Source: an uncultured Aliiroseovarius sp.
GTDB taxonomy: Bacteria > Pseudomonadota > Alphaproteobacteria > Rhodobacterales > Rhodobacteraceae
DNA: 64,000 nt
Assembly: GCF_947497285.1 (NCBI RefSeq)
Contig: NZ_CANMFT010000004.1
Location: forward strand, 369,595-433,594
Reading direction: 5' to 3'
The notes beneath the pieces were generated by a model, which searched no databases, had not been told where the DNA came from, and worked only from the letters and a program-made list of their open reading frames with translations. Below are positions 1 through 64,000 of the stretch, piece by piece. The position numbers and the translations under genes were made by a program. Positions within the stretch are counted from its first letter, which is position 1. Every line of letters begins with the position of its first letter.

Positions 1-688
1 GCTCGTTCAGCTTCAGCGACGGCGACATTTCCCAAGTGATCACGCCACCATCGACCACACCTTTTGCGAGCGCCTCGGGAAAGGCGGGCACGGGCATGCC
101 AATCGGCGTGGCACCAAGCTTGTCCAGTAGCAGGGTCGAGGTCCGCGACGGGCCGCGCAGCTTCAGATTCTTGAAGTCCGCGACGCTAGCAATCGGATCG
201 CCCTTCTTGTGAACGATCCCGCGCCCATGCATGTGGGCGGCAATCACCTTCACATCCGCGAAGTCATCCATCAGGTATTTCTGGGTATAGACCCACGCGG
301 CTTTCGACGCCTCTTCGCCGGATTTGGTGACCATGAAGGGCAGCTCCATCGCCTCGGCTTCGGGGAAACGACCGGGTTGATAGCCGGGAATGACCCAGCC
401 GCCGTCAATCGCGCCGTCGCGGATCAGGTCATACTGGCTGGTCGCTTTGCCGCCCAGTTGCATGGCCGGGTAAAGTTCGACCTTGATGCGTCCGCCGGAA
501 TCCTTCTCGATTTTCTCGGCCCATGGGGCCATGAAATAGGTCGGGTTCGCCGACAAAGGCGACACGAAATGCTGGAAGCGAAGCGTCACTTCTTCGGCAA
601 CAGTCGCGTTGGTCGACAGCAGTAAGGCTGCGGCGGCACCAATGGATGTGATGATGGATTTCGGGGTGAAGGAGCGGAAGTGGGTCAT
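1..688 (-). CDS. TRAP transporter substrate-binding protein, DctP family (C-terminus outside window)
   Basis: The first about 229 residues of a periplasmic solute receptor are visible; the gene continues past the left edge. It starts with a signal peptide (about residues 1-30, an Ala/Leu-rich core ending near NATVAEE), then the DctP fold start (VTLRFQHFVSPLSANP) and the conserved segment LKLRGPSRTSTLLLDKLGATPI followed by VPAFPEALAKGVVDGG, which is the ligand-binding Arg region of TRAP receptors. The ATG is chosen because GGAGGG lies just upstream. The receptor would deliver a carboxylate-type ligand to DctQM permeases, which would lie to the left. The ligand cannot be read from sequence. Confidence 0.88.
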   Translation of the reverse strand, partial: MTHFRSFTPKSIITSIGAAAALLLSTNATVAEEVTLRFQHFVSPLSANPTYFMAPWAEKIEKDSGGRIKVELYPAMQLGGKATSQYDLIRDGAIDGGWVIPGYQPGRFPEAEAMELPFMVTKSGEEASKAAWVYTQKYLMDDFADVKVIAAHMHGRGIVHKKGDPIASVADFKNLKLRGPSRTSTLLLDKLGATPIGMPVPAFPEALAKGVVDGGVITWEMSPSLKLNE

Positions 689-876
689 GGGACACCCTCC
701 GTTTTTCGTAGAAACAGCCGCGCATGAGTGTCGCGGAAGCCGCCCCACCTCTTGCGGGTCGGCATATGGAACCTAGGCACGAGTTTCTGCGAGTGCAAAC
801 GGAAAAGCGAAGGAATCCCAACCGAAGGACATCGGCAACAGAAACACCCTGAATTCAAAAGGATATTTTGCGGTCA

Positions 877-904
877 AGGGGGAGAAACGGTAGAAGTTTC
901 CCCT
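877..904 (-). terminator. Possible terminator hairpin downstream of map
   Basis: An inverted repeat lies just after the map stop codon: arms AGGGGAAAC and GTTTCTCCCCCT (minus-strand reading) with a 7-base loop and a small bulge. It is not followed by a good T run, so intrinsic termination is uncertain. The rest of the 689-920 gap shows nothing I can name. Confidence 0.35.
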
Positions 905-920
905 AAGTCAACCGGCGCGC

Positions 921-1769
921 TTAACCCCAAGTTGGATGGAATTTTCCCGCAGGCGACAGCGTGAAGATATCGCACCCATCCGCCGTGACCCCGACCGAAT
1001 GTTCGAACTGCGCCGACAATGATTTATCGCGGGTGATCGCGGTCCAGTCATCGGCAAGGATCTTGGTTTCCGGGCGGCCCAGATTGACCATCGGCTCGAT
1101 GGTGAAGAACATGCCTTCTTCCAGCACAGGGCCCATACCGGGACGCCCGTAATGCAGCACATTGGGTGGGGCGTGGAACACTTGCCCCAGTCCGTGCCCG
1201 CAGAAATCGCGCACCACCGACATGCGCTGGCTTTCCACATGGGACTGGATGGCGTGGCCGATATCTCCGAAAGTATTTCCGGGGCGCACGGCCTCGATCC
1301 CCTTCATCAGGGCATCATGAGTCACTTGGATCAGTCGTTCTGCGAAAGGCTTCAGCGTGCCGACCTTATACATGCGGCTTGTGTCGCCATACCAGCCGTC
1401 CACAATCACCGTCACATCAACGTTCAGGATGTCGCCGTCGATCAATTCGTCGTGCTTGCGCGCTGACTTCTCGTTCTTGCCCTTGGGCGTTTTCGATCCG
1501 GGGATGCCGTGGCAGACCACATGGTTCAACGAAATGCAGGACGCGTGCTTATAGCCTTTATACCCAATGGTGGCAGACACCGCGCCGGCCTCGTCCACCA
1601 TTGCCTCGATCGCGGCGTCAAGTTCGGCGGTGGTGGCACCCGGCTTCACCATCGGCGCGATCCGGTCCAGAATATCGGCCGCCAAATGTCCCGCCTTATG
1701 CATTCCGGCAAAGTCGGAAGGGTCGTATAGGCGAATGCCTTCTTTGGTCACGCGCATCGTGTCGTCCAT
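921..1769 (-). CDS. map: Type I methionine aminopeptidase
   Basis: Cytosolic metalloprotease that removes the initiator methionine from nascent proteins. The 282-residue protein shows the pita-bread fold signatures: NHVVCHGIP with His87, then the five metal ligands in order, Asp118 (NVDVT), Asp129 (YGDTSR), His192 (CGHGLG), Glu225 (TIEP) and Glu256 (FEHS). Length fits a type I enzyme with a short N-terminal extension. It has the same orientation as sfsA upstream, with only 36 bases between them, so the two may be co-transcribed. Confidence 0.96.
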   Translation of the reverse strand: MDDTMRVTKEGIRLYDPSDFAGMHKAGHLAADILDRIAPMVKPGATTAELDAAIEAMVDEAGAVSATIGYKGYKHASCISLNHVVCHGIPGSKTPKGKNEKSARKHDELIDGDILNVDVTVIVDGWYGDTSRMYKVGTLKPFAERLIQVTHDALMKGIEAVRPGNTFGDIGHAIQSHVESQRMSVVRDFCGHGLGQVFHAPPNVLHYGRPGMGPVLEEGMFFTIEPMVNLGRPETKILADDWTAITRDKSLSAQFEHSVGVTADGCDIFTLSPAGKFHPTWG

Positions 1770-1805
1770 GGGTTGGTCCTCTTGCTTCGCCCATAAATAG
1801 GATGT

Positions 1806-2504
1806 TCAGGCCAAAGACGCCAGAGGGGCCGCGACATGGATGCCATCGGGGCTGATCTGTGTGCCCAGCACGATGACGTCGACCCCGGCGGCGCGCGCGT
1901 CAACAAACGCAGCGGCATAGGTCGGGTCAATGTCACGCGCCAGATCGAACCGGTCACAATCCGTGCGCTGCACGAGGTAGAGCATCACTGCGCGATGCCC
2001 CTGCCCGACCACTTTCGCAAGCTCGCCCAGATGCTTGGTGCCGCGGGCGGTCACGCTGTCGGGAAACTCGGCCAAGCCGGGCTGGCGGGACAGGGTCACT
2101 GATTTCACCTCGACATAGGTCAGGCCATCACCTTTCAACAGAAAGTCGATGCGGCTGTTTTCGCCGTATTTCACCTCGGCCCGGACCGTATGATAATCGC
2201 CCAAGCCAGCGACCGAACGTGCCTCTAGCGCCGCGCGCAAAGCGCGGTTCGGCACCGAGGTATCAACGCCGGTGAAATGCCCGTTTTCATGGTCGACCAA
2301 CCGCCAGCCAAACTTCAGCTTTTTTTTAGGGTCGTCATTCGGCTCCAGCCAGATTTTCATACCCGGCTCAGCCAACCCCATCATCGAACCGGGATTGGCG
2401 CAATGGGCCGTCACGTCGCGACCATCTGCCAACGTGCAATCGGCAAGAAACCGTTTGTAGCGGCGAATGAGCTTTGCGGGCACAAGAGGGCTGGGAAATT
2501 GCAT
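1806..2504 (-). CDS. sfsA: DNA/RNA nuclease SfsA (sugar fermentation stimulation protein homologue)
   Basis: The 232-residue protein is full length for SfsA. Diagnostic segments are the start MQFPSPLVPAKLIRRYKRFL, then AHCANPGSMMGL, the nuclease-like core SRIDFLLKGDGLTYVEVKSV (acidic residues plus E-V-K), and AVMLYLVQRTDC. SfsA was named for a maltose-metabolism effect in E. coli and has an OB-fold plus a PD-(D/E)XK-like nuclease domain. It reads divergently from the CinA-like gene, and the 38-base gap to the latter's chosen start must hold both ribosome sites. Confidence 0.95.
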   Translation of the reverse strand: MQFPSPLVPAKLIRRYKRFLADCTLADGRDVTAHCANPGSMMGLAEPGMKIWLEPNDDPKKKLKFGWRLVDHENGHFTGVDTSVPNRALRAALEARSVAGLGDYHTVRAEVKYGENSRIDFLLKGDGLTYVEVKSVTLSRQPGLAEFPDSVTARGTKHLGELAKVVGQGHRAVMLYLVQRTDCDRFDLARDIDPTYAAAFVDARAAGVDVIVLGTQISPDGIHVAAPLASLA

Positions 2505-2542
2505 GTCTCAGGCCTATACCGGAAGGAGGAAAGGAACAACCT

Positions 2543-3271
2543 ATGGCCAACCCGACAGCCGCCATGTTGGTAATCGGAGACGAGATCTTGTCCGGCAGGA
2601 CACGGGACGCAAACATGCACCATCTCGCCTGCAAATTGACCGACCATGGTATTGACCTGAAAGAAGCGCGTGTGGTGTCAGATGACGCCCAAGCGATTGA
2701 GGCTGCGGTAAAAGCACTGTCCCTTGCGTATGACCATGTTTTCACTTCGGGCGGAATCGGTCCGACACATGACGACATCACCGCCGATTGCATTGCCCGT
2801 GCGTTCGGCGATCACATCGACATTCGTGAAGATGCCCGCGCATTGCTGGCCGCACATTACGCGCGACAAGGGCAGGAATTCAACGCAGCAAGGCAGCGCA
2901 TGGCACGCATCCCAGACCGTGCGACATTGATCGACAACCCGGTATCGGTCGCGCCAGGGTTCACGCTTGAGAACGTCCATGTGATGGCGGGTGTGCCGTC
3001 TGTCTTCAAGGCGATGGTCGACAGCGTATTGCCGGGGCTAACCGGCGGCGCGCCGCTTCTGTCACGCTCGATCAGAATCGAACGTGGCGAAGGTGAGATT
3101 GCGGGACCGCTGGGTCAGGTTGTCGAAGATTTTGCAGACCTCAGCTTTGGGTCATATCCCTTCATACAGAACGGTGTTTTCGGGGCGAATATCGTTATTC
3201 GCGGGACCGACACCGACAGAATTCATTCCGCCGCGCAAACCTTGTCTCGGCTATTTACGGAGGACACATGA
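2543..3271 (+). CDS. CinA-like molybdopterin-binding (MoaB/Mog) domain protein
   Basis: The 242-residue protein has only the N-terminal MoCF-binding domain of the competence/damage-inducible CinA family and lacks the C-terminal nicotinamide-nucleotide amidase domain. Motifs are VIGDEILSGRTRDAN near the start and FTSGGIGPTHDD around residue 70, the phosphate-binding loop of MoaB/Mog proteins. The start at 2543 is preferred over upstream in-frame codons because GGAAGGAGGAAAGG lies just before it. The stop overlaps the next gene's ATG (ATGA), so translation is probably coupled. The cellular substrate is unknown. Confidence 0.9.
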   Translation: MANPTAAMLVIGDEILSGRTRDANMHHLACKLTDHGIDLKEARVVSDDAQAIEAAVKALSLAYDHVFTSGGIGPTHDDITADCIARAFGDHIDIREDARALLAAHYARQGQEFNAARQRMARIPDRATLIDNPVSVAPGFTLENVHVMAGVPSVFKAMVDSVLPGLTGGAPLLSRSIRIERGEGEIAGPLGQVVEDFADLSFGSYPFIQNGVFGANIVIRGTDTDRIHSAAQTLSRLFTEDT

Positions 3272-4005
3272 AACACGACCTGCCAAATGCCGTAGCGATC
3301 ATCGAGGCCAGCGAAGCAACATGGCCGCCGGCCGAAACAAAACGGGTGGGGGCATGGATCATTCGTGATGGCGCGGGCGGCGGCAAACGCGTGTCAGCGG
3401 CCACTGAAAACTGGCCGACCACCGAAGCTGATCTGCCCGCCGCTGAAAAAGCGATGCGTGAATTGGGCATGGACCCGCTGTTTCAAATCCGCATTGGCGA
3501 CGAACACCTTGATGATATGTTGGAAAAACACGGATACCAGATTGTTGACCCGGTGAATATTTGGGTCATCGAGGTCGCAGAACTGACAAAAGACGCGCTG
3601 CCGCCTGTCTCGGCGTTTTCGATCTGGCCGACATTGTCCATCATGCACGAATTGTGGGACGCCGGGGGCATCGGCAAAGAACGTCGCGCCGTGATGGAGC
3701 GGGCGACCTGTCCAAAAACCGGCCTTTTGGCGCGCACCGATGACACCCCATCCGGCGTTGGCTATGTTGGGCTGCACGATGACATTGCTGTGGTGCACGC
3801 CTTGCATGTCGACAAAGGGTTGCGTCGGCAGGGCACAGGTCAAAACCTGCTGAAGCAAGCGGCCATCTGGGCGAAGGACCAAGGCGCGAAATATCTGGCC
3901 CTGATTGTTACACAGGGCAACCACGCTGCAAATCCGCTCTATACCAATCTTGGGATGCACATTGTCGGGCACTATCATTACCGGATCAAGAAATCGCAGG
4001 GGTAA
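3268..4005 (+). CDS. GNAT-family N-acetyltransferase
   Basis: A 245-residue acetyltransferase. The C-terminal half carries the acetyl-CoA-binding signature VDKGLRRQGTGQNLLKQA (R-x-x-G-x-G/A pattern) followed by ALIVTQGNHAANPLYTNLGM, the typical beta4-alpha4 end of the fold. The N-terminal 110 residues look like a second, degenerate GNAT half. The ATG overlaps the stop of the CinA-like gene by four bases, and GGAGG lies just upstream. Acceptor substrate cannot be inferred. Confidence 0.9.
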   Translation: MKHDLPNAVAIIEASEATWPPAETKRVGAWIIRDGAGGGKRVSAATENWPTTEADLPAAEKAMRELGMDPLFQIRIGDEHLDDMLEKHGYQIVDPVNIWVIEVAELTKDALPPVSAFSIWPTLSIMHELWDAGGIGKERRAVMERATCPKTGLLARTDDTPSGVGYVGLHDDIAVVHALHVDKGLRRQGTGQNLLKQAAIWAKDQGAKYLALIVTQGNHAANPLYTNLGMHIVGHYHYRIKKSQG

Positions 4006-4009
4006 AGAC

Positions 4010-4585
4010 ATGGCACATAAGAACAATGGTGTGACGGACCTGAACCTGCCGATGGTTGATCCGCTTCCCGCAGACATTCAGAAGTATTTCGACATCTGTG
4101 ACGAAAAACTGGGCCTCGTGCCGAACGTGCTGAAAGCCTATGCGTTCGACATGGAAAAGCTGCGCGCGTTTTCAGCCATGTATAACGAATTGATGATGGG
4201 TGACAGCGGCCTGTCCAAGCTGGAGCGAGAGATGATTGCTGTCGTCGTCAGCTCGATCAACCGGTGCTGGTATTGCCAGGTGGCCCACGGCGCAGCGGTT
4301 CGCGAACTGTCCGGCAACCCCCAGCTTGGCGAAGCGATGGTGATGAACTGGCGCATGGCCAAACTGGATGCTCGCCAGCACGCCATGCTGCTGTTTGCCG
4401 AGAAAATAACCAAAGCTTCCGCCGAAACAGAGGAAGCCGATCGCGACGCCCTCCGCAGCGTAGGGTTCACGGATCGCGACATCTGGGACATTGCCGCAAC
4501 TGTCGGTTTCTTTTCCATGTCGAACCGCATGGCATCTGCGGTCGGAATGAAACCCAATGATGCCTACCATGCGTCGCACAGATGA
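4010..4585 (+). CDS. AhpD-like / peroxidase-related carboxymuconolactone decarboxylase family enzyme
   Basis: The 191-residue protein has the AhpD-type redox motif Cys86-Trp-Tyr-Cys89 followed by His93 (RCWYCQVAHG), with acidic residues about 12 upstream. That is the catalytic pattern of peroxidase-related alkylhydroperoxidases. The start is the ATG at 4010, only four bases after the GNAT stop; the longer upstream frame would overlap that gene by 100 bases. It is followed by an OmpA-like gene in an ATGA overlap, so the four genes from 2543 form one tight run. Confidence 0.9.
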   Translation: MAHKNNGVTDLNLPMVDPLPADIQKYFDICDEKLGLVPNVLKAYAFDMEKLRAFSAMYNELMMGDSGLSKLEREMIAVVVSSINRCWYCQVAHGAAVRELSGNPQLGEAMVMNWRMAKLDARQHAMLLFAEKITKASAETEEADRDALRSVGFTDRDIWDIAATVGFFSMSNRMASAVGMKPNDAYHASHR

Positions 4586-5523
4586 ACACAGTCGTCGGTC
4601 TTGTCCGGGCAGCGCTTTGTATGCTCGTCCTCAGTTTGATGGTTGCACCCGCGTCGGCGTTTGACCTGCCAGCCGGTGCGGTTCAGCAAGCCAGTGAACA
4701 GACGCCTAATGGGCGGGTCGGTCTTGCCACTGCGCGCTTTGACGGGCGAACCGTTCCGGCCCGCGCCGTTGAAGGGCAGGTGACGTGGCAGGCCTGGAAG
4801 ATACCGGGCACAAGCCAGGGCAGCTTTCAGGTTCTCACCGACCTGCGCGATCAGTTGATACAGGACGGATACGAGATCCTTTTCCAGTGTCAGGCGGTGG
4901 CCTGTGGCGGCTATGATTTCCGCTTTGAGGTTGGCCACTTCAAAGCCCCCGACATGTATGTGGACCTCGGCGATTTTCACTATATCAGCGCGCACAAATC
5001 GGACCATCACATCGGCCTTCTTGTCAGCAGGTCCAGCGCGGCAGCCTTTGTCGAAATGGTTCAGGTCGCACCTGCGGGAAGCCCTGTCACGCCGGTCGCC
5101 GCGCAAACGGGCCGGCCTGTCTCGACGGGAGTGGCCCCGCTTTCTGGCACACTTGCCAGCGCGCTTGAGGCGACCGGTCGCGCTGTTCTTGCCGGTGTGG
5201 ACTTCGCGACGGGGTCATCGCAACTCACCAATAGCGAGGTCACCGCGCTTGCGGAACTGGCCACCTATCTGACCCAGGACACCTCTCGCAGGGTCATGCT
5301 CGTCGGTCACACTGACGCCGAAGGAGGGCTTGAGGGAAATGTCGCGCTGTCGCGAAAACGCGCAAATTCGGTCATGACGCAACTGGTCGACTTCTATGGT
5401 GTTGACCGGACCCAGGTTTCTGCACAAGGCGTTGGTTTCCTTGCGCCTTTGGCCTCCAACCTTACCCCGGAAGGGCGAGAACAAAACCGGCGCGTAGAGG
5501 CCGTTTTGATCAACACTGACTGA
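4582..5523 (+). CDS. Secreted OmpA-family C-terminal domain protein
   Basis: 313 residues: a signal peptide (about 1-26, ending APASAF), a roughly 170-residue N-terminal region of no family I recognise, and an OmpA-like peptidoglycan-binding domain from about 205 to the end. The latter is shown by VDFATGSSQLTN, VMLVGHTDAEGG, LSRKRANSV and NRRVEAVL. It probably sits in the periplasm or outer membrane and contacts peptidoglycan. Two cysteines, CQAVACGG, in the N-terminal half could form a disulfide. Start overlaps the previous stop (ATGA). Confidence 0.9.
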   Translation: MNTVVGLVRAALCMLVLSLMVAPASAFDLPAGAVQQASEQTPNGRVGLATARFDGRTVPARAVEGQVTWQAWKIPGTSQGSFQVLTDLRDQLIQDGYEILFQCQAVACGGYDFRFEVGHFKAPDMYVDLGDFHYISAHKSDHHIGLLVSRSSAAAFVEMVQVAPAGSPVTPVAAQTGRPVSTGVAPLSGTLASALEATGRAVLAGVDFATGSSQLTNSEVTALAELATYLTQDTSRRVMLVGHTDAEGGLEGNVALSRKRANSVMTQLVDFYGVDRTQVSAQGVGFLAPLASNLTPEGREQNRRVEAVLINTD

Positions 5524-5534
5524 CCCAAAATGAA

Positions 5535-5573
5535 AAAGCACGGCAAAGGGAGCCATCCCTGCCGCGCTTTTTT
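5535..5573 (+). terminator. Rho-independent terminator after the OmpA-like gene
   Basis: Hairpin with arms AAAGC/CGGCA and TGCCG/GCTTT around an inner GGGA...TCCC pairing, running into TTTTTT. It lies 12 bases after the OmpA-like stop codon and closes the 2543-5523 operon. It may also serve the convergent LysR gene. Confidence 0.8.
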
Positions 5574-5601
5574 GGTGTCCCCGATCGTGAGGGGAACACG
5601 C

Positions 5602-6507
5602 TTACCAGTTGTCTGGGCCTTTGTCCGCGAAGACGTGGACAAGAAAGTCGATAAACGCACGCACTTTGGGCTGGGTAAAGCGCCCTGGCGGATAAACGGC
5701 GTAAATTCCCTGTGTGTCCGCCGGAAGATCCGGGATTGCGTCCACGACCAAGCCTTGCTCCAATGCATCCGCGTAAAGGAAGCTGGGCAGATACGCGATT
5801 CCAAGTCCCGAAATGGCGGCGTTCAAAAGGGATTGCCCGTCATTAACACTGAGCCACCCCGCCGAACGTACCTGACGCATTTCGCCAGACGGCGCGGGGA
5901 TCTTCCAAACATTGCCCGAGCTTTGGCTCGAATAATGCAGAAGCTTGTGTTCGTTCAGATCGTCGATGCGGCCCGGGCGGCCGTATTTCTCGAAATAGGC
6001 GGGGCTGCCAACCATGCGGCGCGTCGTGGTTGATATCTTGCGGGCTCGCAACGAGCTGTCTTCCAGTTCTCCGACACGGATGGCCATGTCGAACCCTTCG
6101 GAAATCAACTCGACGTAGCGATTGGCGAGTTCCATGTTCACATTCACATCAGGGAAATCGCTCAGGAACTCCCCCAGAACCGGGCTAAGGTGGTTCACGC
6201 CAAAATCCGTCGCTACCGATATGCGCAAAAGACCCGATGGTGCAGATTGCATCGAAGTCACCAGCGCATCGGCTTCGCCCGCGTCATTCAAAACACGGCG
6301 GGCACGGTCATAATAGGCCAGTCCAATTTCGGTCGGGCTGACACGGCGTGTCGTGCGGTTCAAAAGCCGTGCGCCAAGCCGTGCTTCAAGGCTTGATACA
6401 TGCTTTGACACTGCCGACTTGGATATCCCCATCTTCTTGGCAGCGTCCGTAAATCCACCTTGGTCCACCACGGTGGCAAAGGCTTCCATTTCGGTCAGTC
6501 GATCCAT
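5602..6507 (-). CDS. LysR-family transcriptional regulator
   Basis: 301 residues. Winged helix-turn-helix at about 1-60 (MEAFATVVDQGGFTDAAKKMGISKSAVSKHVSSLEARLGARLLNRTTRRV), then a substrate-binding effector domain (SGLLRISVATDFGVNHLSPVL...). It resembles the CrgA/DhcR-like LysR subgroup with the TTRRVSPTE motif. The start at 6507 is chosen because the HTH begins there and GGAAAGAG lies upstream; the longer frame adds 54 residues of no recognisable domain. Its target may be the AEC exporter gene 133 bases upstream on the same strand, but this is inference. Confidence 0.92.
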   Translation of the reverse strand: MDRLTEMEAFATVVDQGGFTDAAKKMGISKSAVSKHVSSLEARLGARLLNRTTRRVSPTEIGLAYYDRARRVLNDAGEADALVTSMQSAPSGLLRISVATDFGVNHLSPVLGEFLSDFPDVNVNMELANRYVELISEGFDMAIRVGELEDSSLRARKISTTTRRMVGSPAYFEKYGRPGRIDDLNEHKLLHYSSQSSGNVWKIPAPSGEMRQVRSAGWLSVNDGQSLLNAAISGLGIAYLPSFLYADALEQGLVVDAIPDLPADTQGIYAVYPPGRFTQPKVRAFIDFLVHVFADKGPDNW

Positions 6508-6640
6508 CTTTACTCTTTCCACAATCATCGCCCCAGTGGGAGACTGTATCCATGCGAATTGGGGCAAGACTGTGAAGAGCAGCCGACAATACAAGGGTAT
6601 TTCAGCGGATCGTTTTGGACTTGGAAACGACGAATCGGGG

Positions 6641-7561
6641 CTATCTTGTTGAAAAGACAAGCTCGGCAATTGTGATCCACAAAGGCAGGCTGAGTGCTGA
6701 CAACAGCGTCGTTTGGGCGATCAGCGTCGCGACCAGTTGTCGATCTGCGCCAAATGCAGAGGCTAGGACATGCGCCGCTGATGCCGTTGGCAGGGCGGCA
6801 AAGACCACCAGAACCGACGCAATTGCCGGATCAAGGCCAAACCCGACACCAACGCCCAGCGCGAACATGGGGAGTGCCAAAAGCTTGATCACACAGATGG
6901 CACCGTTGAAGCGGTCTAGTCGCGCTAGTGCCCCCCAATTCATCGTCGCGCCAATGGACAACAGCGCGATCGGGATTGCCGCGCGCGCCAACATCTCAAC
7001 CGGCGCCATGATCGGGGTGGGCAAACGCCAGCCCATCAGGCCGAACACCACGCCGCCAAGACTTGCCAGCAGGAACGGGTTCAGGGCGATTTTCGCCACC
7101 GTTGCCCCTAGGCCCAGTGCACCGCCGCGTGACAGGGCAGATACGGCGAACAGGTTTGCCACGGGCACCCCCATGCCGACGGCCACAGCCATTTCGCCAG
7201 CGCCGCCATGGGTCAGCAGCTCAACCGCGACCAGACCAAGGGCTGTGTTGAAGCGCCAGCCAACCTGCCAAGCACCCGCGAAATCCAGAAACCGGTCGGG
7301 CCCGACATGGCGAACCAGCCAACCAAGCCCCAAACCGACCGAGAGGGTCGCCCACACCACCGGGGCCATGATCACCAGCTTTTCAATCTCGATAGGGCGG
7401 CTGGCGGCGGCAACAAAAAGAAGCGCGGGGAACAGGATCTCGAAGTTCAGGCGGTCCAGCCCCTGCCACGCGTTCACCGACAAGCGGTTGCGCAACAGCC
7501 CACCCAGCCCGACCAGAAGAAAGACGGGCATAAGTCCGGTAAAGACGGCGATGAAAACCAT
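6641..7561 (-). CDS. AEC-family (auxin efflux carrier type) transporter
   Basis: 306 residues with about ten hydrophobic segments in two repeated halves. The N-terminus (MPVFLLVGLGGLLRNRLSV, then LNFEILFPALLFVAAASR) is typical of bacterial AEC permeases that move small organic acids such as malate or malonate. The second half starts around FGLMGWRLPTPIMAPVEML, with the conserved AIPIALLSIGATM. No substrate can be assigned. The LysR gene lies downstream in the same orientation. Confidence 0.9.
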   Translation of the reverse strand: MVFIAVFTGLMPVFLLVGLGGLLRNRLSVNAWQGLDRLNFEILFPALLFVAAASRPIEIEKLVIMAPVVWATLSVGLGLGWLVRHVGPDRFLDFAGAWQVGWRFNTALGLVAVELLTHGGAGEMAVAVGMGVPVANLFAVSALSRGGALGLGATVAKIALNPFLLASLGGVVFGLMGWRLPTPIMAPVEMLARAAIPIALLSIGATMNWGALARLDRFNGAICVIKLLALPMFALGVGVGFGLDPAIASVLVVFAALPTASAAHVLASAFGADRQLVATLIAQTTLLSALSLPLWITIAELVFSTR

Positions 7562-7599
7562 GTGACCTCCGCGGCGCTACCCCGGATCACATGATCAGA

Positions 7600-10195
<2,596 letters not shown>

Positions 10196-10198
10196 CGT

Positions 10199-10579
10199 CT
10201 AGCCCGCCTCCATGCAATGGCGTCGAAAGGCGCGTTTCAGCATATCAAGCTCGGCGCGTAGCAGGTCCAATTCGGCACGAATGTCGTCGTCCAGCGGCTG
10301 CCCGGTCACGATCGAGAAGCTTTCAAGCTGTTCGCCACTGTCCTTATCCGAAATTACAAAAGTCTGCACGCCGTCGCACAGAAGATCGGCCGGAATTGGC
10401 ACCTTCACAACGAACTGGTCCGCCTGATCCGGGTGGGTCGTCACGCTAACCCCATCAACGGGTTGCGTCAGGTGCGTGACGGAAAGCTGCGGTGGCGCTT
10501 CGCTTTTGTCATCGGTGGTCAGAACGCCTTCCCAGACACCTGCCTGAATGCGCGCCTTGGCCAGTTGAAGCTTTGCCAT
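10199..10579 (-). CDS. Conserved hypothetical protein
   Basis: 126 residues, no family recognised. It begins MAKLQLAKARIQAGVWEGVLT, has a beta-rich middle (VTTHPDQADQFVVKVPIPADLL) and ends in a leucine-rich helix (DIRAELDLLRAELDMLKRAFRRHC) likely to form a coiled coil. No signal peptide. AAGGAGGGG sits just before the ATG, a strong ribosome site. It lies between the DUF6478-like gene and the DUF523 gene on the same strand, so the three probably share a transcript. Confidence 0.8.
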   Translation of the reverse strand: MAKLQLAKARIQAGVWEGVLTTDDKSEAPPQLSVTHLTQPVDGVSVTTHPDQADQFVVKVPIPADLLCDGVQTFVISDKDSGEQLESFSIVTGQPLDDDIRAELDLLRAELDMLKRAFRRHCMEAG

Positions 10580-10608
10580 TTTCCCCTCCTTACCGGGTCA
10601 GTGCGTGC

Positions 10609-11382
10609 TCAGACTTCGGCCCGGGGCCGACGGCTGAAATTAACATCGCGCAGGGTCACCTGGCTCATCTCGGGGTTCTCGAACACCAGATCGGCCCAAA
10701 TGCGATCAACGCGCTTTTCGTTCATTTTGGTGTAGGCCAGGTCGAATTCGACAACCACTTCGTCCTCACCAAGGGGCAGTTCACGCACAATCTGTTCGGT
10801 GTTCGGGCCGTGCTGGACGTTCAGGCGCGCGAAAATCTCGATCGGTTTTTCCAGCTCGACGACAGCCGTCATGCGCACCAGATGGTTGCGCTTCAGCCCA
10901 TCAACGGCAGAGGGGGGCAGTTCGATCACCAAAGACAGGAAAGAGCCATCAAACCGGAACATATCCATACGCAACCCGAAAGGGGCCAGATCGCTTTCGC
11001 GAGTGTTTCTGATCTGGCGCACTGTCAATTCCGAGATGCGGCAATCGTGAAATACCGTAACTTCGTCGCCGAACTGCGCCTTGGTTTCGACCGCTGCCAT
11101 GCCGGGCGGATTAAGCGGTCCGCGCCAAAGTTGGGGGCGATAGGCCCAGTCCGAATACAAGGGTTTTTGGATGGCGTTGGAGCCAATCAGGGGCAATGTC
11201 AGACGGCCATCGGCGATATGCAGAACCCGGTCCAGATGCTGGCGCAACTGGCGAGCGCGCCCGCGCAACACTCTCAGCGTGGCAAGGTCCAGCCCTTCGG
11301 CCTTGCGCGCTGTCTGCTGCCAGCGGCGCAGGGCCTGCCGATGAAACAACCGTTCAGAGATATTTGTTACGCGTCGCGCCAT
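10609..11382 (-). CDS. DUF6478-like conserved protein of Rhodobacteraceae
   Basis: 257 residues from the ATG at 11382 (GGAAGG upstream). Starts MARRVTNISERLFHRQALRRW, basic and probably helical; the rest is beta-rich (RLTLPLIGSN, WAYRPQLWRGPL, MRLDMF-like FGLRMDMFRFDG, LSLVIELP). No signal peptide or membrane segment. I recall this as a conserved unknown of Rhodobacteraceae (DUF6478), but the family assignment is from memory of its general look. It is followed on the same strand by the 126-residue unknown and DUF523. Confidence 0.7.
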   Translation of the reverse strand: MARRVTNISERLFHRQALRRWQQTARKAEGLDLATLRVLRGRARQLRQHLDRVLHIADGRLTLPLIGSNAIQKPLYSDWAYRPQLWRGPLNPPGMAAVETKAQFGDEVTVFHDCRISELTVRQIRNTRESDLAPFGLRMDMFRFDGSFLSLVIELPPSAVDGLKRNHLVRMTAVVELEKPIEIFARLNVQHGPNTEQIVRELPLGEDEVVVEFDLAYTKMNEKRVDRIWADLVFENPEMSQVTLRDVNFSRRPRAEV

Positions 11383-11501
11383 CAAAAACGGCCTTCCATC
11401 ACCAGATTCGTCCAAGCTTCACCGTGCCGCCATACTTAAACCGATTGGTTTCCATTGCGCAAACCTCCACACCGTCTTTTGCGCGTGGCACATTGGTCAG
11501 C

Positions 11502-12221
11502 TTAACCCGCATTGGCGGATCGAATTGCCGCGACAAATGCCCTTAGAATCTTGAAGGCGCTACGGCGGTCCAGTTTCTGGTCCGCAAATGCGGTGACGCT
11601 CGCCGTGACCAGCATTCCTTTAAGTTCGAAGAACGACCGCCACGTCGCCTCTGACAACGCGTCAGGCAATCCTGCCGAAGTGTCTTTGATCAGAATATGA
11701 AGCGAATCGTCTGCTTCCTTAATCTCCACCAGGGTGACCGTGCTTGCCTCACCTGACCGGCTAAGCGCTGCCAACCCTGCGTCGCTCTCCAGAAAGGCAC
11801 GTGCGGCGGCCATGCGGCCTGCTGGGTCCGTCGGCAGGCCCGTCGCCTCGATCGGAAGGGGCAGGACGGAAGCAGCCAGAAAGGCGGGTTTCGCGGGAGA
11901 CGGGTCAGCGGGGTTCTTTGACAGCGCCGCACAAGCACCAAGCGGCACATAGGCGCCGCTGTCTGCGTCCTGCAAGGTGGTGCGGTCAATGCAGAAGCCT
12001 TTCGGGCCAGCAATATCGACCGTGCCTGCCATGACCGAGACTTTTTGCAACAAGTCGACACTCGGCGTCGCCCGCCCCGCCGAGAACAGCGGGCTTTTTT
12101 CCAGCTCTTTAGGAGTCTTGGCAGCGTCTGCCCCGAAACAGCCGGCCAACACCACAACAGCAGCAAAACCGCCGACCAAGGGCCGCGCGCGTCTAAATCG
12201 ACCCGACAGGCATATTCCCAT
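11502..12221 (-). CDS. Predicted lipoprotein of unknown function
   Basis: 239 residues. The N-terminus is basic then hydrophobic with a lipobox LAGC (Val-Val-Leu-Ala-Gly-Cys), so the mature protein is probably lipid-anchored in the periplasm. Downstream is a pair of cysteines (GFCIDRTTL and LGACAAL) that may form a disulfide. The C-terminus is helical (RSAFKILRAFVAAIRSANAG). ATG at 12221 has GGGGGGAG before it. No family recognised. Confidence 0.8.
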   Translation of the reverse strand: MGICLSGRFRRARPLVGGFAAVVVLAGCFGADAAKTPKELEKSPLFSAGRATPSVDLLQKVSVMAGTVDIAGPKGFCIDRTTLQDADSGAYVPLGACAALSKNPADPSPAKPAFLAASVLPLPIEATGLPTDPAGRMAAARAFLESDAGLAALSRSGEASTVTLVEIKEADDSLHILIKDTSAGLPDALSEATWRSFFELKGMLVTASVTAFADQKLDRRSAFKILRAFVAAIRSANAG

Positions 12222-12452
12222 AACTCCCCCCAAACCCCGAAGCCTTGCTTCTCAACACTCATCAAAACACATGCAGGTAATAGCGTATGTTGCGGACCGA
12301 GTGCAAACACGCCTTTTCATCGCAATGGCGAGATACAGGAATGACAGCGCGCCAGACAAGACCGGGGAACACCCCTGCCATTTTCCCGGTTGTCGTTCGC
12401 CGCAGCCACAGCCATCATCAGCGCTAAGCGATCATTCACCGGGGGAGCCTCC

Positions 12453-13400
12453 TTGTCGCAAGATACCGCAGCCGACCACACCGTGCCCGCCGCAGAGTTC
12501 TGGGCGCCAGCCTTCCCGCGTATCCAGATCTGGCGCACATTGCTTGGCTTTATGCTGCTCCATGTGGTGTTTTTTGCTGCGACCTTCGGCATTTTTCTGC
12601 TTGGCGCCTATCTGCTTGGCGTTGAGCCATACGAGATTTTGGACGGAGGGTCGCCAGCCAAGGCGGCAACCTTCTTTCTGACGTTTCTGGGGTATCATCT
12701 TGGACTGTGGATCACTTTGAGGCTGCTGCACAAACGCGGGTTCCGATCCTTGTTCGGACCCGCCCAACGCGTCAACTGGAGCCACTTTCGCAAGGGTCTG
12801 GTGGTTGCCATCGGCATCAGCCTTGCCGCCATCGCCGTGCAACTTCTAGACCCGCTGATCATGGAGCAAAACAGCGCCGCCGAAGTGCGTCAGGCGATGC
12901 CATTGCGAACATGGGGTCTGTTGATTGCACCTGCCCTTGTGCTGGTCTTGGTTCAGATTTTTGCCGAGGAGTTGGTCTTTCGTGGCTATGTGTTGCAGCA
13001 ATTGCGCGCCCGGTTCCGGTCCGTCTGGGTCTGGGCGATCCTGCCATCGCTGGCTTTTGGCATGCTCCATTTCGACCCCGAAACCTATGGCATCAATGCT
13101 GTCTTTTACGTCATCCATACGACGGTGGTCGGCATCGTTCTTGCGCTGGTTACGATCAGGACTGGAAATATCGGGGCGGCCGCCGGTCTGCATTTCGGCA
13201 ACAACGCCATGCTGATCTTCTCTGGCACCGAGGGAAATCTAGATGGGTTTTCGTTGTTTCTGGCCGAAATGGACCTGAAAAGCAGCTATATGTCATGGTC
13301 AATCATGACCCAAACAGCCCTTGTCCTGATTGCGTTTGTCGGCTGGTGGGTGCTGACACAACGCAAGCCGCCAATTGCAAATATGGCAAAGGCGGACTAG
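12453..13400 (+). CDS. CPBP-family intramembrane metalloprotease (CAAX/Abi type)
   Basis: About 315 residues from a TTG start that has GGGGGAG six bases upstream; an upstream in-frame TTG is less well placed. Multiple membrane segments. The family motifs are EELVFRGYV (Glu-Glu-x3-Arg), FGMLHFDPE (second motif His) and LHFGNNAML (third motif), which give the glutamate/histidine metal site. CPBP proteases act in the inner membrane; bacterial substrates are mostly unknown. It lies 30 bases before accD, so it may be expressed with accD-folC. Confidence 0.9.
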   Translation: MSQDTAADHTVPAAEFWAPAFPRIQIWRTLLGFMLLHVVFFAATFGIFLLGAYLLGVEPYEILDGGSPAKAATFFLTFLGYHLGLWITLRLLHKRGFRSLFGPAQRVNWSHFRKGLVVAIGISLAAIAVQLLDPLIMEQNSAAEVRQAMPLRTWGLLIAPALVLVLVQIFAEELVFRGYVLQQLRARFRSVWVWAILPSLAFGMLHFDPETYGINAVFYVIHTTVVGIVLALVTIRTGNIGAAAGLHFGNNAMLIFSGTEGNLDGFSLFLAEMDLKSSYMSWSIMTQTALVLIAFVGWWVLTQRKPPIANMAKAD

Positions 13401-13430
13401 TTAGATCGAAACGACCAAGGAAGACAGGCG

Positions 13431-14426
13431 ATGAACTGGATCTCGAATTACGTCCGCCCACGGATCAACTCGCTTTTTTCGCGCCGTGAGGTGCCAGAGA
13501 ACCTCTGGACCAAATGTCCGGAATGCGGATCGATGCTGTTTCATCGGGAATCTACCGAAAACCTGAACGTCTGCACCAACTGCGACCACCACATGGCGAT
13601 CACGCCACGCGAAAGGTTTCACGCGCTGTTCGACGGTGGTGTTTTTGCCGAGATTGCCGTGCCCGCGCCGGTCGACGATCCGCTGCACTTCAAGGATCAA
13701 AAGAAATACCCTGAACGGATGAAGGCCGCCCGCAAGGACACCGGCGAACGCGAGGCAATGCTTGTTGCCGAAGGCGAAATCGGGCGCACGCCGATCGTTG
13801 CCGCCGCGCAGGATTTCAGCTTCATGGCGGGATCGATGGGCATGTATGTCGGCAACGCGATCATCGCCGCCGCCGAACGGGCCGTTGCGGCCAAACGCCC
13901 GCTCGTTCTGTTTTCTGCTGCCGGTGGCGCGCGCATGCAGGAAGGCATTCTGAGCCTCATGCAGATGCCACGCACCACCGTTGCGGTGCAGATGCTGAAA
14001 GAGGCTGGCCTGCCCTACATCGTCGTGCTGACTCACCCGACGACCGGCGGCGTCACGGCGTCCTATGCCATGCTGGGCGACGTGCATATCGCCGAACCCA
14101 ACGCGCTGATCTGCTTTGCGGGACCACGGGTCATCGAACAGACCATCCGTGAAAAACTGCCCGACGGGTTCCAGCGGGCCGAATACCTGTTGGATCACGG
14201 CATGTTGGACCGTGTGACCCATCGCAAGGACATGAAGCACGAGCTGGTCACGATCTTGCGCATGTTGACCGGTCAAAGCCCCGCGGTGAAGGGTGACTTG
14301 CCCAAGCCGGACGATACGGCCAAGTCAGAGACCCCCGCGACGCAAACGGCCAAAGCATCGGCCACAGACACAGACAAAGACACCAAGCAAGCCTCTCCCT
14401 CCAAAACCGAGGCACCTAAGGCGTGA
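13431..14426 (+). CDS. accD: Acetyl-CoA carboxylase carboxyltransferase subunit beta
   Basis: 331 residues. Zn ribbon Cys-x2-Cys...Cys-x2-Cys (TKCPECGSM, then NVCTNCDHH) at about 27-49, followed by the crotonase-like carboxyltransferase core: [48 protein letters not shown]. With AccA (encoded at 36987) it transfers carboxyl from biotin to acetyl-CoA for fatty acid synthesis. The last about 50 residues are a low-complexity Lys/Thr/Pro tail, longer than in E. coli. Stop overlaps the folC GTG, the classic accD-folC order. Confidence 0.97.
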
Positions 14427-15697
14427 GCGCGATCGGTTCGGACGTCATCCTGGATCGGATGATGTCCCTTCACCCGAAGATCATTGATCTGACGCTGGAC
14501 CGTGTCTGGCGCCTTTTGCATGCGGTCGGCGACCCCCAAGACAAGCTGCCACCTGTCATCCATCTGGCGGGCACCAATGGCAAAGGCTCGACCCAAGCCA
14601 TGCTGCGGGCGGGGCTTGAGGGGGCAGGCAAGCGCGTGCATGCCTATACCTCGCCGCATCTTGCACGGTTTCATGAGCGCATCCGTCTGGCGGGCGCGTT
14701 GATCGACGAGGCCGCGCTGACCGAAGTGCTCGACCGCTGCTATGCTGCCAATGGCGGCGAAACGATCACCTATTTCGAAATCACGACCGTGGCGGCGCTG
14801 ATGGCGTTTGTGGAAACGCCTGCCGATTTCACCTTGCTGGAAACCGGACTGGGCGGACGGCTGGATGCCACCAATGTGGTAAAGAAGCCCGAGCTTACGA
14901 TCATCACGCCAATCTCGATCGACCACACGCAGTTTCTGGGCGACACGCTCGCCGCGATTGCGGGGGAAAAGGCGGGGATCCTGAAACGCGGTGTGCCCTG
15001 TGTGGTCGGCCCGCAACCCGACGACGCGCTGGAGGTGATCGAGGCACGCGCGGCCAAGCTGGGGTGCCCTCTGTTTGTCCACGGCCAGCACTGGCACATG
15101 TGGGAAGAACGCGGGCGGTTCATCTTTCAGGACGAAACCGGTCTTCTGGACCTGCCCATGCCTGCCCTGATCGGCCCGCATCAGTTGGAGAATGCAGGCG
15201 CCGCAATTGCTGCGCTGCGTCAACTTGGGTTCGACGAAGTGGCCTGCGGGGCGGCGATGCGTGACGTGACTTGGCCCGCCCGGATGCAGCGGCTGCGCCA
15301 CGGCCCTCTTGTCGAAGCGGCTGGGAATGCCGAGCTTTGGCTGGATGGAGGTCACAACCCCGCCGCTGGCGAAACGCTTGCCAAAGTGCTTGCTGATCTA
15401 CCCAACCGGCCAACCCATCTGATCTGTGGCATGCTGAACACCAAGGATATCGCCGGGTATCTGCGCCCCCTTGCAAATGTGGCCGAAAGCCTGACTGCGG
15501 TTTCCATTCCCGACGAGGTGAACACCCTTCCCGCCAGCACCACCGCAAGCGAAGCCAGGGGCGTCGGTTTGCCTGCATCCGAGGCGCCTTCGGTGCTGGA
15601 CGCGGTGCGCGCCCTCACGAACGATGCGCCGGGCTGCCGTATCCTGATTTGCGGATCGCTGTATCTGGCAGGGAATGTGTTGAAGTCCAACGGCTAG
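14423..15697 (+). CDS. folC: Bifunctional folylpolyglutamate synthase/dihydrofolate synthase
   Basis: 424 residues, Mur-ligase fold. The P-loop [15 protein letters not shown] at about 47-60 binds ATP, and [14 protein letters not shown] follows; then [14 protein letters not shown] and the C-terminal domain with [11 protein letters not shown] and [12 protein letters not shown]. It adds glutamate to dihydropteroate and then to tetrahydrofolate. Start is GTG overlapping the accD stop as GTGA, indicating coupled translation. Confidence 0.96.
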
Positions 15698-15848
15698 GGA
15701 AACGGCCAGATTGACATGTTTCTGCTTTTCGTGATCACATATTTTTTTGGTAGGCTCATGTGGTTTGACTTCAGATCACGACTCAACCCCCCGAAAAGAA
15801 TCAGTTTTTTGGCCCCCACCAAACCATCAAATGATTCGCAGCAAAATG

Positions 15849-15878
15849 TTGACAAAATAAGCGGTTAGCATCTACATA
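15849..15878 (+). promoter_or_regulatory. Consensus-like promoter in the folC-zapE gap
   Basis: TTGACA, 18 bases, TACATA: a near-perfect housekeeping -35/-10 pair, reading rightwards into sequence with no protein gene. The surrounding stretch is AT-rich compared with the window. It is the main reason to propose the transcript listed next. Confidence 0.5.
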
Positions 15879-15983
15879 TAGGGTATTCTTCGGGTAAAGT
15901 TCACAGCAAGTGGACGGCCTGTCGAGCAGTACATATGACCGGGGAGGCTCTTGGTTCGACTGTCATCAAAACCGGTGAGTTTG

Positions 15984-15997
15984 TTTGTGATCACAAA
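15984..15997. repeat. 14-base palindrome with a related 8-base core at 15731
   Basis: TTTGTGATCACAAA is perfectly self-complementary. Its core GTGATCAC occurs again at 15731-15738 within the same intergenic gap. Such paired dyads can be regulator sites, but the core also equals a common restriction-type hexamer context, so meaning is unclear. Confidence 0.35.
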
Positions 15998-16117
15998 TAA
16001 GCTCGGACGGCAGAAAGCGACGAGACCTTCCCCGCCATGCCTTTTCAGAGCATACGACATTCCGGCGCAAGCCGCGTCACGGCGCGCGCAAAGTTTGGCA
16101 GGCAGGTAACAACCTGA

Positions 16118-16139
16118 GGGGTCGCCAAAGGGCGGCCCC
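16118..16139. terminator. Hairpin between convergent transcripts (zapE side)
   Basis: Nine-pair stem GGGGTCGCC / GGCGGCCCC with loop AAAG, four bases after the zapE stop on the minus strand. No T run on either side, so intrinsic termination is not assured. Confidence 0.45.
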
Positions 16140-16142
16140 GTC

Positions 16143-17225
16143 CTATTGCGTCCCCCAGTCCTTGTCCTGCATTTCACGCAGTCGGCTGGCGGTGCGTTCA
16201 AATTCAAACGACCCTTCGCCTTCGACATACAGCATTTCAGGCTGGGCCGCGGCCGATGCGATCAGCCTGACCTTCGCCTCATAAAGTGCGTCGATCAGAG
16301 TTACGAACCGCTTCGCCTCGTTGAAATTCGACCGGCTTAGGCGCGGGATATCTTCCAGCACCAAAAGCTTCACCGCGTTGGCAATGGTCAAATAATCCCC
16401 TGGCCCCAGCATCGCGCCACACAGGTCATGGAACCCGGCCCTTGCCGCCCCATTGCGATAGGCGGGCAGGACGACATCGCGCCCTTTGACGGTCAGGGTC
16501 AAAGGCTCGGCGTCACCTCCGGTCAGGTCACGCCAGATCGCGTCGATGGCCTTGCGCGCTTCGGCACCGGCGGGGGTGAAATACACTTGTTCACCCGCCA
16601 GACGGTCCTGCCGATAATCATTCGGGCTGACCAGTTCATGCACCACCATCTGATCCTTGATCAGGGCGATGAAGGGCAGGAACAACTGTCGGTTCAGCCC
16701 ATCCTTATACAGTTCGTCCGGGTGCCGGTTCGAGGTCGTGACCACCACGACGCCCGCATCAAACAGCTTTTCAAACAGGCGCCCCACAAGCATTGCGTCC
16801 GTGATGTCGGTGATCTGCATCTCATCAAACGCAAACAAGCGCACGTCCGATACGATTTTCGCGGCCACCGGGGCCAGCGGATCATCCACACCGGTTTTGC
16901 GCGCGGCGGCCATGCCCTCGTGCACCTCTTGCATGAAGGCGTGAAAATGGACGCGACGCTTGGCGGATATTTCAAGGCTGTCCACGAACAGGTCCATCAG
17001 CATGGATTTACCGCGCCCGACGCCCCCCCACAGATACAGCCCTTGCGGTACGTCTTCTGGCTTGGCATGAAACAGCCCGCCCAGAATGCCCCGCTTGCGC
17101 GTGGGGGCGGCCTCCAGATGGGCGCGAATATCCTCTAACGCGGGCAAGCATGCCTCTTGCGCCGGGTCGCGGGTGATTTCGCCCTTCTGGGCGAGTGTCT
17201 CGTATATCTCGATCAGGCTTGCCAT
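16143..17225 (-). CDS. zapE: Cell division ATPase ZapE (AFG1-like)
   Basis: 360 residues. AAA+-type ATPase with Walker A GGVGRGKS at about 67-74 (LYLWGGVGRGKSMLMDLF), Walker B LFAFDEMQITD, and the sensor segment VVVVTTSNRHPDELY. ZapE associates with FtsZ at the division septum in E. coli; the yeast homologue Afg1 is a mitochondrial quality-control protein. The family is nearly universal in alphaproteobacteria. Full length; no oddities seen. Confidence 0.94.
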   Translation of the reverse strand: MASLIEIYETLAQKGEITRDPAQEACLPALEDIRAHLEAAPTRKRGILGGLFHAKPEDVPQGLYLWGGVGRGKSMLMDLFVDSLEISAKRRVHFHAFMQEVHEGMAAARKTGVDDPLAPVAAKIVSDVRLFAFDEMQITDITDAMLVGRLFEKLFDAGVVVVTTSNRHPDELYKDGLNRQLFLPFIALIKDQMVVHELVSPNDYRQDRLAGEQVYFTPAGAEARKAIDAIWRDLTGGDAEPLTLTVKGRDVVLPAYRNGAARAGFHDLCGAMLGPGDYLTIANAVKLLVLEDIPRLSRSNFNEAKRFVTLIDALYEAKVRLIASAAAQPEMLYVEGEGSFEFERTASRLREMQDKDWGTQ

Positions 17226-17323
17226 AGCCGAGGAATAAGACGCTTCCAGCCATAAGGAAAGATGAAGTCGCGGATCATAAACGAAGAATTGACCAAGTGG
17301 TCGATTTCGCTAAACGTGCACGG

Positions 17324-18565
17324 ATGAATGAGACACGCGCGCGCCTTATCACGCCCGTCCTTGTGGCAGGCTGTTTGATCATCCTTGTCAGCTTCGCGAT
17401 CCGCGCGAGCTTTGGCGTGTTTCAGATCCCGATTGCGACCGAGTTCAACTGGCCGCGTGCCGAGTTCTCGTTGGCGATTGCCATCCAGAACCTTGCATGG
17501 GGGATCGGGCAGCCGATCTTTGGGGCTATCGCTGAAAAAGTCGGAGACCACAAAGCCATCATCATGGGGGCGCTGATCTATGCGGTGGGGCTGGTGGCGT
17601 CGTCCTATGCGGTCACACCAGAAGCGCACCAACTGTTAGAAATCGCCGTGGGCTTCGGCATCGCCGGCACGGGCTTCGGCGTGATTCTGGCCGTTGTTGG
17701 GCGGGCGGCCAGCGATGACAACCGGTCTATGTCGCTGGCCATCGCGACTGCTGCGGGGTCGGCAGGTCAGGTGTTCGGCGCACCGCTGGCGGAATACCTG
17801 CTGGGCTTCATGTCGTGGCAGAACGTATTTGTCATCTTCGCCGCCGCGATCCTTGCAACGCTGGCGCTGCTTCCCCTGATGAAGACCGAAACAATCGCGT
17901 CGAAAGCCGAACTTGAAGACAGCATGGGTCAGATCCTGACCAAGGCGATGCGCGATCCCAGCTTCGCGCTGATCTTTCTGGGCTTCTTTTCCTGCGGCTA
18001 TCAGCTGGCCTTCATCACCGCCCACTTTCCCGCCTTCGTGACCGAGATGTGTGGCGCGATTGACCCCTCTGGCACATTGGCGACGATCGGCGTTTCGACC
18101 ACGTCGGCGCTGGGGGCAATCTCGATCTCCCTGATCGGGTTGGCCAACATCGCGGGCACGCTCTTGGCGGGTTATCTGGGCAAGACCTATTCCAAGAAAT
18201 ACTTGCTGGCAGGGATTTATGCGGCGCGGACAGTGGTCGCCGCACTGTTTATCCTGACGCCGATCACACCGACATCCGTCATCGTATTTTCCATCGCAAT
18301 GGGGTCGCTGTGGCTGGCCACGGTTCCGCTGACCTCTGGTCTGGTCGCGCATATCTATGGGCTGCGCTATATGGGCACGCTGTATGGGATCGTCTTCTTC
18401 TCACACCAGTTGGGCAGCTTCCTGGGTGTTTGGCTGGGCGGGCGGATGTATGACGCGTTCGGCGATTATACCATGGTGTGGTGGATTGGCGTCGGCGTCG
18501 GTGCCTTTTCGGCCATCGTCCACTTGCCGGTGAAAGAGCAACCACTGGCCGCGCGCGCGGTCTAA
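17324..18565 (+). CDS. MFS transporter
   Basis: 413 residues from ATG 17324, with about twelve membrane segments. The first cytoplasmic loop region after TM2 reads IFGAIAEKVGDHKAIIMGA, a variant of the MFS motif A; the central loop (LMKTETIASKAELEDSMGQ) separates two six-helix halves. It resembles the oxalate/formate or monocarboxylate-like MFS subgroup, but the substrate is not clear. It converges with the Lrp gene, the two stop codons overlapping by four bases. Confidence 0.88.
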   Translation: MNETRARLITPVLVAGCLIILVSFAIRASFGVFQIPIATEFNWPRAEFSLAIAIQNLAWGIGQPIFGAIAEKVGDHKAIIMGALIYAVGLVASSYAVTPEAHQLLEIAVGFGIAGTGFGVILAVVGRAASDDNRSMSLAIATAAGSAGQVFGAPLAEYLLGFMSWQNVFVIFAAAILATLALLPLMKTETIASKAELEDSMGQILTKAMRDPSFALIFLGFFSCGYQLAFITAHFPAFVTEMCGAIDPSGTLATIGVSTTSALGAISISLIGLANIAGTLLAGYLGKTYSKKYLLAGIYAARTVVAALFILTPITPTSVIVFSIAMGSLWLATVPLTSGLVAHIYGLRYMGTLYGIVFFSHQLGSFLGVWLGGRMYDAFGDYTMVWWIGVGVGAFSAIVHLPVKEQPLAARAV

Positions 18566-19020
18566 ACCGGAAGCGCAGTGGTTTTAAACACGGTGCGCAG
18601 CGCGAACGAGCTTTGCATTCCTTGCACCCCCGGAAGCCGCGCCAGATACTGACGGTGAATGCGGGCAAAGTCCTCGGTGTCTTGTGCGACGACCTTCAGA
18701 ATATAATCCGCCGTCCCGGCCATCAGGTGACATTCCAGCACATCGGGGACCAAGGCGACCTCGCGTTCGAACGCATCCAGCAACTCATCCGCCTGACCAG
18801 ACAGAGTGATCTCGACAAAAATGGTGGAGGGGCAGCCCATTTTGCGCGCATCCAGCAACGCAACATAATCACGGATATAACCATCGGCCTCGAGCCTTTG
18901 CACCCGGCGATGGCAGGCAGAAGGGGAAAGGTTGATCCGCTCGGACAGGTCCGAGTTGGATATCCGGCCCGTGCGTTGCAACACCCCAAGGATGCGACGG
19001 TCTATGCTGTCCAGTTCCAT
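18562..19020 (-). CDS. Lrp/AsnC-family transcriptional regulator
   Basis: 152 residues: N-terminal HTH (MELDSIDRRILGVLQRTGRISNSDLSERINLSPSACHRRVQRLEADGYI) and a C-terminal RAM/AsnC ligand-binding domain (VALVPDVLECHLMAGTADYILKVVAQD). It is divergent from alanine dehydrogenase across a 163-base gap. This arrangement is known for Lrp-type activators of ald (for example AldR), so it probably senses alanine or another amino acid and controls ald. Confidence 0.93.
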   Translation of the reverse strand: MELDSIDRRILGVLQRTGRISNSDLSERINLSPSACHRRVQRLEADGYIRDYVALLDARKMGCPSTIFVEITLSGQADELLDAFEREVALVPDVLECHLMAGTADYILKVVAQDTEDFARIHRQYLARLPGVQGMQSSFALRTVFKTTALPV

Positions 19021-19108
19021 TTTCTCACAAACTTCTTGCGCACTTTGGCATCATTGCGGTGATTTATTCGACACTTTCTATCACCTGCGCCACTTCTTTT
19101 CAAAGCAA

Positions 19109-19128
19109 TTGCGCAGAGATGCGCGCAA
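19109..19128. promoter_or_regulatory. Candidate Lrp-type operator between lrp-like gene and ald
   Basis: TTGCGC, eight bases, GCGCAA: an inverted repeat in the divergent promoter region, 56 bases before the ald start. A further TTGCGCAC occurs at about 19034. Placement fits autoregulation plus ald control by the Lrp-like protein. Low-information motif. Confidence 0.35.
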
Positions 19129-19183
19129 ACTTGTCCCCTGAAAGATCGAATTAACCGACGACAGGGAATGAGGAGGATACCCC

Positions 19184-20302
19184 ATGCTGATCGGATGCCC
19201 GAAAGAAATCAAACCGCAGGAGTTTCGCGTTGGTCTGACGCCCGCTGCTGCAGGCGAAGCGATTGCACGCGGTCACAGCGTCATCGTCGAGACCAACGCT
19301 GGCGTCGGCGCCGGGTTCATGGACGACGACTATGTCGCCGTTGGCGCCACCGTTCTGGATACCGCGAAAGAAGTGTTCGCCAAGGCCGACATGATCGTGA
19401 AGGTGAAGGAACCGCAAGCCGTTGAGCGCAAGATGCTGCGCGAAGGGCAGCTTCTGTTCACCTATTTGCACCTGGCCCCGGACCCCGAACAGACCAAAGA
19501 CCTGCTGGACAGCGGGTGCACCGCGATTGCCTATGAAACCGTGACGGACCGCAGTGGCGGCCTGCCCCTGCTGGCCCCGATGTCCGAGGTTGCTGGTCGC
19601 CTGGCGCCGCAAAGCGGGTCTTGGGCGCTGCAAAAGGCCAATGGCGGCAGCGGCGTGCTGATGGGTGGCGTGCCCGGCGTGCGCCCGGCCAACGTGGCCA
19701 TCATCGGCGGCGGCGTGGTGGGAGCAGCTGCAGCACGTGTCGCTGTCGGCATGGGCGCGAACGTCACCGTGCTGGATCGTTCTGTGCCGCGTCTGTCATA
19801 TCTGGATGATGTGTTCATGGGGCGGCTGACAACGCAGTATTCCGACATGGCGGCTGTGGCCGAGTTGCTGCCGCGCGTTGATATGGTGGTTGGTGCCGTA
19901 TTGATCCCCGGCGCAGCAGCGCCCAAGCTGATCAGCCGCGAACAATTGTCCTTGATGAAACCGGGGTCCGTTCTGGTGGATGTTGCCATCGATCAAGGCG
20001 GGTGCTTTGAAACGTCAAAGGCCACCACCCATGCCGAACCGATCTACGACGTGGACGGCATTGTGCATTACTGCGTGGCTAACATGCCGGGTGCGGTTGC
20101 CCGCACCTCGACCATCGCACTTGGCAACGCCACGATGCCTTTCATGCTGGCACTGGCCGGCAAGGGCTGGAAGCAAGCTTGCAAGGATGACGAACATCTG
20201 CTGAACGGGTTGAATGTTCATGCGGGTAAGCTGACCTACGCCGCAGTGGGTGAAGCGCTTGGCATCGACTATATCTCGGCAGAAGATGCGCTGAAGATCT
20301 GA
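19184..20302 (+). CDS. ald: Alanine dehydrogenase
   Basis: 372 residues, the usual length. Catalyses NAD-dependent oxidative deamination of L-alanine to pyruvate and ammonia. Signatures: MLIGCPKEIKPQEFRVGLTP at the start, the NAD-binding GGGVVGAAAARVAVGMGANVTVLD (about 168-191), the pyruvate-binding region KVKEPQ, and VAIDQGGCFETS. GAGGAGG is upstream. It probably feeds alanine carbon into central metabolism under control of the divergent Lrp-like regulator. Confidence 0.97.
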   Translation: MLIGCPKEIKPQEFRVGLTPAAAGEAIARGHSVIVETNAGVGAGFMDDDYVAVGATVLDTAKEVFAKADMIVKVKEPQAVERKMLREGQLLFTYLHLAPDPEQTKDLLDSGCTAIAYETVTDRSGGLPLLAPMSEVAGRLAPQSGSWALQKANGGSGVLMGGVPGVRPANVAIIGGGVVGAAAARVAVGMGANVTVLDRSVPRLSYLDDVFMGRLTTQYSDMAAVAELLPRVDMVVGAVLIPGAAAPKLISREQLSLMKPGSVLVDVAIDQGGCFETSKATTHAEPIYDVDGIVHYCVANMPGAVARTSTIALGNATMPFMLALAGKGWKQACKDDEHLLNGLNVHAGKLTYAAVGEALGIDYISAEDALKI

Positions 20303-20321
20303 CGTTTAACCAAGATTTGGA

Positions 20322-20350
20322 AAAGCCCTGCCATCTGGCGGGGCTTTTTC
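20322..20350 (+). terminator. Rho-independent terminator after ald
   Basis: AAGCCCTGCC / GGCGGGGCTT hairpin followed by TTTTTC, 20 bases after the ald stop. Confidence 0.85.
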
Positions 20351-20386
20351 TTTGACACATGGGCGGCGGGGCAGCACCCTGCCCCT

Positions 20387-20797
20387 ATGGCTGACCCTTC
20401 ACCTCCTTTCGCAAACGCGGCTGTGGCCGACACGTTTGATAGCTTCCCAACCGACGCGCGAGCGGGGCTTTTGGACTTACGCGACCTGATTTTCAGAACC
20501 GCGAAAAAGACCCCCAGTGTTGGACGCATTGAAGAGACGTTGAAGTGGGGCCAACCCGCCTATCTGACACCGGACAGCAAATCCGGCACCACGATCCGCC
20601 TGGGCGTCCCAAAATCCGGCGGCTTTGCGTTGTTCGTCCACTGCCAAACGACACTTATGTCAGAATTTCAGACCCTGTTTCCCGACGGTTTCACCTATGA
20701 GGGCAACCGCGCCATTCATTTCACGGACGGGCAAGATCTGCCTCATGACACCTTGCGACTGCTGATCAAAAGCGCGCTGACCTATCACTTGAAATGA
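20387..20797 (+). CDS. DUF1801 domain protein
   Basis: 136 residues with the YdhG/DUF1801 pattern: LLDLRDLIFRTAKKTPSVGRIEETLKWGQPAYLT, then a beta-strand region IRLGVPKSGGFALFVHCQT and the C-terminal IHFTDGQDLPHDTLRLLIKSAL. The family is widespread and structurally related to iron-chaperone frataxin-like YdhG proteins, but function is not settled. Stands alone between two terminators. Confidence 0.88.
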   Translation: MADPSPPFANAAVADTFDSFPTDARAGLLDLRDLIFRTAKKTPSVGRIEETLKWGQPAYLTPDSKSGTTIRLGVPKSGGFALFVHCQTTLMSEFQTLFPDGFTYEGNRAIHFTDGQDLPHDTLRLLIKSALTYHLK

Positions 20798-20813
20798 AGC
20801 CCCAAAAACAAAA

Positions 20814-20842
20814 GAAGCCCCACACAGGGAGGGGCTTCCTTT
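20814..20842 (+). terminator. Rho-independent terminator after the DUF1801 gene
   Basis: GAAGCCCC / GGGGCTTC hairpin with a CTTTT tail 16 bases after the stop codon. It also separates this transcript from convergent tRNA-Met. Confidence 0.75.
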
Positions 20843-20878
20843 TGCTGGTTTCCTGCAAACACAGGACCTTGCCGGATG

Positions 20879-20955
20879 TGGTAGCGTGGGGCGGACTTGA
20901 ACCGCCGACCCCAGCATTATGAGTGCTGTGCTCTAACCAGCTGAGCTACCACGCC
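20879..20955 (-). tRNA. tRNA-Met (CAT), elongator
   Basis: 77 bases including an encoded CCA. On the minus strand the acceptor arm GGCGTGG pairs with CCACGCT (first pair G-T), followed by D arm GCTC...GAGC, an anticodon arm CAGCA/TGCTG enclosing loop CTCATAA, and T arm GGCGG-TTCAAGT-CCGCC. Anticodon CAT. The paired (G-T) first position of the acceptor differs from initiator tRNA, which is unpaired there, and D/T features fit the elongator. Confidence 0.95.
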
Positions 20956-20972
20956 ATCTCACATCGGAGGTC

Positions 20973-21001
20973 CAGATATTCCGGCCCGCCCCCGGTGTCA
21001 A
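20973..21001 (-). promoter_or_regulatory. Promoter of tRNA-Met
   Basis: On the minus strand TTGACA, exactly 17 bases, TATCTG, placed 17 bases before the tRNA 5' end. Spacing and -35 are ideal. Confidence 0.75.
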
Positions 21002-21049
21002 ACGAAAAACATAGAAATTTCGCGCCCGCGTTGGAAAAAGGCCAAAGAA

Positions 21050-21075
21050 AAGGGTGCCCGCTTTGAGGCACCCTT
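21050..21075 (-). terminator. Rho-independent terminator after mscL
   Basis: AAGGGTGCC / GGCACCCTT nine-pair stem (minus strand) followed by TTCTTT, 21 bases after the mscL stop. Confidence 0.8.
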
Positions 21076-21096
21076 CAAACTTGGTCGCTGGCGCGT

Positions 21097-21525
21097 TTAC
21101 TTCTTCAACGCGTCGCGGATCTCGACCAGCAGATCGACCTCGGAAGGCCCAGCGGGCGCTTCTTCTGCGGCTTCTTCTTCCTTCGCCGCAGCTTCCTTGG
21201 CCTTGTTGACGTAACGCACCAGCATGAACACCACGAAGGCAATAATCAGGAAGTTGATGATCGCCATGATGAACGAGCCGTATGCGAACACAGCGGCACC
21301 ACTTTCGCGCGCGGCCTCTAGCGAAGCGCCTTCGGCCACGGTGCCGGACAAGGTGGCATACATGTTAGTGAAGTCGATCCCACCCATGAACAGCCCGATG
21401 ATCGGGTTGATCAGATCAGCCACCAAAGAGCTGACAATGGCAGTGAACGCTGCACCGATAATGATACCAACGGCCATGTCCATGACATTGCCCTTAGCGA
21501 TAAAGTCTTTGAATTCTTGAAGCAT
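21097..21525 (-). CDS. mscL: Large-conductance mechanosensitive channel MscL
   Basis: 142 residues. Start [31 protein letters not shown] is the canonical N-terminal helix and TM1 with the Gly-rich gate; TM2 follows ([24 protein letters not shown]), and a charged C-terminal bundle helix ends it. It forms the inner-membrane pentamer that opens under hypo-osmotic stress. The start at 21525 follows family alignment, with GAGGAC upstream; a longer in-frame start adds 13 unrelated residues. Confidence 0.96.
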
Positions 21526-21659
21526 ACTGTCCTCACTACACATTGTTCGCCAGCGCGTTTCCACCAGCCTGCGCGAAGCCTAGCGTAAAACATTAATGCT
21601 TGCATATTGTTTCGTGGGGAAAAACAGTCTGCTGTTACCCGTAGATTGTTGACGAATGT

Positions 21660-22109
21660 CTAGCGGCTTATGCTGCCTGTCAGGACATAGCGCAGGATCT
21701 CGACCACCTGATGGGGTTCGCGCGCCACGGCAAGCGCTGCGGCGTCCACTTCTTTCAGCGGGTGGTCATGTTCTGGCTGCTGCAAGACGATCAGCGACTT
21801 GCCTTTCGCGGCGGCATATCCAGCGTCAAACGCGGCGTTCCACTGGCGGTATTTCTCGCCAAACCGGACGACGACCACGTCGGCATCCTCGATCGCTTTG
21901 CGGGTGCGGATCGCATTCACCATCGCTCCCTTGTGGTCGTGCCAATACTTGTTGTCCTCGGCACCCAGAATATCCACGCCGCAATCGTCCGAGGCGTCGT
22001 GATCGGTGACGGGCGACGAAAACGTGACATCCAGCCCCTTCGCGCCGTCGATGATTTGCTCGCGCCAATCGGTGTGAATCTCGCCGGACAGGTATACGTT
22101 CAGGGTCAT
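21660..22109 (-). CDS. YtoQ family protein
   Basis: 149 residues: MTLNVYLSGEIHTDWREQI, then DHDASDDCGVDILG, and DADVVVVRFGEKYRQWNAAFDAGYAAAKGKSLIVLQ. The pattern (YLSGEIHTDW; RFGEKYRQWN) matches YtoQ, a family with a nucleoside 2-deoxyribosyltransferase-like fold. Enzymatic role is not established. AAGGAGGAATGAC gives a strong ribosome site. Downstream of pheT on the same strand, 47 bases away (upstream-to-downstream order pheT then ytoQ-like). Confidence 0.88.
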   Translation of the reverse strand: MTLNVYLSGEIHTDWREQIIDGAKGLDVTFSSPVTDHDASDDCGVDILGAEDNKYWHDHKGAMVNAIRTRKAIEDADVVVVRFGEKYRQWNAAFDAGYAAAKGKSLIVLQQPEHDHPLKEVDAAALAVAREPHQVVEILRYVLTGSISR

Positions 22110-22156
22110 GTCATTCCTCCTTGTTGGTGCAGCCCCTTAGGGCCACGCGAGTCAGT

Positions 22157-24553
22157 TCAGCCGCGCAATGTGCCGCCAGTGGCCTTGCCCACCTTCTCGA
22201 CGATCTTGGCGCTGACCGCTTCGATGTCCTTGTCGGTCAGGGTCGCGTCACGCGGTTGCAGGCGCACGGTGATGGCGAGGGATTTCTTGCCCTCGCCCAG
22301 CGATCCGCCGATAAATTCGTCAAAGACATTCACGTCGACGATCAGCGCCTTGTCGGCCCCGGCGGCGGCGTTCACCAAGTTGATCGCCTCCACGTCGGCA
22401 TCCACCACGAAGGCGAAGTCGCGCTCGACGGGTTGCAAATCACTGGCCCCCAGCGCGCCGCGCCCTGTGCCTTTGGCTTTCGGGAACGGCACCTTCGCCA
22501 GATGCACGGCGAAGGCCACAACGGGGCCTTTTACGTCCATGTCCGCGATGGCTTTCGGATGCAACTCGCCAAACGCGCCAAGGATGTTCTTCGGCCCCAG
22601 CCCCAGCTTGGCAGAGCGTCCCGGATGCCACCACGCGTTCATGTCGCGCACATAGGTCAGCTTGGCAGGGGCGCCGATGGCGTTCAGCACCGCCTCTACA
22701 TCCGCCTTGGCGTCATAGGTATCGACAGGACGGCGCGCGCCGAAACGGTTGCGCGGGCCGGTATGGCCGACGAGGATGCCGGTGACCATTTGCTCGTATT
22801 CTTCCGGCTCACCACCGTGGAAGACAGGTCCAACCTCAAACAGCGCCAGATCCATGAAACCACGTGCCTGGTTGCGGGCGGCGGCTTGCAGCAGACCGGG
22901 CAGCAGGGATGGGCGCATATGGCTCATCTCGGACGAGATCGGGTTTTGCAACTGCGTCACATCTGCCCCACCGCCAAACCGCTTGGCACTGCCCTCATCA
23001 ATGAAGCTGTAGGTCACACATTCGTTGTAGCCCAGCGCGGCCACGGTGCGGCGCGCCATGCCTTCACGCTTTTGCAGCGGCGTCAGGATCGCCTTGGGCA
23101 CGCCAACATGGGCGCGCGGCAGCGGCTTGCCGACCAGCTTGGTCAGGGAGGCGACACGCGCGACCTCTTCCACCAGATCGGCCGAGCCTTGCACGTCGGG
23201 GCGCCAGCTTGGCACGTGGGCCATGCCGTCCTTGATGGTGAAGCCCAGCGCGGTCAGCGTCTTGCGCTGTTCATCCGCCGAAATATCCATGCCGACCAGC
23301 GATTGCACTCGGTCTGTGTCCAGCTTGAAGGCGCGGCTTGTGTCCGGCACTTCGCCCGCGGTCACCACGTCCGACGGCTCGCCGCCGCAAAGATCAAGGA
23401 TCATCTGGGTCGCGGCTTCGATCGCCTGCGCGTTATAGGCCGGGTCGATACCGCGTTCGTTGCGATAGCGCGCGTCGGAATTGATCTTCAGCGCACGCCC
23501 GGTGCGGGCAATTTGTTTCGTGTCCCAGAACGCGGCCTCTAGAAATACGTTGGTGGTGTCAAAGGTCGCACCGGTGGGCAGACCGCCCATGATGCCGCCG
23601 ATGGACTCCACACCTTCATTATCCGAAATGATGACCATGCCGGGCGCGAAGGTATATTCCTTCTCGTCCAGCCCCATCAGGGTCTCGCCCCCCTTGGCGC
23701 GATGCACGCGCAGGTCGCCTTTGACCTTGTCGGCGTCAAACACGTGAAGCGGGCGGTTCATGTCGTAGGTGAAGAAGTTGGTGATATCGACAAGGGCCGA
23801 GATCGGGCGCAGCCCAACCGCTTTCAGACGGGCCTGCAGCCACGCAGGCGACGGGCCGTTCTTCACGCCTTTGATCAGACGCCCCATGAAAACATGCGCA
23901 TCGTCGCGCGTGTCGTCATCAATGGTCACGTTGATCGGGCTGGGGCCGTTGCCCGCAACCTTGTGCTCTTTCAGAGGCTTCAGCGTCCCAAGACCACGGG
24001 CGGCCAAGTCACGCGCAATGCCGCGCACGCCCAACGCGTCGGGACGGTTCGGCGTGATCGCAATTTCGATCACCGGGTCCACCTTGGTCGGGTCGTTGGC
24101 GGCCAGCCAGTCGACGAATTTCTCGCCCACTTCGCCCGAAGGCAGCTCGATAATGCCGTCATGCTCGTCCGACAGCTCCAGCTCGCGCTCGGACGCCATC
24201 ATGCCGTGGCTTTCCACGCCGCGGATTTTACCGACAGAGAGCGTCACGTCGATGCCGGGCACATAGTCGCCGGGCTTGGCGAGGACCACGGTGATCCCCT
24301 CGCGCGCATTGGGCGCGCCGCAAACGATTTGCACGTCGCCTTCGTTGGTCTCCACCGTGCAGACTTTCAGACGGTCCGCGTCGGGGTGTTTTTCAGCCGA
24401 TTTGACCTTGGCGAGCGTGAACGCGCCCAGACGGTCCAAGGGGTTGTAGATACCCTCAACCTCCAGCCCCAGATCGGTGCAGGCGTCCGCGATTTCATCG
24501 ACCGAGGCCGTGGTGTCGAGGTGATCTTTCAGCCAAGAGAGTGTGAATTTCAT
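22157..24553 (-). CDS. pheT: Phenylalanine--tRNA ligase subunit beta
   Basis: 798 residues, normal for bacterial PheT. N-terminal tRNA-binding (EMAP-like) domain at about 40-150 (FTLAKVKSAEKHPDADRLKVCTVE, IVCGAPNAREG), then B3/B4 editing (AITPNRPDALGVRGIARDLAARG), the B5 domain (LVGMDISADEQRKTLTALGF), the catalytic-like core and the C-terminal ferredoxin-fold anticodon-binding domain (VERDFAFVVDADV). It forms the alpha2-beta2 enzyme with PheS. Its ATG overlaps the stop of the ASCH gene (ATGA). Confidence 0.97.
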   Translation of the reverse strand: MKFTLSWLKDHLDTTASVDEIADACTDLGLEVEGIYNPLDRLGAFTLAKVKSAEKHPDADRLKVCTVETNEGDVQIVCGAPNAREGITVVLAKPGDYVPGIDVTLSVGKIRGVESHGMMASERELELSDEHDGIIELPSGEVGEKFVDWLAANDPTKVDPVIEIAITPNRPDALGVRGIARDLAARGLGTLKPLKEHKVAGNGPSPINVTIDDDTRDDAHVFMGRLIKGVKNGPSPAWLQARLKAVGLRPISALVDITNFFTYDMNRPLHVFDADKVKGDLRVHRAKGGETLMGLDEKEYTFAPGMVIISDNEGVESIGGIMGGLPTGATFDTTNVFLEAAFWDTKQIARTGRALKINSDARYRNERGIDPAYNAQAIEAATQMILDLCGGEPSDVVTAGEVPDTSRAFKLDTDRVQSLVGMDISADEQRKTLTALGFTIKDGMAHVPSWRPDVQGSADLVEEVARVASLTKLVGKPLPRAHVGVPKAILTPLQKREGMARRTVAALGYNECVTYSFIDEGSAKRFGGGADVTQLQNPISSEMSHMRPSLLPGLLQAAARNQARGFMDLALFEVGPVFHGGEPEEYEQMVTGILVGHTGPRNRFGARRPVDTYDAKADVEAVLNAIGAPAKLTYVRDMNAWWHPGRSAKLGLGPKNILGAFGELHPKAIADMDVKGPVVAFAVHLAKVPFPKAKGTGRGALGASDLQPVERDFAFVVDADVEAINLVNAAAGADKALIVDVNVFDEFIGGSLGEGKKSLAITVRLQPRDATLTDKDIEAVSAKIVEKVGKATGGTLRG

Positions 24554-24996
24554 GTCTTGTCCTCTGTCTGCATCGCCGGTCGGCTTGCCAAATCTTCAAC
24601 CACTTCGAAATGTTCGAACAGCAACATCATCTCGGGGTCAAACCCGCCGTTGCGTTCGAAATAGGCCTTGTGGCCGCGCTGCCACCCTTCCAGCGTTTCG
24701 CCCTCGGCATGGGCCAATTCCTCGGTGACATCGCAAAACCGGACCTTCTCAACCGACTTGGTGCGGATCACCAGTGCTGGCGTGCCGTCCCAGTTGGCGG
24801 CGATATCGCAGCGCCCAACCTTGGGCATCGATTCCGGGTCGTCTGCGAAGTCTCGCAATGCACCCGAGGTCGCATGTTTCTGCCCCGCCCGCACCCGCTT
24901 GATCAGCTTGGCCGAAAGCTTGGCGCTGTCGCCGAATTTGAAGGTTCCGGCGCCGGGATAGGTGACTTGGAGGTCTTCGATGTCGTCGTCGCTCAT
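24550..24996 (-). CDS. ASCH domain protein between pheS and pheT
   Basis: 148 residues with an ASCH domain: FKFGDSAKLSAKLIKRVRAGQKHATSGALRDF, then IRTKSVEKVRFCDVTEELAHAEGETLEGWQRGHKAYFERNG. ASCH folds resemble PUA domains and are proposed to bind RNA; the E. coli homologue YqfB is an amidohydrolase acting on N4-acetylcytidine. Both roles are possible here. Stop overlaps pheT start by four bases, so it is translationally coupled to pheT. Confidence 0.88.
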   Translation of the reverse strand: MSDDDIEDLQVTYPGAGTFKFGDSAKLSAKLIKRVRAGQKHATSGALRDFADDPESMPKVGRCDIAANWDGTPALVIRTKSVEKVRFCDVTEELAHAEGETLEGWQRGHKAYFERNGGFDPEMMLLFEHFEVVEDLASRPAMQTEDKT

Positions 24997-25027
24997 TTGG
25001 AAAGCTCCGGTTTGGTGCTGAGTTTCA

Positions 25028-25378
25028 TCAGAGTGTAACTCCCAATTTCGCAGCCACTTCCTGTTTCACGTAGGAAAGCGCTAAGTCTTTCATCATTTGC
25101 AACGTCATTCCGCCAACTTCTGCTGCACCACTCTTGGTTTTATTCCAAATGGTATCGTTCCGAATAGCGTCCAAATAATCGTGGCCGGAATTTGTAAGGC
25201 GAAAGGTCTGGTCCCCCACCTCAGTCACCATCCCGGCATCGCATAGCAAATTCACATGCCCTAATTTCATTCGGCGTTCTTCAGACATACCTAGTGAGCT
25301 TAGAACTGCGACTAGCCAGTCTTTCTGCTCTTCAAATTCGAAGAGTATTTCTCGCAGCATATCATCGTCGCGTTTCAC
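25028..25378 (-). CDS. DUF2513-like protein inserted between pheS and the ASCH gene
   Basis: 116 residues, [18 protein letters not shown] then [16 protein letters not shown] and [20 protein letters not shown], the winged-helix-like pattern of DUF2513. Function unknown; the family is frequent on phages and mobile elements. GTG start overlaps the pheS stop (GTGA). The coding sequence is visibly AT-richer than its neighbours, with A- and T-ending codons, which suggests later acquisition. Confidence 0.8.
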
Positions 25379-26448
25379 CTACTCAATCCCCCCCGCATCG
25401 TCGGGACATCCAACGAGCTGAACCCGTAGTGGCGCAGCCAGCGCAAGTCGCTGTCAAAGAACGCGCGTAGGTCGGGGATGCCGTATTTCAGCATCGCCAG
25501 ACGGTCGATGCCGAGGCCGAAGGCGAAGCCTTGCCACTTGTCCGGGTCCACGCCCGCCGATTGCAGCACGTGCGGGTGCACCATGCCGGAGCCGAGGATT
25601 TCCATCCAGTCGTCGCCCTCGCCCAGTTTCAGGGTGCCACCTTCCCATGAGCAGCGGATGTCGACCTCGGCGGACGGTTCCGTGAAGGGGAAGTGCGAGG
25701 CGCGGAAGCGCAGTTCGATCCCGTCGATTTCAAAAAACGCGCGGCAGAATTCTTCCAGCGTCCATTTCAGGTTCGCCATCGAGATGTCTTTGTCGATCGC
25801 CAGCCCTTCGACCTGATGGAACATCGGGGTGTGGGTCTGGTCGTAATCGGCGCGGTACACGCGGCCTGGTGCGATCACGCGGATCGGCGCGCCCTGCGCC
25901 ATCATCGCGCGGATTTGCACCGGGCTGGTATGGGTGCGCAGCACATGCGGCGGACGCTCGTCGCCGTCCGGCATGGTCATATAGAAGGTGTCCATCTCGG
26001 TCCGGGTGGGGTGGTCCGCCGGGATGTTCAGGGCGTCGAAGTTATACCAGTCGCTTTCGATCTGCGGGCCTTCGGCAACCGCGAAACCCATGTCGCCAAA
26101 GATCGCGCTGATCTCCTCCGTGACCTGCGAAATCGGGTGGATGGTGCCTTGGCGTTGCGGGCGGCCCGGCAGGGTCACGTCCAGCCATTCGGTGCGCAAA
26201 CGCTCGTCCAGCGCGGCATCAGCCAGCCCGGATTTCTTGGCGGCGATGGCCGAGTTGATCTCGTCCTTCAGCGCGTTCAGCTTGGGGCCAGCGACTTGGC
26301 GTTCTTCCGGCGTCATCTTGCCCAGCTCGCGCATTTTCAGGGCGACTTCGCCCTTCTTGCCGACGGCTTGCACGCGGATATCTTCCAGTGTCGCTTCGTC
26401 CGCGGCACCGCCGATAGCATCAAGGTATTTCGTTCTAAGCTCGTCCAT
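25375..26448 (-). CDS. pheS: Phenylalanine--tRNA ligase subunit alpha
   Basis: 357 residues. Class II synthetase core with motif 2 ([17 protein letters not shown]) and motif 3 ([22 protein letters not shown]); the N-terminal coiled coil spans about 1-90. Start at 26448 ([14 protein letters not shown]) has AAGGGAC upstream. The order is pheS, DUF2513, ASCH, pheT on one strand, so the two synthetase subunits are separated by two extra genes. Confidence 0.97.
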
Positions 26449-26475
26449 GTCGGTCCCTTTGCGTCGCACCGCTTC

Positions 26476-26504
26476 CAGCTAGCGAATGCAGGGCAAAATG
26501 GCAA
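26476..26504 (-). promoter_or_regulatory. Candidate promoter of the pheS operon
   Basis: Minus strand TTGCCA, 17 bases, TAGCTG, ending 27 bases before the pheS ATG. It fits a housekeeping alphaproteobacterial promoter. No phenylalanine-rich leader peptide or attenuator was seen in the gap. Confidence 0.5.
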
Positions 26505-26608
26505 GCGGGCGCGACCCGGATGGCTCGTTCAGCCGCCGACGAAACCGCGAGCCGACTGCAAGCTCACTTTCGCGTATACTTGTCGCACCAAGTTGGGGGA
26601 GACACCAA

Positions 26609-27115
26609 ATGCTGAAAATCGAAAGAGCGACATTTCCAAAGGACGCGCAAGTCGTTGCAGACCTGTTTCTTGGGTATATCGACTTCCTTTTCAAACGATC
26701 CCCGGAAGAACGCAAGAATATTCTGAAGAAATATGACCCCGAAAAGATTGACGACCTGGTCGAAGGCTTTGCCAAGGACCATGGGCGGCCCAATGGCGAA
26801 CTTTTGATCGCTTACTTGGACGGAAAACCGATTGGGTGCGGCATGATGCGAGAGATGGAGCCGGGCATCGCAGAGATTCAGCGCGTCTTTGTCACGACAG
26901 ACGCCAGAGGCTTGGGGGCAGGCAAAGCGATCACACTGGCGCTGATGGACCGGGCGCGGAAAGACGGCAAGACGATTGTCCGCCTTGATACGGGCCGCGC
27001 CCTTGTGGAAGCGTCCGGGCTATACGAGGCGTTGGGGTTCGAGGAGAGATCCCCCTACCACCAAGACACACCGTATCTGGATCACTTGATCCGATACTAC
27101 GAGCGACCGCTGTGA
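26609..27115 (+). CDS. GNAT-family N-acetyltransferase
   Basis: 168 residues from ATG 26609 (GGGGGAGA upstream). Core motif VFVTTDARGLGAGKAITLALMDRARKDG is the acetyl-CoA pyrophosphate-binding loop (R-G-x-G-A/G pattern), and LYEALGFEERSPY is the C-terminal signature. It resembles small-molecule or amino-acid acetyltransferases of the PhnO/aac type. Substrate unknown. The longer in-frame start lies in the pheS promoter region and adds residues without family similarity. Confidence 0.88.
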   Translation: MLKIERATFPKDAQVVADLFLGYIDFLFKRSPEERKNILKKYDPEKIDDLVEGFAKDHGRPNGELLIAYLDGKPIGCGMMREMEPGIAEIQRVFVTTDARGLGAGKAITLALMDRARKDGKTIVRLDTGRALVEASGLYEALGFEERSPYHQDTPYLDHLIRYYERPL

Positions 27116-27185
27116 TCCGGCTTGCCTGCGCCAGACCAATTGCCAAATGCGCGCGTTGGTCATCTTTCAGACATACAAACAAAAA

Positions 27186-27209
27186 AGCCGCCGAGTTTCC
27201 CCAGCGGCT
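27186..27209 (-). terminator. Rho-independent terminator of rpmI-rplT
   Basis: AGCCGC / GCGGCT stem (minus strand), 12-base loop, followed by TTTTTT, 26 bases after the rplT stop. Confidence 0.8.
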
Positions 27210-27234
27210 TCTTTGAACTTATACGCGGCTTGGC

Positions 27235-27600
27235 TTAGGCAGCCAGAGCAGCTTGTGCTTTTTCAACGATCGCACCGAATGCATCGGGCTCGTGCACGGC
27301 CAGATCGGCCAGAACCTTACGGTCCACTTCGACGCCAGCCAAGTTCAGGCCGTTGATAAAACGCGAGTATGTCAGTGTCTCATCATGCGAACGCACGGCT
27401 GCGTTGATCCGCTGGATCCACAGCGCACGGAAGTTGCGCTTGCGGTTCTTGCGGTCACGGGTTGCGTATTGGTTCGCCTTGTCGACGGCTTGGCGCGCGA
27501 CCTTGAAGGTATTCTTGCGGCGGCCGTAATAGCCTTTCGCGGCTTTGACGACTTTCTTGTGACGGGCGTGAGTTGTGGTTCCACCTTTAACGCGGGACAT
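27235..27600 (-). CDS. rplT: Large ribosomal subunit protein L20 (bL20)
   Basis: 121 residues, standard length. [35 protein letters not shown] is the basic N-terminal extension that threads into 23S rRNA, and [44 protein letters not shown] is the globular part. It follows rpmI by 14 bases in the same operon. AGGAGATA precedes the ATG. Confidence 0.98.
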
Positions 27601-27614
27601 ATCAGTATCTCCTC

Positions 27615-27815
27615 TTAACGATCGTAGGGCATGAAGCCCTTGACGATCTTGGCGTCGGGGGCGGACAGGGTCGTGGTTCCGCGCGAATTGCGCAGGAATT
27701 TGTTAGAGCGTTTGATCATGCCGTGGCGTTTGCCGGCTTGACCTGCCAGGACTTTACCTGTCGCTGTCACCTTGAAGCGCTTCTTGGCGCTTGATTTGGT
27801 CTTCATCTTGGGCAT
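27615..27815 (-). CDS. rpmI: Large ribosomal subunit protein L35 (bL35)
   Basis: 66 residues, [20 protein letters not shown]...[18 protein letters not shown]..., exactly the family length. The start at 27815 is set by AAGGAGACGGAA immediately upstream and by family alignment; the longer reading frame through this gene is not coding. First gene of the rpmI-rplT operon; infC is not next to it here. Confidence 0.98.
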
Positions 27816-27888
27816 TTCCGTCTCCTTCATGGGTTCGGTTTCCGCACGACTCGGCATGCCACTTGAGCCGGTCGCGCATGAAGTCGGG

Positions 27889-27917
27889 CGTATATGAGGA
27901 ATCGAACAGGCTGGCAA
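27889..27917 (-). promoter_or_regulatory. Promoter of rpmI-rplT
   Basis: Minus strand TTGCCA, 17 bases, TATACG, leaving a 73-base leader before the rpmI ATG. Same TTGCC-type -35 as the pheS candidate. Confidence 0.6.
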
Positions 27918-27948
27918 GAGGAAACTGCCCGCGATCGCGAACAGCCCG

Positions 27949-28185
27949 TCAGGCCGAGAAAAAGCGAAGCGCGCGTTGGACGACAGAGTTGAACACGCCG
28001 GGTATGCCTTCGATGTCATAGCCGGTCGGTTTCTGTGTGATCGCGATCGCAATCAACCCGCCACCGATCAGCAATAGAATCGCCGGAATACGCGGCGCGC
28101 GGCCTTCACGTAACGCGGCCAAAAACGATGGCACCGAAAGAACAAGCACCACTAAACCAATTACTAAAAACGTGTCTTCTCGCAT
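27949..28185 (-). CDS. Small inner-membrane protein, unknown function
   Basis: 78 residues from ATG 28185 (GAGGTAGCG just upstream). Two hydrophobic segments: about 6-22 ([17 protein letters not shown]) and 33-50 ([17 protein letters not shown]), joined by a short basic loop (REGRAPR), then a soluble tail. No family name recognised. It lies 44 bases downstream of pyk on the same strand. The rpmI promoter starts inside its 3' flank. Confidence 0.75.
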
Positions 28186-28229
28186 CGCTACCTCGTTCAA
28201 ACACCTTTGTCTGGTGCGGTAGCATAACT

Positions 28230-29678
28230 TTATTCCTGATCTGCGGCAAAAATAAGTCGTTCGTCGCATGGGGCGACACGAAGGATATTCGTCGTCCCGG
28301 GCACATTGAACGGCACGCCTGCGGTTACGACAATCTGATCCTCAGCTGTGGCGAAACCAGCACTGCGGGCGGCACGGGCGGCCGAGACCACGGCCGCTTT
28401 GAACCGCTCAACCTCGCCTGATGTCACAAAACAGTTTGTCCCCCAGGACAGGCACAAACGCCGCGCGGTTCCCCGCAGCGGGGTCAGGGCGATGATTGGC
28501 ACCCGCGGGCGTTCGCGCGATGTCAAAAGCGCGGTGGTGCCGGATTGGGTGAAACAGCAGATTGCCTTGATGTCCGTCGTTTCCGCGATTTCGCGGGCAG
28601 CGGCAACGATACCATCAGCAACGCCATTGCGGCTGGCAACGCGGGCCGCATCGACTTGCTCCAGATATGTCGCGTCATGTTCGACTTCGATGGCAACGGC
28701 ATTCATCGTAGAGACAGCCTCGATCGGGTATTGCCCGGCGGCGCTTTCAGCCGACAACATTACCGCATCGGCGCCGTCATAAATGGCGTTGGCCACATCC
28801 GACACCTCGGCCCGCGTGGGCATTGGGCTTTCGATCATGCTTTCCAACATCTGTGTGGCAACGATAACTGGTTTCCCTGCCCTGCGGCAGGCATGGATCA
28901 GGCGTTTCTGAATGGGCGGCACGGCATAGACTGGCAGCTCCACACCAAGGTCGCCGCGCGCCACCATGACACCATCCGAAACCTCAAGAATAGCGTCGAA
29001 CGCATGCACGGCAGACGGTTTTTCAATCTTTGACAGGATCGCAGCGCGCCCATTGGCCAGTTCGCGGGCTTCTTCCACATCCTCGGGGCGCTGCACGAAG
29101 CTGAGCGCCAACCAGTCGACACCCAGCTGGCAGGCAAACTCCAAATCTGCGCGGTCTTTCTTGGAAAGCGCGGCCAGAGGCAACACAACATCGGGCACAT
29201 TCACGCCCTTGCGATCCGAAATGGTGCCGCCGACTTCGACCAGGCAATTCGCAAAATCCGGTCCGCAATCCTTAACCTTCATGCGCAACTTGCCGTCATT
29301 CACCAGCAACGTAGAGCCCGGCTTCAGTGCTGCGAAAATCTCGGGGTGGGGCAGGCAAACGCGATGGCCTTCACCGGCTGTTTCGTCCAGATCGAACCGA
29401 AAATCCTGACCTTCTTCGATATCAGCGGCGCCAGCGGCAAATACACCGCAGCGCAGTTTCGGCCCCTGCAGATCGGCCAGGATCGCGATTGGACGCTCCA
29501 TATCCTTTTCGACCCGCCGGATCAGCGCGTGACGTTCGCGTTGTTCGTCCTGCGTGCCGTGGGACATGTTCATCCGAAAGACGTCCGCGCCCGCCTCGAA
29601 CAAGGCCCGAATCGTATCATAGTCATCGGAGGCTGGTCCAAGTGTAGCGACGATTTTTACGTTGCGGTTACGTCTCAC
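28230..29678 (-). CDS. pyk: Pyruvate kinase
   Basis: 482 residues. Catalyses PEP + ADP to pyruvate + ATP. Motifs in order: KIVATLGPASDD (start), FRMNMSHGTQDEQ, ILADLQGPKLR, the active-site helix ILSKIEKPSAVHAFDAIL with the catalytic Lys, VMVARGDLGVELP, and the C-terminal allosteric domain. All substrate and metal ligands seen. Close to a small membrane protein gene downstream. Confidence 0.97.
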   Translation of the reverse strand: MRRNRNVKIVATLGPASDDYDTIRALFEAGADVFRMNMSHGTQDEQRERHALIRRVEKDMERPIAILADLQGPKLRCGVFAAGAADIEEGQDFRFDLDETAGEGHRVCLPHPEIFAALKPGSTLLVNDGKLRMKVKDCGPDFANCLVEVGGTISDRKGVNVPDVVLPLAALSKKDRADLEFACQLGVDWLALSFVQRPEDVEEARELANGRAAILSKIEKPSAVHAFDAILEVSDGVMVARGDLGVELPVYAVPPIQKRLIHACRRAGKPVIVATQMLESMIESPMPTRAEVSDVANAIYDGADAVMLSAESAAGQYPIEAVSTMNAVAIEVEHDATYLEQVDAARVASRNGVADGIVAAAREIAETTDIKAICCFTQSGTTALLTSRERPRVPIIALTPLRGTARRLCLSWGTNCFVTSGEVERFKAAVVSAARAARSAGFATAEDQIVVTAGVPFNVPGTTNILRVAPCDERLIFAADQE

Positions 29679-29809
29679 AGCGCGCGGCTCCTCTTATTTT
29701 TTCGTTGTTTCGGGCTTGTTTGCTCTATGCCCGAAAATGTTAGCGCTGACAACTGGCGTTCCCCAATCGCCTCGCATAAACGGGACTGGCACAGTTAATC
29801 AACAAGACC

Positions 29810-30550
29810 ATGACATACCAACCTTATTACATCATCGGCAAAGACCGTCCATCACGCTGGCTGATTACCTGCGACCACGCCGCCAATACAGTGCCGCCTT
29901 GTGTCGGCGGCGGGGATCTGGGCATTGCTGAAGAAGATTTGGCCCGCCACATTGCCTATGATGTGGGCGCGGCCGGTGTCACACGGCATTTGTCTCAGCT
30001 TCTGGATGCTCCGGCAATTCTGTCGAACTTTTCGCGACTGGTGATCGACCCGAACCGCGGCGAAGATGACCCGACCCTGATCATGAGGCTCTATGACGGA
30101 ACCGTGGTGCCAGCCAATCGTGGCGTTGATGAAACCGAACGCGCCCGCCGTCTGGATGTCTGCTATCGCCCCTATCACGACGCTCTCGCCGAAATGGCTG
30201 CCCGACAAGACCACACGGTGATCGTCGCGATGCACTCCTATACACCGCAACTGAAGGGGCGCGAGCTTCGCCCGTGGCACATTGCCGTGCTGCATGACCG
30301 CGACAGTCGGCTTGCCACGCCGTTGATCCAACGGCTGCGGGACGAACCCGACCTTTGCGTGGGCGAGAACGAGCCTTATGGCGGGCACTTGGACGGAGAC
30401 AGTATCGACCGGCATGCGGTCCAGACCGGTCGCGTCAATGTCCTGATCGAGATACGGAACGACCTGATCCAAACCGAGGCGCAACAACGCGACTGGGCCG
30501 AACGGCTGGCCCCGGCTCTGATGGAAACGCTCGCCAAAACCGGGCTGTGA
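29810..30550 (+). CDS. N-formylglutamate amidohydrolase
   Basis: 246 residues of the HutG-type N-formylglutamate deformylase family (WLITCDHAANTVPPCVGG, RLVIDPNRGEDDPTLIM, VGENEPYGGHLDGDSIDRHA). Hydrolyses N-formylglutamate to glutamate and formate at the end of histidine degradation; family members also act on other N-formyl amino acids. No other hut genes are here, so the role may differ. Divergent from pyk. Confidence 0.88.
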   Translation: MTYQPYYIIGKDRPSRWLITCDHAANTVPPCVGGGDLGIAEEDLARHIAYDVGAAGVTRHLSQLLDAPAILSNFSRLVIDPNRGEDDPTLIMRLYDGTVVPANRGVDETERARRLDVCYRPYHDALAEMAARQDHTVIVAMHSYTPQLKGRELRPWHIAVLHDRDSRLATPLIQRLRDEPDLCVGENEPYGGHLDGDSIDRHAVQTGRVNVLIEIRNDLIQTEAQQRDWAERLAPALMETLAKTGL

Positions 30551-30643
30551 TGCCCGGGCTGTTTTGGCGTGACGGCATTTGATCGATCCTTGGCTCAGCA
30601 ACCGTCGCACGCTACCACATGTCACCTAGCAAAGGACAACACC

Positions 30644-30961
30644 ATGGATAACCAGACCCGTATCGAGATCGAAGCCGCCGCCTTTCGCCGCCTGCAAAAG
30701 CACCTGATGGAGGACCGTCAGGACGTGCAGAATATCGACATGATGAACCTTGCGGGGTTTTGCCGGAACTGCCTGAGCCGCTGGTATCAGGAAGCGGCCA
30801 ACGAACGCGGCATCGACATGACCAAGGACGAAGGTCGCGAGGCCTATTACGGTATGCCGTATGACGACTGGAAGGCTCTGCATCAAGCCGATGCCAGCGC
30901 CGAGAAACAGGCCGCCTTTGACGTTGCCTTTCGCGAGAATGTTTTGAACGAAAAGGACTAA
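30644..30961 (+). CDS. DUF1244 domain protein
   Basis: 105 residues, DUF1244 pattern: AAAFRRLQKHLMEDRQDVQNIDMMNLAGFCRNCLSRWYQEAANERGIDMTKDEGREAYYGMPYDDWKALHQ. Conserved Cys pair in FCRNCLSRW may bind a metal. Small, probably helical, cytosolic. Function unknown. Separated from the amidohydrolase by 93 bases on the same strand; ATG at 30644 follows AAAGGACAACACC. Confidence 0.9.
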   Translation: MDNQTRIEIEAAAFRRLQKHLMEDRQDVQNIDMMNLAGFCRNCLSRWYQEAANERGIDMTKDEGREAYYGMPYDDWKALHQADASAEKQAAFDVAFRENVLNEKD

Positions 30962-31054
30962 CCTCGCTGCGCCACCCGGCCCGGATCTGCGCCCTTTTCA
31001 AGCCTGTCGGTCGGTGCCATGTTGCAACTATGAACCGACAAGAAAGGGCCCGTC

Positions 31055-31692
31055 ATGCGCCCCTCAGATCAACTTGCCGAATTTACGCGCGACGCGCTTG
31101 CCACCGGTAAAAGCCGTCAAGACATTCGCGATGCACTGTCTCAAGCTGGCTGGGCCCCGAACGAGGTCGCCGAAGCACTGGACGCTTGGGCAGATAGCGA
31201 CTTTCCGACGCCTGTTCCACGCCCACGCCCCTATGTTTCGGCGCGCGAAGCCTTTTTTATGGCATTCTGTTCGTGGCGCTTGCGATGACAGCATGGCACC
31301 TTGTGGCGCTGCTGCACAGTTTGATCGACCACTGGGTGCACGACCCGCTTGATGCTGACCAAGGGCGCTATGCGCTAAGTTCCACACGGTGGTCCATCGC
31401 CGCGTTGATCGTGTTCACACCGACATTCCTGATCTTGAACCGGCGTGTGGTGCGAGCCACCAAGGCGGATCCCGGCAAGCGTCGGTCAGGCGTACGCAAA
31501 TGGTTTGGCTATGTGACGCTGTTCCTTGCCTCCCTTTCGCTTCTGGGCGACCTGATGGCAGTGATCTATGCGCTGCTGAGCGGTGACCTATCGGTTCGCT
31601 TTATCCTAAAGGCTTTGGTCGTGGCCGGCGTCGCCGGAGCAATCTTTTTCTATTTCCGGCAAGAAGATGACGGGCGATCAGATGCAGCGTGA
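31055..31692 (+). pseudogene. DUF5671-like membrane protein gene split by a one-base frameshift
   Basis: Two frames form one protein. The first (31055 to the stop at 31288) encodes an N-terminal helical domain (DQLAEFTRDALATGKSRQDIRDALSQAGWAP) and then PYVSAREAFF, the start of the membrane domain. Reading then continues in the -1 frame as YGILFVALAMTAWHLVALLHSLIDHW, through to 31692 with about four membrane segments. The switch falls in a run of six Ts at 31253-31258; one more T would restore a single frame of about 212 codons. It could be a true mutation, a sequencing indel, or (less likely) slippage. The fold resembles DUF5671. Confidence 0.75.
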
Positions 31693-32077
31693 CACACTTG
31701 CCCCCTTGGTGATTGGCGGCTTGGTCGCTGCAGCCATCGCTGCGGGTCTTTGGGTGACTGGTGGCCCCACATCCGCCCGCGCCGAAAAGCGTGACCTTTC
31801 TCGGCTTGAAGATTTGCGGCGCCTGTCTGAATTCATCAATTGCGTCGCTCAGGAAACCAAGGAAGTCCCCGAAATGCTTGCCCCCATGGACAGCTGTGGC
31901 ACGGATCAGCCGTTTCTGGACCGGACCTCCAACGCGCATTACCGGTTCGAGAAGCTCTCTGACAAATCCTTCCGGCTGTGTGCAGATTTCGAGCGGCCCG
32001 ATCTGGTCGCTGATTATGACATTGCCGATGGCAGTTTGGACCGTGCAAGTGGTTGCATCAGGATGAATTTGCGCTAG
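31667..32077 (+). CDS. Secreted or membrane-anchored small protein, unknown function
   Basis: 136 residues (or 131 from ATG 31682). A single hydrophobic segment near the N-terminus (LAPLVIGGLVAAAIAAGLWV) acts as signal or anchor; the rest is soluble with cysteines in NCVAQE, DSCGTD, LCADFE and SGCIRM that could form two disulfides. Overlaps the 3' end of the frameshifted DUF5671-like gene by 26 bases (or 11), so the two were translationally coupled. No family recognised. Confidence 0.75.
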   Translation: MTGDQMQRDTLAPLVIGGLVAAAIAAGLWVTGGPTSARAEKRDLSRLEDLRRLSEFINCVAQETKEVPEMLAPMDSCGTDQPFLDRTSNAHYRFEKLSDKSFRLCADFERPDLVADYDIADGSLDRASGCIRMNLR

Positions 32078-32124
32078 CGATCAGCCATGGGCAGACCGCG
32101 TTGACTGTGGGATGCCCCTTCGGG

Positions 32125-32979
32125 TCAAACGGCTTTCTTGAGGCTTTCATCCAGATAGATTTCGCGCAGGCGCAATGCGACCTTGCCCGGCGTGCCGTCA
32201 CCCAGCGCTTTCCCGTCAACCTCGACAACCGGCATCACGAAAGCCGACGCAGAGGTAAAGAATGCCTCGTCCGCGTTCTGTGCTTCTTCGATCGTGAAAC
32301 TGCGTTCTTCGATCTCCATCTGCGCCTCTTCGGCAAAGCGCAGAACGGCCGCACGCGTAATTCCGTGCAGAATATCCTTGGACAAGGCGCGGGTGATGAT
32401 CTTGCCGTCTTTCACGATATAGACGTTGTTCGACGTGCCTTCGGTCACGTAGCCATCTTCGACCAGCCACGCATCATCTGCCCCTGCCGCCTTGGCCATC
32501 ATTTTTCCCATCGACGGGTAAAGCAGCTGCACCGTCTTTATGTCGCGCCGGCCCCAGCGGATATCCTCGATCGAAATCACCTTCGCGGGGTTCACGGTCG
32601 ATGCCAGTCCCGGCTTGGACTGCGTGAACAGCACGATGGTGGGTTTCACCTCGGCAGGATCTGGGAAGACGAAATCACGATCAGCCGCTGCCCCGCGCGA
32701 GATCTGCAGATAAACCAGACCTTCGTCGATCCCGTTCAGACGCACCAATTCGCGGTGCACAGCCAACAGCTCGTCCTTGGATATCGGGTTGTCCATCCCA
32801 AGCTCGCCCAGCGACCGCGCCAAGCGTACGGCATGACCGTCAAAGTCGATCAACTTGCCGCCAAGAACGCTGGTGACCTCGTAGACGGCATCAGCAAACA
32901 GGAACCCACGGTCGAAGATCGAAACACTGGCCTCGGTTTCAGGCAGATAATCTCCGTTTACGTATACGGTGCGGGTCAT
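32125..32979 (-). CDS. D-amino-acid transaminase (class IV PLP aminotransferase)
   Basis: 284 residues, typical for D-amino-acid/branched-chain class IV transaminases. The start RTVYVNGDYLPETEASVSIFDRGFLFADAVYEVTSVLGG, the PLP-lysine region (RRDIKTVQLLYPSMGK) and VTEGTSNNVYIVKDGKIITR are all present. It would swap amino groups between D-amino acids and 2-oxoacids, for example D-alanine and 2-oxoglutarate giving D-glutamate. Ten bases downstream of dgcA, so it is in that operon, which supports a D-amino-acid role over a branched-chain one. Start at 32979 has GGAGACACCC upstream. Confidence 0.88.
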   Translation of the reverse strand: MTRTVYVNGDYLPETEASVSIFDRGFLFADAVYEVTSVLGGKLIDFDGHAVRLARSLGELGMDNPISKDELLAVHRELVRLNGIDEGLVYLQISRGAAADRDFVFPDPAEVKPTIVLFTQSKPGLASTVNPAKVISIEDIRWGRRDIKTVQLLYPSMGKMMAKAAGADDAWLVEDGYVTEGTSNNVYIVKDGKIITRALSKDILHGITRAAVLRFAEEAQMEIEERSFTIEEAQNADEAFFTSASAFVMPVVEVDGKALGDGTPGKVALRLREIYLDESLKKAV

Positions 32980-32989
32980 GGGTGTCTCC

Positions 32990-33955
32990 TTATCCCCAGA
33001 GTGCGGCCTTGGGCGGATGCACCCCGGCGGCGTCGAATTCAAGCGGTTCGTCACGGTCTTCGGCCAGAAGAAGCGGTCCGTCAAGGTCTGTCACCAACGC
33101 GCCTTGGGCCACCAGTGTCGCCGGCGCCATGGCAAGGCTTGACCCGACCATGCACCCGACCATGACCTTGTAGCCTTCGGCAAGAGCTTGATCGCGCAAG
33201 GCCAGCGCCTCGGTCAGACCACCAGTCTTGTCGAGTTTGATGTTCACCACATCGTATTTGCCTTTCAGGCCCGGCAGGCTGGCACGATCATGGCAGCTTT
33301 CATCGGCACAGACGGGAACGGGGCGGTCCATGCCGATCAAGGCATCATCTTCACCGGCTGGCAGCGGCTGTTCGACCAGTTGCACACCAAGGCGCACCAG
33401 ATGCGGCGCAAGGTCGGCATAGACCCCAGCGGTCCAGCCCTCATTGGCGTCGACAATGATACGGGACTTGGGCGCACCGGCGCGCACAGCCTCAAGCCGT
33501 GCCATGTCATCTGGCGTTCCAAGCTTGATCTTCAGCAGCGGGCGATGCGCATGCTTGGCCGCCTGAGCCTGCATCGTGGCTGGATCGGCAAGCGATAGGG
33601 TGTAGGCGGTGATTTCGGGTCGAGGGGCTGCAAGACCTGCCAGATCCCACACTCGTTTCCCGGCCCGCTTCGCTTCAATATCCCACAGCGCGCAATCAAC
33701 GGCATTGCGCGCTGCCCCGGCGGGCAAAAGATCATAGAGGTCTTGGCGGGTGAGATTGGAGGGTAGCCCCTCGATCTCAGCCCGCACGCTCTCCAGCGTT
33801 TCATCATAGCGCGCATAGGGAACACATTCGCCCCACCCCTGCTGACCCCCATCCGAAATGCGGACTGTCAGCACCCTCGCCTCGGTCCGCGACCCGCGCG
33901 AGATCGTAAAGACCTCGGCCAGTCTGAAAACATCGGCCGTTACGGAAATATCCAC
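32990..33955 (-). CDS. dgcA: N-acetyl-D-glutamate racemase DgcA
   Basis: 321 residues, enolase superfamily (dipeptide-epimerase-like). Catalytic residues in place: Lys142 and Lys144 (LLKIKLG), metal ligands Asp169 (IIVDANEGW), Glu195 (QLVEQPL) and Asp218 (CADESCHD), and Lys240 (VVNIKLDKTGG). DgcA converts N-acetyl-D-glutamate to the L form in the DgcN/DgcA D-glutamate pathway of marine bacteria. The family assignment rests on its dgcN neighbour; without that it would be a generic epimerase. Start is GTG. Confidence 0.88.
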   Translation of the reverse strand: MDISVTADVFRLAEVFTISRGSRTEARVLTVRISDGGQQGWGECVPYARYDETLESVRAEIEGLPSNLTRQDLYDLLPAGAARNAVDCALWDIEAKRAGKRVWDLAGLAAPRPEITAYTLSLADPATMQAQAAKHAHRPLLKIKLGTPDDMARLEAVRAGAPKSRIIVDANEGWTAGVYADLAPHLVRLGVQLVEQPLPAGEDDALIGMDRPVPVCADESCHDRASLPGLKGKYDVVNIKLDKTGGLTEALALRDQALAEGYKVMVGCMVGSSLAMAPATLVAQGALVTDLDGPLLLAEDRDEPLEFDAAGVHPPKAALWG

Positions 33956-34030
33956 GCGATCACCCCTTTCCGGTTCTGCAACTACCAGACCAAGCGAGGC
34001 TATCGCGACCCCGGATCTGGCTGCATAACT

Positions 34031-35032
34031 CTATATCGCGGCCAACGCATCCACCAGCCGCCCTGCGCCCTGACGGAAGGGATCAACAGTTGGCAAGCCC
34101 ATACGCGCCTCTGTTTCTGCCAGATAGGCCATCGCCTCATCATCGCTCATGTGCTGGGTATTGACCGAGATGCCGATGACCTGACAGTCCGGGTTGGCAA
34201 CCCGTGCAAGCGCCAGCGCCGTGTCACGAAGCGTTTCCAGCGACGGGAGCTGATACCCCGGCAGACCCCGCATATGGGAGCGGGTCGGCTCGTGGCTCAG
34301 GATCAGGGCATCGGGCTGTCCGCCGTGGATCAATGCCATTGTCACGCCGGAATAAGATACGTGGAACAGGCTGCCTTGGCCTTCAATCAAATCCCAGTGG
34401 TCGGCGTCATTGTCAGGCGAGATATATTCGACCGATCCCGCCATGAAATCGGCAACGACCGCATCCAAAGGAACGCCATCGCCGGTGATCAGAATACCCG
34501 TCTGTCCGGTCGCCCGGAACGTCGCCTTCATGCCACGTTTCTGCATTTCAGCATCCATTGCCAGCGCCGTATACATCTTGCCAACGGAACAATCGGTGCC
34601 CACTGCAAGGCAACGCTTGCCCGAGCGCTTCTCGCCATTGGCAATAGGGTAGTCCACTTCTGGCACGCGCACATCATGCAAATCGCGCCCGCAGGCTTCT
34701 GCGACGGCGACCAGGTCGGGTTCGTTGCTCAGCAAATTGTGCAGACCCGAGGCAAGATCGAACCCCTCCTCCAACGCCATCACAAGCACCTTCTTCCAGG
34801 CTTGCGAGATGACGCCGCCGCGGTTGGCCACGCCGATCACAAGCGTTTTGGCGCCCGCGGCTTTGGCGTCAGCCAATGTCATGTCCGTCAAGCCAAGGTC
34901 GGCCTTGCAGCCCTCCATCCGGTATTGGCCCACCGCGTTTTCGGGGCGCCAATCCTTGATGCCTTGCGCAACTTTCGCGGCAAGTTGGTCGGGCGCATCG
35001 CCCAGAAACAGAAGATATGGTGTCTTGATCAT
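34031..35032 (-). CDS. dgcN: D-glutamate N-acetyltransferase DgcN (DUF1611)
   Basis: 333 residues of the DUF1611 family: N-terminal Rossmann-like domain (YLLFLGDAPDQLAAKVAQGI, TLVIGVANRGG), then a P-loop-like GTDCSVGKMYTALAMDAEMQKRG, and ISPDNDADHWDLIEGQGSLFH. In marine Proteobacteria DgcN acetylates D-glutamate and DgcA racemises the product. Here dgcN, dgcA and the D-transaminase lie on one strand with gaps of 74 and 10 bases. Divergent from mcl1 across 282 bases. Confidence 0.92.
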   Translation of the reverse strand: MIKTPYLLFLGDAPDQLAAKVAQGIKDWRPENAVGQYRMEGCKADLGLTDMTLADAKAAGAKTLVIGVANRGGVISQAWKKVLVMALEEGFDLASGLHNLLSNEPDLVAVAEACGRDLHDVRVPEVDYPIANGEKRSGKRCLAVGTDCSVGKMYTALAMDAEMQKRGMKATFRATGQTGILITGDGVPLDAVVADFMAGSVEYISPDNDADHWDLIEGQGSLFHVSYSGVTMALIHGGQPDALILSHEPTRSHMRGLPGYQLPSLETLRDTALALARVANPDCQVIGISVNTQHMSDDEAMAYLAETEARMGLPTVDPFRQGAGRLVDALAAI

Positions 35033-35314
35033 GCTCGCGTCCCCTTTGCTGAATTCTATGGGATAATTCCCGAAACATCCGCGTAATTTGTTGCGATTTC
35101 ACCGCAATGTACTTTCAGTTTCGAATTTTTGCCCGTGGATAATTTGAATTATAGAATTTTCTTCGGTGGCTTCTTCAGGCCAAGCAAGAATCCCAACACC
35201 CAGACGCTGCCCTGCGGCATTTTTCTGCGAGAGCAAAACGCGCTTGCGGTTGGGTTGGTAATTTAATAACGATCATCATCAGAAAATCGCAACTTCATTA
35301 CCGAAAGGCCCGCC

Positions 35315-36274
35315 ATGTCCTTCCGCATCCAACCAGCCGCCCCCGCCCGTCCAAACCGTTGCCAGTTGTTTGGACCGGGGTCGAACATCAAGCTGTTCCC
35401 AAAGATGGCAGCCTCAGCCGCAGATGTGATCAACCTTGATCTGGAAGACAGCGTTGCACCGTCCGACAAGGACGCGGCCCGTGCCAATATCATCGAAGCC
35501 CTGAACACAATTGATTGGGGCACAAAGTATATGTCTGTTCGCATCAACGGACTGGACACGCCCTATTGGTATCGCGACGTGGTGGACCTGCTGGAACAGG
35601 CGGGGGACCGTCTGGACCAGATCATGATCCCGAAAGTGGGGTGTGCCGAAGATGTCTATGCCGTCGATGCGCTGGTCACGGCGATTGAAGCCGCAAAGGG
35701 ACGTAAAAAACCGGTTTCTTTCGAGGTAATCATCGAATCCGCTGCCGGCATCGCGCATGTCGAAGCCATCGCCGCATCGTCCCCGCGCCTACAAGCGATG
35801 AGCCTGGGTGCGGCTGATTTTGCGGCCTCGATGGGGATGCAAACCACTGGGATTGGCGGCACGCAGGAGAACTACTACATGCTGCGTGATGGCGAAAAAC
35901 ACTGGTCCGACCCGTGGCACTGGGCGCAAGCCGCTATCGTCGCCGCCTGCCGCACCCATGGGGTGTTGCCGGTTGATGGGCCATTTGGCGACTTCTCGGA
36001 TGACGACGGCTATATCGCGCAAGCCAAACGCTCTGCCACGCTGGGCATGGTCGGCAAATGGGCGATCCACCCCAAACAGATCGCTCTGGCCAACGACGTG
36101 TTTACCCCTTCAGATGAAGCCGTGGCTGAGGCGCGCGAAATCCTTGCCGCGATGGAGCAGGCCAAGGCCAACGGCGAAGGTGCGACGGTCTACAAGGGTC
36201 GCCTTGTCGATATCGCTTCGATCAAGCAGGCCGAGGTGATCGTGGCGCAGTCTGAACTGATCGCGAACGGTTAA
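35315..36274 (+). CDS. mcl1: L-malyl-CoA/beta-methylmalyl-CoA lyase
   Basis: 319 residues, HpcH/HpaI-CitE superfamily TIM barrel. Start MSFRIQPAAPARPNRCQLFGPGSNIKLFPKMAASAADVINLDLEDSVAP, then the CoA-site RINGLDTPYWYRDV, the Mg-binding Glu in VIIESAAGIAHVEAI, and the end MVGKWAIHPKQIALANDVFTP. It cleaves malyl-CoA and beta-methylmalyl-CoA in the ethylmalonyl-CoA pathway that replaces the glyoxylate shunt in Rhodobacter relatives. The 282-base upstream gap is AT-rich, with inverted GAATTCTAT/ATAGAATTT elements. Confidence 0.95.
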   Translation: MSFRIQPAAPARPNRCQLFGPGSNIKLFPKMAASAADVINLDLEDSVAPSDKDAARANIIEALNTIDWGTKYMSVRINGLDTPYWYRDVVDLLEQAGDRLDQIMIPKVGCAEDVYAVDALVTAIEAAKGRKKPVSFEVIIESAAGIAHVEAIAASSPRLQAMSLGAADFAASMGMQTTGIGGTQENYYMLRDGEKHWSDPWHWAQAAIVAACRTHGVLPVDGPFGDFSDDDGYIAQAKRSATLGMVGKWAIHPKQIALANDVFTPSDEAVAEAREILAAMEQAKANGEGATVYKGRLVDIASIKQAEVIVAQSELIANG

Positions 36275-36298
36275 GCCCGCCCAAAGAAAAATTCGGGA

Positions 36299-36326
36299 AA
36301 GCCCCGCCAACGCGGGGCTTTTTTCT
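36299..36326 (+). terminator. Rho-independent terminator after mcl1
   Basis: AAGCCCCG / CGGGGCTT hairpin with TTTTTTC tail, 25 bases after the stop codon. Confidence 0.88.
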
Positions 36327-36446
36327 TTGGGCCAACCTGTCGCAGGGCAACTGGTCGCATGGGGATGCACGAATTTCCAAATATACTCCAGATGGGCCGT
36401 GACGAAGTCCGAAAAGGGGACGCATCCCTTTGATGAGAGTGAAACG

Positions 36447-36875
36447 ATGAAACCATTATTTCTTGCCACAGCCCTGACCTTGGGCCTGTCTGGCGCAGCC
36501 ATGGCGCAAATGCAGCCCTCGAACCCTGCTGAAACCGGCTTGTCGCGCCCGGTGATCCAACTGACCGGGTTCTTGGCCAAAAGCATGGACGAGCTGGAAC
36601 TTGACGACGCCCAGCGCGCGGATGTGAAAAACTGGGTCGAAACGATGCCCGCACAACGCAAAGCGTTGGAGGGTGAAACCGTCAGCTTGCGCGCCGCTTT
36701 GCGCAAAGCGATTGTTGACGGCGCCCCGACAGACGAACGCCAAGCCATCGCAGACAAGATCGGCGCGAATGAAGTCAAGCTGGTGATGATGCGGTCGGCT
36801 TGCGTCGATCACTGGCGCGCGGTGTTGTCCGAAGCGCAGTTTGCACAGCTTTTGAAGATTGCTGGCGTTTCCTGA
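36447..36875 (+). CDS. Periplasmic helical protein, CpxP/Spy-like pattern
   Basis: 142 residues from ATG 36447. Signal peptide MKPLFLATALTLGLSGAAMAQ, then a helical body: LTGFLAKSMDELELDDAQRADVKNWVETMPAQRKALEGETVSLRAALRKAIVD, ending AVLSEAQFAQLL. Paired helices with the LxxEQxxxL-like C-terminal segment recall periplasmic metal-sensor or Spy/CpxP chaperones, but the LTxxQ signature is not clear, so this is a resemblance only. It stands alone between mcl1 and accA. Confidence 0.75.
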   Translation: MKPLFLATALTLGLSGAAMAQMQPSNPAETGLSRPVIQLTGFLAKSMDELELDDAQRADVKNWVETMPAQRKALEGETVSLRAALRKAIVDGAPTDERQAIADKIGANEVKLVMMRSACVDHWRAVLSEAQFAQLLKIAGVS

Positions 36876-36986
36876 CTGATCAGATGGGCGGGCGACCAAC
36901 ATCGCCCGTCCAACATGCCTGCCCCAGTTGCAATGCCGCGCTGCAAGCGGCATATAGCTAGGGACGAAACGTAATCAGGCAGAGCC

Positions 36987-37952
36987 ATGACCAACTATCT
37001 TGAGTTCGAAAAACCGCTGGCAGAAATCGAAGGCAAAGCCGAAGAATTACGCGCTCTTGCCCGCGCCAACGAAGAGATGGATGTCGAAGGCGAGGCCGCA
37101 GGTCTGGATGCCAAAGCCGCAAAGCTTTTGACCGAGCTTTACGCCGACTTGTCACCGTGGCGCAAATGTCAGGTCGCCCGTCACCCGGATCGCCCGCACT
37201 GCAAGGATTACATCGAAGCCCTGTTTACCGAATACACACCGCTGGCAGGCGACCGGAACTTTGCCGATGATCACGCCGTAATGGGCGGGCTTGCGCGGCT
37301 TGGCGACATCCCTGTCGTGGTGATGGGGCAGGAAAAGGGTAACGACACCAAATCGCGGATTGAACGCAACTTTGGCATGGCGCGCCCGGAAGGATATCGC
37401 AAAGTGATCCGTCTGATGGATTTGGCCGACCGCTTTGGCCTGCCCATCGTCATGCTGGTCGACACCCCCGGCGCCTATCCCGGCAAAGGGGCCGAAGAAC
37501 GCGGCCAATCCGAGGCCATCGCCCGCTCAACCGAACGCAGCCTGAGCGTGAAGTCCCCGGTCATTTCAGTGATCATCGGTGAAGGTGGGTCTGGCGGCGC
37601 GGTCGCTCTGGCCACCGCAAACACGGTGATGATGCTGGAACATTCGATCTATTCGGTCATCAGTCCGGAAGGCTGTGCCTCGATCCTGTGGAAAGACGCC
37701 GAAAAGATGCGCGAAGCCGCTGAGGCGCTGCGCCTGACGGCACAAGACCTGAAGCAGTTGGGCGTGATCGACCAGATCATTCCCGAACCCAAAGGGGGGG
37801 CGCAACGCGGGCGCAGCGAAGCCATCGCCGCTGTCGGCAAGGCCATTGAAGCCGAACTGAAGGTCCTGAAGAAACGGCAAAAAGGCGACGCGCTTATGAA
37901 AGAGCGGCGCGAGAAATTCCTGAAAATGGGCGAAAAAGGATTGGCAGCCTAA
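36987..37952 (+). CDS. accA: Acetyl-CoA carboxylase carboxyltransferase subunit alpha
   Basis: 321 residues, normal length. N-terminal helical region ([22 protein letters not shown]), then the carboxyltransferase core with DNA-of-family segments [72 protein letters not shown] and [41 protein letters not shown]. Pairs with AccD, encoded 23 kb away at 13431, as is usual in alphaproteobacteria. Confidence 0.97.
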
Positions 37953-37974
37953 GCGGGCGCAGAAGGAAGACCCC

Positions 37975-38313
37975 TTGGACTGGAAAGCATTTCTTGCCGA
38001 AATCGAAGGCAACACCAATCATCTTGCCAAAGATATTCCCGCAACGATGAAGGGTTTTGCCCAGATGGCCGCTGCCGCCAAGACCGACGGTGCCCTAAGC
38101 GAGAAAACCAAAGAATTCATCGCACTTGGCATCGCCATCTCGACCCGCTGCGACAGTTGTATCGGTTTTCATGTGCGCTCACTGGTGCGGCTTGGCGCGA
38201 CGCTTGACGAATTGAACGAAGCTCTGGCGATGGCGTCCTATATGGGCGGCGGCCCGTCGATCGCCTATAGCGCCAAAGCGCGCGAGGCGTTTGAGCAGTT
38301 CAGCGCAGGCTAA
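37975..38313 (+). CDS. Carboxymuconolactone decarboxylase family (AhpD-like) protein
   Basis: 112 residues, starting at TTG 37975 with AGAAGGAAG just before it. Catalytic-type motif CDSCIGFHVRSLVRLGAT (Cys-x2-Cys-x3-His) as in AhpD-like disulfide reductases, then NEALAMASYMGGGPSIAYSAKAREAFE. Probably a small redox or peroxide-protective enzyme. It follows accA by 22 bases, so they share a transcript. Confidence 0.9.
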   Translation: MDWKAFLAEIEGNTNHLAKDIPATMKGFAQMAAAAKTDGALSEKTKEFIALGIAISTRCDSCIGFHVRSLVRLGATLDELNEALAMASYMGGGPSIAYSAKAREAFEQFSAG

Positions 38314-38330
38314 GGCACCCGCGCGTGTCA

Positions 38331-38939
38331 TTACCACATGGTCGACTTGGCTCTATCTGGCCATTCTTTGTCATAGGCTTCGCCGCCAAATTCCCCGGCA
38401 CTCATTTCTTTCAGCATATCTCCAATACTAGGAAGATCGCTGCTTTCATCACCAGCGGTCCAAAGCTGTGACCGCATGACCGCTTTTGCACATTGAACAT
38501 AAATCTCGTTTATTCGGATCACGGTAACTGTTTGGGGTTGTTTGTCCCCTTTTATGAACCGCGCGCGCAAAGCTTCGTCCGCGGTCAGTCGGGCTTCTCC
38601 ATTTACCCGCACCACATTCGTTGATCCCGGTACCATGAACATAACTGATACACGGGGGTCACGAACGATATTGCGCAGGCTGTCAATGCGATTGTTCCCA
38701 CGCCAATCCGGAAGGGCCAGTGTCTGCGGGTCAAGGATAGCGACCACGGGGCCGTCATCACCCCGTGGGGTGCCATCAGTGCCTTCGGGTCCAACCGTAG
38801 ACAGTACGCAGAAACGAGATGCCTCGATCCATTTGCGATAGGTTGGCGTCAGGTGATCTGCGACCTTGATCAACGATCCTTTGCTCGGGGCACCATAGAG
38901 CGCTTCAAGGCCCTCGACCGAGTTTAGATAGTCCATCAT
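38331..38939 (-). CDS. FMN-binding PPOX-type flavoprotein (MSMEG_1061-like)
   Basis: 202 residues of the pyridoxamine-5'-phosphate oxidase-like fold: SRFCVLSTVGPEGTDGTPRGDDGPVVAILDPQTLALPDWRGNNRIDSLRNIVRDPRVSVMFMVPG then IRINEIYVQCAKAVMRSQLW. The RGNN/R-x-x-D-S-L-R-N segment is typical of the MSMEG_1061 subfamily. It probably binds FMN or F420; the reaction is unknown. Overlaps plsC by four bases on the same strand. Confidence 0.88.
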   Translation of the reverse strand: MMDYLNSVEGLEALYGAPSKGSLIKVADHLTPTYRKWIEASRFCVLSTVGPEGTDGTPRGDDGPVVAILDPQTLALPDWRGNNRIDSLRNIVRDPRVSVMFMVPGSTNVVRVNGEARLTADEALRARFIKGDKQPQTVTVIRINEIYVQCAKAVMRSQLWTAGDESSDLPSIGDMLKEMSAGEFGGEAYDKEWPDRAKSTMW

Positions 38940-39667
38940 AGCTCCACCTTCAGCCCCGCCTCTTGCATCAGCGCGTTTGAGCCGGTTTCGACGACATCCT
39001 CAAGGCGTTCCATGAACTCGGCCAGTTCCAGGCCCGGCTCGATGCGCGGGTGAAACTCGACAACCGCGAGTCCCGGATAGCGCATGATGCCATGCCGTTT
39101 CCAGAACACCCCAACATTGGTCGATGCGGGCACACAGGGCTGGCCCGTTTCGCGATACAGCACCCCGGTTCCAACCTTATAGGGCTTCTTGGCCCCCGCC
39201 GCGACGCGTGTGCCTTGTGGGAAAATCACCAACTGCCCGGGTGTGGGGCTAGAGCGGACGGCCTCAACCATCTGTTTGATCGCCTGCCCGCGTTTGCCAC
39301 GATCAACGGGAACGCTGTTGGTATAATTGGCGTAAATCCCGATCACCGGCGCCCACATAAGCTGCTTTTTCAGAATGTATTTTGGCGCAGGCAGGGCGCT
39401 TGCAATCAGGATGATGTCAAAGAAGCTTTGATGCTTGGCACCAATGATCACCTCGTCCGTTGGCGGCTCGCCCCGGATTTCCGAGCTTAGCCCGATCATC
39501 CACGACGCGGTCCAACGCACCCAATGGCAATAGCTGTGAATGGCAACCATCGCATATTTCTTGTTGAACCAGATCAGCGGGACAAAACCAAACCCGATGA
39601 TCCCCAACATGACATACATCTGGATAATGAAGGCAACCGAGCGAAGCCATTGAATAACGTGACGCAT
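38936..39667 (-). CDS. plsC: 1-acyl-sn-glycerol-3-phosphate acyltransferase
   Basis: 243 residues with an N-terminal membrane anchor (SVAFIIQMYVMLGIIGFGFVPLIWF). Active-site HxxxxD as KHQSFFDII, glycerol-phosphate binding FPQGTR, and the later GQPCVPASTNVG segment. It makes phosphatidic acid from lysophosphatidate for phospholipid synthesis. The ftsX stop overlaps its ATG as TGATG, so it is coupled to ftsEX. Start at 39667 has CAGGAG upstream. Confidence 0.94.
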   Translation of the reverse strand: MRHVIQWLRSVAFIIQMYVMLGIIGFGFVPLIWFNKKYAMVAIHSYCHWVRWTASWMIGLSSEIRGEPPTDEVIIGAKHQSFFDIILIASALPAPKYILKKQLMWAPVIGIYANYTNSVPVDRGKRGQAIKQMVEAVRSSPTPGQLVIFPQGTRVAAGAKKPYKVGTGVLYRETGQPCVPASTNVGVFWKRHGIMRYPGLAVVEFHPRIEPGLELAEFMERLEDVVETGSNALMQEAGLKVEL

Positions 39668-40572
39668 CAGCGTTTCTCCTGCAGGACCGTCTTTGCGGCT
39701 TGGCCAGTGGCAAGAAAGGCGACCAGCGCGGCAAGCGGCGGAATGGCCAGCGGCCAAAGCCACTGCCAGCCTTTGAAGCCCAAACCCGTCAGAAAGCTCG
39801 CCTGATCTCCCGCTGGCGGCAAAAGAAACACGGCAAGTGAGCCCAGCAGCGTGCCGACAATCGCCCCGCTGAGGGCACGCAGCGTATAGCGACGCACAAA
39901 GGCACGGGCGATGTAATTGTCACGCGCACCGACAAGGCGCAGCACCCGGATAACCTGTTCATTGGCAGACAGGGCGGCCGAGGCTGCCAGCGTAATCACG
40001 ACAGCCGCCAATGCCGCGATCAACACGATAGCGACAAATCCCAGTTGCCGAAGGCGGTTCGCTGCGCGCACAAGCGGTTCGCGCCACCGCGCATGATCGT
40101 CCAGCACGGCACCCGGCGCCTCGCCAGCCAGCCGGGCTTTCAACCCCTCTGCGTCAATTCCCTCTTCGTCCTCGATCACCTCGACCAGGCGGGGGATCGG
40201 AAGCTGGTCAAGCGGCAGGTCGGGTCCGAACCACGGCTCCAGCAAAGCGCGCTGTTCGTCTTGGCTGAGTGGACGGGCCTCTTTGACGCCCGGTGTTGTT
40301 GCCAACACTTCGGTCACGGCAAGCACTTGAGCGTCCATCTGATCTGCTGGCGCACTGATGCGAATGGTCGAGCTTTTGGCAAGCGCTTCCCCCCAGCGAT
40401 CCGCCAGTCGACCCGTGGCCAGCGACAACGCGAGCGCGAAAACCGCAAGAAACGCCATCGAGGCCGCCGCAAACACCGTCAGGCGCGCGGTGTATCCCGT
40501 GGGCGGCACGACGCGATCGGCTTGGGCATCCCCTGCCACGAAATGCAACAACTTGGACAGGCGCGCATTCAT
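39667..40572 (-). CDS. ftsX: Cell division protein FtsX
   Basis: 301 residues. Cytoplasmic N-terminus, TM1 (AASMAFLAVFALALSLATG), a periplasmic domain of about 120 residues (SSTIRISAPADQMDAQVLAVTEVLATTPGVKEARPLSQDEQ), then three more membrane segments. With FtsE it forms a transporter-like complex that activates septal peptidoglycan hydrolases. Overlaps ftsE by four bases (ATGA). Confidence 0.93.
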   Translation of the reverse strand: MNARLSKLLHFVAGDAQADRVVPPTGYTARLTVFAAASMAFLAVFALALSLATGRLADRWGEALAKSSTIRISAPADQMDAQVLAVTEVLATTPGVKEARPLSQDEQRALLEPWFGPDLPLDQLPIPRLVEVIEDEEGIDAEGLKARLAGEAPGAVLDDHARWREPLVRAANRLRQLGFVAIVLIAALAAVVITLAASAALSANEQVIRVLRLVGARDNYIARAFVRRYTLRALSGAIVGTLLGSLAVFLLPPAGDQASFLTGLGFKGWQWLWPLAIPPLAALVAFLATGQAAKTVLQEKR

Positions 40573-41243
40573 AGGTCGGCCCCCGCATGCTGGACGGTTT
40601 TGTTGGCGATGCGCAACACCCGTGCCTGCACCTGTGCCTTGGCGGACCGGATCAGGTTCATGTCATGGGTGGCGATCAAGATTGTCTTGCCCATACGGTT
40701 AAGCTCCACAAGTAATTTGAGCAACCGCAGCGACATGTCCCAATCCACGTTTCCCGTCGGTTCGTCCGCCAGTATCACGTCGGGCGACATAATAACGGCA
40801 CGGGCCAAGGCTGCGCGCTGACGTTCGCCCCCCGACAATTCGGGCGGCTTGGCGGCACGTTGCCGTGACAGGCCGACCCACGCCAGCAAGTCTTCAAGCT
40901 CGGACTCATCGGACAGGCTGCGACCGGAGACCGTAAGCGGCAATGCGACGTTTTCTGCCACGTCCAAGTGATCAAGAAACTGACAATCCTGATGCACCAC
41001 GCCAATGCGGCGGCGCACCTGCGCCACGTCATCGCGGGTCAATTGCCGTGCGTCCCGCTCAAACAGGGTCACACGCCCCTTTGAGGCAATCAATTCGCCA
41101 TAGCAAAGCTTCATCAAAGTAGTTTTACCGGCCCCTGACGGCCCGGTGAGAAAATGAAACGACCCCGGCGCAAGTTTCAGGGAAATTTCGGACAAGAGCG
41201 TGCCTGCTCCATACCCGTAGGACACTTGTTCCAGCTCGATCAC
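40569..41243 (-). CDS. ftsE: Cell division ATP-binding protein FtsE
   Basis: 224 residues. ABC ATPase with Walker A GPSGAGKTTLMKLCYG, signature LSGGERQRAALARA, Walker B VILADEPTGNVD and the switch His (IATHDMNLI). First gene of ftsE-ftsX-plsC-PPOX on the minus strand. Divergent from the zinc-ribbon membrane protein gene, 157 bases away. Confidence 0.96.
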   Translation of the reverse strand: MIELEQVSYGYGAGTLLSEISLKLAPGSFHFLTGPSGAGKTTLMKLCYGELIASKGRVTLFERDARQLTRDDVAQVRRRIGVVHQDCQFLDHLDVAENVALPLTVSGRSLSDESELEDLLAWVGLSRQRAAKPPELSGGERQRAALARAVIMSPDVILADEPTGNVDWDMSLRLLKLLVELNRMGKTILIATHDMNLIRSAKAQVQARVLRIANKTVQHAGADL

Positions 41244-41400
41244 ACACTGTCCTCTCGGTTGCTTGGCGACAGTTTTGCCTCAGCTAAGCAATTGTTTCAA
41301 TGCAGAGCTTGCAAAGGTTTGATTTTCGCAGTGAAACTGCCATATTAGGGTCGAAATGGCAGGTAAAGCCTTGGGTTAACCCGAGGGATTGAGGATAAGA

Positions 41401-42342
41401 ATGCGTCTGGTTTGCCCGAATTGCGGCGCCCAATACGAAGTAGATGACCGCGTCATGCCCGAAAACGGGCGGGACGTACAATGTTCAAATTGCGGCCATG
41501 CTTGGTTCCAACAGCCGCCGCAATCGGTGGAGGACAGTGCCGTTGCGGCACAGCCACCACAGAAAGATGACGACGCAGACAGCGACACGCTTGCCGATGA
41601 TATTGGTGCGCTTGTTGGTGAAGACGGCTATGACGCGTCCTTCGATCTTGACCAAGATGACGAAGAAATCGCCGACGAGGTGGCTGAGGACGACCTGCCC
41701 GACGCCGATGTTTCCGACCCTGATGTGTCCGACGCTGATGTGTCCGACGCTGAATTGCCCACCGCGGACCTTCCCAAGACAGACCTGCCTGTGCGTGAGC
41801 TGGATGAAAATGTCCGCACCATCTTGCAAGAAGAAGCAGATCTCGAGCTGCAGGCACGGCACGCCGAACAGGACAATCTTGAAACCCAGTCCGACCTGGG
41901 ATTGGACGACGCCCCCGCAACAGACGATGATGGCGTTAAGTCCCGTATCGCGCGTCTGCGCGGCTATGACGACGAGATAGATCAACCAGTCATCGCCGAT
42001 GATCTGAAGGGGCGCGATGTTCTTCCCGACATAGAAGAAATCAATTCGACGCTGGATGCCCGGGAAACAGATCCGGGAAATCTAAGCCCGGATGATCCCA
42101 TGCTGGAAACCAGCAAAACCGGTGGCTTCCGGCGCGGGTTTGTGTCCGCGGTCGTCATCTTCTGCCTTTTGGCGGTGCTGTATATCTTCGCCCCCGCCAT
42201 GGCTGAACGGTTCCCGGCAGCGCAACCTGCCCTTGATCAATATACTGCCGTGGCCGACAAAGTGCGCCTTGGTCTGGAAGAATTGATGCGCTCTGCGATT
42301 GGGAAGATGCAGGGGCTGATCGATAAGCCGGACAACGGCTAA
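41401..42342 (+). CDS. MJ0042-type zinc-ribbon, single-pass membrane protein
   Basis: 313 residues. N-terminal zinc ribbon Cys5-x2-Cys8...Cys28-x2-Cys31 (LVCPNCGAQYEVDDRVMPENGRDVQCSNCGHAW), a long acidic linker, one membrane helix near 242-264 (GFVSAVVIFCLLAVLYIFAP) and a short 47-residue tail. The linker contains six 5-residue units (DADVS, DPDVS, DADVS, DAELP, then TADLP and KTDLP) from four 15-base tandem DNA repeats at 41701-41760. Such proteins are conserved next to ftsEX in alphaproteobacteria; function unknown. Confidence 0.85.
   Translation: MRLVCPNCGAQYEVDDRVMPENGRDVQCSNCGHAWFQQPPQSVEDSAVAAQPPQKDDDADSDTLADDIGALVGEDGYDASFDLDQDDEEIADEVAEDDLPDADVSDPDVSDADVSDAELPTADLPKTDLPVRELDENVRTILQEEADLELQARHAEQDNLETQSDLGLDDAPATDDDGVKSRIARLRGYDDEIDQPVIADDLKGRDVLPDIEEINSTLDARETDPGNLSPDDPMLETSKTGGFRRGFVSAVVIFCLLAVLYIFAPAMAERFPAAQPALDQYTAVADKVRLGLEELMRSAIGKMQGLIDKPDNG
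41701..41760 (+). repeat. Four tandem 15-base units in the zinc-ribbon gene
   Basis: Units GACGCCGATGTTTCC, GACCCTGATGTGTCC, GACGCTGATGTGTCC and GACGCTGAATTGCCC, coding DADVS, DPDVS, DADVS and DAELP. In frame, so length changes alter the acidic linker by five residues at a time. Confidence 0.85.
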
Positions 42343-42551
42343 CATCACCAACTGACCTTCTGGAAGCGCGCCCGCTTCGCTGAAACAGGCGCGTGCATTG
42401 CGCTTGTCCGTCAGGCCTGGAAGAAGCCGTTGGGGAATCCCCGCCTGAGCAAGGGCTGCGGTCTGCTACCTCTGCAAATCTGTTGCTATGGAGTGAGCGT
42501 CAGTTCAGTATTCTTCGGGCCTACCTCAGGACCCAGAAAGACTGGAAGACA

Positions 42552-43340
42552 ATGGCCGACCGATCCAAAACTCTTATCGAGATTTGCCATCAAGCAGGGC
42601 ATCTGGCTGCCCGGTATTTTGGTGAACAGGACAAACTTGTTATCGACCACAAGGGGCACCAGGATTTCGTGTCCCAAGCTGATCGGAATGTAGAACTGTT
42701 GACGCGGGACTTGTTGCTTAAAGCCTTTCCCGACGATGCGATCGTAGGGGAGGAACACGCGCCAAGCGAAGGCACGTCGGGGTTTACGTGGGTCATTGAT
42801 CCGATTGACGGCACCACCAACTTCGTCAATGGCATACCGGCTTGGACCGTGGTGGTCGCTGGTGTCCAAGATGGTGCCACGCAAATCGGCGTCATCCATG
42901 ATCCCTGCAATGCAGAGACGTTTGTCGCGGTGCGCGGGGGTGGCGCGACATTAAACGGCGCGCCTTTGCAGCTGCAAGATATCCGCCCGTTGTCGCAGGG
43001 CACGGTGGGCGTCGGCTATTCCAACCGTGTTGATGATCGTGGCATATTGAGGTTGGTTTCAGGCTTGATCGACGACGGAGCGATGTTCTACCGAAACGCG
43101 TCGGGCGCACTTTCGCTCGCCTATGTCGCGGCGGGGCGGCTTTTGGGATACTCAGAAGAACACATGAACGCATGGGACTGCCTTGCGGGCCAACTTATCG
43201 TCGCCGAAGCAGGTGGACGGGTCGAGCAGCAAGATGCAGATGCAATGATCCGCGACGGGGGGCGCGTCGTTGTTGGCACATCGGCCGTGTTCGATCGACT
43301 TTTGGAGATTTCTGAAACCGCTTTCCAAAAAAGCCCTTAA
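42552..43340 (+). CDS. Inositol monophosphatase family protein
   Basis: 262 residues of the FIG superfamily: metal-site Glu in IVGEEHAPSEG, WVIDPIDGTTNFVNGIPAWTVVVAG, and WDCLAGQLIVAEAGGRV. Hydrolyses a sugar or polyol phosphate (inositol-1-phosphate, or histidinol-phosphate in HisN-type members). It converges with the AfuC-like gene across a 4-base stop overlap, so it ends the sugar-phosphate importer block. Start at 42552 (MADRSKTLIEICHQAG); the longer frame starts within non-coding sequence. Confidence 0.9.
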   Translation: MADRSKTLIEICHQAGHLAARYFGEQDKLVIDHKGHQDFVSQADRNVELLTRDLLLKAFPDDAIVGEEHAPSEGTSGFTWVIDPIDGTTNFVNGIPAWTVVVAGVQDGATQIGVIHDPCNAETFVAVRGGGATLNGAPLQLQDIRPLSQGTVGVGYSNRVDDRGILRLVSGLIDDGAMFYRNASGALSLAYVAAGRLLGYSEEHMNAWDCLAGQLIVAEAGGRVEQQDADAMIRDGGRVVVGTSAVFDRLLEISETAFQKSP

Positions 43341-44410
43341 GCTTCAGGCAACAAAACGGGCCCTTTGTGGGTGAAGCCGACTGTTACGTCCGACCCGATC
43401 TCAAGCGGGGCGTCGACGTCGTCTTGCACGCCAAACATCGTGCCGAAGCTCGCTTCAAGTGTGTATTCCATACGAACACCAACATATGTCGCCTTTGCGA
43501 TACGCGCGCTGAAGCCATTTTCAGCACCGATGACCAACCGCGACGGTCGCACCGCAAGCTTCGCGGGACCAACAAGAAGACCGCGGGCGGGCAACACATG
43601 TCGGTAGCCCTCTATCGAAATTGTCGCGGTGTCGTTTTCCACACTGTCAATCATGCAGGGCACGATGTTCGCCTCGCCGATGAAATCCGCGACGAACTGG
43701 TCAACGGGCGCGTCATACAATTCGCGCGGCGACCCGATCTGAGCAATCGCTGCGTTGCGCATGACGACAATTTCGTCCGAAACGGCAAGCGCCTCTTCCT
43801 GATCATGGGTGACATAAACCACGGTCAGGCCAAGGTCTTTCTGAATGGCGCGAATATCCTCGCGCACCTGACGGCGCAGCTTTGCGTCCAGATTGGACAG
43901 GGGTTCGTCGAACAGCAAAACCTGCGGCTCCAGCACCAAGGCGCGCGCAACGGCAACGCGTTGCTGTTGGCCACCAGACAGCTCGCTGGGCAAGCGATTG
44001 TCGAACCCCTTGAGGCCGACCAGCTCAAGCCCCGCTACCGCGCGTTCACGTGTTTCTGTCTTGGAAAACCCCGAAAATGTCAGGCCGTAAGAGACGTTTT
44101 CAAGAACGCTCATATGCGGGAATAGCGCGTAGGATTGAAACACCATCGACACGTCACGGTCGGTGGCGGGCAAGGTGGTGACATCACGGTCGCCGATCAA
44201 GATGCGCCCTTCGGTTGCCATTTCCAGCCCCGCGATCATCCGCAATGTTGTGGTCTTGCCGCAACCAGACGGCCCCAGCAGAGTGACCAGTTTGCCGGTT
44301 TCAACCGACAGGTTGATATTGTCGACGGCCACCACATCGCGCCCAAAGCGCTTTGTGACACCCTCGAACCGGACGGGGGCGGCTTTGCCGGTGATCAGTT
44401 TCTCGTTCAT
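43337..44410 (-). CDS. ABC transporter ATP-binding subunit, AfuC/FbpC type
   Basis: 357 residues. Walker A GPSGCGKTTTLRMIAG, signature LSGGQQQRVAVARALVLEPQVLLFDEPLSNLD, switch His in VYVTHDQEEALAVSD, and a C-terminal TOBE region (GLLVGPAKLAVRPSRLVIG). Same class as iron(III), phosphonate and putrescine importers. Encoded next to a fused two-permease protein and an AfuA-like receptor, it is the energy subunit of that importer. Confidence 0.93.
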   Translation of the reverse strand: MNEKLITGKAAPVRFEGVTKRFGRDVVAVDNINLSVETGKLVTLLGPSGCGKTTTLRMIAGLEMATEGRILIGDRDVTTLPATDRDVSMVFQSYALFPHMSVLENVSYGLTFSGFSKTETRERAVAGLELVGLKGFDNRLPSELSGGQQQRVAVARALVLEPQVLLFDEPLSNLDAKLRRQVREDIRAIQKDLGLTVVYVTHDQEEALAVSDEIVVMRNAAIAQIGSPRELYDAPVDQFVADFIGEANIVPCMIDSVENDTATISIEGYRHVLPARGLLVGPAKLAVRPSRLVIGAENGFSARIAKATYVGVRMEYTLEASFGTMFGVQDDVDAPLEIGSDVTVGFTHKGPVLLPEA

Positions 44411-44412
44411 GT

Positions 44413-46626
44413 CTACTCTCCCGCGCCGAATTGCGTGCGGCGTCCTATTTTGGTGCGACCCACAAGAATTTGGAGCAATCCGACCGCCGCCAGCATCACC
44501 ACGATCAGCGTGGTCGAATATGCGATGGCAAGGCCGTAGTCGTTATTTTCAACTCGTCCGATGATATAGCTGGTTGCCATGTCGTATTCCGCAGACACCA
44601 AGAAGATCACCGCCGAAATCGCCGTCATCGCGCGCACAAAACTATAAACCAAAGCGGCCAAGATCGCGGGTCGCAACAAGGGCAGGATCACACGCCGGAA
44701 GGTCTGCCAGGAATTTGCGCCCAGCGTCAGCGAAGATTCGTCGAGCGATTTATCGAGCTGGCTCATCGACGCGATCCCGGCGCGCACGCCAACCGGCATG
44801 TTGCGGAAAATGAAGCTGATGATCAGGATAATGCCTGTGCCCGTAATCTCGATCGGGGGGACGTTGAAGGCCAGAATATAGCTGACACCAATCACTGTGC
44901 CGGGGATGGCGAAGCTGAGCATTGTGCCGAATTCAAACGCATTCTTTCCGGCGAAAGTCTGGCGGGTCAGAAGGTAGGCGGTGATCAGCCCGACAATCGC
45001 GGTAAGAGGCGCGGCAGCGGCAGCGATGTAGATCGTCGTCCAAAAGCTGTCCCAAGCAGCACCGGTCCAACGGATACCGCTCTCCTCTATCCGCACAGAA
45101 AACGCGGTGATGTAGTGCTTGAAGGTCAGCGAATTATTGACGCCCCACAGTTCAACCACGCTGCCATACAGGATCATGCCATAGACGATAATGGTGAACA
45201 TGCCCCAAACGCCTGCGGCAATGAAAACCGGCACGGCCAGTCCATTGGGCATCAACGGGTGAACACCTGCGTCCCCTTTGCCAGAGACGGTGGTGTAGCT
45301 TTTTTTCCCCAGCCACATGCGCTGCGCGTAAAACGCGGACAACGTGAAGAACAATAGCACCATTGCCAATACCGCTGCGCGGCCTTGGTCATATTGCGCG
45401 CCAACGATGGCGAAGAAAATCTCGGTCGACAGCACGTCGAAATTGCCACCAAGCACCAGTGGATTGCCGAAATCCGCCATGCTTTCAATAAAGCCTAGCA
45501 GGAACGCATTCGCCAATCCGGGCCGCATGAGAGGCAATGATACTGTGCGAAAGGTCTGCCAGCGGTTTGCGCGAAGCGTCTGCGCGGCTTCTTCCATGGA
45601 AGGCGAGACACCTTCGACCACCCCAATCAGGACGAGGAACGCAATCGGTGTGAACGCCAAAGTTTGTGCGATCAACACGCCCGGCATGCCGTAGAGCCAG
45701 CGCGTTGGTTGAATCCCGAACAGCTCGGCAAAGAACTGGGTGACCGACCCTGACAGGCCGAACAGAAGGATCAGCGCCAGACCGATCACGAAAGGTGGTG
45801 TGATGATTGGCAGCACGGTCAGGGCGCGCAGCGCGCGTTTGTAGCGAAAGCCAGACCGTGTCACGACCAGCGCAAAGACCAGCCCCAGAACCGTCGTCAG
45901 AACACCGACAAGGATCGCCAGAAACAGCGAGTTCCATGCCGCGCCACACCGTCCACCGGCAAAGCATCCCAGCCCCCAAAGCCGGTCGTCGAAGAATTTA
46001 GAGGCGAACACGGCGGCGGAGTATCCGCCCTCTTCCGTGATGAATGCGGCCAGTAGCATTTTAGCGATGGGGAAAAAAACAAAGGTGGTCACGATGACAA
46101 TCACGCCGCCAATGGCGCTGACTACGAAGACATCGCCGTTGATTGCGCCGCGCGCGGCAATGCCTTGAGTGAACAGGAAAAGAAAGGCAGACGCGACGAT
46201 CAACGCGCCATAGCCCATACCATATTGTCGGTCATCAAGGTCGCCAAACAGGGCGGTCAACCAGTCAAATGTATAGCCGCGAATGCCGATGCCAAAGCCC
46301 TGCGCGATCAGCCAGCCAAAGCCGACGGCCCCCGCAAGGATCAACACAATCGCGTAAAGTGGATCACTTTTCTTGCGCCGAACGACAAGAAATGGTGCCG
46401 CCAATGGCAACAGAAGCGGCGCCAACCACAGCTTTTCGCCTTGCCCAATCAGAAACGCCGCTGGCGCGAAATCTTCGTCAAATGGATAGCCGTCAACCAG
46501 CCATTTGAACGACAGGAACCCATCTTCAACCCCATACCAAGGCAGAAGCAAAAACCCGACCCACCCGGCAATGATCCAGAAGATCAGCGCCGGATGGGCG
46601 GTCGATTCATTTAAGTCTCCGCGCAA
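44413..46626 (-). CDS. ABC transporter fused permease, AfuB type
   Basis: 737 residues with two permease domains in tandem, each ending in the EAA-type loop: VEGVSPSMEEAAQTLRANRWQTFRTVSLPLMRPGLANAFLLGF and LDKSLDESSLTLGANSWQTFRRVILPLLRPAILAALVYSF. AfuB of Actinobacillus has the same fused design. Start is uncertain; the listed TTG (MRGDLNESTAHPAL) has no clear ribosome site, and the stop of the receptor gene lies four bases upstream. Two bases separate its stop from the ATPase gene. Confidence 0.88.
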   Translation of the reverse strand: MRGDLNESTAHPALIFWIIAGWVGFLLLPWYGVEDGFLSFKWLVDGYPFDEDFAPAAFLIGQGEKLWLAPLLLPLAAPFLVVRRKKSDPLYAIVLILAGAVGFGWLIAQGFGIGIRGYTFDWLTALFGDLDDRQYGMGYGALIVASAFLFLFTQGIAARGAINGDVFVVSAIGGVIVIVTTFVFFPIAKMLLAAFITEEGGYSAAVFASKFFDDRLWGLGCFAGGRCGAAWNSLFLAILVGVLTTVLGLVFALVVTRSGFRYKRALRALTVLPIITPPFVIGLALILLFGLSGSVTQFFAELFGIQPTRWLYGMPGVLIAQTLAFTPIAFLVLIGVVEGVSPSMEEAAQTLRANRWQTFRTVSLPLMRPGLANAFLLGFIESMADFGNPLVLGGNFDVLSTEIFFAIVGAQYDQGRAAVLAMVLLFFTLSAFYAQRMWLGKKSYTTVSGKGDAGVHPLMPNGLAVPVFIAAGVWGMFTIIVYGMILYGSVVELWGVNNSLTFKHYITAFSVRIEESGIRWTGAAWDSFWTTIYIAAAAAPLTAIVGLITAYLLTRQTFAGKNAFEFGTMLSFAIPGTVIGVSYILAFNVPPIEITGTGIILIISFIFRNMPVGVRAGIASMSQLDKSLDESSLTLGANSWQTFRRVILPLLRPAILAALVYSFVRAMTAISAVIFLVSAEYDMATSYIIGRVENNDYGLAIAYSTTLIVVMLAAVGLLQILVGRTKIGRRTQFGAGE

Positions 46627-46629
46627 CGT

Positions 46630-47655
46630 TTATTGCGGCAACGTCGAGACGTCTTCGTCCCATTTTTGCAGCAAACGCTTACGTTCATCCGATGACCCGT
46701 ATTTCTTGAAATCATAGTCAATCAACGTGATCGAAGACATATCGGGTGCCGATGGCGACGTTTCTGACCCTTTATTCGAGGGCACTTGGAAAGCATTCAC
46801 CTCAAGCGCGAGGTTTTGCGCTTCTGGTGTCAACGCCCAGTCATAAAACTTCTGCGCCTCTTCTATGTTGCGTGCGCCTTCGATGATCGACATCGAGCCG
46901 ATTTCGTAGCCCGTGCCCTCGCACGGCGCGACAACCTTGATCGGGAAGCCTGATACTGCCTGCTTCACGGCGTCATGCATAAAGACGATGCCGATCGTGT
47001 TTTCACCACGCCCAGCGGCCTTGATCGGGGCAGAGCCAGATTTGGTGTATTGGTTGATGTTGGCGTGAAGACCTTTCATGAATTCAAAGCCCTCATCCTC
47101 GCCCAAAAGCTGCACCATGGACGCCAGCGTCGTGTAGGCCGTGCCCGATGAGTTTGGGTTCGCCATTTGAACATGGCCCTTGTATTCCGGCTTCAATAGA
47201 TCCTTCCAGCAGGTAGGCTCTGGCAGATTGTTCGCCGCCAAAAGGTCGGTGTTGTATCCATAGCCAAGCGCGCCAGAGTAGATGCCAATGGTCTTGTTGT
47301 CCGCACCTTCGGCCTGGCTGATTGCCCAGGCGTGAAGCTGGTCGCGCATCGGTGACATGTAAGCTGCGGTCAGGTTTTCTTCCGCCGCTTGCAGATGCGG
47401 ATCACCGGTGCCGCCCCACCAGACATCGCCCTTGGGGTTCGCGGATTCCGCTTTGATTTGGGCAAACGTTTCGCCCGATGATTTGCGGGTCATGTTGACA
47501 TCAATGCCCGTCGCATCTTCAAAACTCCGCGCCATAAGCTGGCACCAGTCCTCCTGTGCCGAACAATACAATGTCAGCTTGTCGGCTTGAGCGGCCGACA
47601 TGCTTGCCGTCATTGCAACAACAGACGTCAAAGCAAGTGTCTTAAATTTCTTCAT
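46630..47655 (-). CDS. ABC transporter substrate-binding protein, AfuA-like (sugar phosphate or iron)
   Basis: 341 residues from ATG 47655, with signal peptide MKKFKTLALTSVVAMTASMSAAQA. Body of the iron(III)/AfuA receptor family (LTLYCSAQEDWCQLMARSFEDATGIDVNMTRKSSGETFAQIKAE, GDVWWGGTGDPHLQAAEE). His227 and Asp228 (VFMHDAV) and Glu251 (GTGYEIGS) have the same spacing as the His205/Asp206/Glu229 sugar-binding set I recall for AfuA of Actinobacillus pleuropneumoniae. That and the two phosphatase neighbours favour a phosphosugar ligand over iron. From memory, not alignment. Confidence 0.85.
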   Translation of the reverse strand: MKKFKTLALTSVVAMTASMSAAQADKLTLYCSAQEDWCQLMARSFEDATGIDVNMTRKSSGETFAQIKAESANPKGDVWWGGTGDPHLQAAEENLTAAYMSPMRDQLHAWAISQAEGADNKTIGIYSGALGYGYNTDLLAANNLPEPTCWKDLLKPEYKGHVQMANPNSSGTAYTTLASMVQLLGEDEGFEFMKGLHANINQYTKSGSAPIKAAGRGENTIGIVFMHDAVKQAVSGFPIKVVAPCEGTGYEIGSMSIIEGARNIEEAQKFYDWALTPEAQNLALEVNAFQVPSNKGSETSPSAPDMSSITLIDYDFKKYGSSDERKRLLQKWDEDVSTLPQ

Positions 47656-47920
47656 GGTCGTCCTCCCTTGCATCACCCTTTTGGGCGATATTTTCTTTTA
47701 CCCAGACGCTTGGTGCGCTTCTTGTTGGGAATGGTCCCGATCTTTTTTTGCTCGGTTGGGACTCAGCAGATCAGTCCAGCCTAGCGCGTTTACAAAATTT
47801 TGGAAGTAAATCGATCACCGCTGGGATCGGTTGCAGAAAAACGAAACCTATCCATCTTGCTGAAAATCGCACAAGTATGAAGGGGCGAATGCCATCTGGG
47901 TGAAATGGGGTGTACCTGAA

Positions 47921-48568
47921 ATGATCCACGCAACGTTGCATACAAAGGAGGGCGAAAGCGCCACAACATCAGCGACGTGGCAGCAAGACATTTTGCAACG
48001 CGGATACACCGCCTTCATTTTCGATTGCGACGGAACACTGGTCGAGAGCGCTGACGTTCACTTCACAGCTTTTCATGAAGCGGCCAAGGATCAAAACTGC
48101 AACCTTGAGCGGGATTGGTATTTCGCACGCACCGGTCTGGATCGGCTGACACTCTTTCGGGAGTTTGCAAATGATACCGCGAATGATTTTGATATTGAGG
48201 CCGCGGTTGCGCGTAGCATTTCCCTGTTCACAGAAATGAGCGATCGCGTTTTGCCGATTGTCGAGACAGAACGCCTCGCCAAAAAACTCTGCCGCGATTT
48301 CCCCCTTGCGGTCGGCACGAATGCGGAAAGGAGCGTCGCTGAGGCCTCTCTCACCGCAACGCACATGCTGGAATGTTTCGACCATGTCGTCTCAATATCA
48401 GACGGGTTCAAACCCAAACCGTCGCCAGAAATCTTCAAAAAGGCAGCACAGTTGCTGGGTGCGCCGCGACTCCAGACCTTGGTCATCGAGGACTCCAAGC
48501 AGGGTGTCCACGCTGCACTGAACGCAGGCTTAGACGTTATTGAGATCAAGGAAATTCGGGCGCCGTAA
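47921..48568 (+). CDS. HAD-family phosphatase (beta-phosphoglucomutase-like)
   Basis: 215 residues from ATG 47921. Motif I FDCDGTLVES (nucleophile Asp), motif III KPKPSPEIF and motif IV IEDSKQGVHAALNAGL place it in HAD subfamily IA with the helical cap. Likely hydrolyses a sugar phosphate. It is divergent from the AfuA-like receptor gene over 265 bases, which suggests that the ligand is imported and then dephosphorylated. Confidence 0.88.
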   Translation: MIHATLHTKEGESATTSATWQQDILQRGYTAFIFDCDGTLVESADVHFTAFHEAAKDQNCNLERDWYFARTGLDRLTLFREFANDTANDFDIEAAVARSISLFTEMSDRVLPIVETERLAKKLCRDFPLAVGTNAERSVAEASLTATHMLECFDHVVSISDGFKPKPSPEIFKKAAQLLGAPRLQTLVIEDSKQGVHAALNAGLDVIEIKEIRAP

Positions 48569-48732
48569 ACTCGACGCAAAATGGGGTCTCCCAAAAACGC
48601 AAAAGAGTGGTGATAGGAAATGGCGTCGCGTCCACTAAGTCGATAGGTTTCATGAAACTGGCGGACGGGGAGAGGAAGAGATTGCCTCAGATGTAAGTAT
48701 GTCGTTCGATCTAAAGCGAAAGAGGAGGAACA

Positions 48733-49251
48733 ATGGGACAGCGGCTGGAAAGACTGTGCCTGACCTTGCTGGGCGCCGGACTGGTCGTGCTGATGCTCGC
48801 GATTGTATTGCAGGTGATCTGCAGCGCGCTGGACGTTAATCCGGTGCTGTCATTCGCACATGCCCATGCCTTTGTCGGAGACGCGATAACGCTGAACTCG
48901 CTCTTGGACCTGCAATGGCATTTGCTGGTGATCTGCGGGCTTCTTCCCGCGGGCTTGGTGTGGATAACCAACCGCCATGTGCGGGTGGATTTTTTGTATG
49001 AGGGCCGAAGTGACAAGACGAAGGCACGGATCAACCTTCTGGGCAATCTTCTTTTTGCTGCGCCGTTCCTTGCGCTGGCGTTACCTGCCTCTTGGGCATT
49101 CATGCAGCGCGCGTGGCGTTCGGGTGAAGCGTCCAGCAACGGCGGGCTGAACGATCTTTGGTTGATCAAGGCCGTTTTGCCCCTTGGGCTTGGTCTTCTG
49201 ACCTTTGCCATTGTTGTCGAAACAATCCGCATCCTGCGGCACGTGCGATGA
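48733..49251 (+). CDS. TRAP transporter small permease (DctQ type)
   Basis: 172 residues, four membrane segments (LCLTLLGAGLVVLMLAIVLQVICSA; LLVICGLLPAGLVWI with NRHVRVDFLYEGRSDK; LLGNLLFAAPFLALALPAS; AVLPLGLGLLTFAIVVETIRIL). The R-V-D segment in the loop is the family signature. AGGAGGAAC precedes the ATG. Overlaps dctM by four bases, so it is one operon with the two genes that follow. Confidence 0.93.
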   Translation: MGQRLERLCLTLLGAGLVVLMLAIVLQVICSALDVNPVLSFAHAHAFVGDAITLNSLLDLQWHLLVICGLLPAGLVWITNRHVRVDFLYEGRSDKTKARINLLGNLLFAAPFLALALPASWAFMQRAWRSGEASSNGGLNDLWLIKAVLPLGLGLLTFAIVVETIRILRHVR

Positions 49252-50558
49252 GCGAAGCCTTCCTTCCCTTGGCTATGGCCGCGCTGACGCTGACAGGGAT
49301 CATCGCGGGTTATCGAGTGGGCATGGTGCTTGCCGGATCGGCGGCGCTGTTCATACTGGCCTCGGACCTGCCCACAGCCTTCTTCAATCTGCTGATCAGC
49401 CGCATCTATGCGAATGTGCTGTCAAACTGGCTTTTGGTCGCGATTCCGATGTTCATTTTCATGGGGCTGATCCTTGAGACCTCTGGCGTGGCAGAACGCA
49501 GTTTGCGCGCGGCACAACGGGCGCTTGGCGGAAGTGCGGCGGGTATGGGGTTTTCGGTTCTGGTGATTGGGCTCTTGCTGGCGGCGTCCTCGGGAATCGT
49601 CGGCGCATCGGTTGTTTTGCTGGCGCTATTGGCCCTGCCCAGACTGGAAGAGGCGGGCTATGACAAGGCCACGTCGGCGGGGCTGGTCGCCTCGTCCGGC
49701 ACACTTGCCATTCTGATCCCGCCTTCGGTCATGCTGATCGTGCTGGGTGATCAACTGCAGACGCCTGTGCCGGACATGTTTGCCGGGGCCATTGGGCCGG
49801 GGCTTCTGCTCGTCGTCGCCTATGGCGCGTATGTCATCTGGCAGGCACGCGGGTTGCCACCACTCGCGCGCAACGAGACGGTGTCCCTGCCAAACCTGCT
49901 CTTTGACCTTGGCCCGCTTCTGGCGCTCGTTGTGTCGGTTTTGGGGAGCATCATCGCAGGGATTGCCACACCAACCGAAGCCAGCGGACTGGGCGCTTTT
50001 GGCGCGCTTGTGATCACGTTTCTCTACGGTAAATTCAGCCTCTCGATGTTGATGAATGCCGCACGCCAGACAGTGGTCACGACGTCGCTGGTCCTGTTCG
50101 TCATGATCGGCGCGACGTGTTTTTCGGCCGTGTTCAAGGGCATTGGCGGAGATGATTTGGTCGAAACCGGCATCCTGGCCTTCGGGACCGATCCGTTCAC
50201 CGTTCTGACCGTCGTGATGATTGCCATCTTTCTTTTGGGCTTTGTGCTGGACTGGCTAGAGATTACCCTGATCCTGTTGCCGATCTTTGCGCCCATTATC
50301 GCGGGGCTTGATTTCGGGAATGGGCTGGCGGGCAATGATGTTCTGATTTGGTTCGGTATCCTTGTGGCGGTGAACCTGCAAACCTCGTTCTTGACCCCGC
50401 CTTTCGGATTTTCGTTGTTTTATCTACGTGGGGCGGCAGGTGACCGACTGACGACTTCACAAATTTATCGTGGCGTCATGCCCTTCATTGCTTTGCAGTT
50501 GTTGGTTTTGGCGCTGCTGATCTTGTTTCCCGGATTGATCACCGGGTTCACATCATGA
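49248..50558 (+). CDS. TRAP transporter large permease (DctM type)
   Basis: 436 residues, about twelve membrane segments, opening EAFLPLAMAALTLTGIIAGYRVGMVLAGSAALF. Contains the DctM signature region GLLLAASSGIVGASVVLLALLALPRLEEAGYDKATSAGLVASSGTLAILIPPSVMLIV and IILPIFAPI-like LLPIFAPIIAGLDFG. Sodium-driven import of the ligand bound by the receptor gene next door. Confidence 0.94.
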   Translation: MSEAFLPLAMAALTLTGIIAGYRVGMVLAGSAALFILASDLPTAFFNLLISRIYANVLSNWLLVAIPMFIFMGLILETSGVAERSLRAAQRALGGSAAGMGFSVLVIGLLLAASSGIVGASVVLLALLALPRLEEAGYDKATSAGLVASSGTLAILIPPSVMLIVLGDQLQTPVPDMFAGAIGPGLLLVVAYGAYVIWQARGLPPLARNETVSLPNLLFDLGPLLALVVSVLGSIIAGIATPTEASGLGAFGALVITFLYGKFSLSMLMNAARQTVVTTSLVLFVMIGATCFSAVFKGIGGDDLVETGILAFGTDPFTVLTVVMIAIFLLGFVLDWLEITLILLPIFAPIIAGLDFGNGLAGNDVLIWFGILVAVNLQTSFLTPPFGFSLFYLRGAAGDRLTTSQIYRGVMPFIALQLLVLALLILFPGLITGFTS

Positions 50559-50572
50559 CTGGGAGGAACCTC

Positions 50573-51592
50573 ATGAAAAAGACACTCTTCGCAACAGCGC
50601 TCGCCACCATGACGGCCACCGGCGCACTGGCCGACAGCTTCACATTGCAAAGCGCGTTTACGGGCCTGCCGGTGCTGGACCCAACGGCAAAACGGTTTGT
50701 CGAAAACGTCGCGACCCTGACCAGTGGTGAGGTTGAATTTGACTACCTGCTGGCAGGTGAGCTTTCACCGCCGGGTGAGATTTTCGACAATGTAAGCGTC
50801 GGCGCCATCGACGCGGCTTGGTCTTTTGCGGCTTATGCTGCAGGCAAAGAACCAGCGGCTGCGCTGTTCGGCTCGGTCCCCTTTGGTGGGGATCCACTGT
50901 CCTATGTGGGCTGGCTTCACCACGGCGGAGGGCTGGAGCTGTGGCAAGAGCTGTATGCGCCGCATAATCTGGTTCCGATGGCTTGCGGCGTGATCCTGTC
51001 TGAAGCAGGCGGGTGGTACACGAAAGAGATCAACAGCCCCGAAGACCTGCAAGGTCTGAACATCCGCATCGGCGGATTGGGTGGCGCGATCCTTGGCGAA
51101 CTTGGGGCCAATGCCATGAGCCTGCCTGTGGGCGAGATCTCAACCTCTCTGGAAACCGGACGCCTTGACGCAACCGAGCTGAGCTTCCCGCTTGTCGACA
51201 AACTTTTGGGCTTCGACAAGGTGGCCAAGCACTACTATTTCCCCGGCTGGCACCAGCCCGCAGGCTTCATCGAATTCTACATGAACAAAGACAAATGGGA
51301 TGGGCTGACTGACGCACAGCGGACCGCAATCAAGGTATCCTGTGCTGATGCCAACCTTTACGCATTGGGGGCCGCAGCGGGTGCACAAAGCGCCGTACTT
51401 GAGGAATTTCGCGCCAAAGACGTTGACGTGAAACGCTTTCCCGACAGCGTGATGGATGCCCTGCGTGCGGCGGCTGACAAGGTCTATGCCGACTGGTCTG
51501 CCAAAGATCCAACCTTCAAGAAGGTGATCGAAAGCTATCGCGCCTATGCTAAGTCCTACAACGAATATCAGGCACTTACCGATCTGAACTGA
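50573..51592 (+). CDS. TRAP transporter substrate-binding protein, TakP-like
   Basis: 339 residues from ATG 50573 with GGGAGGAACC upstream. Signal peptide MKKTLFATALATMTATGALA. The body carries EDLQGLNIRIGGLGGAILGELGANAMSLPVGEISTSLETGRLDATELSFPLVDKLLGFDKVAKHYYFPGWHQPAGFIEFYMNKDKW. The PGWHQPxxFIEF segment and FYMNKDKW recall TakP of Rhodobacter, an alpha-keto acid receptor. Ligand may be a keto acid or related carboxylate; not provable here. Confidence 0.88.
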   Translation: MKKTLFATALATMTATGALADSFTLQSAFTGLPVLDPTAKRFVENVATLTSGEVEFDYLLAGELSPPGEIFDNVSVGAIDAAWSFAAYAAGKEPAAALFGSVPFGGDPLSYVGWLHHGGGLELWQELYAPHNLVPMACGVILSEAGGWYTKEINSPEDLQGLNIRIGGLGGAILGELGANAMSLPVGEISTSLETGRLDATELSFPLVDKLLGFDKVAKHYYFPGWHQPAGFIEFYMNKDKWDGLTDAQRTAIKVSCADANLYALGAAAGAQSAVLEEFRAKDVDVKRFPDSVMDALRAAADKVYADWSAKDPTFKKVIESYRAYAKSYNEYQALTDLN

Positions 51593-51599
51593 CACCATT

Positions 51600-51631
51600 G
51601 GCTTCTGTGGCGGACCCTCGCCGCAGAAGCC
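51600..51631 (+). terminator. Hairpin after the TRAP operon
   Basis: GGCTTCTG / CAGAAGCC stem with an inner GGCG/CGCC pairing around ACCCT, seven bases after the receptor stop. Followed by AAAA, not Ts, so it may stabilise the mRNA end rather than terminate it. Confidence 0.5.
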
Positions 51632-51689
51632 AAAACCCGGGCCGTATACCCGTGGCCAAAACAATCCTTTCCAGAGCGAACAAAAAAAT

Positions 51690-51920
51690 ACGTTTCTGGC
51701 CGTCGCCTTGCTGCGTTGTGGTATCCCACAAGCAGTAGAAGACTTCGCCATTGGGCCGTTCATCGCGGCGCCGGACGTTGAAGATTCCGCAGTCACCGTT
51801 TTTCTAAGTTGATCCCGGCTCGATGTCGGCGGTCTTGGCCTCTGCGGCTGTGATCCAATCTCGGACGGTCTGAGCAATGAACCCCGCACCGTTGTCTGAC
51901 CTGACATAGGCAGAAACACC
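51690..51920 (-). pseudogene. Decayed fragment of an IS3-family (IS407-like) transposase
   Basis: The minus strand keeps one frame that reads GVSAYVRSDNGAGFIAQTV then RDWITAAEAKTADIEPGST, a TAG stop at 51804-51806, then KNGDCGIFNVRRRDERPNGEVFYCL. This matches the RSDNGPEFI ... YIEPGSPWENGYCESFN ... GEIFY region of IS3-family OrfB, with the tryptophan codon of WENG changed to TAG and the catalytic Glu of the CES triad replaced by Gly. No ends or other parts of the element are visible. The remaining bases of the 51593-51993 gap show no gene. Confidence 0.8.
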
Positions 51921-51993
51921 TTCCCCTCTTTGATCCATCATCTCCCGACCATAAGGGCGGACTACATCACTGGGGGAGGATCACTGTTTCACC

Positions 51994-52344
51994 TCACTGC
52001 TCACCCGTCGACAAGATACGTGAACGGGTCAGGAAATGTGTTGTCCGTCCATTGTCCAAGCTGAACCCGGCACCGCTTCCAGGACCAGCGTCCAGGATCA
52101 TTTGCGAGTTCTTCCAAAGGTCGGCAATTGACGGAGAGGCCCATATCCCAGCGTTATCTGCATCGCCGAGTTTAACGTCATTCGAACCGATCATGACATC
52201 GCTTTCACGGAAACACATAGGCCCGGTCCCATCGCAGCACCCGGCTGAGATCTTGAAAACAACCTCACCATGCTCGGCGCGCAACTCTGCCAGAAGCGCA
52301 AGCGCCGCTTCCGTCACAACGACCTTCTCTGACTTGTCCGGCAT
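51994..52344 (-). CDS. DUF779 domain protein
   Basis: 116 residues: VTEAALALLAELRAEHGEVVFKISAGCCDGTGPMCFRESDVMIGSNDVKLGD, then GFSLDNGRTTHFLTRSRI. The Cys-Cys...Cys cluster (GCCDGTGPMCF) suggests metal binding. DUF779 genes often sit beside NAD aldehyde dehydrogenases in alcohol-oxidation loci, which fits the aldehyde dehydrogenase 2 kb away. Function unknown. Its upstream region has a dyad shared with two other genes of the block (52399). Confidence 0.88.
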   Translation of the reverse strand: MPDKSEKVVVTEAALALLAELRAEHGEVVFKISAGCCDGTGPMCFRESDVMIGSNDVKLGDADNAGIWASPSIADLWKNSQMILDAGPGSGAGFSLDNGRTTHFLTRSRILSTGEQ

Positions 52345-52398
52345 AGCATTCTCTCCTCTTCGCTACATAGCGTATTGTGGAAGCAAGCAGAACTGAAT

Positions 52399-52412
52399 GC
52401 GACTAAAGTCCA
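52399..52412. promoter_or_regulatory. Shared dyad upstream of the DUF779 gene (copy 1)
   Basis: GCGACTAAAGTCCA: arms GAC and GTC around TAAA, 55 bases before the DUF779 ATG. It shares CGAC-(T/C)AAA-GTC with copies at 52988 and 54391. This copy is less symmetrical than those. Confidence 0.55.
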
Positions 52413-52423
52413 AGGCTCCTTGC

Positions 52424-52475
52424 GGTCACACATATGTGCGACCACTATGGATTGTGCAGAAAGGATGGTCGCACA
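52424..52475. repeat. Inverted and direct GGTC(A/G)CACA elements between cytochrome c and DUF779 genes
   Basis: GGTCACACATATGTGCGACC (52424-52443) is a near-perfect palindrome with one mismatched pair. GGTCGCACA recurs at 52467-52475. It lies between the cytochrome c stop and the DUF779 start, and could be an operator or a transcript-end structure. Confidence 0.5.
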
Positions 52476-52487
52476 AGACGTGCGAAG

Positions 52488-52904
52488 TCACTCGGATATC
52501 GTGGCGTTATCCCGGGTCGTGATGCTGCCGAGATAGGCAAGAATGAAGTCCTGAACTGTGCGATCTTCTATGCCGACATGGCGCATCTTCGTGCCCGGAA
52601 TGAAGCCATCATTGTCCTCCATCCAGGCGCGGAGCGCTGCTGGTGTCCAAACGATGCCCGAAGCTTCCAAACTGGTTGAGTAGTCGTAGTCCTGAATAAC
52701 ACCCGCACCGCGCCCGACGATGTTTTCAAGCGGCGGCCCATAGCTAGGACCCGTAGCATCCGGCGCATGACATTTGCGGCATTCCGAATTGTATAGTTTT
52801 TCTCCGGCTTCGACCTTGATCTTCTCGAAGGTGGAGTCTGCTGCGGCCGGTGAAGCCACGACTGCAAGGCAAACGATGCTGAAAGTGCGGGCGAGATGTT
52901 TCAT
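52488..52904 (-). CDS. Periplasmic class I cytochrome c
   Basis: 138 residues from ATG 52904 (GGAGGTACC upstream). Signal peptide to about residue 22, then heme-binding Cys42-Arg-Lys-Cys45-His46 and likely axial Met107 (GTKMRHVG). A single-heme c-type cytochrome of the c550/c2 type, the natural electron acceptor of PQQ alcohol dehydrogenases. It is the only cytochrome c in the block, so it probably takes electrons from the dehydrogenase encoded at 60275. Confidence 0.92.
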   Translation of the reverse strand: MKHLARTFSIVCLAVVASPAAADSTFEKIKVEAGEKLYNSECRKCHAPDATGPSYGPPLENIVGRGAGVIQDYDYSTSLEASGIVWTPAALRAWMEDNDGFIPGTKMRHVGIEDRTVQDFILAYLGSITTRDNATISE

Positions 52905-52955
52905 TGGTACCTCCGATTTGATGCCCGATGATAGAATGCGGCCGAGAGGCTCCAT

Positions 52956-52969
52956 TTGACGCAGGTCAA
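52956..52969. promoter_or_regulatory. Crp/Fnr-type dyad upstream of cytochrome c
   Basis: TTGAC-GCAG-GTCAA, a perfect 5+4+5 dyad 52-65 bases before the cytochrome c ATG. The form resembles sites of Crp/Fnr-superfamily regulators (Fnr prefers TTGAT-N4-ATCAA). It suggests oxygen, nitric-oxide or redox control of this gene in addition to the dyad at 52988. Confidence 0.45.
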
Positions 52970-52987
52970 TAAAACATGGGTAACTGC

Positions 52988-53005
52988 CTACGACTTTAGT
53001 CGTAG
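52988..53005. promoter_or_regulatory. Shared dyad upstream of cytochrome c (copy 2)
   Basis: CTACGACTTTAGTCGTAG: perfect 7-base arms around TTTA. It lies 84 bases before the cytochrome c ATG and 31 bases past the PPOX stop. On the minus strand the core reads CGACTAAAGTCG, the same as copies 1 and 3. A terminator role for PPOX is possible, but there is no T run. Confidence 0.6.
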
Positions 53006-53035
53006 ATGGCAGTGCGGAAAGACACCTGTCTTGGG

Positions 53036-53656
53036 CTAGTTGCTACCCGCCGTCAACTCAGCCAACTTGGCTTTCAGTGCATCGTTCTCTGCTTGCAACT
53101 CGGCCGCATAGTTTTCCGTCGCCGCGTTCGCGACATCGACAGGCACGAATGCCGGGATGTATTTGGGGCAGTTCCAGTCCATCGCAACGACATCGACAAC
53201 CAAAAGCCGCTCGGCGGGTGTTCCCTCGGTCGGGAAGTGTTTCAACACCTCAGGATCCGCGTCACCAAGTCGAACCAGACTGGCGCGCCCCTGAATTTTC
53301 ATCCGCGCGCGACGCATGTAGTCCATCAAGAACAACGAGACCCTTGGATCCTCGGCGACATGCCCCATGGTAATGAATTGCCGGTTGCCAACATAATCCA
53401 GGCAAGCGATGCGGGTCGGGTTGACGGCCTTCAGAAAGCCCGTTGGACCTCCGCGGTGTTGGACATATGGCCATCCGTCCGGGTTCACGCTTGCGATATA
53501 AATGCTCTGACGTGACTGAATGAAGGCAACGTCATCTGGGCTAAGTGCGGATTGCGTTCGGCGCTGATAGCTGGCTTTGTGAACGCCATAACAACCTTCG
53601 GCCTTCTGGATTTCGGCGACCTGTCCGCGAAACATCAGATTTGCGTAGTCTTCCAT
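53036..53656 (-). CDS. PPOX-type flavin-binding protein in the alcohol-oxidation block
   Basis: 206 residues of the pyridoxamine-5'-phosphate oxidase-like fold: SRQSIYIASVNPDGWPYVQHRGGPTGFLKAVNPTRIACLDYVGNRQFITMGHVAEDPRVSLFLMDYMRRARMKIQGRASLV. The RGNR/R-x-F-I-x-M-G-N pattern is that of the FMN-binding subclass. It ends in a coiled-coil tail (NYAAELQAENDALKAKLAEL). Its presence beside alcohol-oxidation genes is unexplained. Followed at 30 bases by the Sel1 gene upstream on the same strand. Confidence 0.85.
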   Translation of the reverse strand: MEDYANLMFRGQVAEIQKAEGCYGVHKASYQRRTQSALSPDDVAFIQSRQSIYIASVNPDGWPYVQHRGGPTGFLKAVNPTRIACLDYVGNRQFITMGHVAEDPRVSLFLMDYMRRARMKIQGRASLVRLGDADPEVLKHFPTEGTPAERLLVVDVVAMDWNCPKYIPAFVPVDVANAATENYAAELQAENDALKAKLAELTAGSN

Positions 53657-53686
53657 TCGAAGGCTCCTTTCAAATGGCGCATACCC

Positions 53687-54256
53687 TTAGAAAGCGAGCG
53701 GATTGTATTTCCAGCTGTCCGCATCGGGTGTGACACTTTCAAGATCATAGTCGTTGTCGATCAGATGCTGAGCCCGCGGTTGTCCCATCGCCGCAGCGGC
53801 TTCAATCATCCTGCGCCCCTTTTCTTCATCAACGGCAACACCGCGGCCACGCAGCAGGTTGAGACCGTGATTGAACATACCAACCTCGCTGCCGGCCTCA
53901 GCCGCACGGCGATCCCATTCAGCAGCGGCTTCGGGGTCTTCTGGCCCCGCCAATCCGTTGTCAGCCATCCATGAAAGCCACGTCATGCCTTGCGCGCTGG
54001 CGTATTCATCCACGGATCCTTGGAAGAGTTTCTTCGCGTCGTCGTGCAGTCCAGCCTTTGCCGCGAAATATCCCATTGCATACTCCATGGGATAGGATTC
54101 GCCATGCTTTAGCCGGTCAAGCGCACCATGAAGTGTAAGCTCTTCGGGGTTGTGGGTTCCAAACTCGTCAGATTTCATTGTCCTGTCCTGTGCACTCGCC
54201 GTTGCAGCGACAAGCAACACGGCGACACAGAGCGGTAGCAGCCTGTTCGAGTTCAT
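53687..54256 (-). CDS. Periplasmic Sel1-like repeat protein
   Basis: 189 residues. Signal peptide MNSNRLLPLCVAVLLVAATASA; body of alpha-helical pairs (YAMGYFAAKAGLHDDAKKLFQGSVDEYASAQGMTWLSWMADNGLAG and AGSEVGMFNHGLNLLRGRGVAVDEEKGRRMIEAAAAMGQPRAQHLI) typical of Sel1/TPR-like solenoids. It probably binds a partner protein in the periplasm. Its start region is 221 bases from the divergent aldehyde dehydrogenase. Specific function unknown. Confidence 0.85.
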   Translation of the reverse strand: MNSNRLLPLCVAVLLVAATASAQDRTMKSDEFGTHNPEELTLHGALDRLKHGESYPMEYAMGYFAAKAGLHDDAKKLFQGSVDEYASAQGMTWLSWMADNGLAGPEDPEAAAEWDRRAAEAGSEVGMFNHGLNLLRGRGVAVDEEKGRRMIEAAAAMGQPRAQHLIDNDYDLESVTPDADSWKYNPLAF

Positions 54257-54390
54257 TGGTTCCTCCGTGGCAATGCAGGTCCATGGATTGCGCTATGGGT
54301 GCGTGCGGCGAGCAATGCCCGGCCCATTAGCATCTTCCAAGTGTGCACCAAAACCGAGCGCGTGCGAAATTCTTTTCTCAAATTGGGTCT

Positions 54391-54404
54391 CCGACCAAAG
54401 TCGG
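54391..54404. promoter_or_regulatory. Shared dyad upstream of aldehyde dehydrogenase (copy 3)
   Basis: CCGACCAAAGTCGG: perfect 5-base arms around CAAA, 74 bases before the aldehyde dehydrogenase ATG and 135 bases from the divergent Sel1 gene. Same core as copies at 52399 and 52988. Confidence 0.6.
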
Positions 54405-54477
54405 GGATGCTGAATTGAATTTCGAGGTCCATGATTTCGCAATCAACATTTCATTCACCAACTAGGGAGGAGACGTT

Positions 54478-55998
54478 ATGAACGAGATGGCACAAGAGGC
54501 AGGGACCTTTGCCTCACCCTTCAAGACTCGTTACGACAACTATATCGGTGGCAAGTTTGTACCGCCGGTCGAGGGGAAGTATTTTGACAATGTCACACCG
54601 ATCTCAGGCGAGGTCGTGTGCGAAGTTGCCCGTTCGGGCGCTGCGGACATCGAGCTGGCGCTGGACGCTGCACATGCTGCGAAAGAGGCATGGGGCAAAA
54701 CGTCAGCGACCGAGCGGTCGAACATTATCTTGAAGATCGCCGACCGGATCGAGGAAAACCTCGATATTATCGCAACTGCAGAAACATGGGACAACGGCAA
54801 GCCGATCCGCGAAACCACGGCGGCTGATATTCCGCTGGCGGTGGACCACTTCCGTTATTTCGCCGGCGTCCTGCGCAGCCAAGAAGGCACGATGTCAGAG
54901 ATCGATGCAGACACGGTGGCCTATCACTATCACGAGCCTTTGGGCGTTGTCGGTCAGATCATTCCGTGGAACTTCTCGATCCTGATGGCAGCTTGGAAAC
55001 TGGCGCCTGCGCTGGCTGCGGGCAACTGTATCGTGCTGAAGCCGGCTGAACAGACTCCGGCTGCAATCATGGTCCTGATGGAGATCATCGCTGACCTGCT
55101 GCCGGATGGTGTGTTGAACATCGTGAACGGATACGGTGCCGAAGTTGGTGCCCCACTGGCCCGATCAAACCGCATTGCCAAGATCGCCTTTACCGGTTCG
55201 ACCGAAACTGGCCGTGTAATCATGCAGGCCGCGACCGAAAACCTGATCCCCGTGACGCTGGAGCTGGGCGGTAAATCCCCCAACATCTTCTTCTCGGACA
55301 TCATGGCCAAAGATGACGCGTTCCTGGACAAAGCCGTCGAAGGCTTCGTTCTGTTTGCCTTCAACCAAGGCGAAGTCTGCACCTGCCCAAGCCGCGCGCT
55401 TGTCCAGGAAGACATCTATGAAGAGTTCATGGCCCGCTGCATTGAGCGTGTAAAAGCGATCAAGCAAGGTGATCCACGTCTGGCAGATACCATGGTGGGC
55501 GCACAGGTTAGCAAAGAACAGCAGGACAAAATCATGTCCTACATGACCATTGGTCGCGAAGAAGGTGCCGAGGTTCTGGTAGGCGGTGACGCGGCACGGT
55601 TCAATGGTGATCTTGCTGGTGGTTACTATGTGCAACCGACAATCCTGAAAGGCCACAACAAGATGCGCGTCTTCCAGGAAGAAATCTTTGGCCCAGTTGT
55701 GTCGGTGACGACCTTCAAGGACGAAGAAGAAGCGCTGCAGATCGCCAACGACACGATGTATGGCCTTGGTGCCGGCGTCTGGTCGCGTGACGCCAACACG
55801 TGCTATCGCTTTGGCCGCGCTATCGAAGCCGGGCGTGTTTGGGTGAACAACTATCACGCTTACCCTGCGCATGCGGCCTTTGGTGGCTACAAGCAGTCCG
55901 GCATCGGGCGTGAGAACCACAAGATGATGCTTGGTCACTATCAGCAGACCAAAAACATCCTGATGAGCTACAACCCCAACAAGTTGGGCTTCTTCTAA
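54478..55998 (+). CDS. NAD-dependent aldehyde dehydrogenase (acetaldehyde type, ExaC/AcoD-like)
   Basis: 506 residues, characteristic of the acetaldehyde-oxidising group. NAD site [13 protein letters not shown] and Asn165 (PWNFS), general base Glu262 (LELGGKSPN), catalytic Cys301 or Cys303 ([11 protein letters not shown]). It oxidises the aldehyde made by the PQQ dehydrogenase to a carboxylate. GGGAGGAGACGTT gives a strong start. Its upstream region carries dyad copy 3. Cytosolic, so the aldehyde must cross the inner membrane. Confidence 0.95.
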
Positions 55999-56049
55999 GA
56001 TTACCTCCCTGGGGGGCGATCCTGATGGAGCGCCACCCGAACTGTGCAA

Positions 56050-56076
56050 CCCGCCTCTTCGGAGGCGGGTTTTTTT
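56050..56076 (+). terminator. Rho-independent terminator after aldehyde dehydrogenase
   Basis: CCCGCCTC / GAGGCGGG stem with loop TTCG and a seven-T tail, about 50 bases after the stop codon. Confidence 0.9.
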
Positions 56077-56100
56077 GTCGGACAGAAGTTTTAGACAAGT

Positions 56101-58338
56101 TTAGTCTTGCGCATTTGCACGGCTTGCCAAAAGCCCGCCGAGCAGTTCCTGCAAGTCTTCTATGTCGAGCGGTTTGTGGCGAAGAAACACCCCCTGCCCT
56201 TGCGCCTCTCGCGCCAGTTCGTTTGATCGATCAGCGGTTAAGAGAACGCAAAGCAATGGGCCGTGCTTGGCGCGAAGGTTCTGGATCAGGTCGAGACCGT
56301 TTTTATTGTCGTCGAGGTGGTAGTCGACCAGAAAAACATCCGGCGTCAGATCAAGCTCAGCGATCTGCGCTTCTGCGTCTTCCTGCGACGCCGCGATGAT
56401 CGGCGCCGCGCCCCACGTTTCAAGCACACGCTCCATCGCATCACGCACAGCGGGGTCGTTTTCGATCACCATGATAAGGGCATTTTTTAACGAACGAGGC
56501 GTCCCCCTTCTTGCCTGCATGGTCTCGACCGGAAGTTGTTCCTGCTCGGCAAACGGGACAGAAACACGGATGGATGTTCCTTTTCCTACGGTCGAGGTCA
56601 AAGAAAGGTCGTGCTCTAACATCAGACAAGCGCGTTCTACGATCGCAAGCCCAAGACCCATTGCAGAATCCGAGGCCTGACTCGGATCGGACCTGTGAAA
56701 CTCTTTGAAAACAAGTTCTTGCTCTTCGGGTGAAATCCCGACGCCCGTGTCAATCACGTGAATATCTATGCAATCTGCCCGGCGACGGACCCCGACCAAA
56801 ACCCGGCCTTCGTTCGTATACCGGATAGCGTTTGAAACGAGGTTCTGAAGGATGCGACGAAGATAAACAGGGTCAGAATTTACACACGCCGAGGTGCCAA
56901 CGACGGTCAACTCAAGCCCCTTTTCTAACGCCGAGTCAGAAAATTCGTCCAGAAGGCGATCAAATATCTGATCGAGTGAGAAGTCTGACACATTCAGAGC
57001 GACCTGACCTGAATCGAGCTTCGAGATATCGAGAAGTGCGCCCAAAATGGCCTCAACGGATTGAAAGCTCTTCGAAATTCTGCTGACAATCGAGTTTTGC
57101 TTTTTGTCGAGAACCGTATGCTCCAACGACGAGATAAAAAGCTTTGCGGCGTTCACGGGCTGCAAAAGGTCATGGCTTGCGGCGGCAACGAACCTCGATT
57201 TTGAAGCATTTGCCCGCTCCGCAGAATCTCTGGCGGCGCGAAGCTCGTGAGTTCTTTCTATGACGCGCTGTTCCAGCGTTTCGTTTGCCTGATGCAAGTC
57301 CTTGTGGGTCTGGCGCAGCTTGGTGACGTCGTTAAACGAGACAACGAACGACCCATCCGCCATCTCTTGCCCCATCACATCATACTGAAAACCGTTTACC
57401 GCTTCCAATTCGCAGCGCAATACCTCTCGGTTTTTGCGAAGCGACGCCCAATTAAAGACAAGCTCTGGCTGGCTATCAGTGGTGAACACAACACCTGGCT
57501 CGAAAAGCCGCTCGAATCTTGCCAAACGCATTCCTGCGCGCGCAAGCCGCCGGTGCATTTTCAGAATTTCGACGGCTGCATCATTCCACTCCACAAGCTT
57601 GCAATCTGCGTCGAAAATCAGGACGCCCTGTTCGATGTGTTCAAGCGTCGCTTTGACGATCTTTGCTTGCCGGTCAAGGATTTTTGCACGCTCTTCTCGC
57701 TCAAGGCGCGTGTGGTCAGTGATGTCAGTCTGAAGCACGATCGTGCCACCGTCCGGGGTGTTTTGTTCACTAATCTGAAGCCAAAGGTCATCCTTCAGCT
57801 CAAGCGTGAAGTTGACCGAGTTGCTTTCGTGAACCTCTATTCTTCGGTCGACCCATTCATCCACGGACAATTTGTCGGGCCGGATGATGTATTTACTGCC
57901 AGCGCTCTGGCGAAGATATTCCTCGAAGCTGATGCCTTGTTTGATCTCACCGACCACGTCTGGAAACATCGCCGAAAACCGGGAATTTTTCATAACCAGC
58001 TTGTCGCTGGCATCAAAAATAGCAAAGCCTTCCTGAATGGACTCGACGGCTGTCGAAAGGTCTCGCCGCGCTTCCTCGGCTTCCCGTTGCGCTGTCGCAA
58101 GTTGGGCGTTGGTCGCATGAAGCACGTCCAAGGCTTCTTCCAGCTTGCGTGTCCTCTGCTGGACTTCCCCTTCCAGTGCAATCGCACGCTCGAAATGCGT
58201 AAAGCCCTTGGCACTGTCCACGGTCGCGCGCTCGACCCGTGACATAAGCTTGTCGACAATGACCTTCAGCTTCTCGTTTTCACGCTCAAGGCTGTCGGAA
58301 GCCTTTAAAAGGCCGTCTGTTGAATGGATGTTACTCAT
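56101..58338 (-). CDS. Soluble PAS-containing hybrid histidine kinase (ErcS'/NahK-like)
   Basis: 745 residues, no membrane segment. N-terminal coiled coil (1-100), PAS around 100-210 (AVESIQEGFAIFDASDKLVMKNSRFS) and a second PAS around 230-345. Kinase core follows with His389 in AASHDLLQPVNAAKLFISSL, N box NLVSNAIRYT, DTGVG and GLGLAIV. A C-terminal receiver carries Asp672 (VDYHLDD) and Lys722. It resembles kinases of Pseudomonas alcohol-oxidation regulation. Overlaps the FIST gene by eight bases. Confidence 0.92.
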   Translation of the reverse strand: MSNIHSTDGLLKASDSLERENEKLKVIVDKLMSRVERATVDSAKGFTHFERAIALEGEVQQRTRKLEEALDVLHATNAQLATAQREAEEARRDLSTAVESIQEGFAIFDASDKLVMKNSRFSAMFPDVVGEIKQGISFEEYLRQSAGSKYIIRPDKLSVDEWVDRRIEVHESNSVNFTLELKDDLWLQISEQNTPDGGTIVLQTDITDHTRLEREERAKILDRQAKIVKATLEHIEQGVLIFDADCKLVEWNDAAVEILKMHRRLARAGMRLARFERLFEPGVVFTTDSQPELVFNWASLRKNREVLRCELEAVNGFQYDVMGQEMADGSFVVSFNDVTKLRQTHKDLHQANETLEQRVIERTHELRAARDSAERANASKSRFVAAASHDLLQPVNAAKLFISSLEHTVLDKKQNSIVSRISKSFQSVEAILGALLDISKLDSGQVALNVSDFSLDQIFDRLLDEFSDSALEKGLELTVVGTSACVNSDPVYLRRILQNLVSNAIRYTNEGRVLVGVRRRADCIDIHVIDTGVGISPEEQELVFKEFHRSDPSQASDSAMGLGLAIVERACLMLEHDLSLTSTVGKGTSIRVSVPFAEQEQLPVETMQARRGTPRSLKNALIMVIENDPAVRDAMERVLETWGAAPIIAASQEDAEAQIAELDLTPDVFLVDYHLDDNKNGLDLIQNLRAKHGPLLCVLLTADRSNELAREAQGQGVFLRHKPLDIEDLQELLGGLLASRANAQD

Positions 58339-59476
58339 GGTCAGGCGGATAGATGGCTATCCCGGTTAGGGTTTGGTTTACGTGAAGCATATTGTGCTGT
58401 TCACCATAGGTCGAAAAGCCGATCACGCGGTGTTTCTTCAAGAGGGCAGACATGTTGCTGACTTCTTGTTTCTGCTCCGCTTCAAGTCGTCTGAGAATGC
58501 AATCACAGGCAAAAATCAGATCAGGTTCACACTCGGCCGACAGACCTTCGAGCACATCTTGAAGATGTCTGGTAATACTGCTTGCATTGGCAACCGTAAG
58601 CACCATGCCCTCGTCAATCGAGGCGAAGAAACGCAGGTGCCCGTTGTCCTCGACGCGCTGAATGGCACGGACATGGTGTTGATCACCCACCGAAACCACA
58701 ATCGGATGCGACGCAAATATGAACGGCGACAACTGGTTTGGATCAATGCCGACGATGCGGGCGTATTCGGGCGCTGCCGGTTCTGCGTTGATCTCGGTCA
58801 CAAGGCGCTTTTCGGGGATCGCGCCGGTGACCACCAACCGTTTTTCCGACGATTCAAAATGGTCTTCCCGGAACACCTTGAAGCGACAATCGCTGCGAAC
58901 AACAAGAACGATCGCTGCATTGCTGCTGACCACACCATTGTAAAACACAGGCGCACTTTCGAACCGCAGCCCATCCCCGGACGAGCCACCAAAAAGCTGG
59001 GTCGTTCCCAATGCGGTCGAGATGTTCAGAACGAATGCGTCCTCGCGCCGCGACAGACCGTCGACCAGAACAAAGGCAAATTCGTTTACAAATTCGTGCC
59101 GTTGCGCCTGGGCATCGTGGCGAAGGGCAAGAACTTCGCGGCCAATGGCGACCTCGTCTGGATTGTCCAACGCCTGAAACATGCGCGCGCTTGCCGCGAA
59201 ATGGGTTTGCGGAAAGCCAAGTGCGACGATCTTTTGATCGCTATAGCCCTCGTCGCAAATCTCACCTGCCGTACGTGCGCCAAGGATATGCGGCGCGTCG
59301 ATCCTGTCTTGCAGCGTTGCGGTCAGCGCCTCCAGGTCCACTTCCGGCGACGCCAACACGATCACACAGGCATAGGCCGTATCACCCAGCGCATCGACCA
59401 GCCTTGCGGTTGGGTCTGTTTCATCCGTCAAGTCGACAGACACGGTTGCGATGATGCGCGCGCGAAGCTCGTCCAA
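58331..59476 (-). CDS. FIST domain sensory protein
   Basis: 381 residues with FIST-N (about 20-215: ILGARTAGEICDEGYSDQKIVALGF, LFGGSSGDGLRFE) and FIST-C (about 220-360: FIFASHPIVVS, VEDNGHLRFFASIDEGMVL, DLIFACDCILRRLE). FIST domains are proposed small-ligand sensors, often beside kinases. It lies in the order response regulator, FIST, kinase on one strand and probably feeds a signal to that kinase. Confidence 0.9.
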   Translation of the reverse strand: MDELRARIIATVSVDLTDETDPTARLVDALGDTAYACVIVLASPEVDLEALTATLQDRIDAPHILGARTAGEICDEGYSDQKIVALGFPQTHFAASARMFQALDNPDEVAIGREVLALRHDAQAQRHEFVNEFAFVLVDGLSRREDAFVLNISTALGTTQLFGGSSGDGLRFESAPVFYNGVVSSNAAIVLVVRSDCRFKVFREDHFESSEKRLVVTGAIPEKRLVTEINAEPAAPEYARIVGIDPNQLSPFIFASHPIVVSVGDQHHVRAIQRVEDNGHLRFFASIDEGMVLTVANASSITRHLQDVLEGLSAECEPDLIFACDCILRRLEAEQKQEVSNMSALLKKHRVIGFSTYGEQHNMLHVNQTLTGIAIYPPDHE

Positions 59477-59507
59477 GCAGTTTTCCTCCCTGAAAAGCTA
59501 GATCTTT

Positions 59508-60200
59508 CTAGCCTTCCCCTGACAAAGAAGCATAACTGACTTTCTTTGCAAGCAATACCGCCTGCGTTCTGTTTTGCACGCCAAGCTTGCGCATTATTGC
59601 GGTAAGATGGGCCTTCACCGTCGTCTCGGCGATCGACAGATCATAGGCAATCTGTTTGTTAAGCTTACCTTCGCAGATCAGGTTCAAGATAACGGATTGC
59701 TGTGGGGTGAGGCTGGTAAGCTTCTCGACAATCGAATGGTGCTCTTGCGCCAGACAATCCCCCTGCGGCACGACGAAATCTTCTGGCGTGTAGATTTCAC
59801 CATCAGCGACAATCTGGAATGCACGCACAAGTTCGTCGCGCGGACTGCCCTTGGGAACAAAGCCCACAGCACCCGCATCAAGAACGCTCGACGTGACACG
59901 GTTGTCCGAGATGGACGAAACCACGACAATCTTCGCGTCGGGCGCGGCCCCTCGCAGTCTGATCAATCCATCCACCCCATCGACGTCGGGCAGATTCAGA
60001 TCCAAGACAATGAGGTCCGGCAACGATCGGGTAACTTGTAGCAGCGCTTCATTCAGCGTTGAGGCGGTTCGGATCATGGGGGCGTCGAAAATCTCTCCGA
60101 CGGTCATCGCCATCGCATCGCAAAACAACGGGTGATCGTCGATCAACAACAACTTCAGTTCGTTGGTTTCCCCGATAAGTGGCATGACGACCTCAGCCAT
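59508..60200 (-). CDS. LuxR-type response regulator (ErbR/AgmR-like)
   Basis: 230 residues from ATG 60200 (GGAG just upstream). Receiver at 15-130 with phospho-Asp67 (LIVLDLNLPDVDG) and Lys117; LuxR helix-turn-helix at 162-222 (SLTPQQSVILNLICEGKLNKQIAYDLSIAETTVKAHLTAIMRKLGVQNRTQAV). It is the likely DNA-binding partner of the hybrid kinase, and the obvious candidate to bind the shared GAC-YAAA-GTC dyads. An earlier in-frame start is possible but is disfavoured because it runs through the terminator of the dehydrogenase gene. Confidence 0.93.
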   Translation of the reverse strand: MAEVVMPLIGETNELKLLLIDDHPLFCDAMAMTVGEIFDAPMIRTASTLNEALLQVTRSLPDLIVLDLNLPDVDGVDGLIRLRGAAPDAKIVVVSSISDNRVTSSVLDAGAVGFVPKGSPRDELVRAFQIVADGEIYTPEDFVVPQGDCLAQEHHSIVEKLTSLTPQQSVILNLICEGKLNKQIAYDLSIAETTVKAHLTAIMRKLGVQNRTQAVLLAKKVSYASLSGEG

Positions 60201-60231
60201 TTGCTCCAGCGCCTCCTGATTAGATAACGAA

Positions 60232-60266
60232 AACGCGAAGCCCGCAAGGCGCGGGCTTCGCTTGAT
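60232..60266 (-). terminator. Rho-independent terminator after the PQQ dehydrogenase
   Basis: Minus strand GCGAAGCCCGC, loop GCCTT, GCGGGCTTCGC, then GTTTTCG, right after the dehydrogenase stop. It separates it from the response-regulator operon, which must have its own promoter in the short gap or rely on read-through. Confidence 0.8.
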
Positions 60267-60274
60267 GGTTAAGG

Positions 60275-62026
60275 TCAGTTGATGACCGGGACCCTGAAGA
60301 CCCAGATCGAGCCACCTTGGTTGAGGAAGTTGACCTTCTTGGCCACTTCGCCACCCCAAAGCGGAACAGCGCCACCCCAACCGGATGCAACCGCAACATA
60401 CTGTTGGCCATCTTGTTCCCAAGTCACGGGTTGTCCGACGATGCCGGACCCGGTTTGGAACTTCCACAGCTCTTCACCAGTATCTGCGTCAAACGCTTTG
60501 AGGTATCCCTCAGGCGTGCCGGTGAAGACCAGGCCGCCGGCTGTCGCCATCACGCCACCCCAAAGAGGTGCATCGTTCTTGTATTCCCATTTGATATCGC
60601 CGGTGTTCGGGTCGATCGCTTTCAGGGAACCGATGTAATCTTCAAAGATCGGTTTGATCGTGAAGCCAGAACCAAGGTAAGCTGCTCCTTCTTTGTAGCT
60701 GACGGGCTCGTTCCAGATATCCATGCCCCATTCGTTAGAGGGGACGTAGAACAGGCCGGTGTCCGGGCTGTGTGCCATGGGCATCCAGTTCTTGCCGCCC
60801 AGGAAGGACGGAACCGAGAACACAACGTCGCCTTTGCCACCGTCAGCTGCATCAGCCGGGTTGCCGGGGCGATTTTCCTCGTTGTAGATCGGGCGACCGT
60901 TTTCGTCGATGCCTTCTGCCCAAGTGATCTCTTTCACGAAGGGCGATGCCGAAACAAACGCGCCATCTTCACGGTTCAGAACATAGAAGAAGCCGTTGCG
61001 ATCGGCAGTGGCGTAACGCTTGTTGCCTTCGGCGTCCACGAAAGGAACCACTTCGTTCACACCATCAAAATCCCAGCCTTCGCGCGGGGTGGTCTGGAAG
61101 TGCCACTTGATTTCGCCATTTGCCGGATCGATCCCGATACGTGAAGCAGCATAGAGGTTGTCCCCTGACCCGTCATTCTTGTCGCCTGCGTCGCGCAGCC
61201 AAGAATTCCACGGTGCCGGGTTGCCTGCACCAAACACAAGCGTGTCCGTATCGGCGTCATACGTGCCACCAAGCCACGTCGCACCGCCGCCGGTTTTCCA
61301 AAGGTCGCCGGGCCAGGTTGCGTTCAGCTCGCCTGTCATGGTGCTTTCTTCGCCGTTCAGCGTGCCCATGTGCCCTTCGATGACCGGACGCGTCCAAACA
61401 AGGTCGCCTGTCTCTGCGTCGCGCGCCTGAACCTCGCCAATGATGCCAAATTCACCACCCGAGTTACCGGTGACGACAAGGCCGTTCACGATCAGCGGGG
61501 CGGATGTATAAGAATACCCGGCCTTGTAGTCTGCGATCTTGTCTTTCCAGACGACATCGCCAGTTTTCAGATCAAGCGCGACGATCCGGGCATCCAAGGT
61601 GCCAAAGAAGATCTTGTCGCCATAGATCGCACCGCCACGGTTGATCACGTCACAGCATGGCAAAATGCCTTCAGGTAGACGCGCGTCATACTGCCAGATC
61701 TCTTCGCCCGTCTCGATATCAATCGCGTAGAGCCGCGAATACGAGCCGGTCACATACATGATACCATCATAGATCAGCGGCTGGGTTTCCTGCCCGCGCT
61801 GTTTTTCGCCGCCCATCGAGAACGCCCAAGCCGGAACCAGGTTCTTTACGTTCTCTTTGTTGATCATGTCGAGCGGGCTATAGCGCTGCTGATGGCGCCC
61901 CATGCCGTTGCTTACGATCTGTGTGGTGATGTTTTGATCGTTGGCGATGTCTTCTTCAGTCACCGCCGCGATCGACGCCGTTGCTGCGATCAGCATCGCA
62001 GACGTCGTCAGTAGCAATTTATTCAT
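60275..62026 (-). CDS. PQQ-dependent alcohol dehydrogenase with lanthanide-site signature
   Basis: 583 residues from ATG 62026 (GGGAGGACATT upstream), signal peptide about 1-20. Eight-bladed quinoprotein; vicinal Cys124-Cys125 ([11 protein letters not shown]), metal-site Glu192 (GGEFG), Asn269 (GNPAPWN) and catalytic Asp319 with an extra Asp321 (WDFDGVNE). The Asp at +2 is the hallmark of lanthanide-dependent enzymes (XoxF, ExaF/PedH); calcium enzymes have a small residue there. No C-terminal heme domain, so it needs the separate cytochrome c. Ethanol-type or methanol-type preference cannot be told. Confidence 0.93.
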
Positions 62027-62175
62027 AATGTCCTCCCAATCCGAGACCACAGAAACGTCAGATTTCTGTCTTGGAAAAAGGTCGCGGAAAGTGTCGGCGA
62101 GCGGTATTGCCAATTGGTCGTATATGAGAGGCGCCCCCTGTTTGCTTAGGTTTCAAGTGAACAGGGAGGACTGTT

Positions 62176-63135
62176 ATGTTTGGATTCAAGAAAGCCGCGC
62201 TTGGCGCGATGCTTGCCTGTGTGGCACAGATTTCAGTGGCCGCCGATCTACCCGTCATACGCCTTGGCGCTCTATCCTTTGGCACCGTCAATTGGGAGCT
62301 TGATACGATCAAGCACAACGGCCTCGACGAAGCGAACGGCTTTGTCCTTGAAGTTGTGCCGATGGGTGGCGGGAACGCCTCTGACATCGCGTTTCTTGGC
62401 GGCGAGGTTGACGCAATGGTCTCGGACGTTGTGTGGGCCGCGCGTCAACGTGCCGAAGGGCGCGATCTGAAATTTATCCCGTATTCTACGGCTGTTGGCG
62501 GCATCATGGTCAAGCCTGACAGCGGTATCTCCGACCTTGCCGGACTGGAAGGCAAGAAAATCGGTATCGCCGGTGGTCCGCTTGATAAAAGCTGGCTGAT
62601 CTTGCAGGCATATGCCGAAAAAACCGCTGGCTTGGATCTTGAAGCGATCACGAAGCAAGAGTTCGGCGCACCACCGCTTATGTTCAAATCCGCACTGACT
62701 GGCGAAATCGATGCCGTGATCAACTTTTGGCATTTTCAAGCGAAAGCCAAAGCGGCGGGTCTGGTTGAAATCATCTCGGTTCAGGATGCGGCAGAGGCTT
62801 TAGGTCTAAGCGCGACGACACCACTTCTGGGCTATATCGTTTCGGGTGACATGGACGCGAAACTTGCGCAGGCGCTCTATCGCGCATCGCGTGCCGCCAA
62901 AGACATCCTGCGTGATGACGCATCTGCTTGGGACGTCGTTCGTCCTCGCATGAAACCAGAGAATGACGCCCAGTTCGACGCGCTGAAAGCCGGCTTCATC
63001 GCTGGCATTCCACAAAGCACTGAAATCGACACTGACGCGGTCGAACAGATGCTCGGCCTTATGGGCGAACTCGGTGGCGAAGACCTTGTTGGCAAGGCGA
63101 CGACCCTTCCAGCAGGTCTGTTTATCGGAAGCTAG
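62176..63135 (+). CDS. NitT/TauT-like ABC transporter substrate-binding protein
   Basis: 319 residues. Signal peptide MFGFKKAALGAMLACVAQISVAA, then a SsuA/TauA-like binding fold (IRLGALSFGTVNWELDTIKHNGLDEANGFVLEVVPMGGGNASDIAFLGGEVDAMVSDVVWAARQRAEGRD, PDSGISDLAGLEGKKIGIAGGPLDKSWLILQAYAEKT). Divergent from the PQQ dehydrogenase over 149 bases and first gene of a receptor-permease-ATPase operon. It is longer than the XoxJ/MxaJ accessory proteins and has its own permease, so import is likely. Ligand unknown. Confidence 0.9.
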   Translation: MFGFKKAALGAMLACVAQISVAADLPVIRLGALSFGTVNWELDTIKHNGLDEANGFVLEVVPMGGGNASDIAFLGGEVDAMVSDVVWAARQRAEGRDLKFIPYSTAVGGIMVKPDSGISDLAGLEGKKIGIAGGPLDKSWLILQAYAEKTAGLDLEAITKQEFGAPPLMFKSALTGEIDAVINFWHFQAKAKAAGLVEIISVQDAAEALGLSATTPLLGYIVSGDMDAKLAQALYRASRAAKDILRDDASAWDVVRPRMKPENDAQFDALKAGFIAGIPQSTEIDTDAVEQMLGLMGELGGEDLVGKATTLPAGLFIGS

Positions 63136-63143
63136 TTCACACG

Positions 63144-63902
63144 ATGCGCCGGGATACGGGCATACGCGTTTTCTCGCTGGGGCTGTTCCTGTTGTTCTGG
63201 AGCAGCCTCTCGATCTTGATGGCGGACCCGCAAGTCTTGCCATCGCCCGCACAAGTCTTTGCCGAAATGATTGCATTGTGGCAGCAGGGTAAATTGCAAG
63301 AGAACTTGATTGCGACCGGCTGGCGCGTCTTTGCAGCGTTTGGGCTGGCAATGATCATTGGCTGCGCCTTCGGTTATGTCATGGGAAGGTCTGACGCGGT
63401 AGACGCGTGGCTTGATCCTTGGCTCATTATCTTTCTGAACTTGCCTGCTCTTGTCCTGATCGTCCTTTGTTACCTGTGGGTCGGACTGAACGAGTTCGCG
63501 GCGGTGCTTGCCGTGACACTCAGCAAAGTCCCAATGACCACCACGATCATCCGCGAAGGCGCGCGCAATACGTCTTGGGAACTGCGCGATCTGGCAGCCG
63601 TTTACCGCCTTCCGTTGATGACAAGGCTGCGTCACATCATCCTGCCAGAACTGTTCCCGCATATCGTTTCGGCCGCACGAACCGGGTTTTCCGTCATCTG
63701 GAAAATCGTCCTGGTTGTCGAGTTTTTGGGTCGTCCCAACGGCATTGGACGACAGATTCACACGCAGTTTTCGCTCTTTGATGTCACCGGTGTCCTGGCC
63801 TACGCCCTAAGCTTCGTTGTCTGCATCCTGTTCATCGAATTCGCGATCATGCAGCCCAGCGAGAAACGAATGGGAAGGTGGCGTGCTGATGCTGAAGCTT
63901 GA
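63144..63902 (+). CDS. NitT/TauT-like ABC transporter permease
   Basis: 252 residues with about six membrane segments (VFSLGLFLLFWSSLSILMA at the start) and the EAA loop EGARNTSWELRDLAAVYRLPLMTRLRHIILPELFPHIV. Eight bases after the receptor stop. Standard for the taurine/nitrate/sulfonate family. Confidence 0.92.
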   Translation: MRRDTGIRVFSLGLFLLFWSSLSILMADPQVLPSPAQVFAEMIALWQQGKLQENLIATGWRVFAAFGLAMIIGCAFGYVMGRSDAVDAWLDPWLIIFLNLPALVLIVLCYLWVGLNEFAAVLAVTLSKVPMTTTIIREGARNTSWELRDLAAVYRLPLMTRLRHIILPELFPHIVSAARTGFSVIWKIVLVVEFLGRPNGIGRQIHTQFSLFDVTGVLAYALSFVVCILFIEFAIMQPSEKRMGRWRADAEA

Positions 63903-64000
63903 CCTCCACCGTAAATCCTTCGCGGGTCAAACCGTGCTGGAAGACATCCATTTGGATCTGAGCCAAGGTGATCGGATTGCCGTTTTGGGTCCGTCAGGCA
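63889..64000 (+). CDS. NitT/TauT-like ABC transporter ATP-binding subunit (3' end outside window)
   Basis: Only about 37 residues are visible: MLKLDLHRKSFAGQTVLEDI, then HLDLSQGDRIAVLGPSG, the start of Walker A. Its ATG overlaps the permease stop by 14 bases. Third gene of the importer. Confidence 0.85.
   Translation, partial: MLKLDLHRKSFAGQTVLEDIHLDLSQGDRIAVLGPSG

Follow-up and report, generated by a model that had tools for sequence, protein, structure and literature searches.

The locus examined here raises a simple question: what reads the three short dyads that stand before its DUF779, cytochrome c and aldehyde dehydrogenase genes? It lies in a stretch of 64,000 nucleotides from an uncultured Aliiroseovarius sp., which we call the window. 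According to the original prediction, the dyads are the operator of the LuxR-type regulator encoded at 59508. We find this proposal supported by the conservation of the dyads, by their co-occurrence with the regulator, by their resemblance to the ACTU motif and by the lack of a close paralogue; in particular, the operator reading is strengthened because the dyads resemble the ACTU motif of CrbR/ErdR and the regulator has no close paralogue in the genome. Judged from sequence, the dyads are very probably the binding sites, i.e. predicted operators, of this response regulator, which is FlhR/AfdR/AgmR (ErbR)-like.

Dyads and genes of the locus

The features of the locus are collected in Table 1. 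All three GACYAAAGTC dyads were re-found where they had been predicted, and recomputation gave the same spacings to the gene starts, namely 55 bases for DUF779 (start at 52344), 84 for cytochrome c (52904) and 74 for the aldehyde dehydrogenase (54478). Their common architecture is GAC-N4-GTC. Dyads 1 and 2 are inverted repeats with a four-base spacer that score with a matrix built from published ACTU sites. The 12-mer CGACYAAAGTCG extends the decamer by one arm base per side, and its right-hand G is missing from dyad 1.

Table 1. Genes and predicted sites (window positions, except for the last row).
Feature	Position	Strand	Remarks
DUF779 protein	51994..52344	-	PF05610, 1.8e-30
Cytochrome c	52488..52904	-	PF00034; nearest NCBIfam model Cyt550, far under cut-off
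Aldehyde dehydrogenase, ExaC type	54478..55998	+	NF050026, 934.2 bits against a cut-off of 900 (passes)
Hybrid histidine kinase	56101..58338	-	PAS_7, HisKA, HATPase, receiver
FIST protein, NosP-like	58331..59476	-	PF08495, PF10442; NosP model 375.4 bits against a cut-off of 450 (falls short)
Response regulator, proposed dyad ligand	59508..60185	-	receiver and GerE domain
PQQ-dependent alcohol dehydrogenase	60275..62023	-	TIGR03075, 770.9 bits against a cut-off of 480.05 (passes)
NMT1-type binding protein	62176..63135	+	PF09084; divergent from PQQ dehydrogenase
Decamer copy	52401-52410	+	GACYAAAGTC pattern match, whole window
Decamer copy	52992-53001	-	GACYAAAGTC pattern match, whole window
Decamer copy	54393-54402	+	GACYAAAGTC pattern match, whole window
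Dyad 1, TGCGACTAAAGTCCAAG	52398..52414	+	upstream of DUF779 gene
Dyad 2, CTACGACTAAAGTCGTAG	52988..53005	-	upstream of cytochrome c gene
Dyad 3, TCCGACCAAAGTCGGGG	54390..54406	+	upstream of exaC-type aldehyde dehydrogenase gene
Half-site block, TACGACCAATTGGCAATA	62105-62122	-	between divergent PQQ dehydrogenase and NMT1-type binding protein genes
Further dyad-type site, TTGGACCAAGGTCGAAT	C4:438729-438745		same contig, 5 kb past the window; divergent pedF/pedA1 promoter

When the regulator was compared with 68 NCBIfam models, ErdR was the best match at 165.7 bits, followed by NarL as the next named model at 124.3. The former score is far under the ErdR cut-off of 390, in which the local regulator differs from ErdR/CrbR itself.

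Distribution in the genome

Within the window, GACYAAAGTC matches three times against 0.16 expected (sd 0.42), and none of 100 dinucleotide shuffles reaches three, which agrees with the original estimate that such a 10-base core should occur well under once per 64 kb. Over the whole genome of 3.37 Mb there are 12 copies, against 27 of the reversed control pattern; the decamer itself is not enriched. The nine copies outside the locus are isolated singles, each inside an open frame (candidate ORF) that is 112 aa or longer. The chance that any three of 12 random sites fall inside 2002 bases is 2e-4, or 3e-3 with 27 sites, and exact matches of CGACYAAAGTCG occur twice genome-wide, both at the present locus. 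It is the clustering, rather than the decamer alone, that sets the dyads apart.

A genome scan had been proposed as a check, with the expectation that the copies would gather before alcohol-oxidation genes. This holds for three of the 12 and fails for the other nine, which are scattered in open frames. Frequent scattered copies inside genes, named in advance as evidence against an operator, were not seen: these nine decamers stand singly, though the decamer is no rarer than expected. The genome-wide count, no higher than that of the reversed control, is what speaks for the dyads being chance matches, or having some other function, for instance as an RNA element. We consider this very improbable in view of the clustering, of the conservation against diverged flanks and of the matrix tests described below.

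Two patterns were rejected as genome-wide guides to a regulon. The strict decamer fails as a marker, with most of its copies scattered and a count below the reversed control, and CGACYAAAGTCG with one mismatch fails as a regulon list, with 38 places against 111 in the control. The relaxed ACTU pattern with one mismatch gives eight places in the whole genome against three for its control, and three of the eight are in this cluster. Four of the five places outside were looked at (L167, L169, L174 and L173) and lie in ORFs or open frames; the fifth is L170.

Some details of these places may be recorded. The one at L167 is inside an ORF that by eye resembles adenosine deaminase, and the one at L173 is the L010 decamer, in open frames. 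The L012 decamer, in an open frame, also ends just 5' of the start of a 425-aa ORF.

Conservation and regulator presence

Related loci were collected by scanning with the response regulator of the locus, and the best 80 of 330 were kept. It should be noted that the scan was seeded with peptides from the recognition-helix region, and recognition-helix conservation (81 regulator rows) is therefore not counted as evidence. The closest among the best 80 of 330 loci are L013, L014 and L016 (Aliiroseovarius), with L015 (Actibacterium) in addition for exaC. In these loci the dyads are conserved islands amid diverged flanks. Before cytochrome c, CTACGACTAAAGTCGTAG is conserved in L013, L014 and L016; before exaC, CGACCAAAGTCGGGG is conserved in L013, L014 and L015, and L016 carries it with one change, CTACCAAAGTCGGGG; before DUF779, L016 has GACAAAGGTC.

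The genus set consisted of 21 genomes including the window's own, three of which share coordinates with L013, L014 and L016. An exaC orthologue was found in 11 of them, the cytochrome in seven and the regulator (at E 1e-40) in eight; the genus contrast comprises 11 related genomes. In five genomes the regulator is close, at 87-100% identity. All five carry the exaC dyad, with the decamer exact in four and one change in G006, and the cytochrome c dyad (17-mer) is likewise kept in all five; the DUF779 decamer is kept in four, with a degenerate form, GACAAAGGTC, in G006. In three further genomes the regulator is diverged (53-55% identical), and all three have the variant ATTAGCCTAAAGTCGCA before exaC. 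This variant scores 14.8 with the ACTU matrix, and none of 60 permuted matrices scores as high. Both diverged-regulator genomes with a cytochrome match have TACGACCAAAGCACGAT upstream of it. The three genus genomes that have exaC and no regulator match at E 1e-40 all lack the site (scores -0.9 to -1.6; the upstream region in G009 has 39 masked bases).

Within the genus, the presence of the exaC site follows the presence of the local regulator. The comparison among relatives that the original prediction had suggested thus came out in its favour, the dyads being kept in close relatives with the locus and absent before exaC in the three congeners without a regulator match.

At L146, which has exaC and no regulator match, the adjoining upstream ORF resembles an AcoR-type regulator by eye.

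Comparison with the ACTU motif

In Pseudomonas fluorescens, the ACTU motif of CrbR is described as an imperfect inverted repeat that is required for activation (PMC5715377). ACTU of CrbR/ErdR likewise combines a GAC-N4-GTC type core with a LuxR-type response regulator, and its placing before acs, at -52 to -36 from a transcription start that is itself 34 bases before the first codon, resembles the placing of the window dyads (PMC5715377). The targets differ, being acetate genes (acs, actP) for CrbR and alcohol and aldehyde oxidation genes here (PMC5715377).

We scored the window with a matrix of four sites, those of the genes verified for CrbR in P. fluorescens (PMC5715377). Among 127,968 window positions, dyad 2 takes rank 1, dyad 1 rank 3 and dyad 3 rank 30; rank 2 is position 18508, outside the locus. 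None of 200 permuted four-site matrices puts any dyad in the top 3. The arms of dyad 3 are rich in G/C, and its fit to the CrbR matrix is poor. With the ACTU matrix, the regions upstream of exaC in the five genomes with the close regulator score 6.2-7.5. Between 10 and 19 of 60 permuted matrices score at least as high there, and the window's own score is equalled or beaten by 19 of 60. What speaks for dyad 3 in these genomes is the core and the conservation rather than the matrix, and the dyad's link to ACTU is the core alone.

The related loci were scored with a six-site ACTU matrix, two of whose sites are predictions, at a threshold of 10 bits. The predicted members in Table 4 of the ACTU study include TACGACTAAAGTCTAAA (PMC5715377). 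In the best 80 of 330 regulator-linked loci, sites lie upstream of pedF in 25/25 cases, pedA1 in 14/16, PQQ dehydrogenase in 22/29, cytochrome c in 10/19, exaC in 4/7, DUF779 in 3/5 and NMT1 in 7/16, and for each of these genes the mean is above that of 100/100 permuted matrices. The control genes in the same best 80 of 330 loci gave 0/70 for FIST, 2/76 for the kinase, 0/24 for pedA2, 0/21 for SBP, 5/43 for ATPase, 2/16 for Sel1 and 1/10 for permease; operon-internal genes are rarely preceded by an ACTU-type site there. Counted by eye in these loci, the half-site TACGACY precedes 27 of 29 PQQ dehydrogenases, and TACGAC, on either strand, all 19 cytochromes.

It is important to bear in mind that the best 80 of 330 loci were all chosen for the regulator and include many close relatives, many of them Ruegeria; for this reason, and because the divergent pairs (pedF/pedA1, PQQ dehydrogenase/NMT1) can share promoters, the counts are not independent. 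Rows whose match started past query residue 25, or with fewer than 150 bases upstream, were dropped from the six-site scoring, PNPOx (3 rows) was left unscored, and L013 and L014 entered as pedA1 misses. A mixed matrix of window and CrbR sites was exploratory only, and its site list lacked an L015 decamer that lies below position 2000; the tests rest on matrices of published sites alone.

Upstream of the regulator gene itself, 10 bits or more are reached in 14 of the best 80 of 330 loci, with a mean that 2 of 100 permuted matrices match. With so few loci showing a site there, autoregulation was rejected as a general rule.

We have also considered that the dyads could serve as operators for a different NarL/LuxR-type regulator encoded at another place in the genome, e.g. 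CrbR/ErdR, since ACTU is known for CrbR and not for the local regulator (PMC5715377). Remote relatives of the latter are indeed encoded: a protein match search gave 17 matches in all. However, it found no close paralogue in this genome, the next best match being only 26% identical (E 8.9e-13), the exaC site tracks the local regulator within the genus, and the sites recur near that regulator across the best 80 of 330 linked loci. We therefore regard a regulator from elsewhere as unlikely. The local one, as the preferred ligand of the dyads, seems to use the operator grammar of its relative CrbR/ErdR.

PQQ dehydrogenase and ped promoters

Upstream of the PQQ dehydrogenase the original prediction had seen no clear copy, which needs correction: a half-site block, TACGACCAATTGGCAATA, is present there. 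Its left half-site is the same as in the dyads and its right half is unlike theirs. With up to three mismatches allowed, the block matches the genome of the window at this one place, and an alignment of upstream regions shows it conserved across L013-L018. In the close-locus alignments the region upstream of the PQQ dehydrogenase contains the block ATACGACCAATTGGCAATA, in which the left half-site of the dyads is retained, and L017 and L018, two Thiotrichaceae MAGs, have ATACGACTAATTGGTAATA at this position. Because the block retains the left half and loses the right, binding there may be asymmetric or require a second factor.

A further site of the dyad type lies in the divergent pedF/pedA1 promoter. 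Since it is on the same contig as the window dyads, the known sites extend over some 17 kb of a single contig. PedF, PedA1 and PedA2, each above its NCBIfam cut-off, are encoded in the adjoining stretch (L166), near the PQQ dehydrogenase and the regulator, as in the Pseudomonas ped cluster. The set of predicted sites is therefore wider than the three originally noted, with the half-site variant at the PQQ dehydrogenase and the pedF/pedA1 site in addition.

Known systems and direction of control

On one strand, from 60185 down to 56101, the genes of the regulator, the FIST protein and the kinase follow in the order of flhR-orf2-flhS and afdR-afdT-afdS (PMC4776306). FlhRS of Paracoccus denitrificans and AfdRS/RfdRS of Rhodobacter sphaeroides share this order of regulator, middle ORF (orf2, afdT, rfdT) and sensor kinase (PMC4776306); the comparison covers gene order. 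In the Pseudomonas ped cluster, NosP/GfdT, a hybrid kinase (PedS1/NahK) and the LuxR-type AgmR (PedR1, ErbR) stand beside PQQ dehydrogenase genes, as here (PMC12997753). AgmR is described as an activator that also controls pqq genes in P. putida (PMC12997753). A PqqC family search gave no match in this genome and none in 14 control genomes either, and is thus uninformative on pqq control.

DosR/DevR offers a more distant comparison. Its consensus probe contains GACTAAAGTC, and lysine 182 is one of its contacts to DNA (PMC5999986). In our alignment the local regulator has a lysine at this position too, which suggests a structural reason for the common core. The contact positions K179 and N183 are T and A in the local regulator, and DosR/DevR differs in its G/C-rich arms, its targets and its signal (PMC5999986). 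The RpuR motif of Sinorhizobium fredii, a site needed by the LuxR-type regulator of a carbon-source system, was rejected as the closest relative of the dyads, as it is a direct repeat and not a dyad (PMC9100948).

A mechanism can be sketched as follows. The signal, be it alcohol, aldehyde or redox, would lead the hybrid kinase to phosphorylate the regulator, and the NosP-like FIST protein may tune the kinase. A regulator dimer would then bind to the dyad, roughly 55-100 bases upstream of the start codon, and most likely act as an activator. Alcohol and aldehyde oxidation would thereby rise in concert with the cytochrome and the ped-type accessory operon.

The opposite sign, with the local regulator binding the dyads and repressing the promoters, has precedents: RfdRS is thought to repress adhI in R. 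sphaeroides (PMC4776306), and most tested ErdR targets in P. aeruginosa rose after deletion of erdR (PMC9927353). CrbR of P. fluorescens, on the other hand, needs the ACTU repeat in order to activate (PMC5715377), and AgmR (PMC12997753) as well as FlhRS and AfdRS (PMC4776306) are described as activators. Repression is in our view improbable, and activation by the local regulator is the reading that we prefer.

Implications

FlhRS and AfdRS (PMC4776306) and AgmR (PMC12997753) are genetically known switches of methanol, formaldehyde and ethanol oxidation. The literature searched yielded no operator for AgmR, FlhR or AfdR; the original reports on these regulators, outside that search, may give one. 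What is known is the ACTU operator of CrbR/ErdR; what is new here is a predicted operator for an FlhR/AfdR/AgmR-like regulator, together with a reading that may unify the whole branch. There is about an even chance that GAC-YAAA-GTC with mostly AT-rich arms is an operator code common to the FlhR, AfdR, AgmR/ErbR and CrbR/ErdR branch of two-component regulators, whose members govern consecutive steps in the oxidation of alcohol, formaldehyde, aldehyde and acetate in Alpha- and Gammaproteobacteria.

The predicted operator was recovered across regulator-linked loci with a matrix from a different system, which would make regulons readable from sequence, and the NosP-like protein beside the kinase is suggested to act on alcohol oxidation. 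If there is indeed one code, the operators of FlhR, AfdR and AgmR could be read from genome sequence, and a NosP-like sensor would control alcohol oxidation in these loci.

In the two loci found in which flhA is linked to the regulator, an ACTU-type site lies upstream in both, at 139 bases in L044 and 149 bases in L019.

Finally, L017 and L018 carry a palindrome, TTAGACCATGGTCTAAT, just beyond the kinase gene; in L017 it precedes ORFs that by eye resemble ferredoxin and aldehyde ferredoxin oxidoreductase.

In a congener that lacks the regulator (L146), exaC has an ORF resembling an AcoR-type regulator, as read by eye, immediately 5′ of it. This arrangement suggests that the regulators have been swapped at exaC in that genome. 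The coordinates of this and the other features are collected in the table.

At the cytochrome c promoter, the box TTGACGCAGGTCAA, which resembles the FNR/DNR-type consensus, lies 33 bases centre to centre from dyad 2, and it is found in the window and in L013, L014, L016 (all Aliiroseovarius) and L155. The Marivita-type loci have a thioesterase-like ORF adjoining the kinase, with a CGAC-N4-GTCGTA dyad 141-144 bases upstream; the dyad is present in four of the ten loci having such an ORF. In L017, a Thiotrichaceae MAG locus, the palindrome TTAGACCATGGTCTAAT is followed by ferredoxin-like and aldehyde ferredoxin oxidoreductase-like ORFs, as judged by eye.

Features and their coordinates
Feature	Position	Location
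AcoR-type regulator-like ORF (by eye)	L146:3153-4169	directly upstream of exaC
TTGACGCAGGTCAA, FNR/DNR-type look	52956-52969	between dyad 2 and cytochrome gene
CGAC-N4-GTCGTA dyad	L042:14680, L058:14681, L026:14683, L049:14683	Marivita-type loci
Palindrome TTAGACCATGGTCTAAT	L017:13212-13228; L018:5946-5962	just past kinase (Thiotrichaceae MAGs)
ACTU-type (CrbR/ErdR operator) site, predicted	L166:5730-5746 = C4:438729-438745	divergent pedF/pedA1 promoter, outside window

The D-x-D spacing is a mark of lanthanide-dependent enzymes, and since the PQQ dehydrogenase of the window (60275-62023) has it in GWDFDG, this enzyme may use lanthanides.
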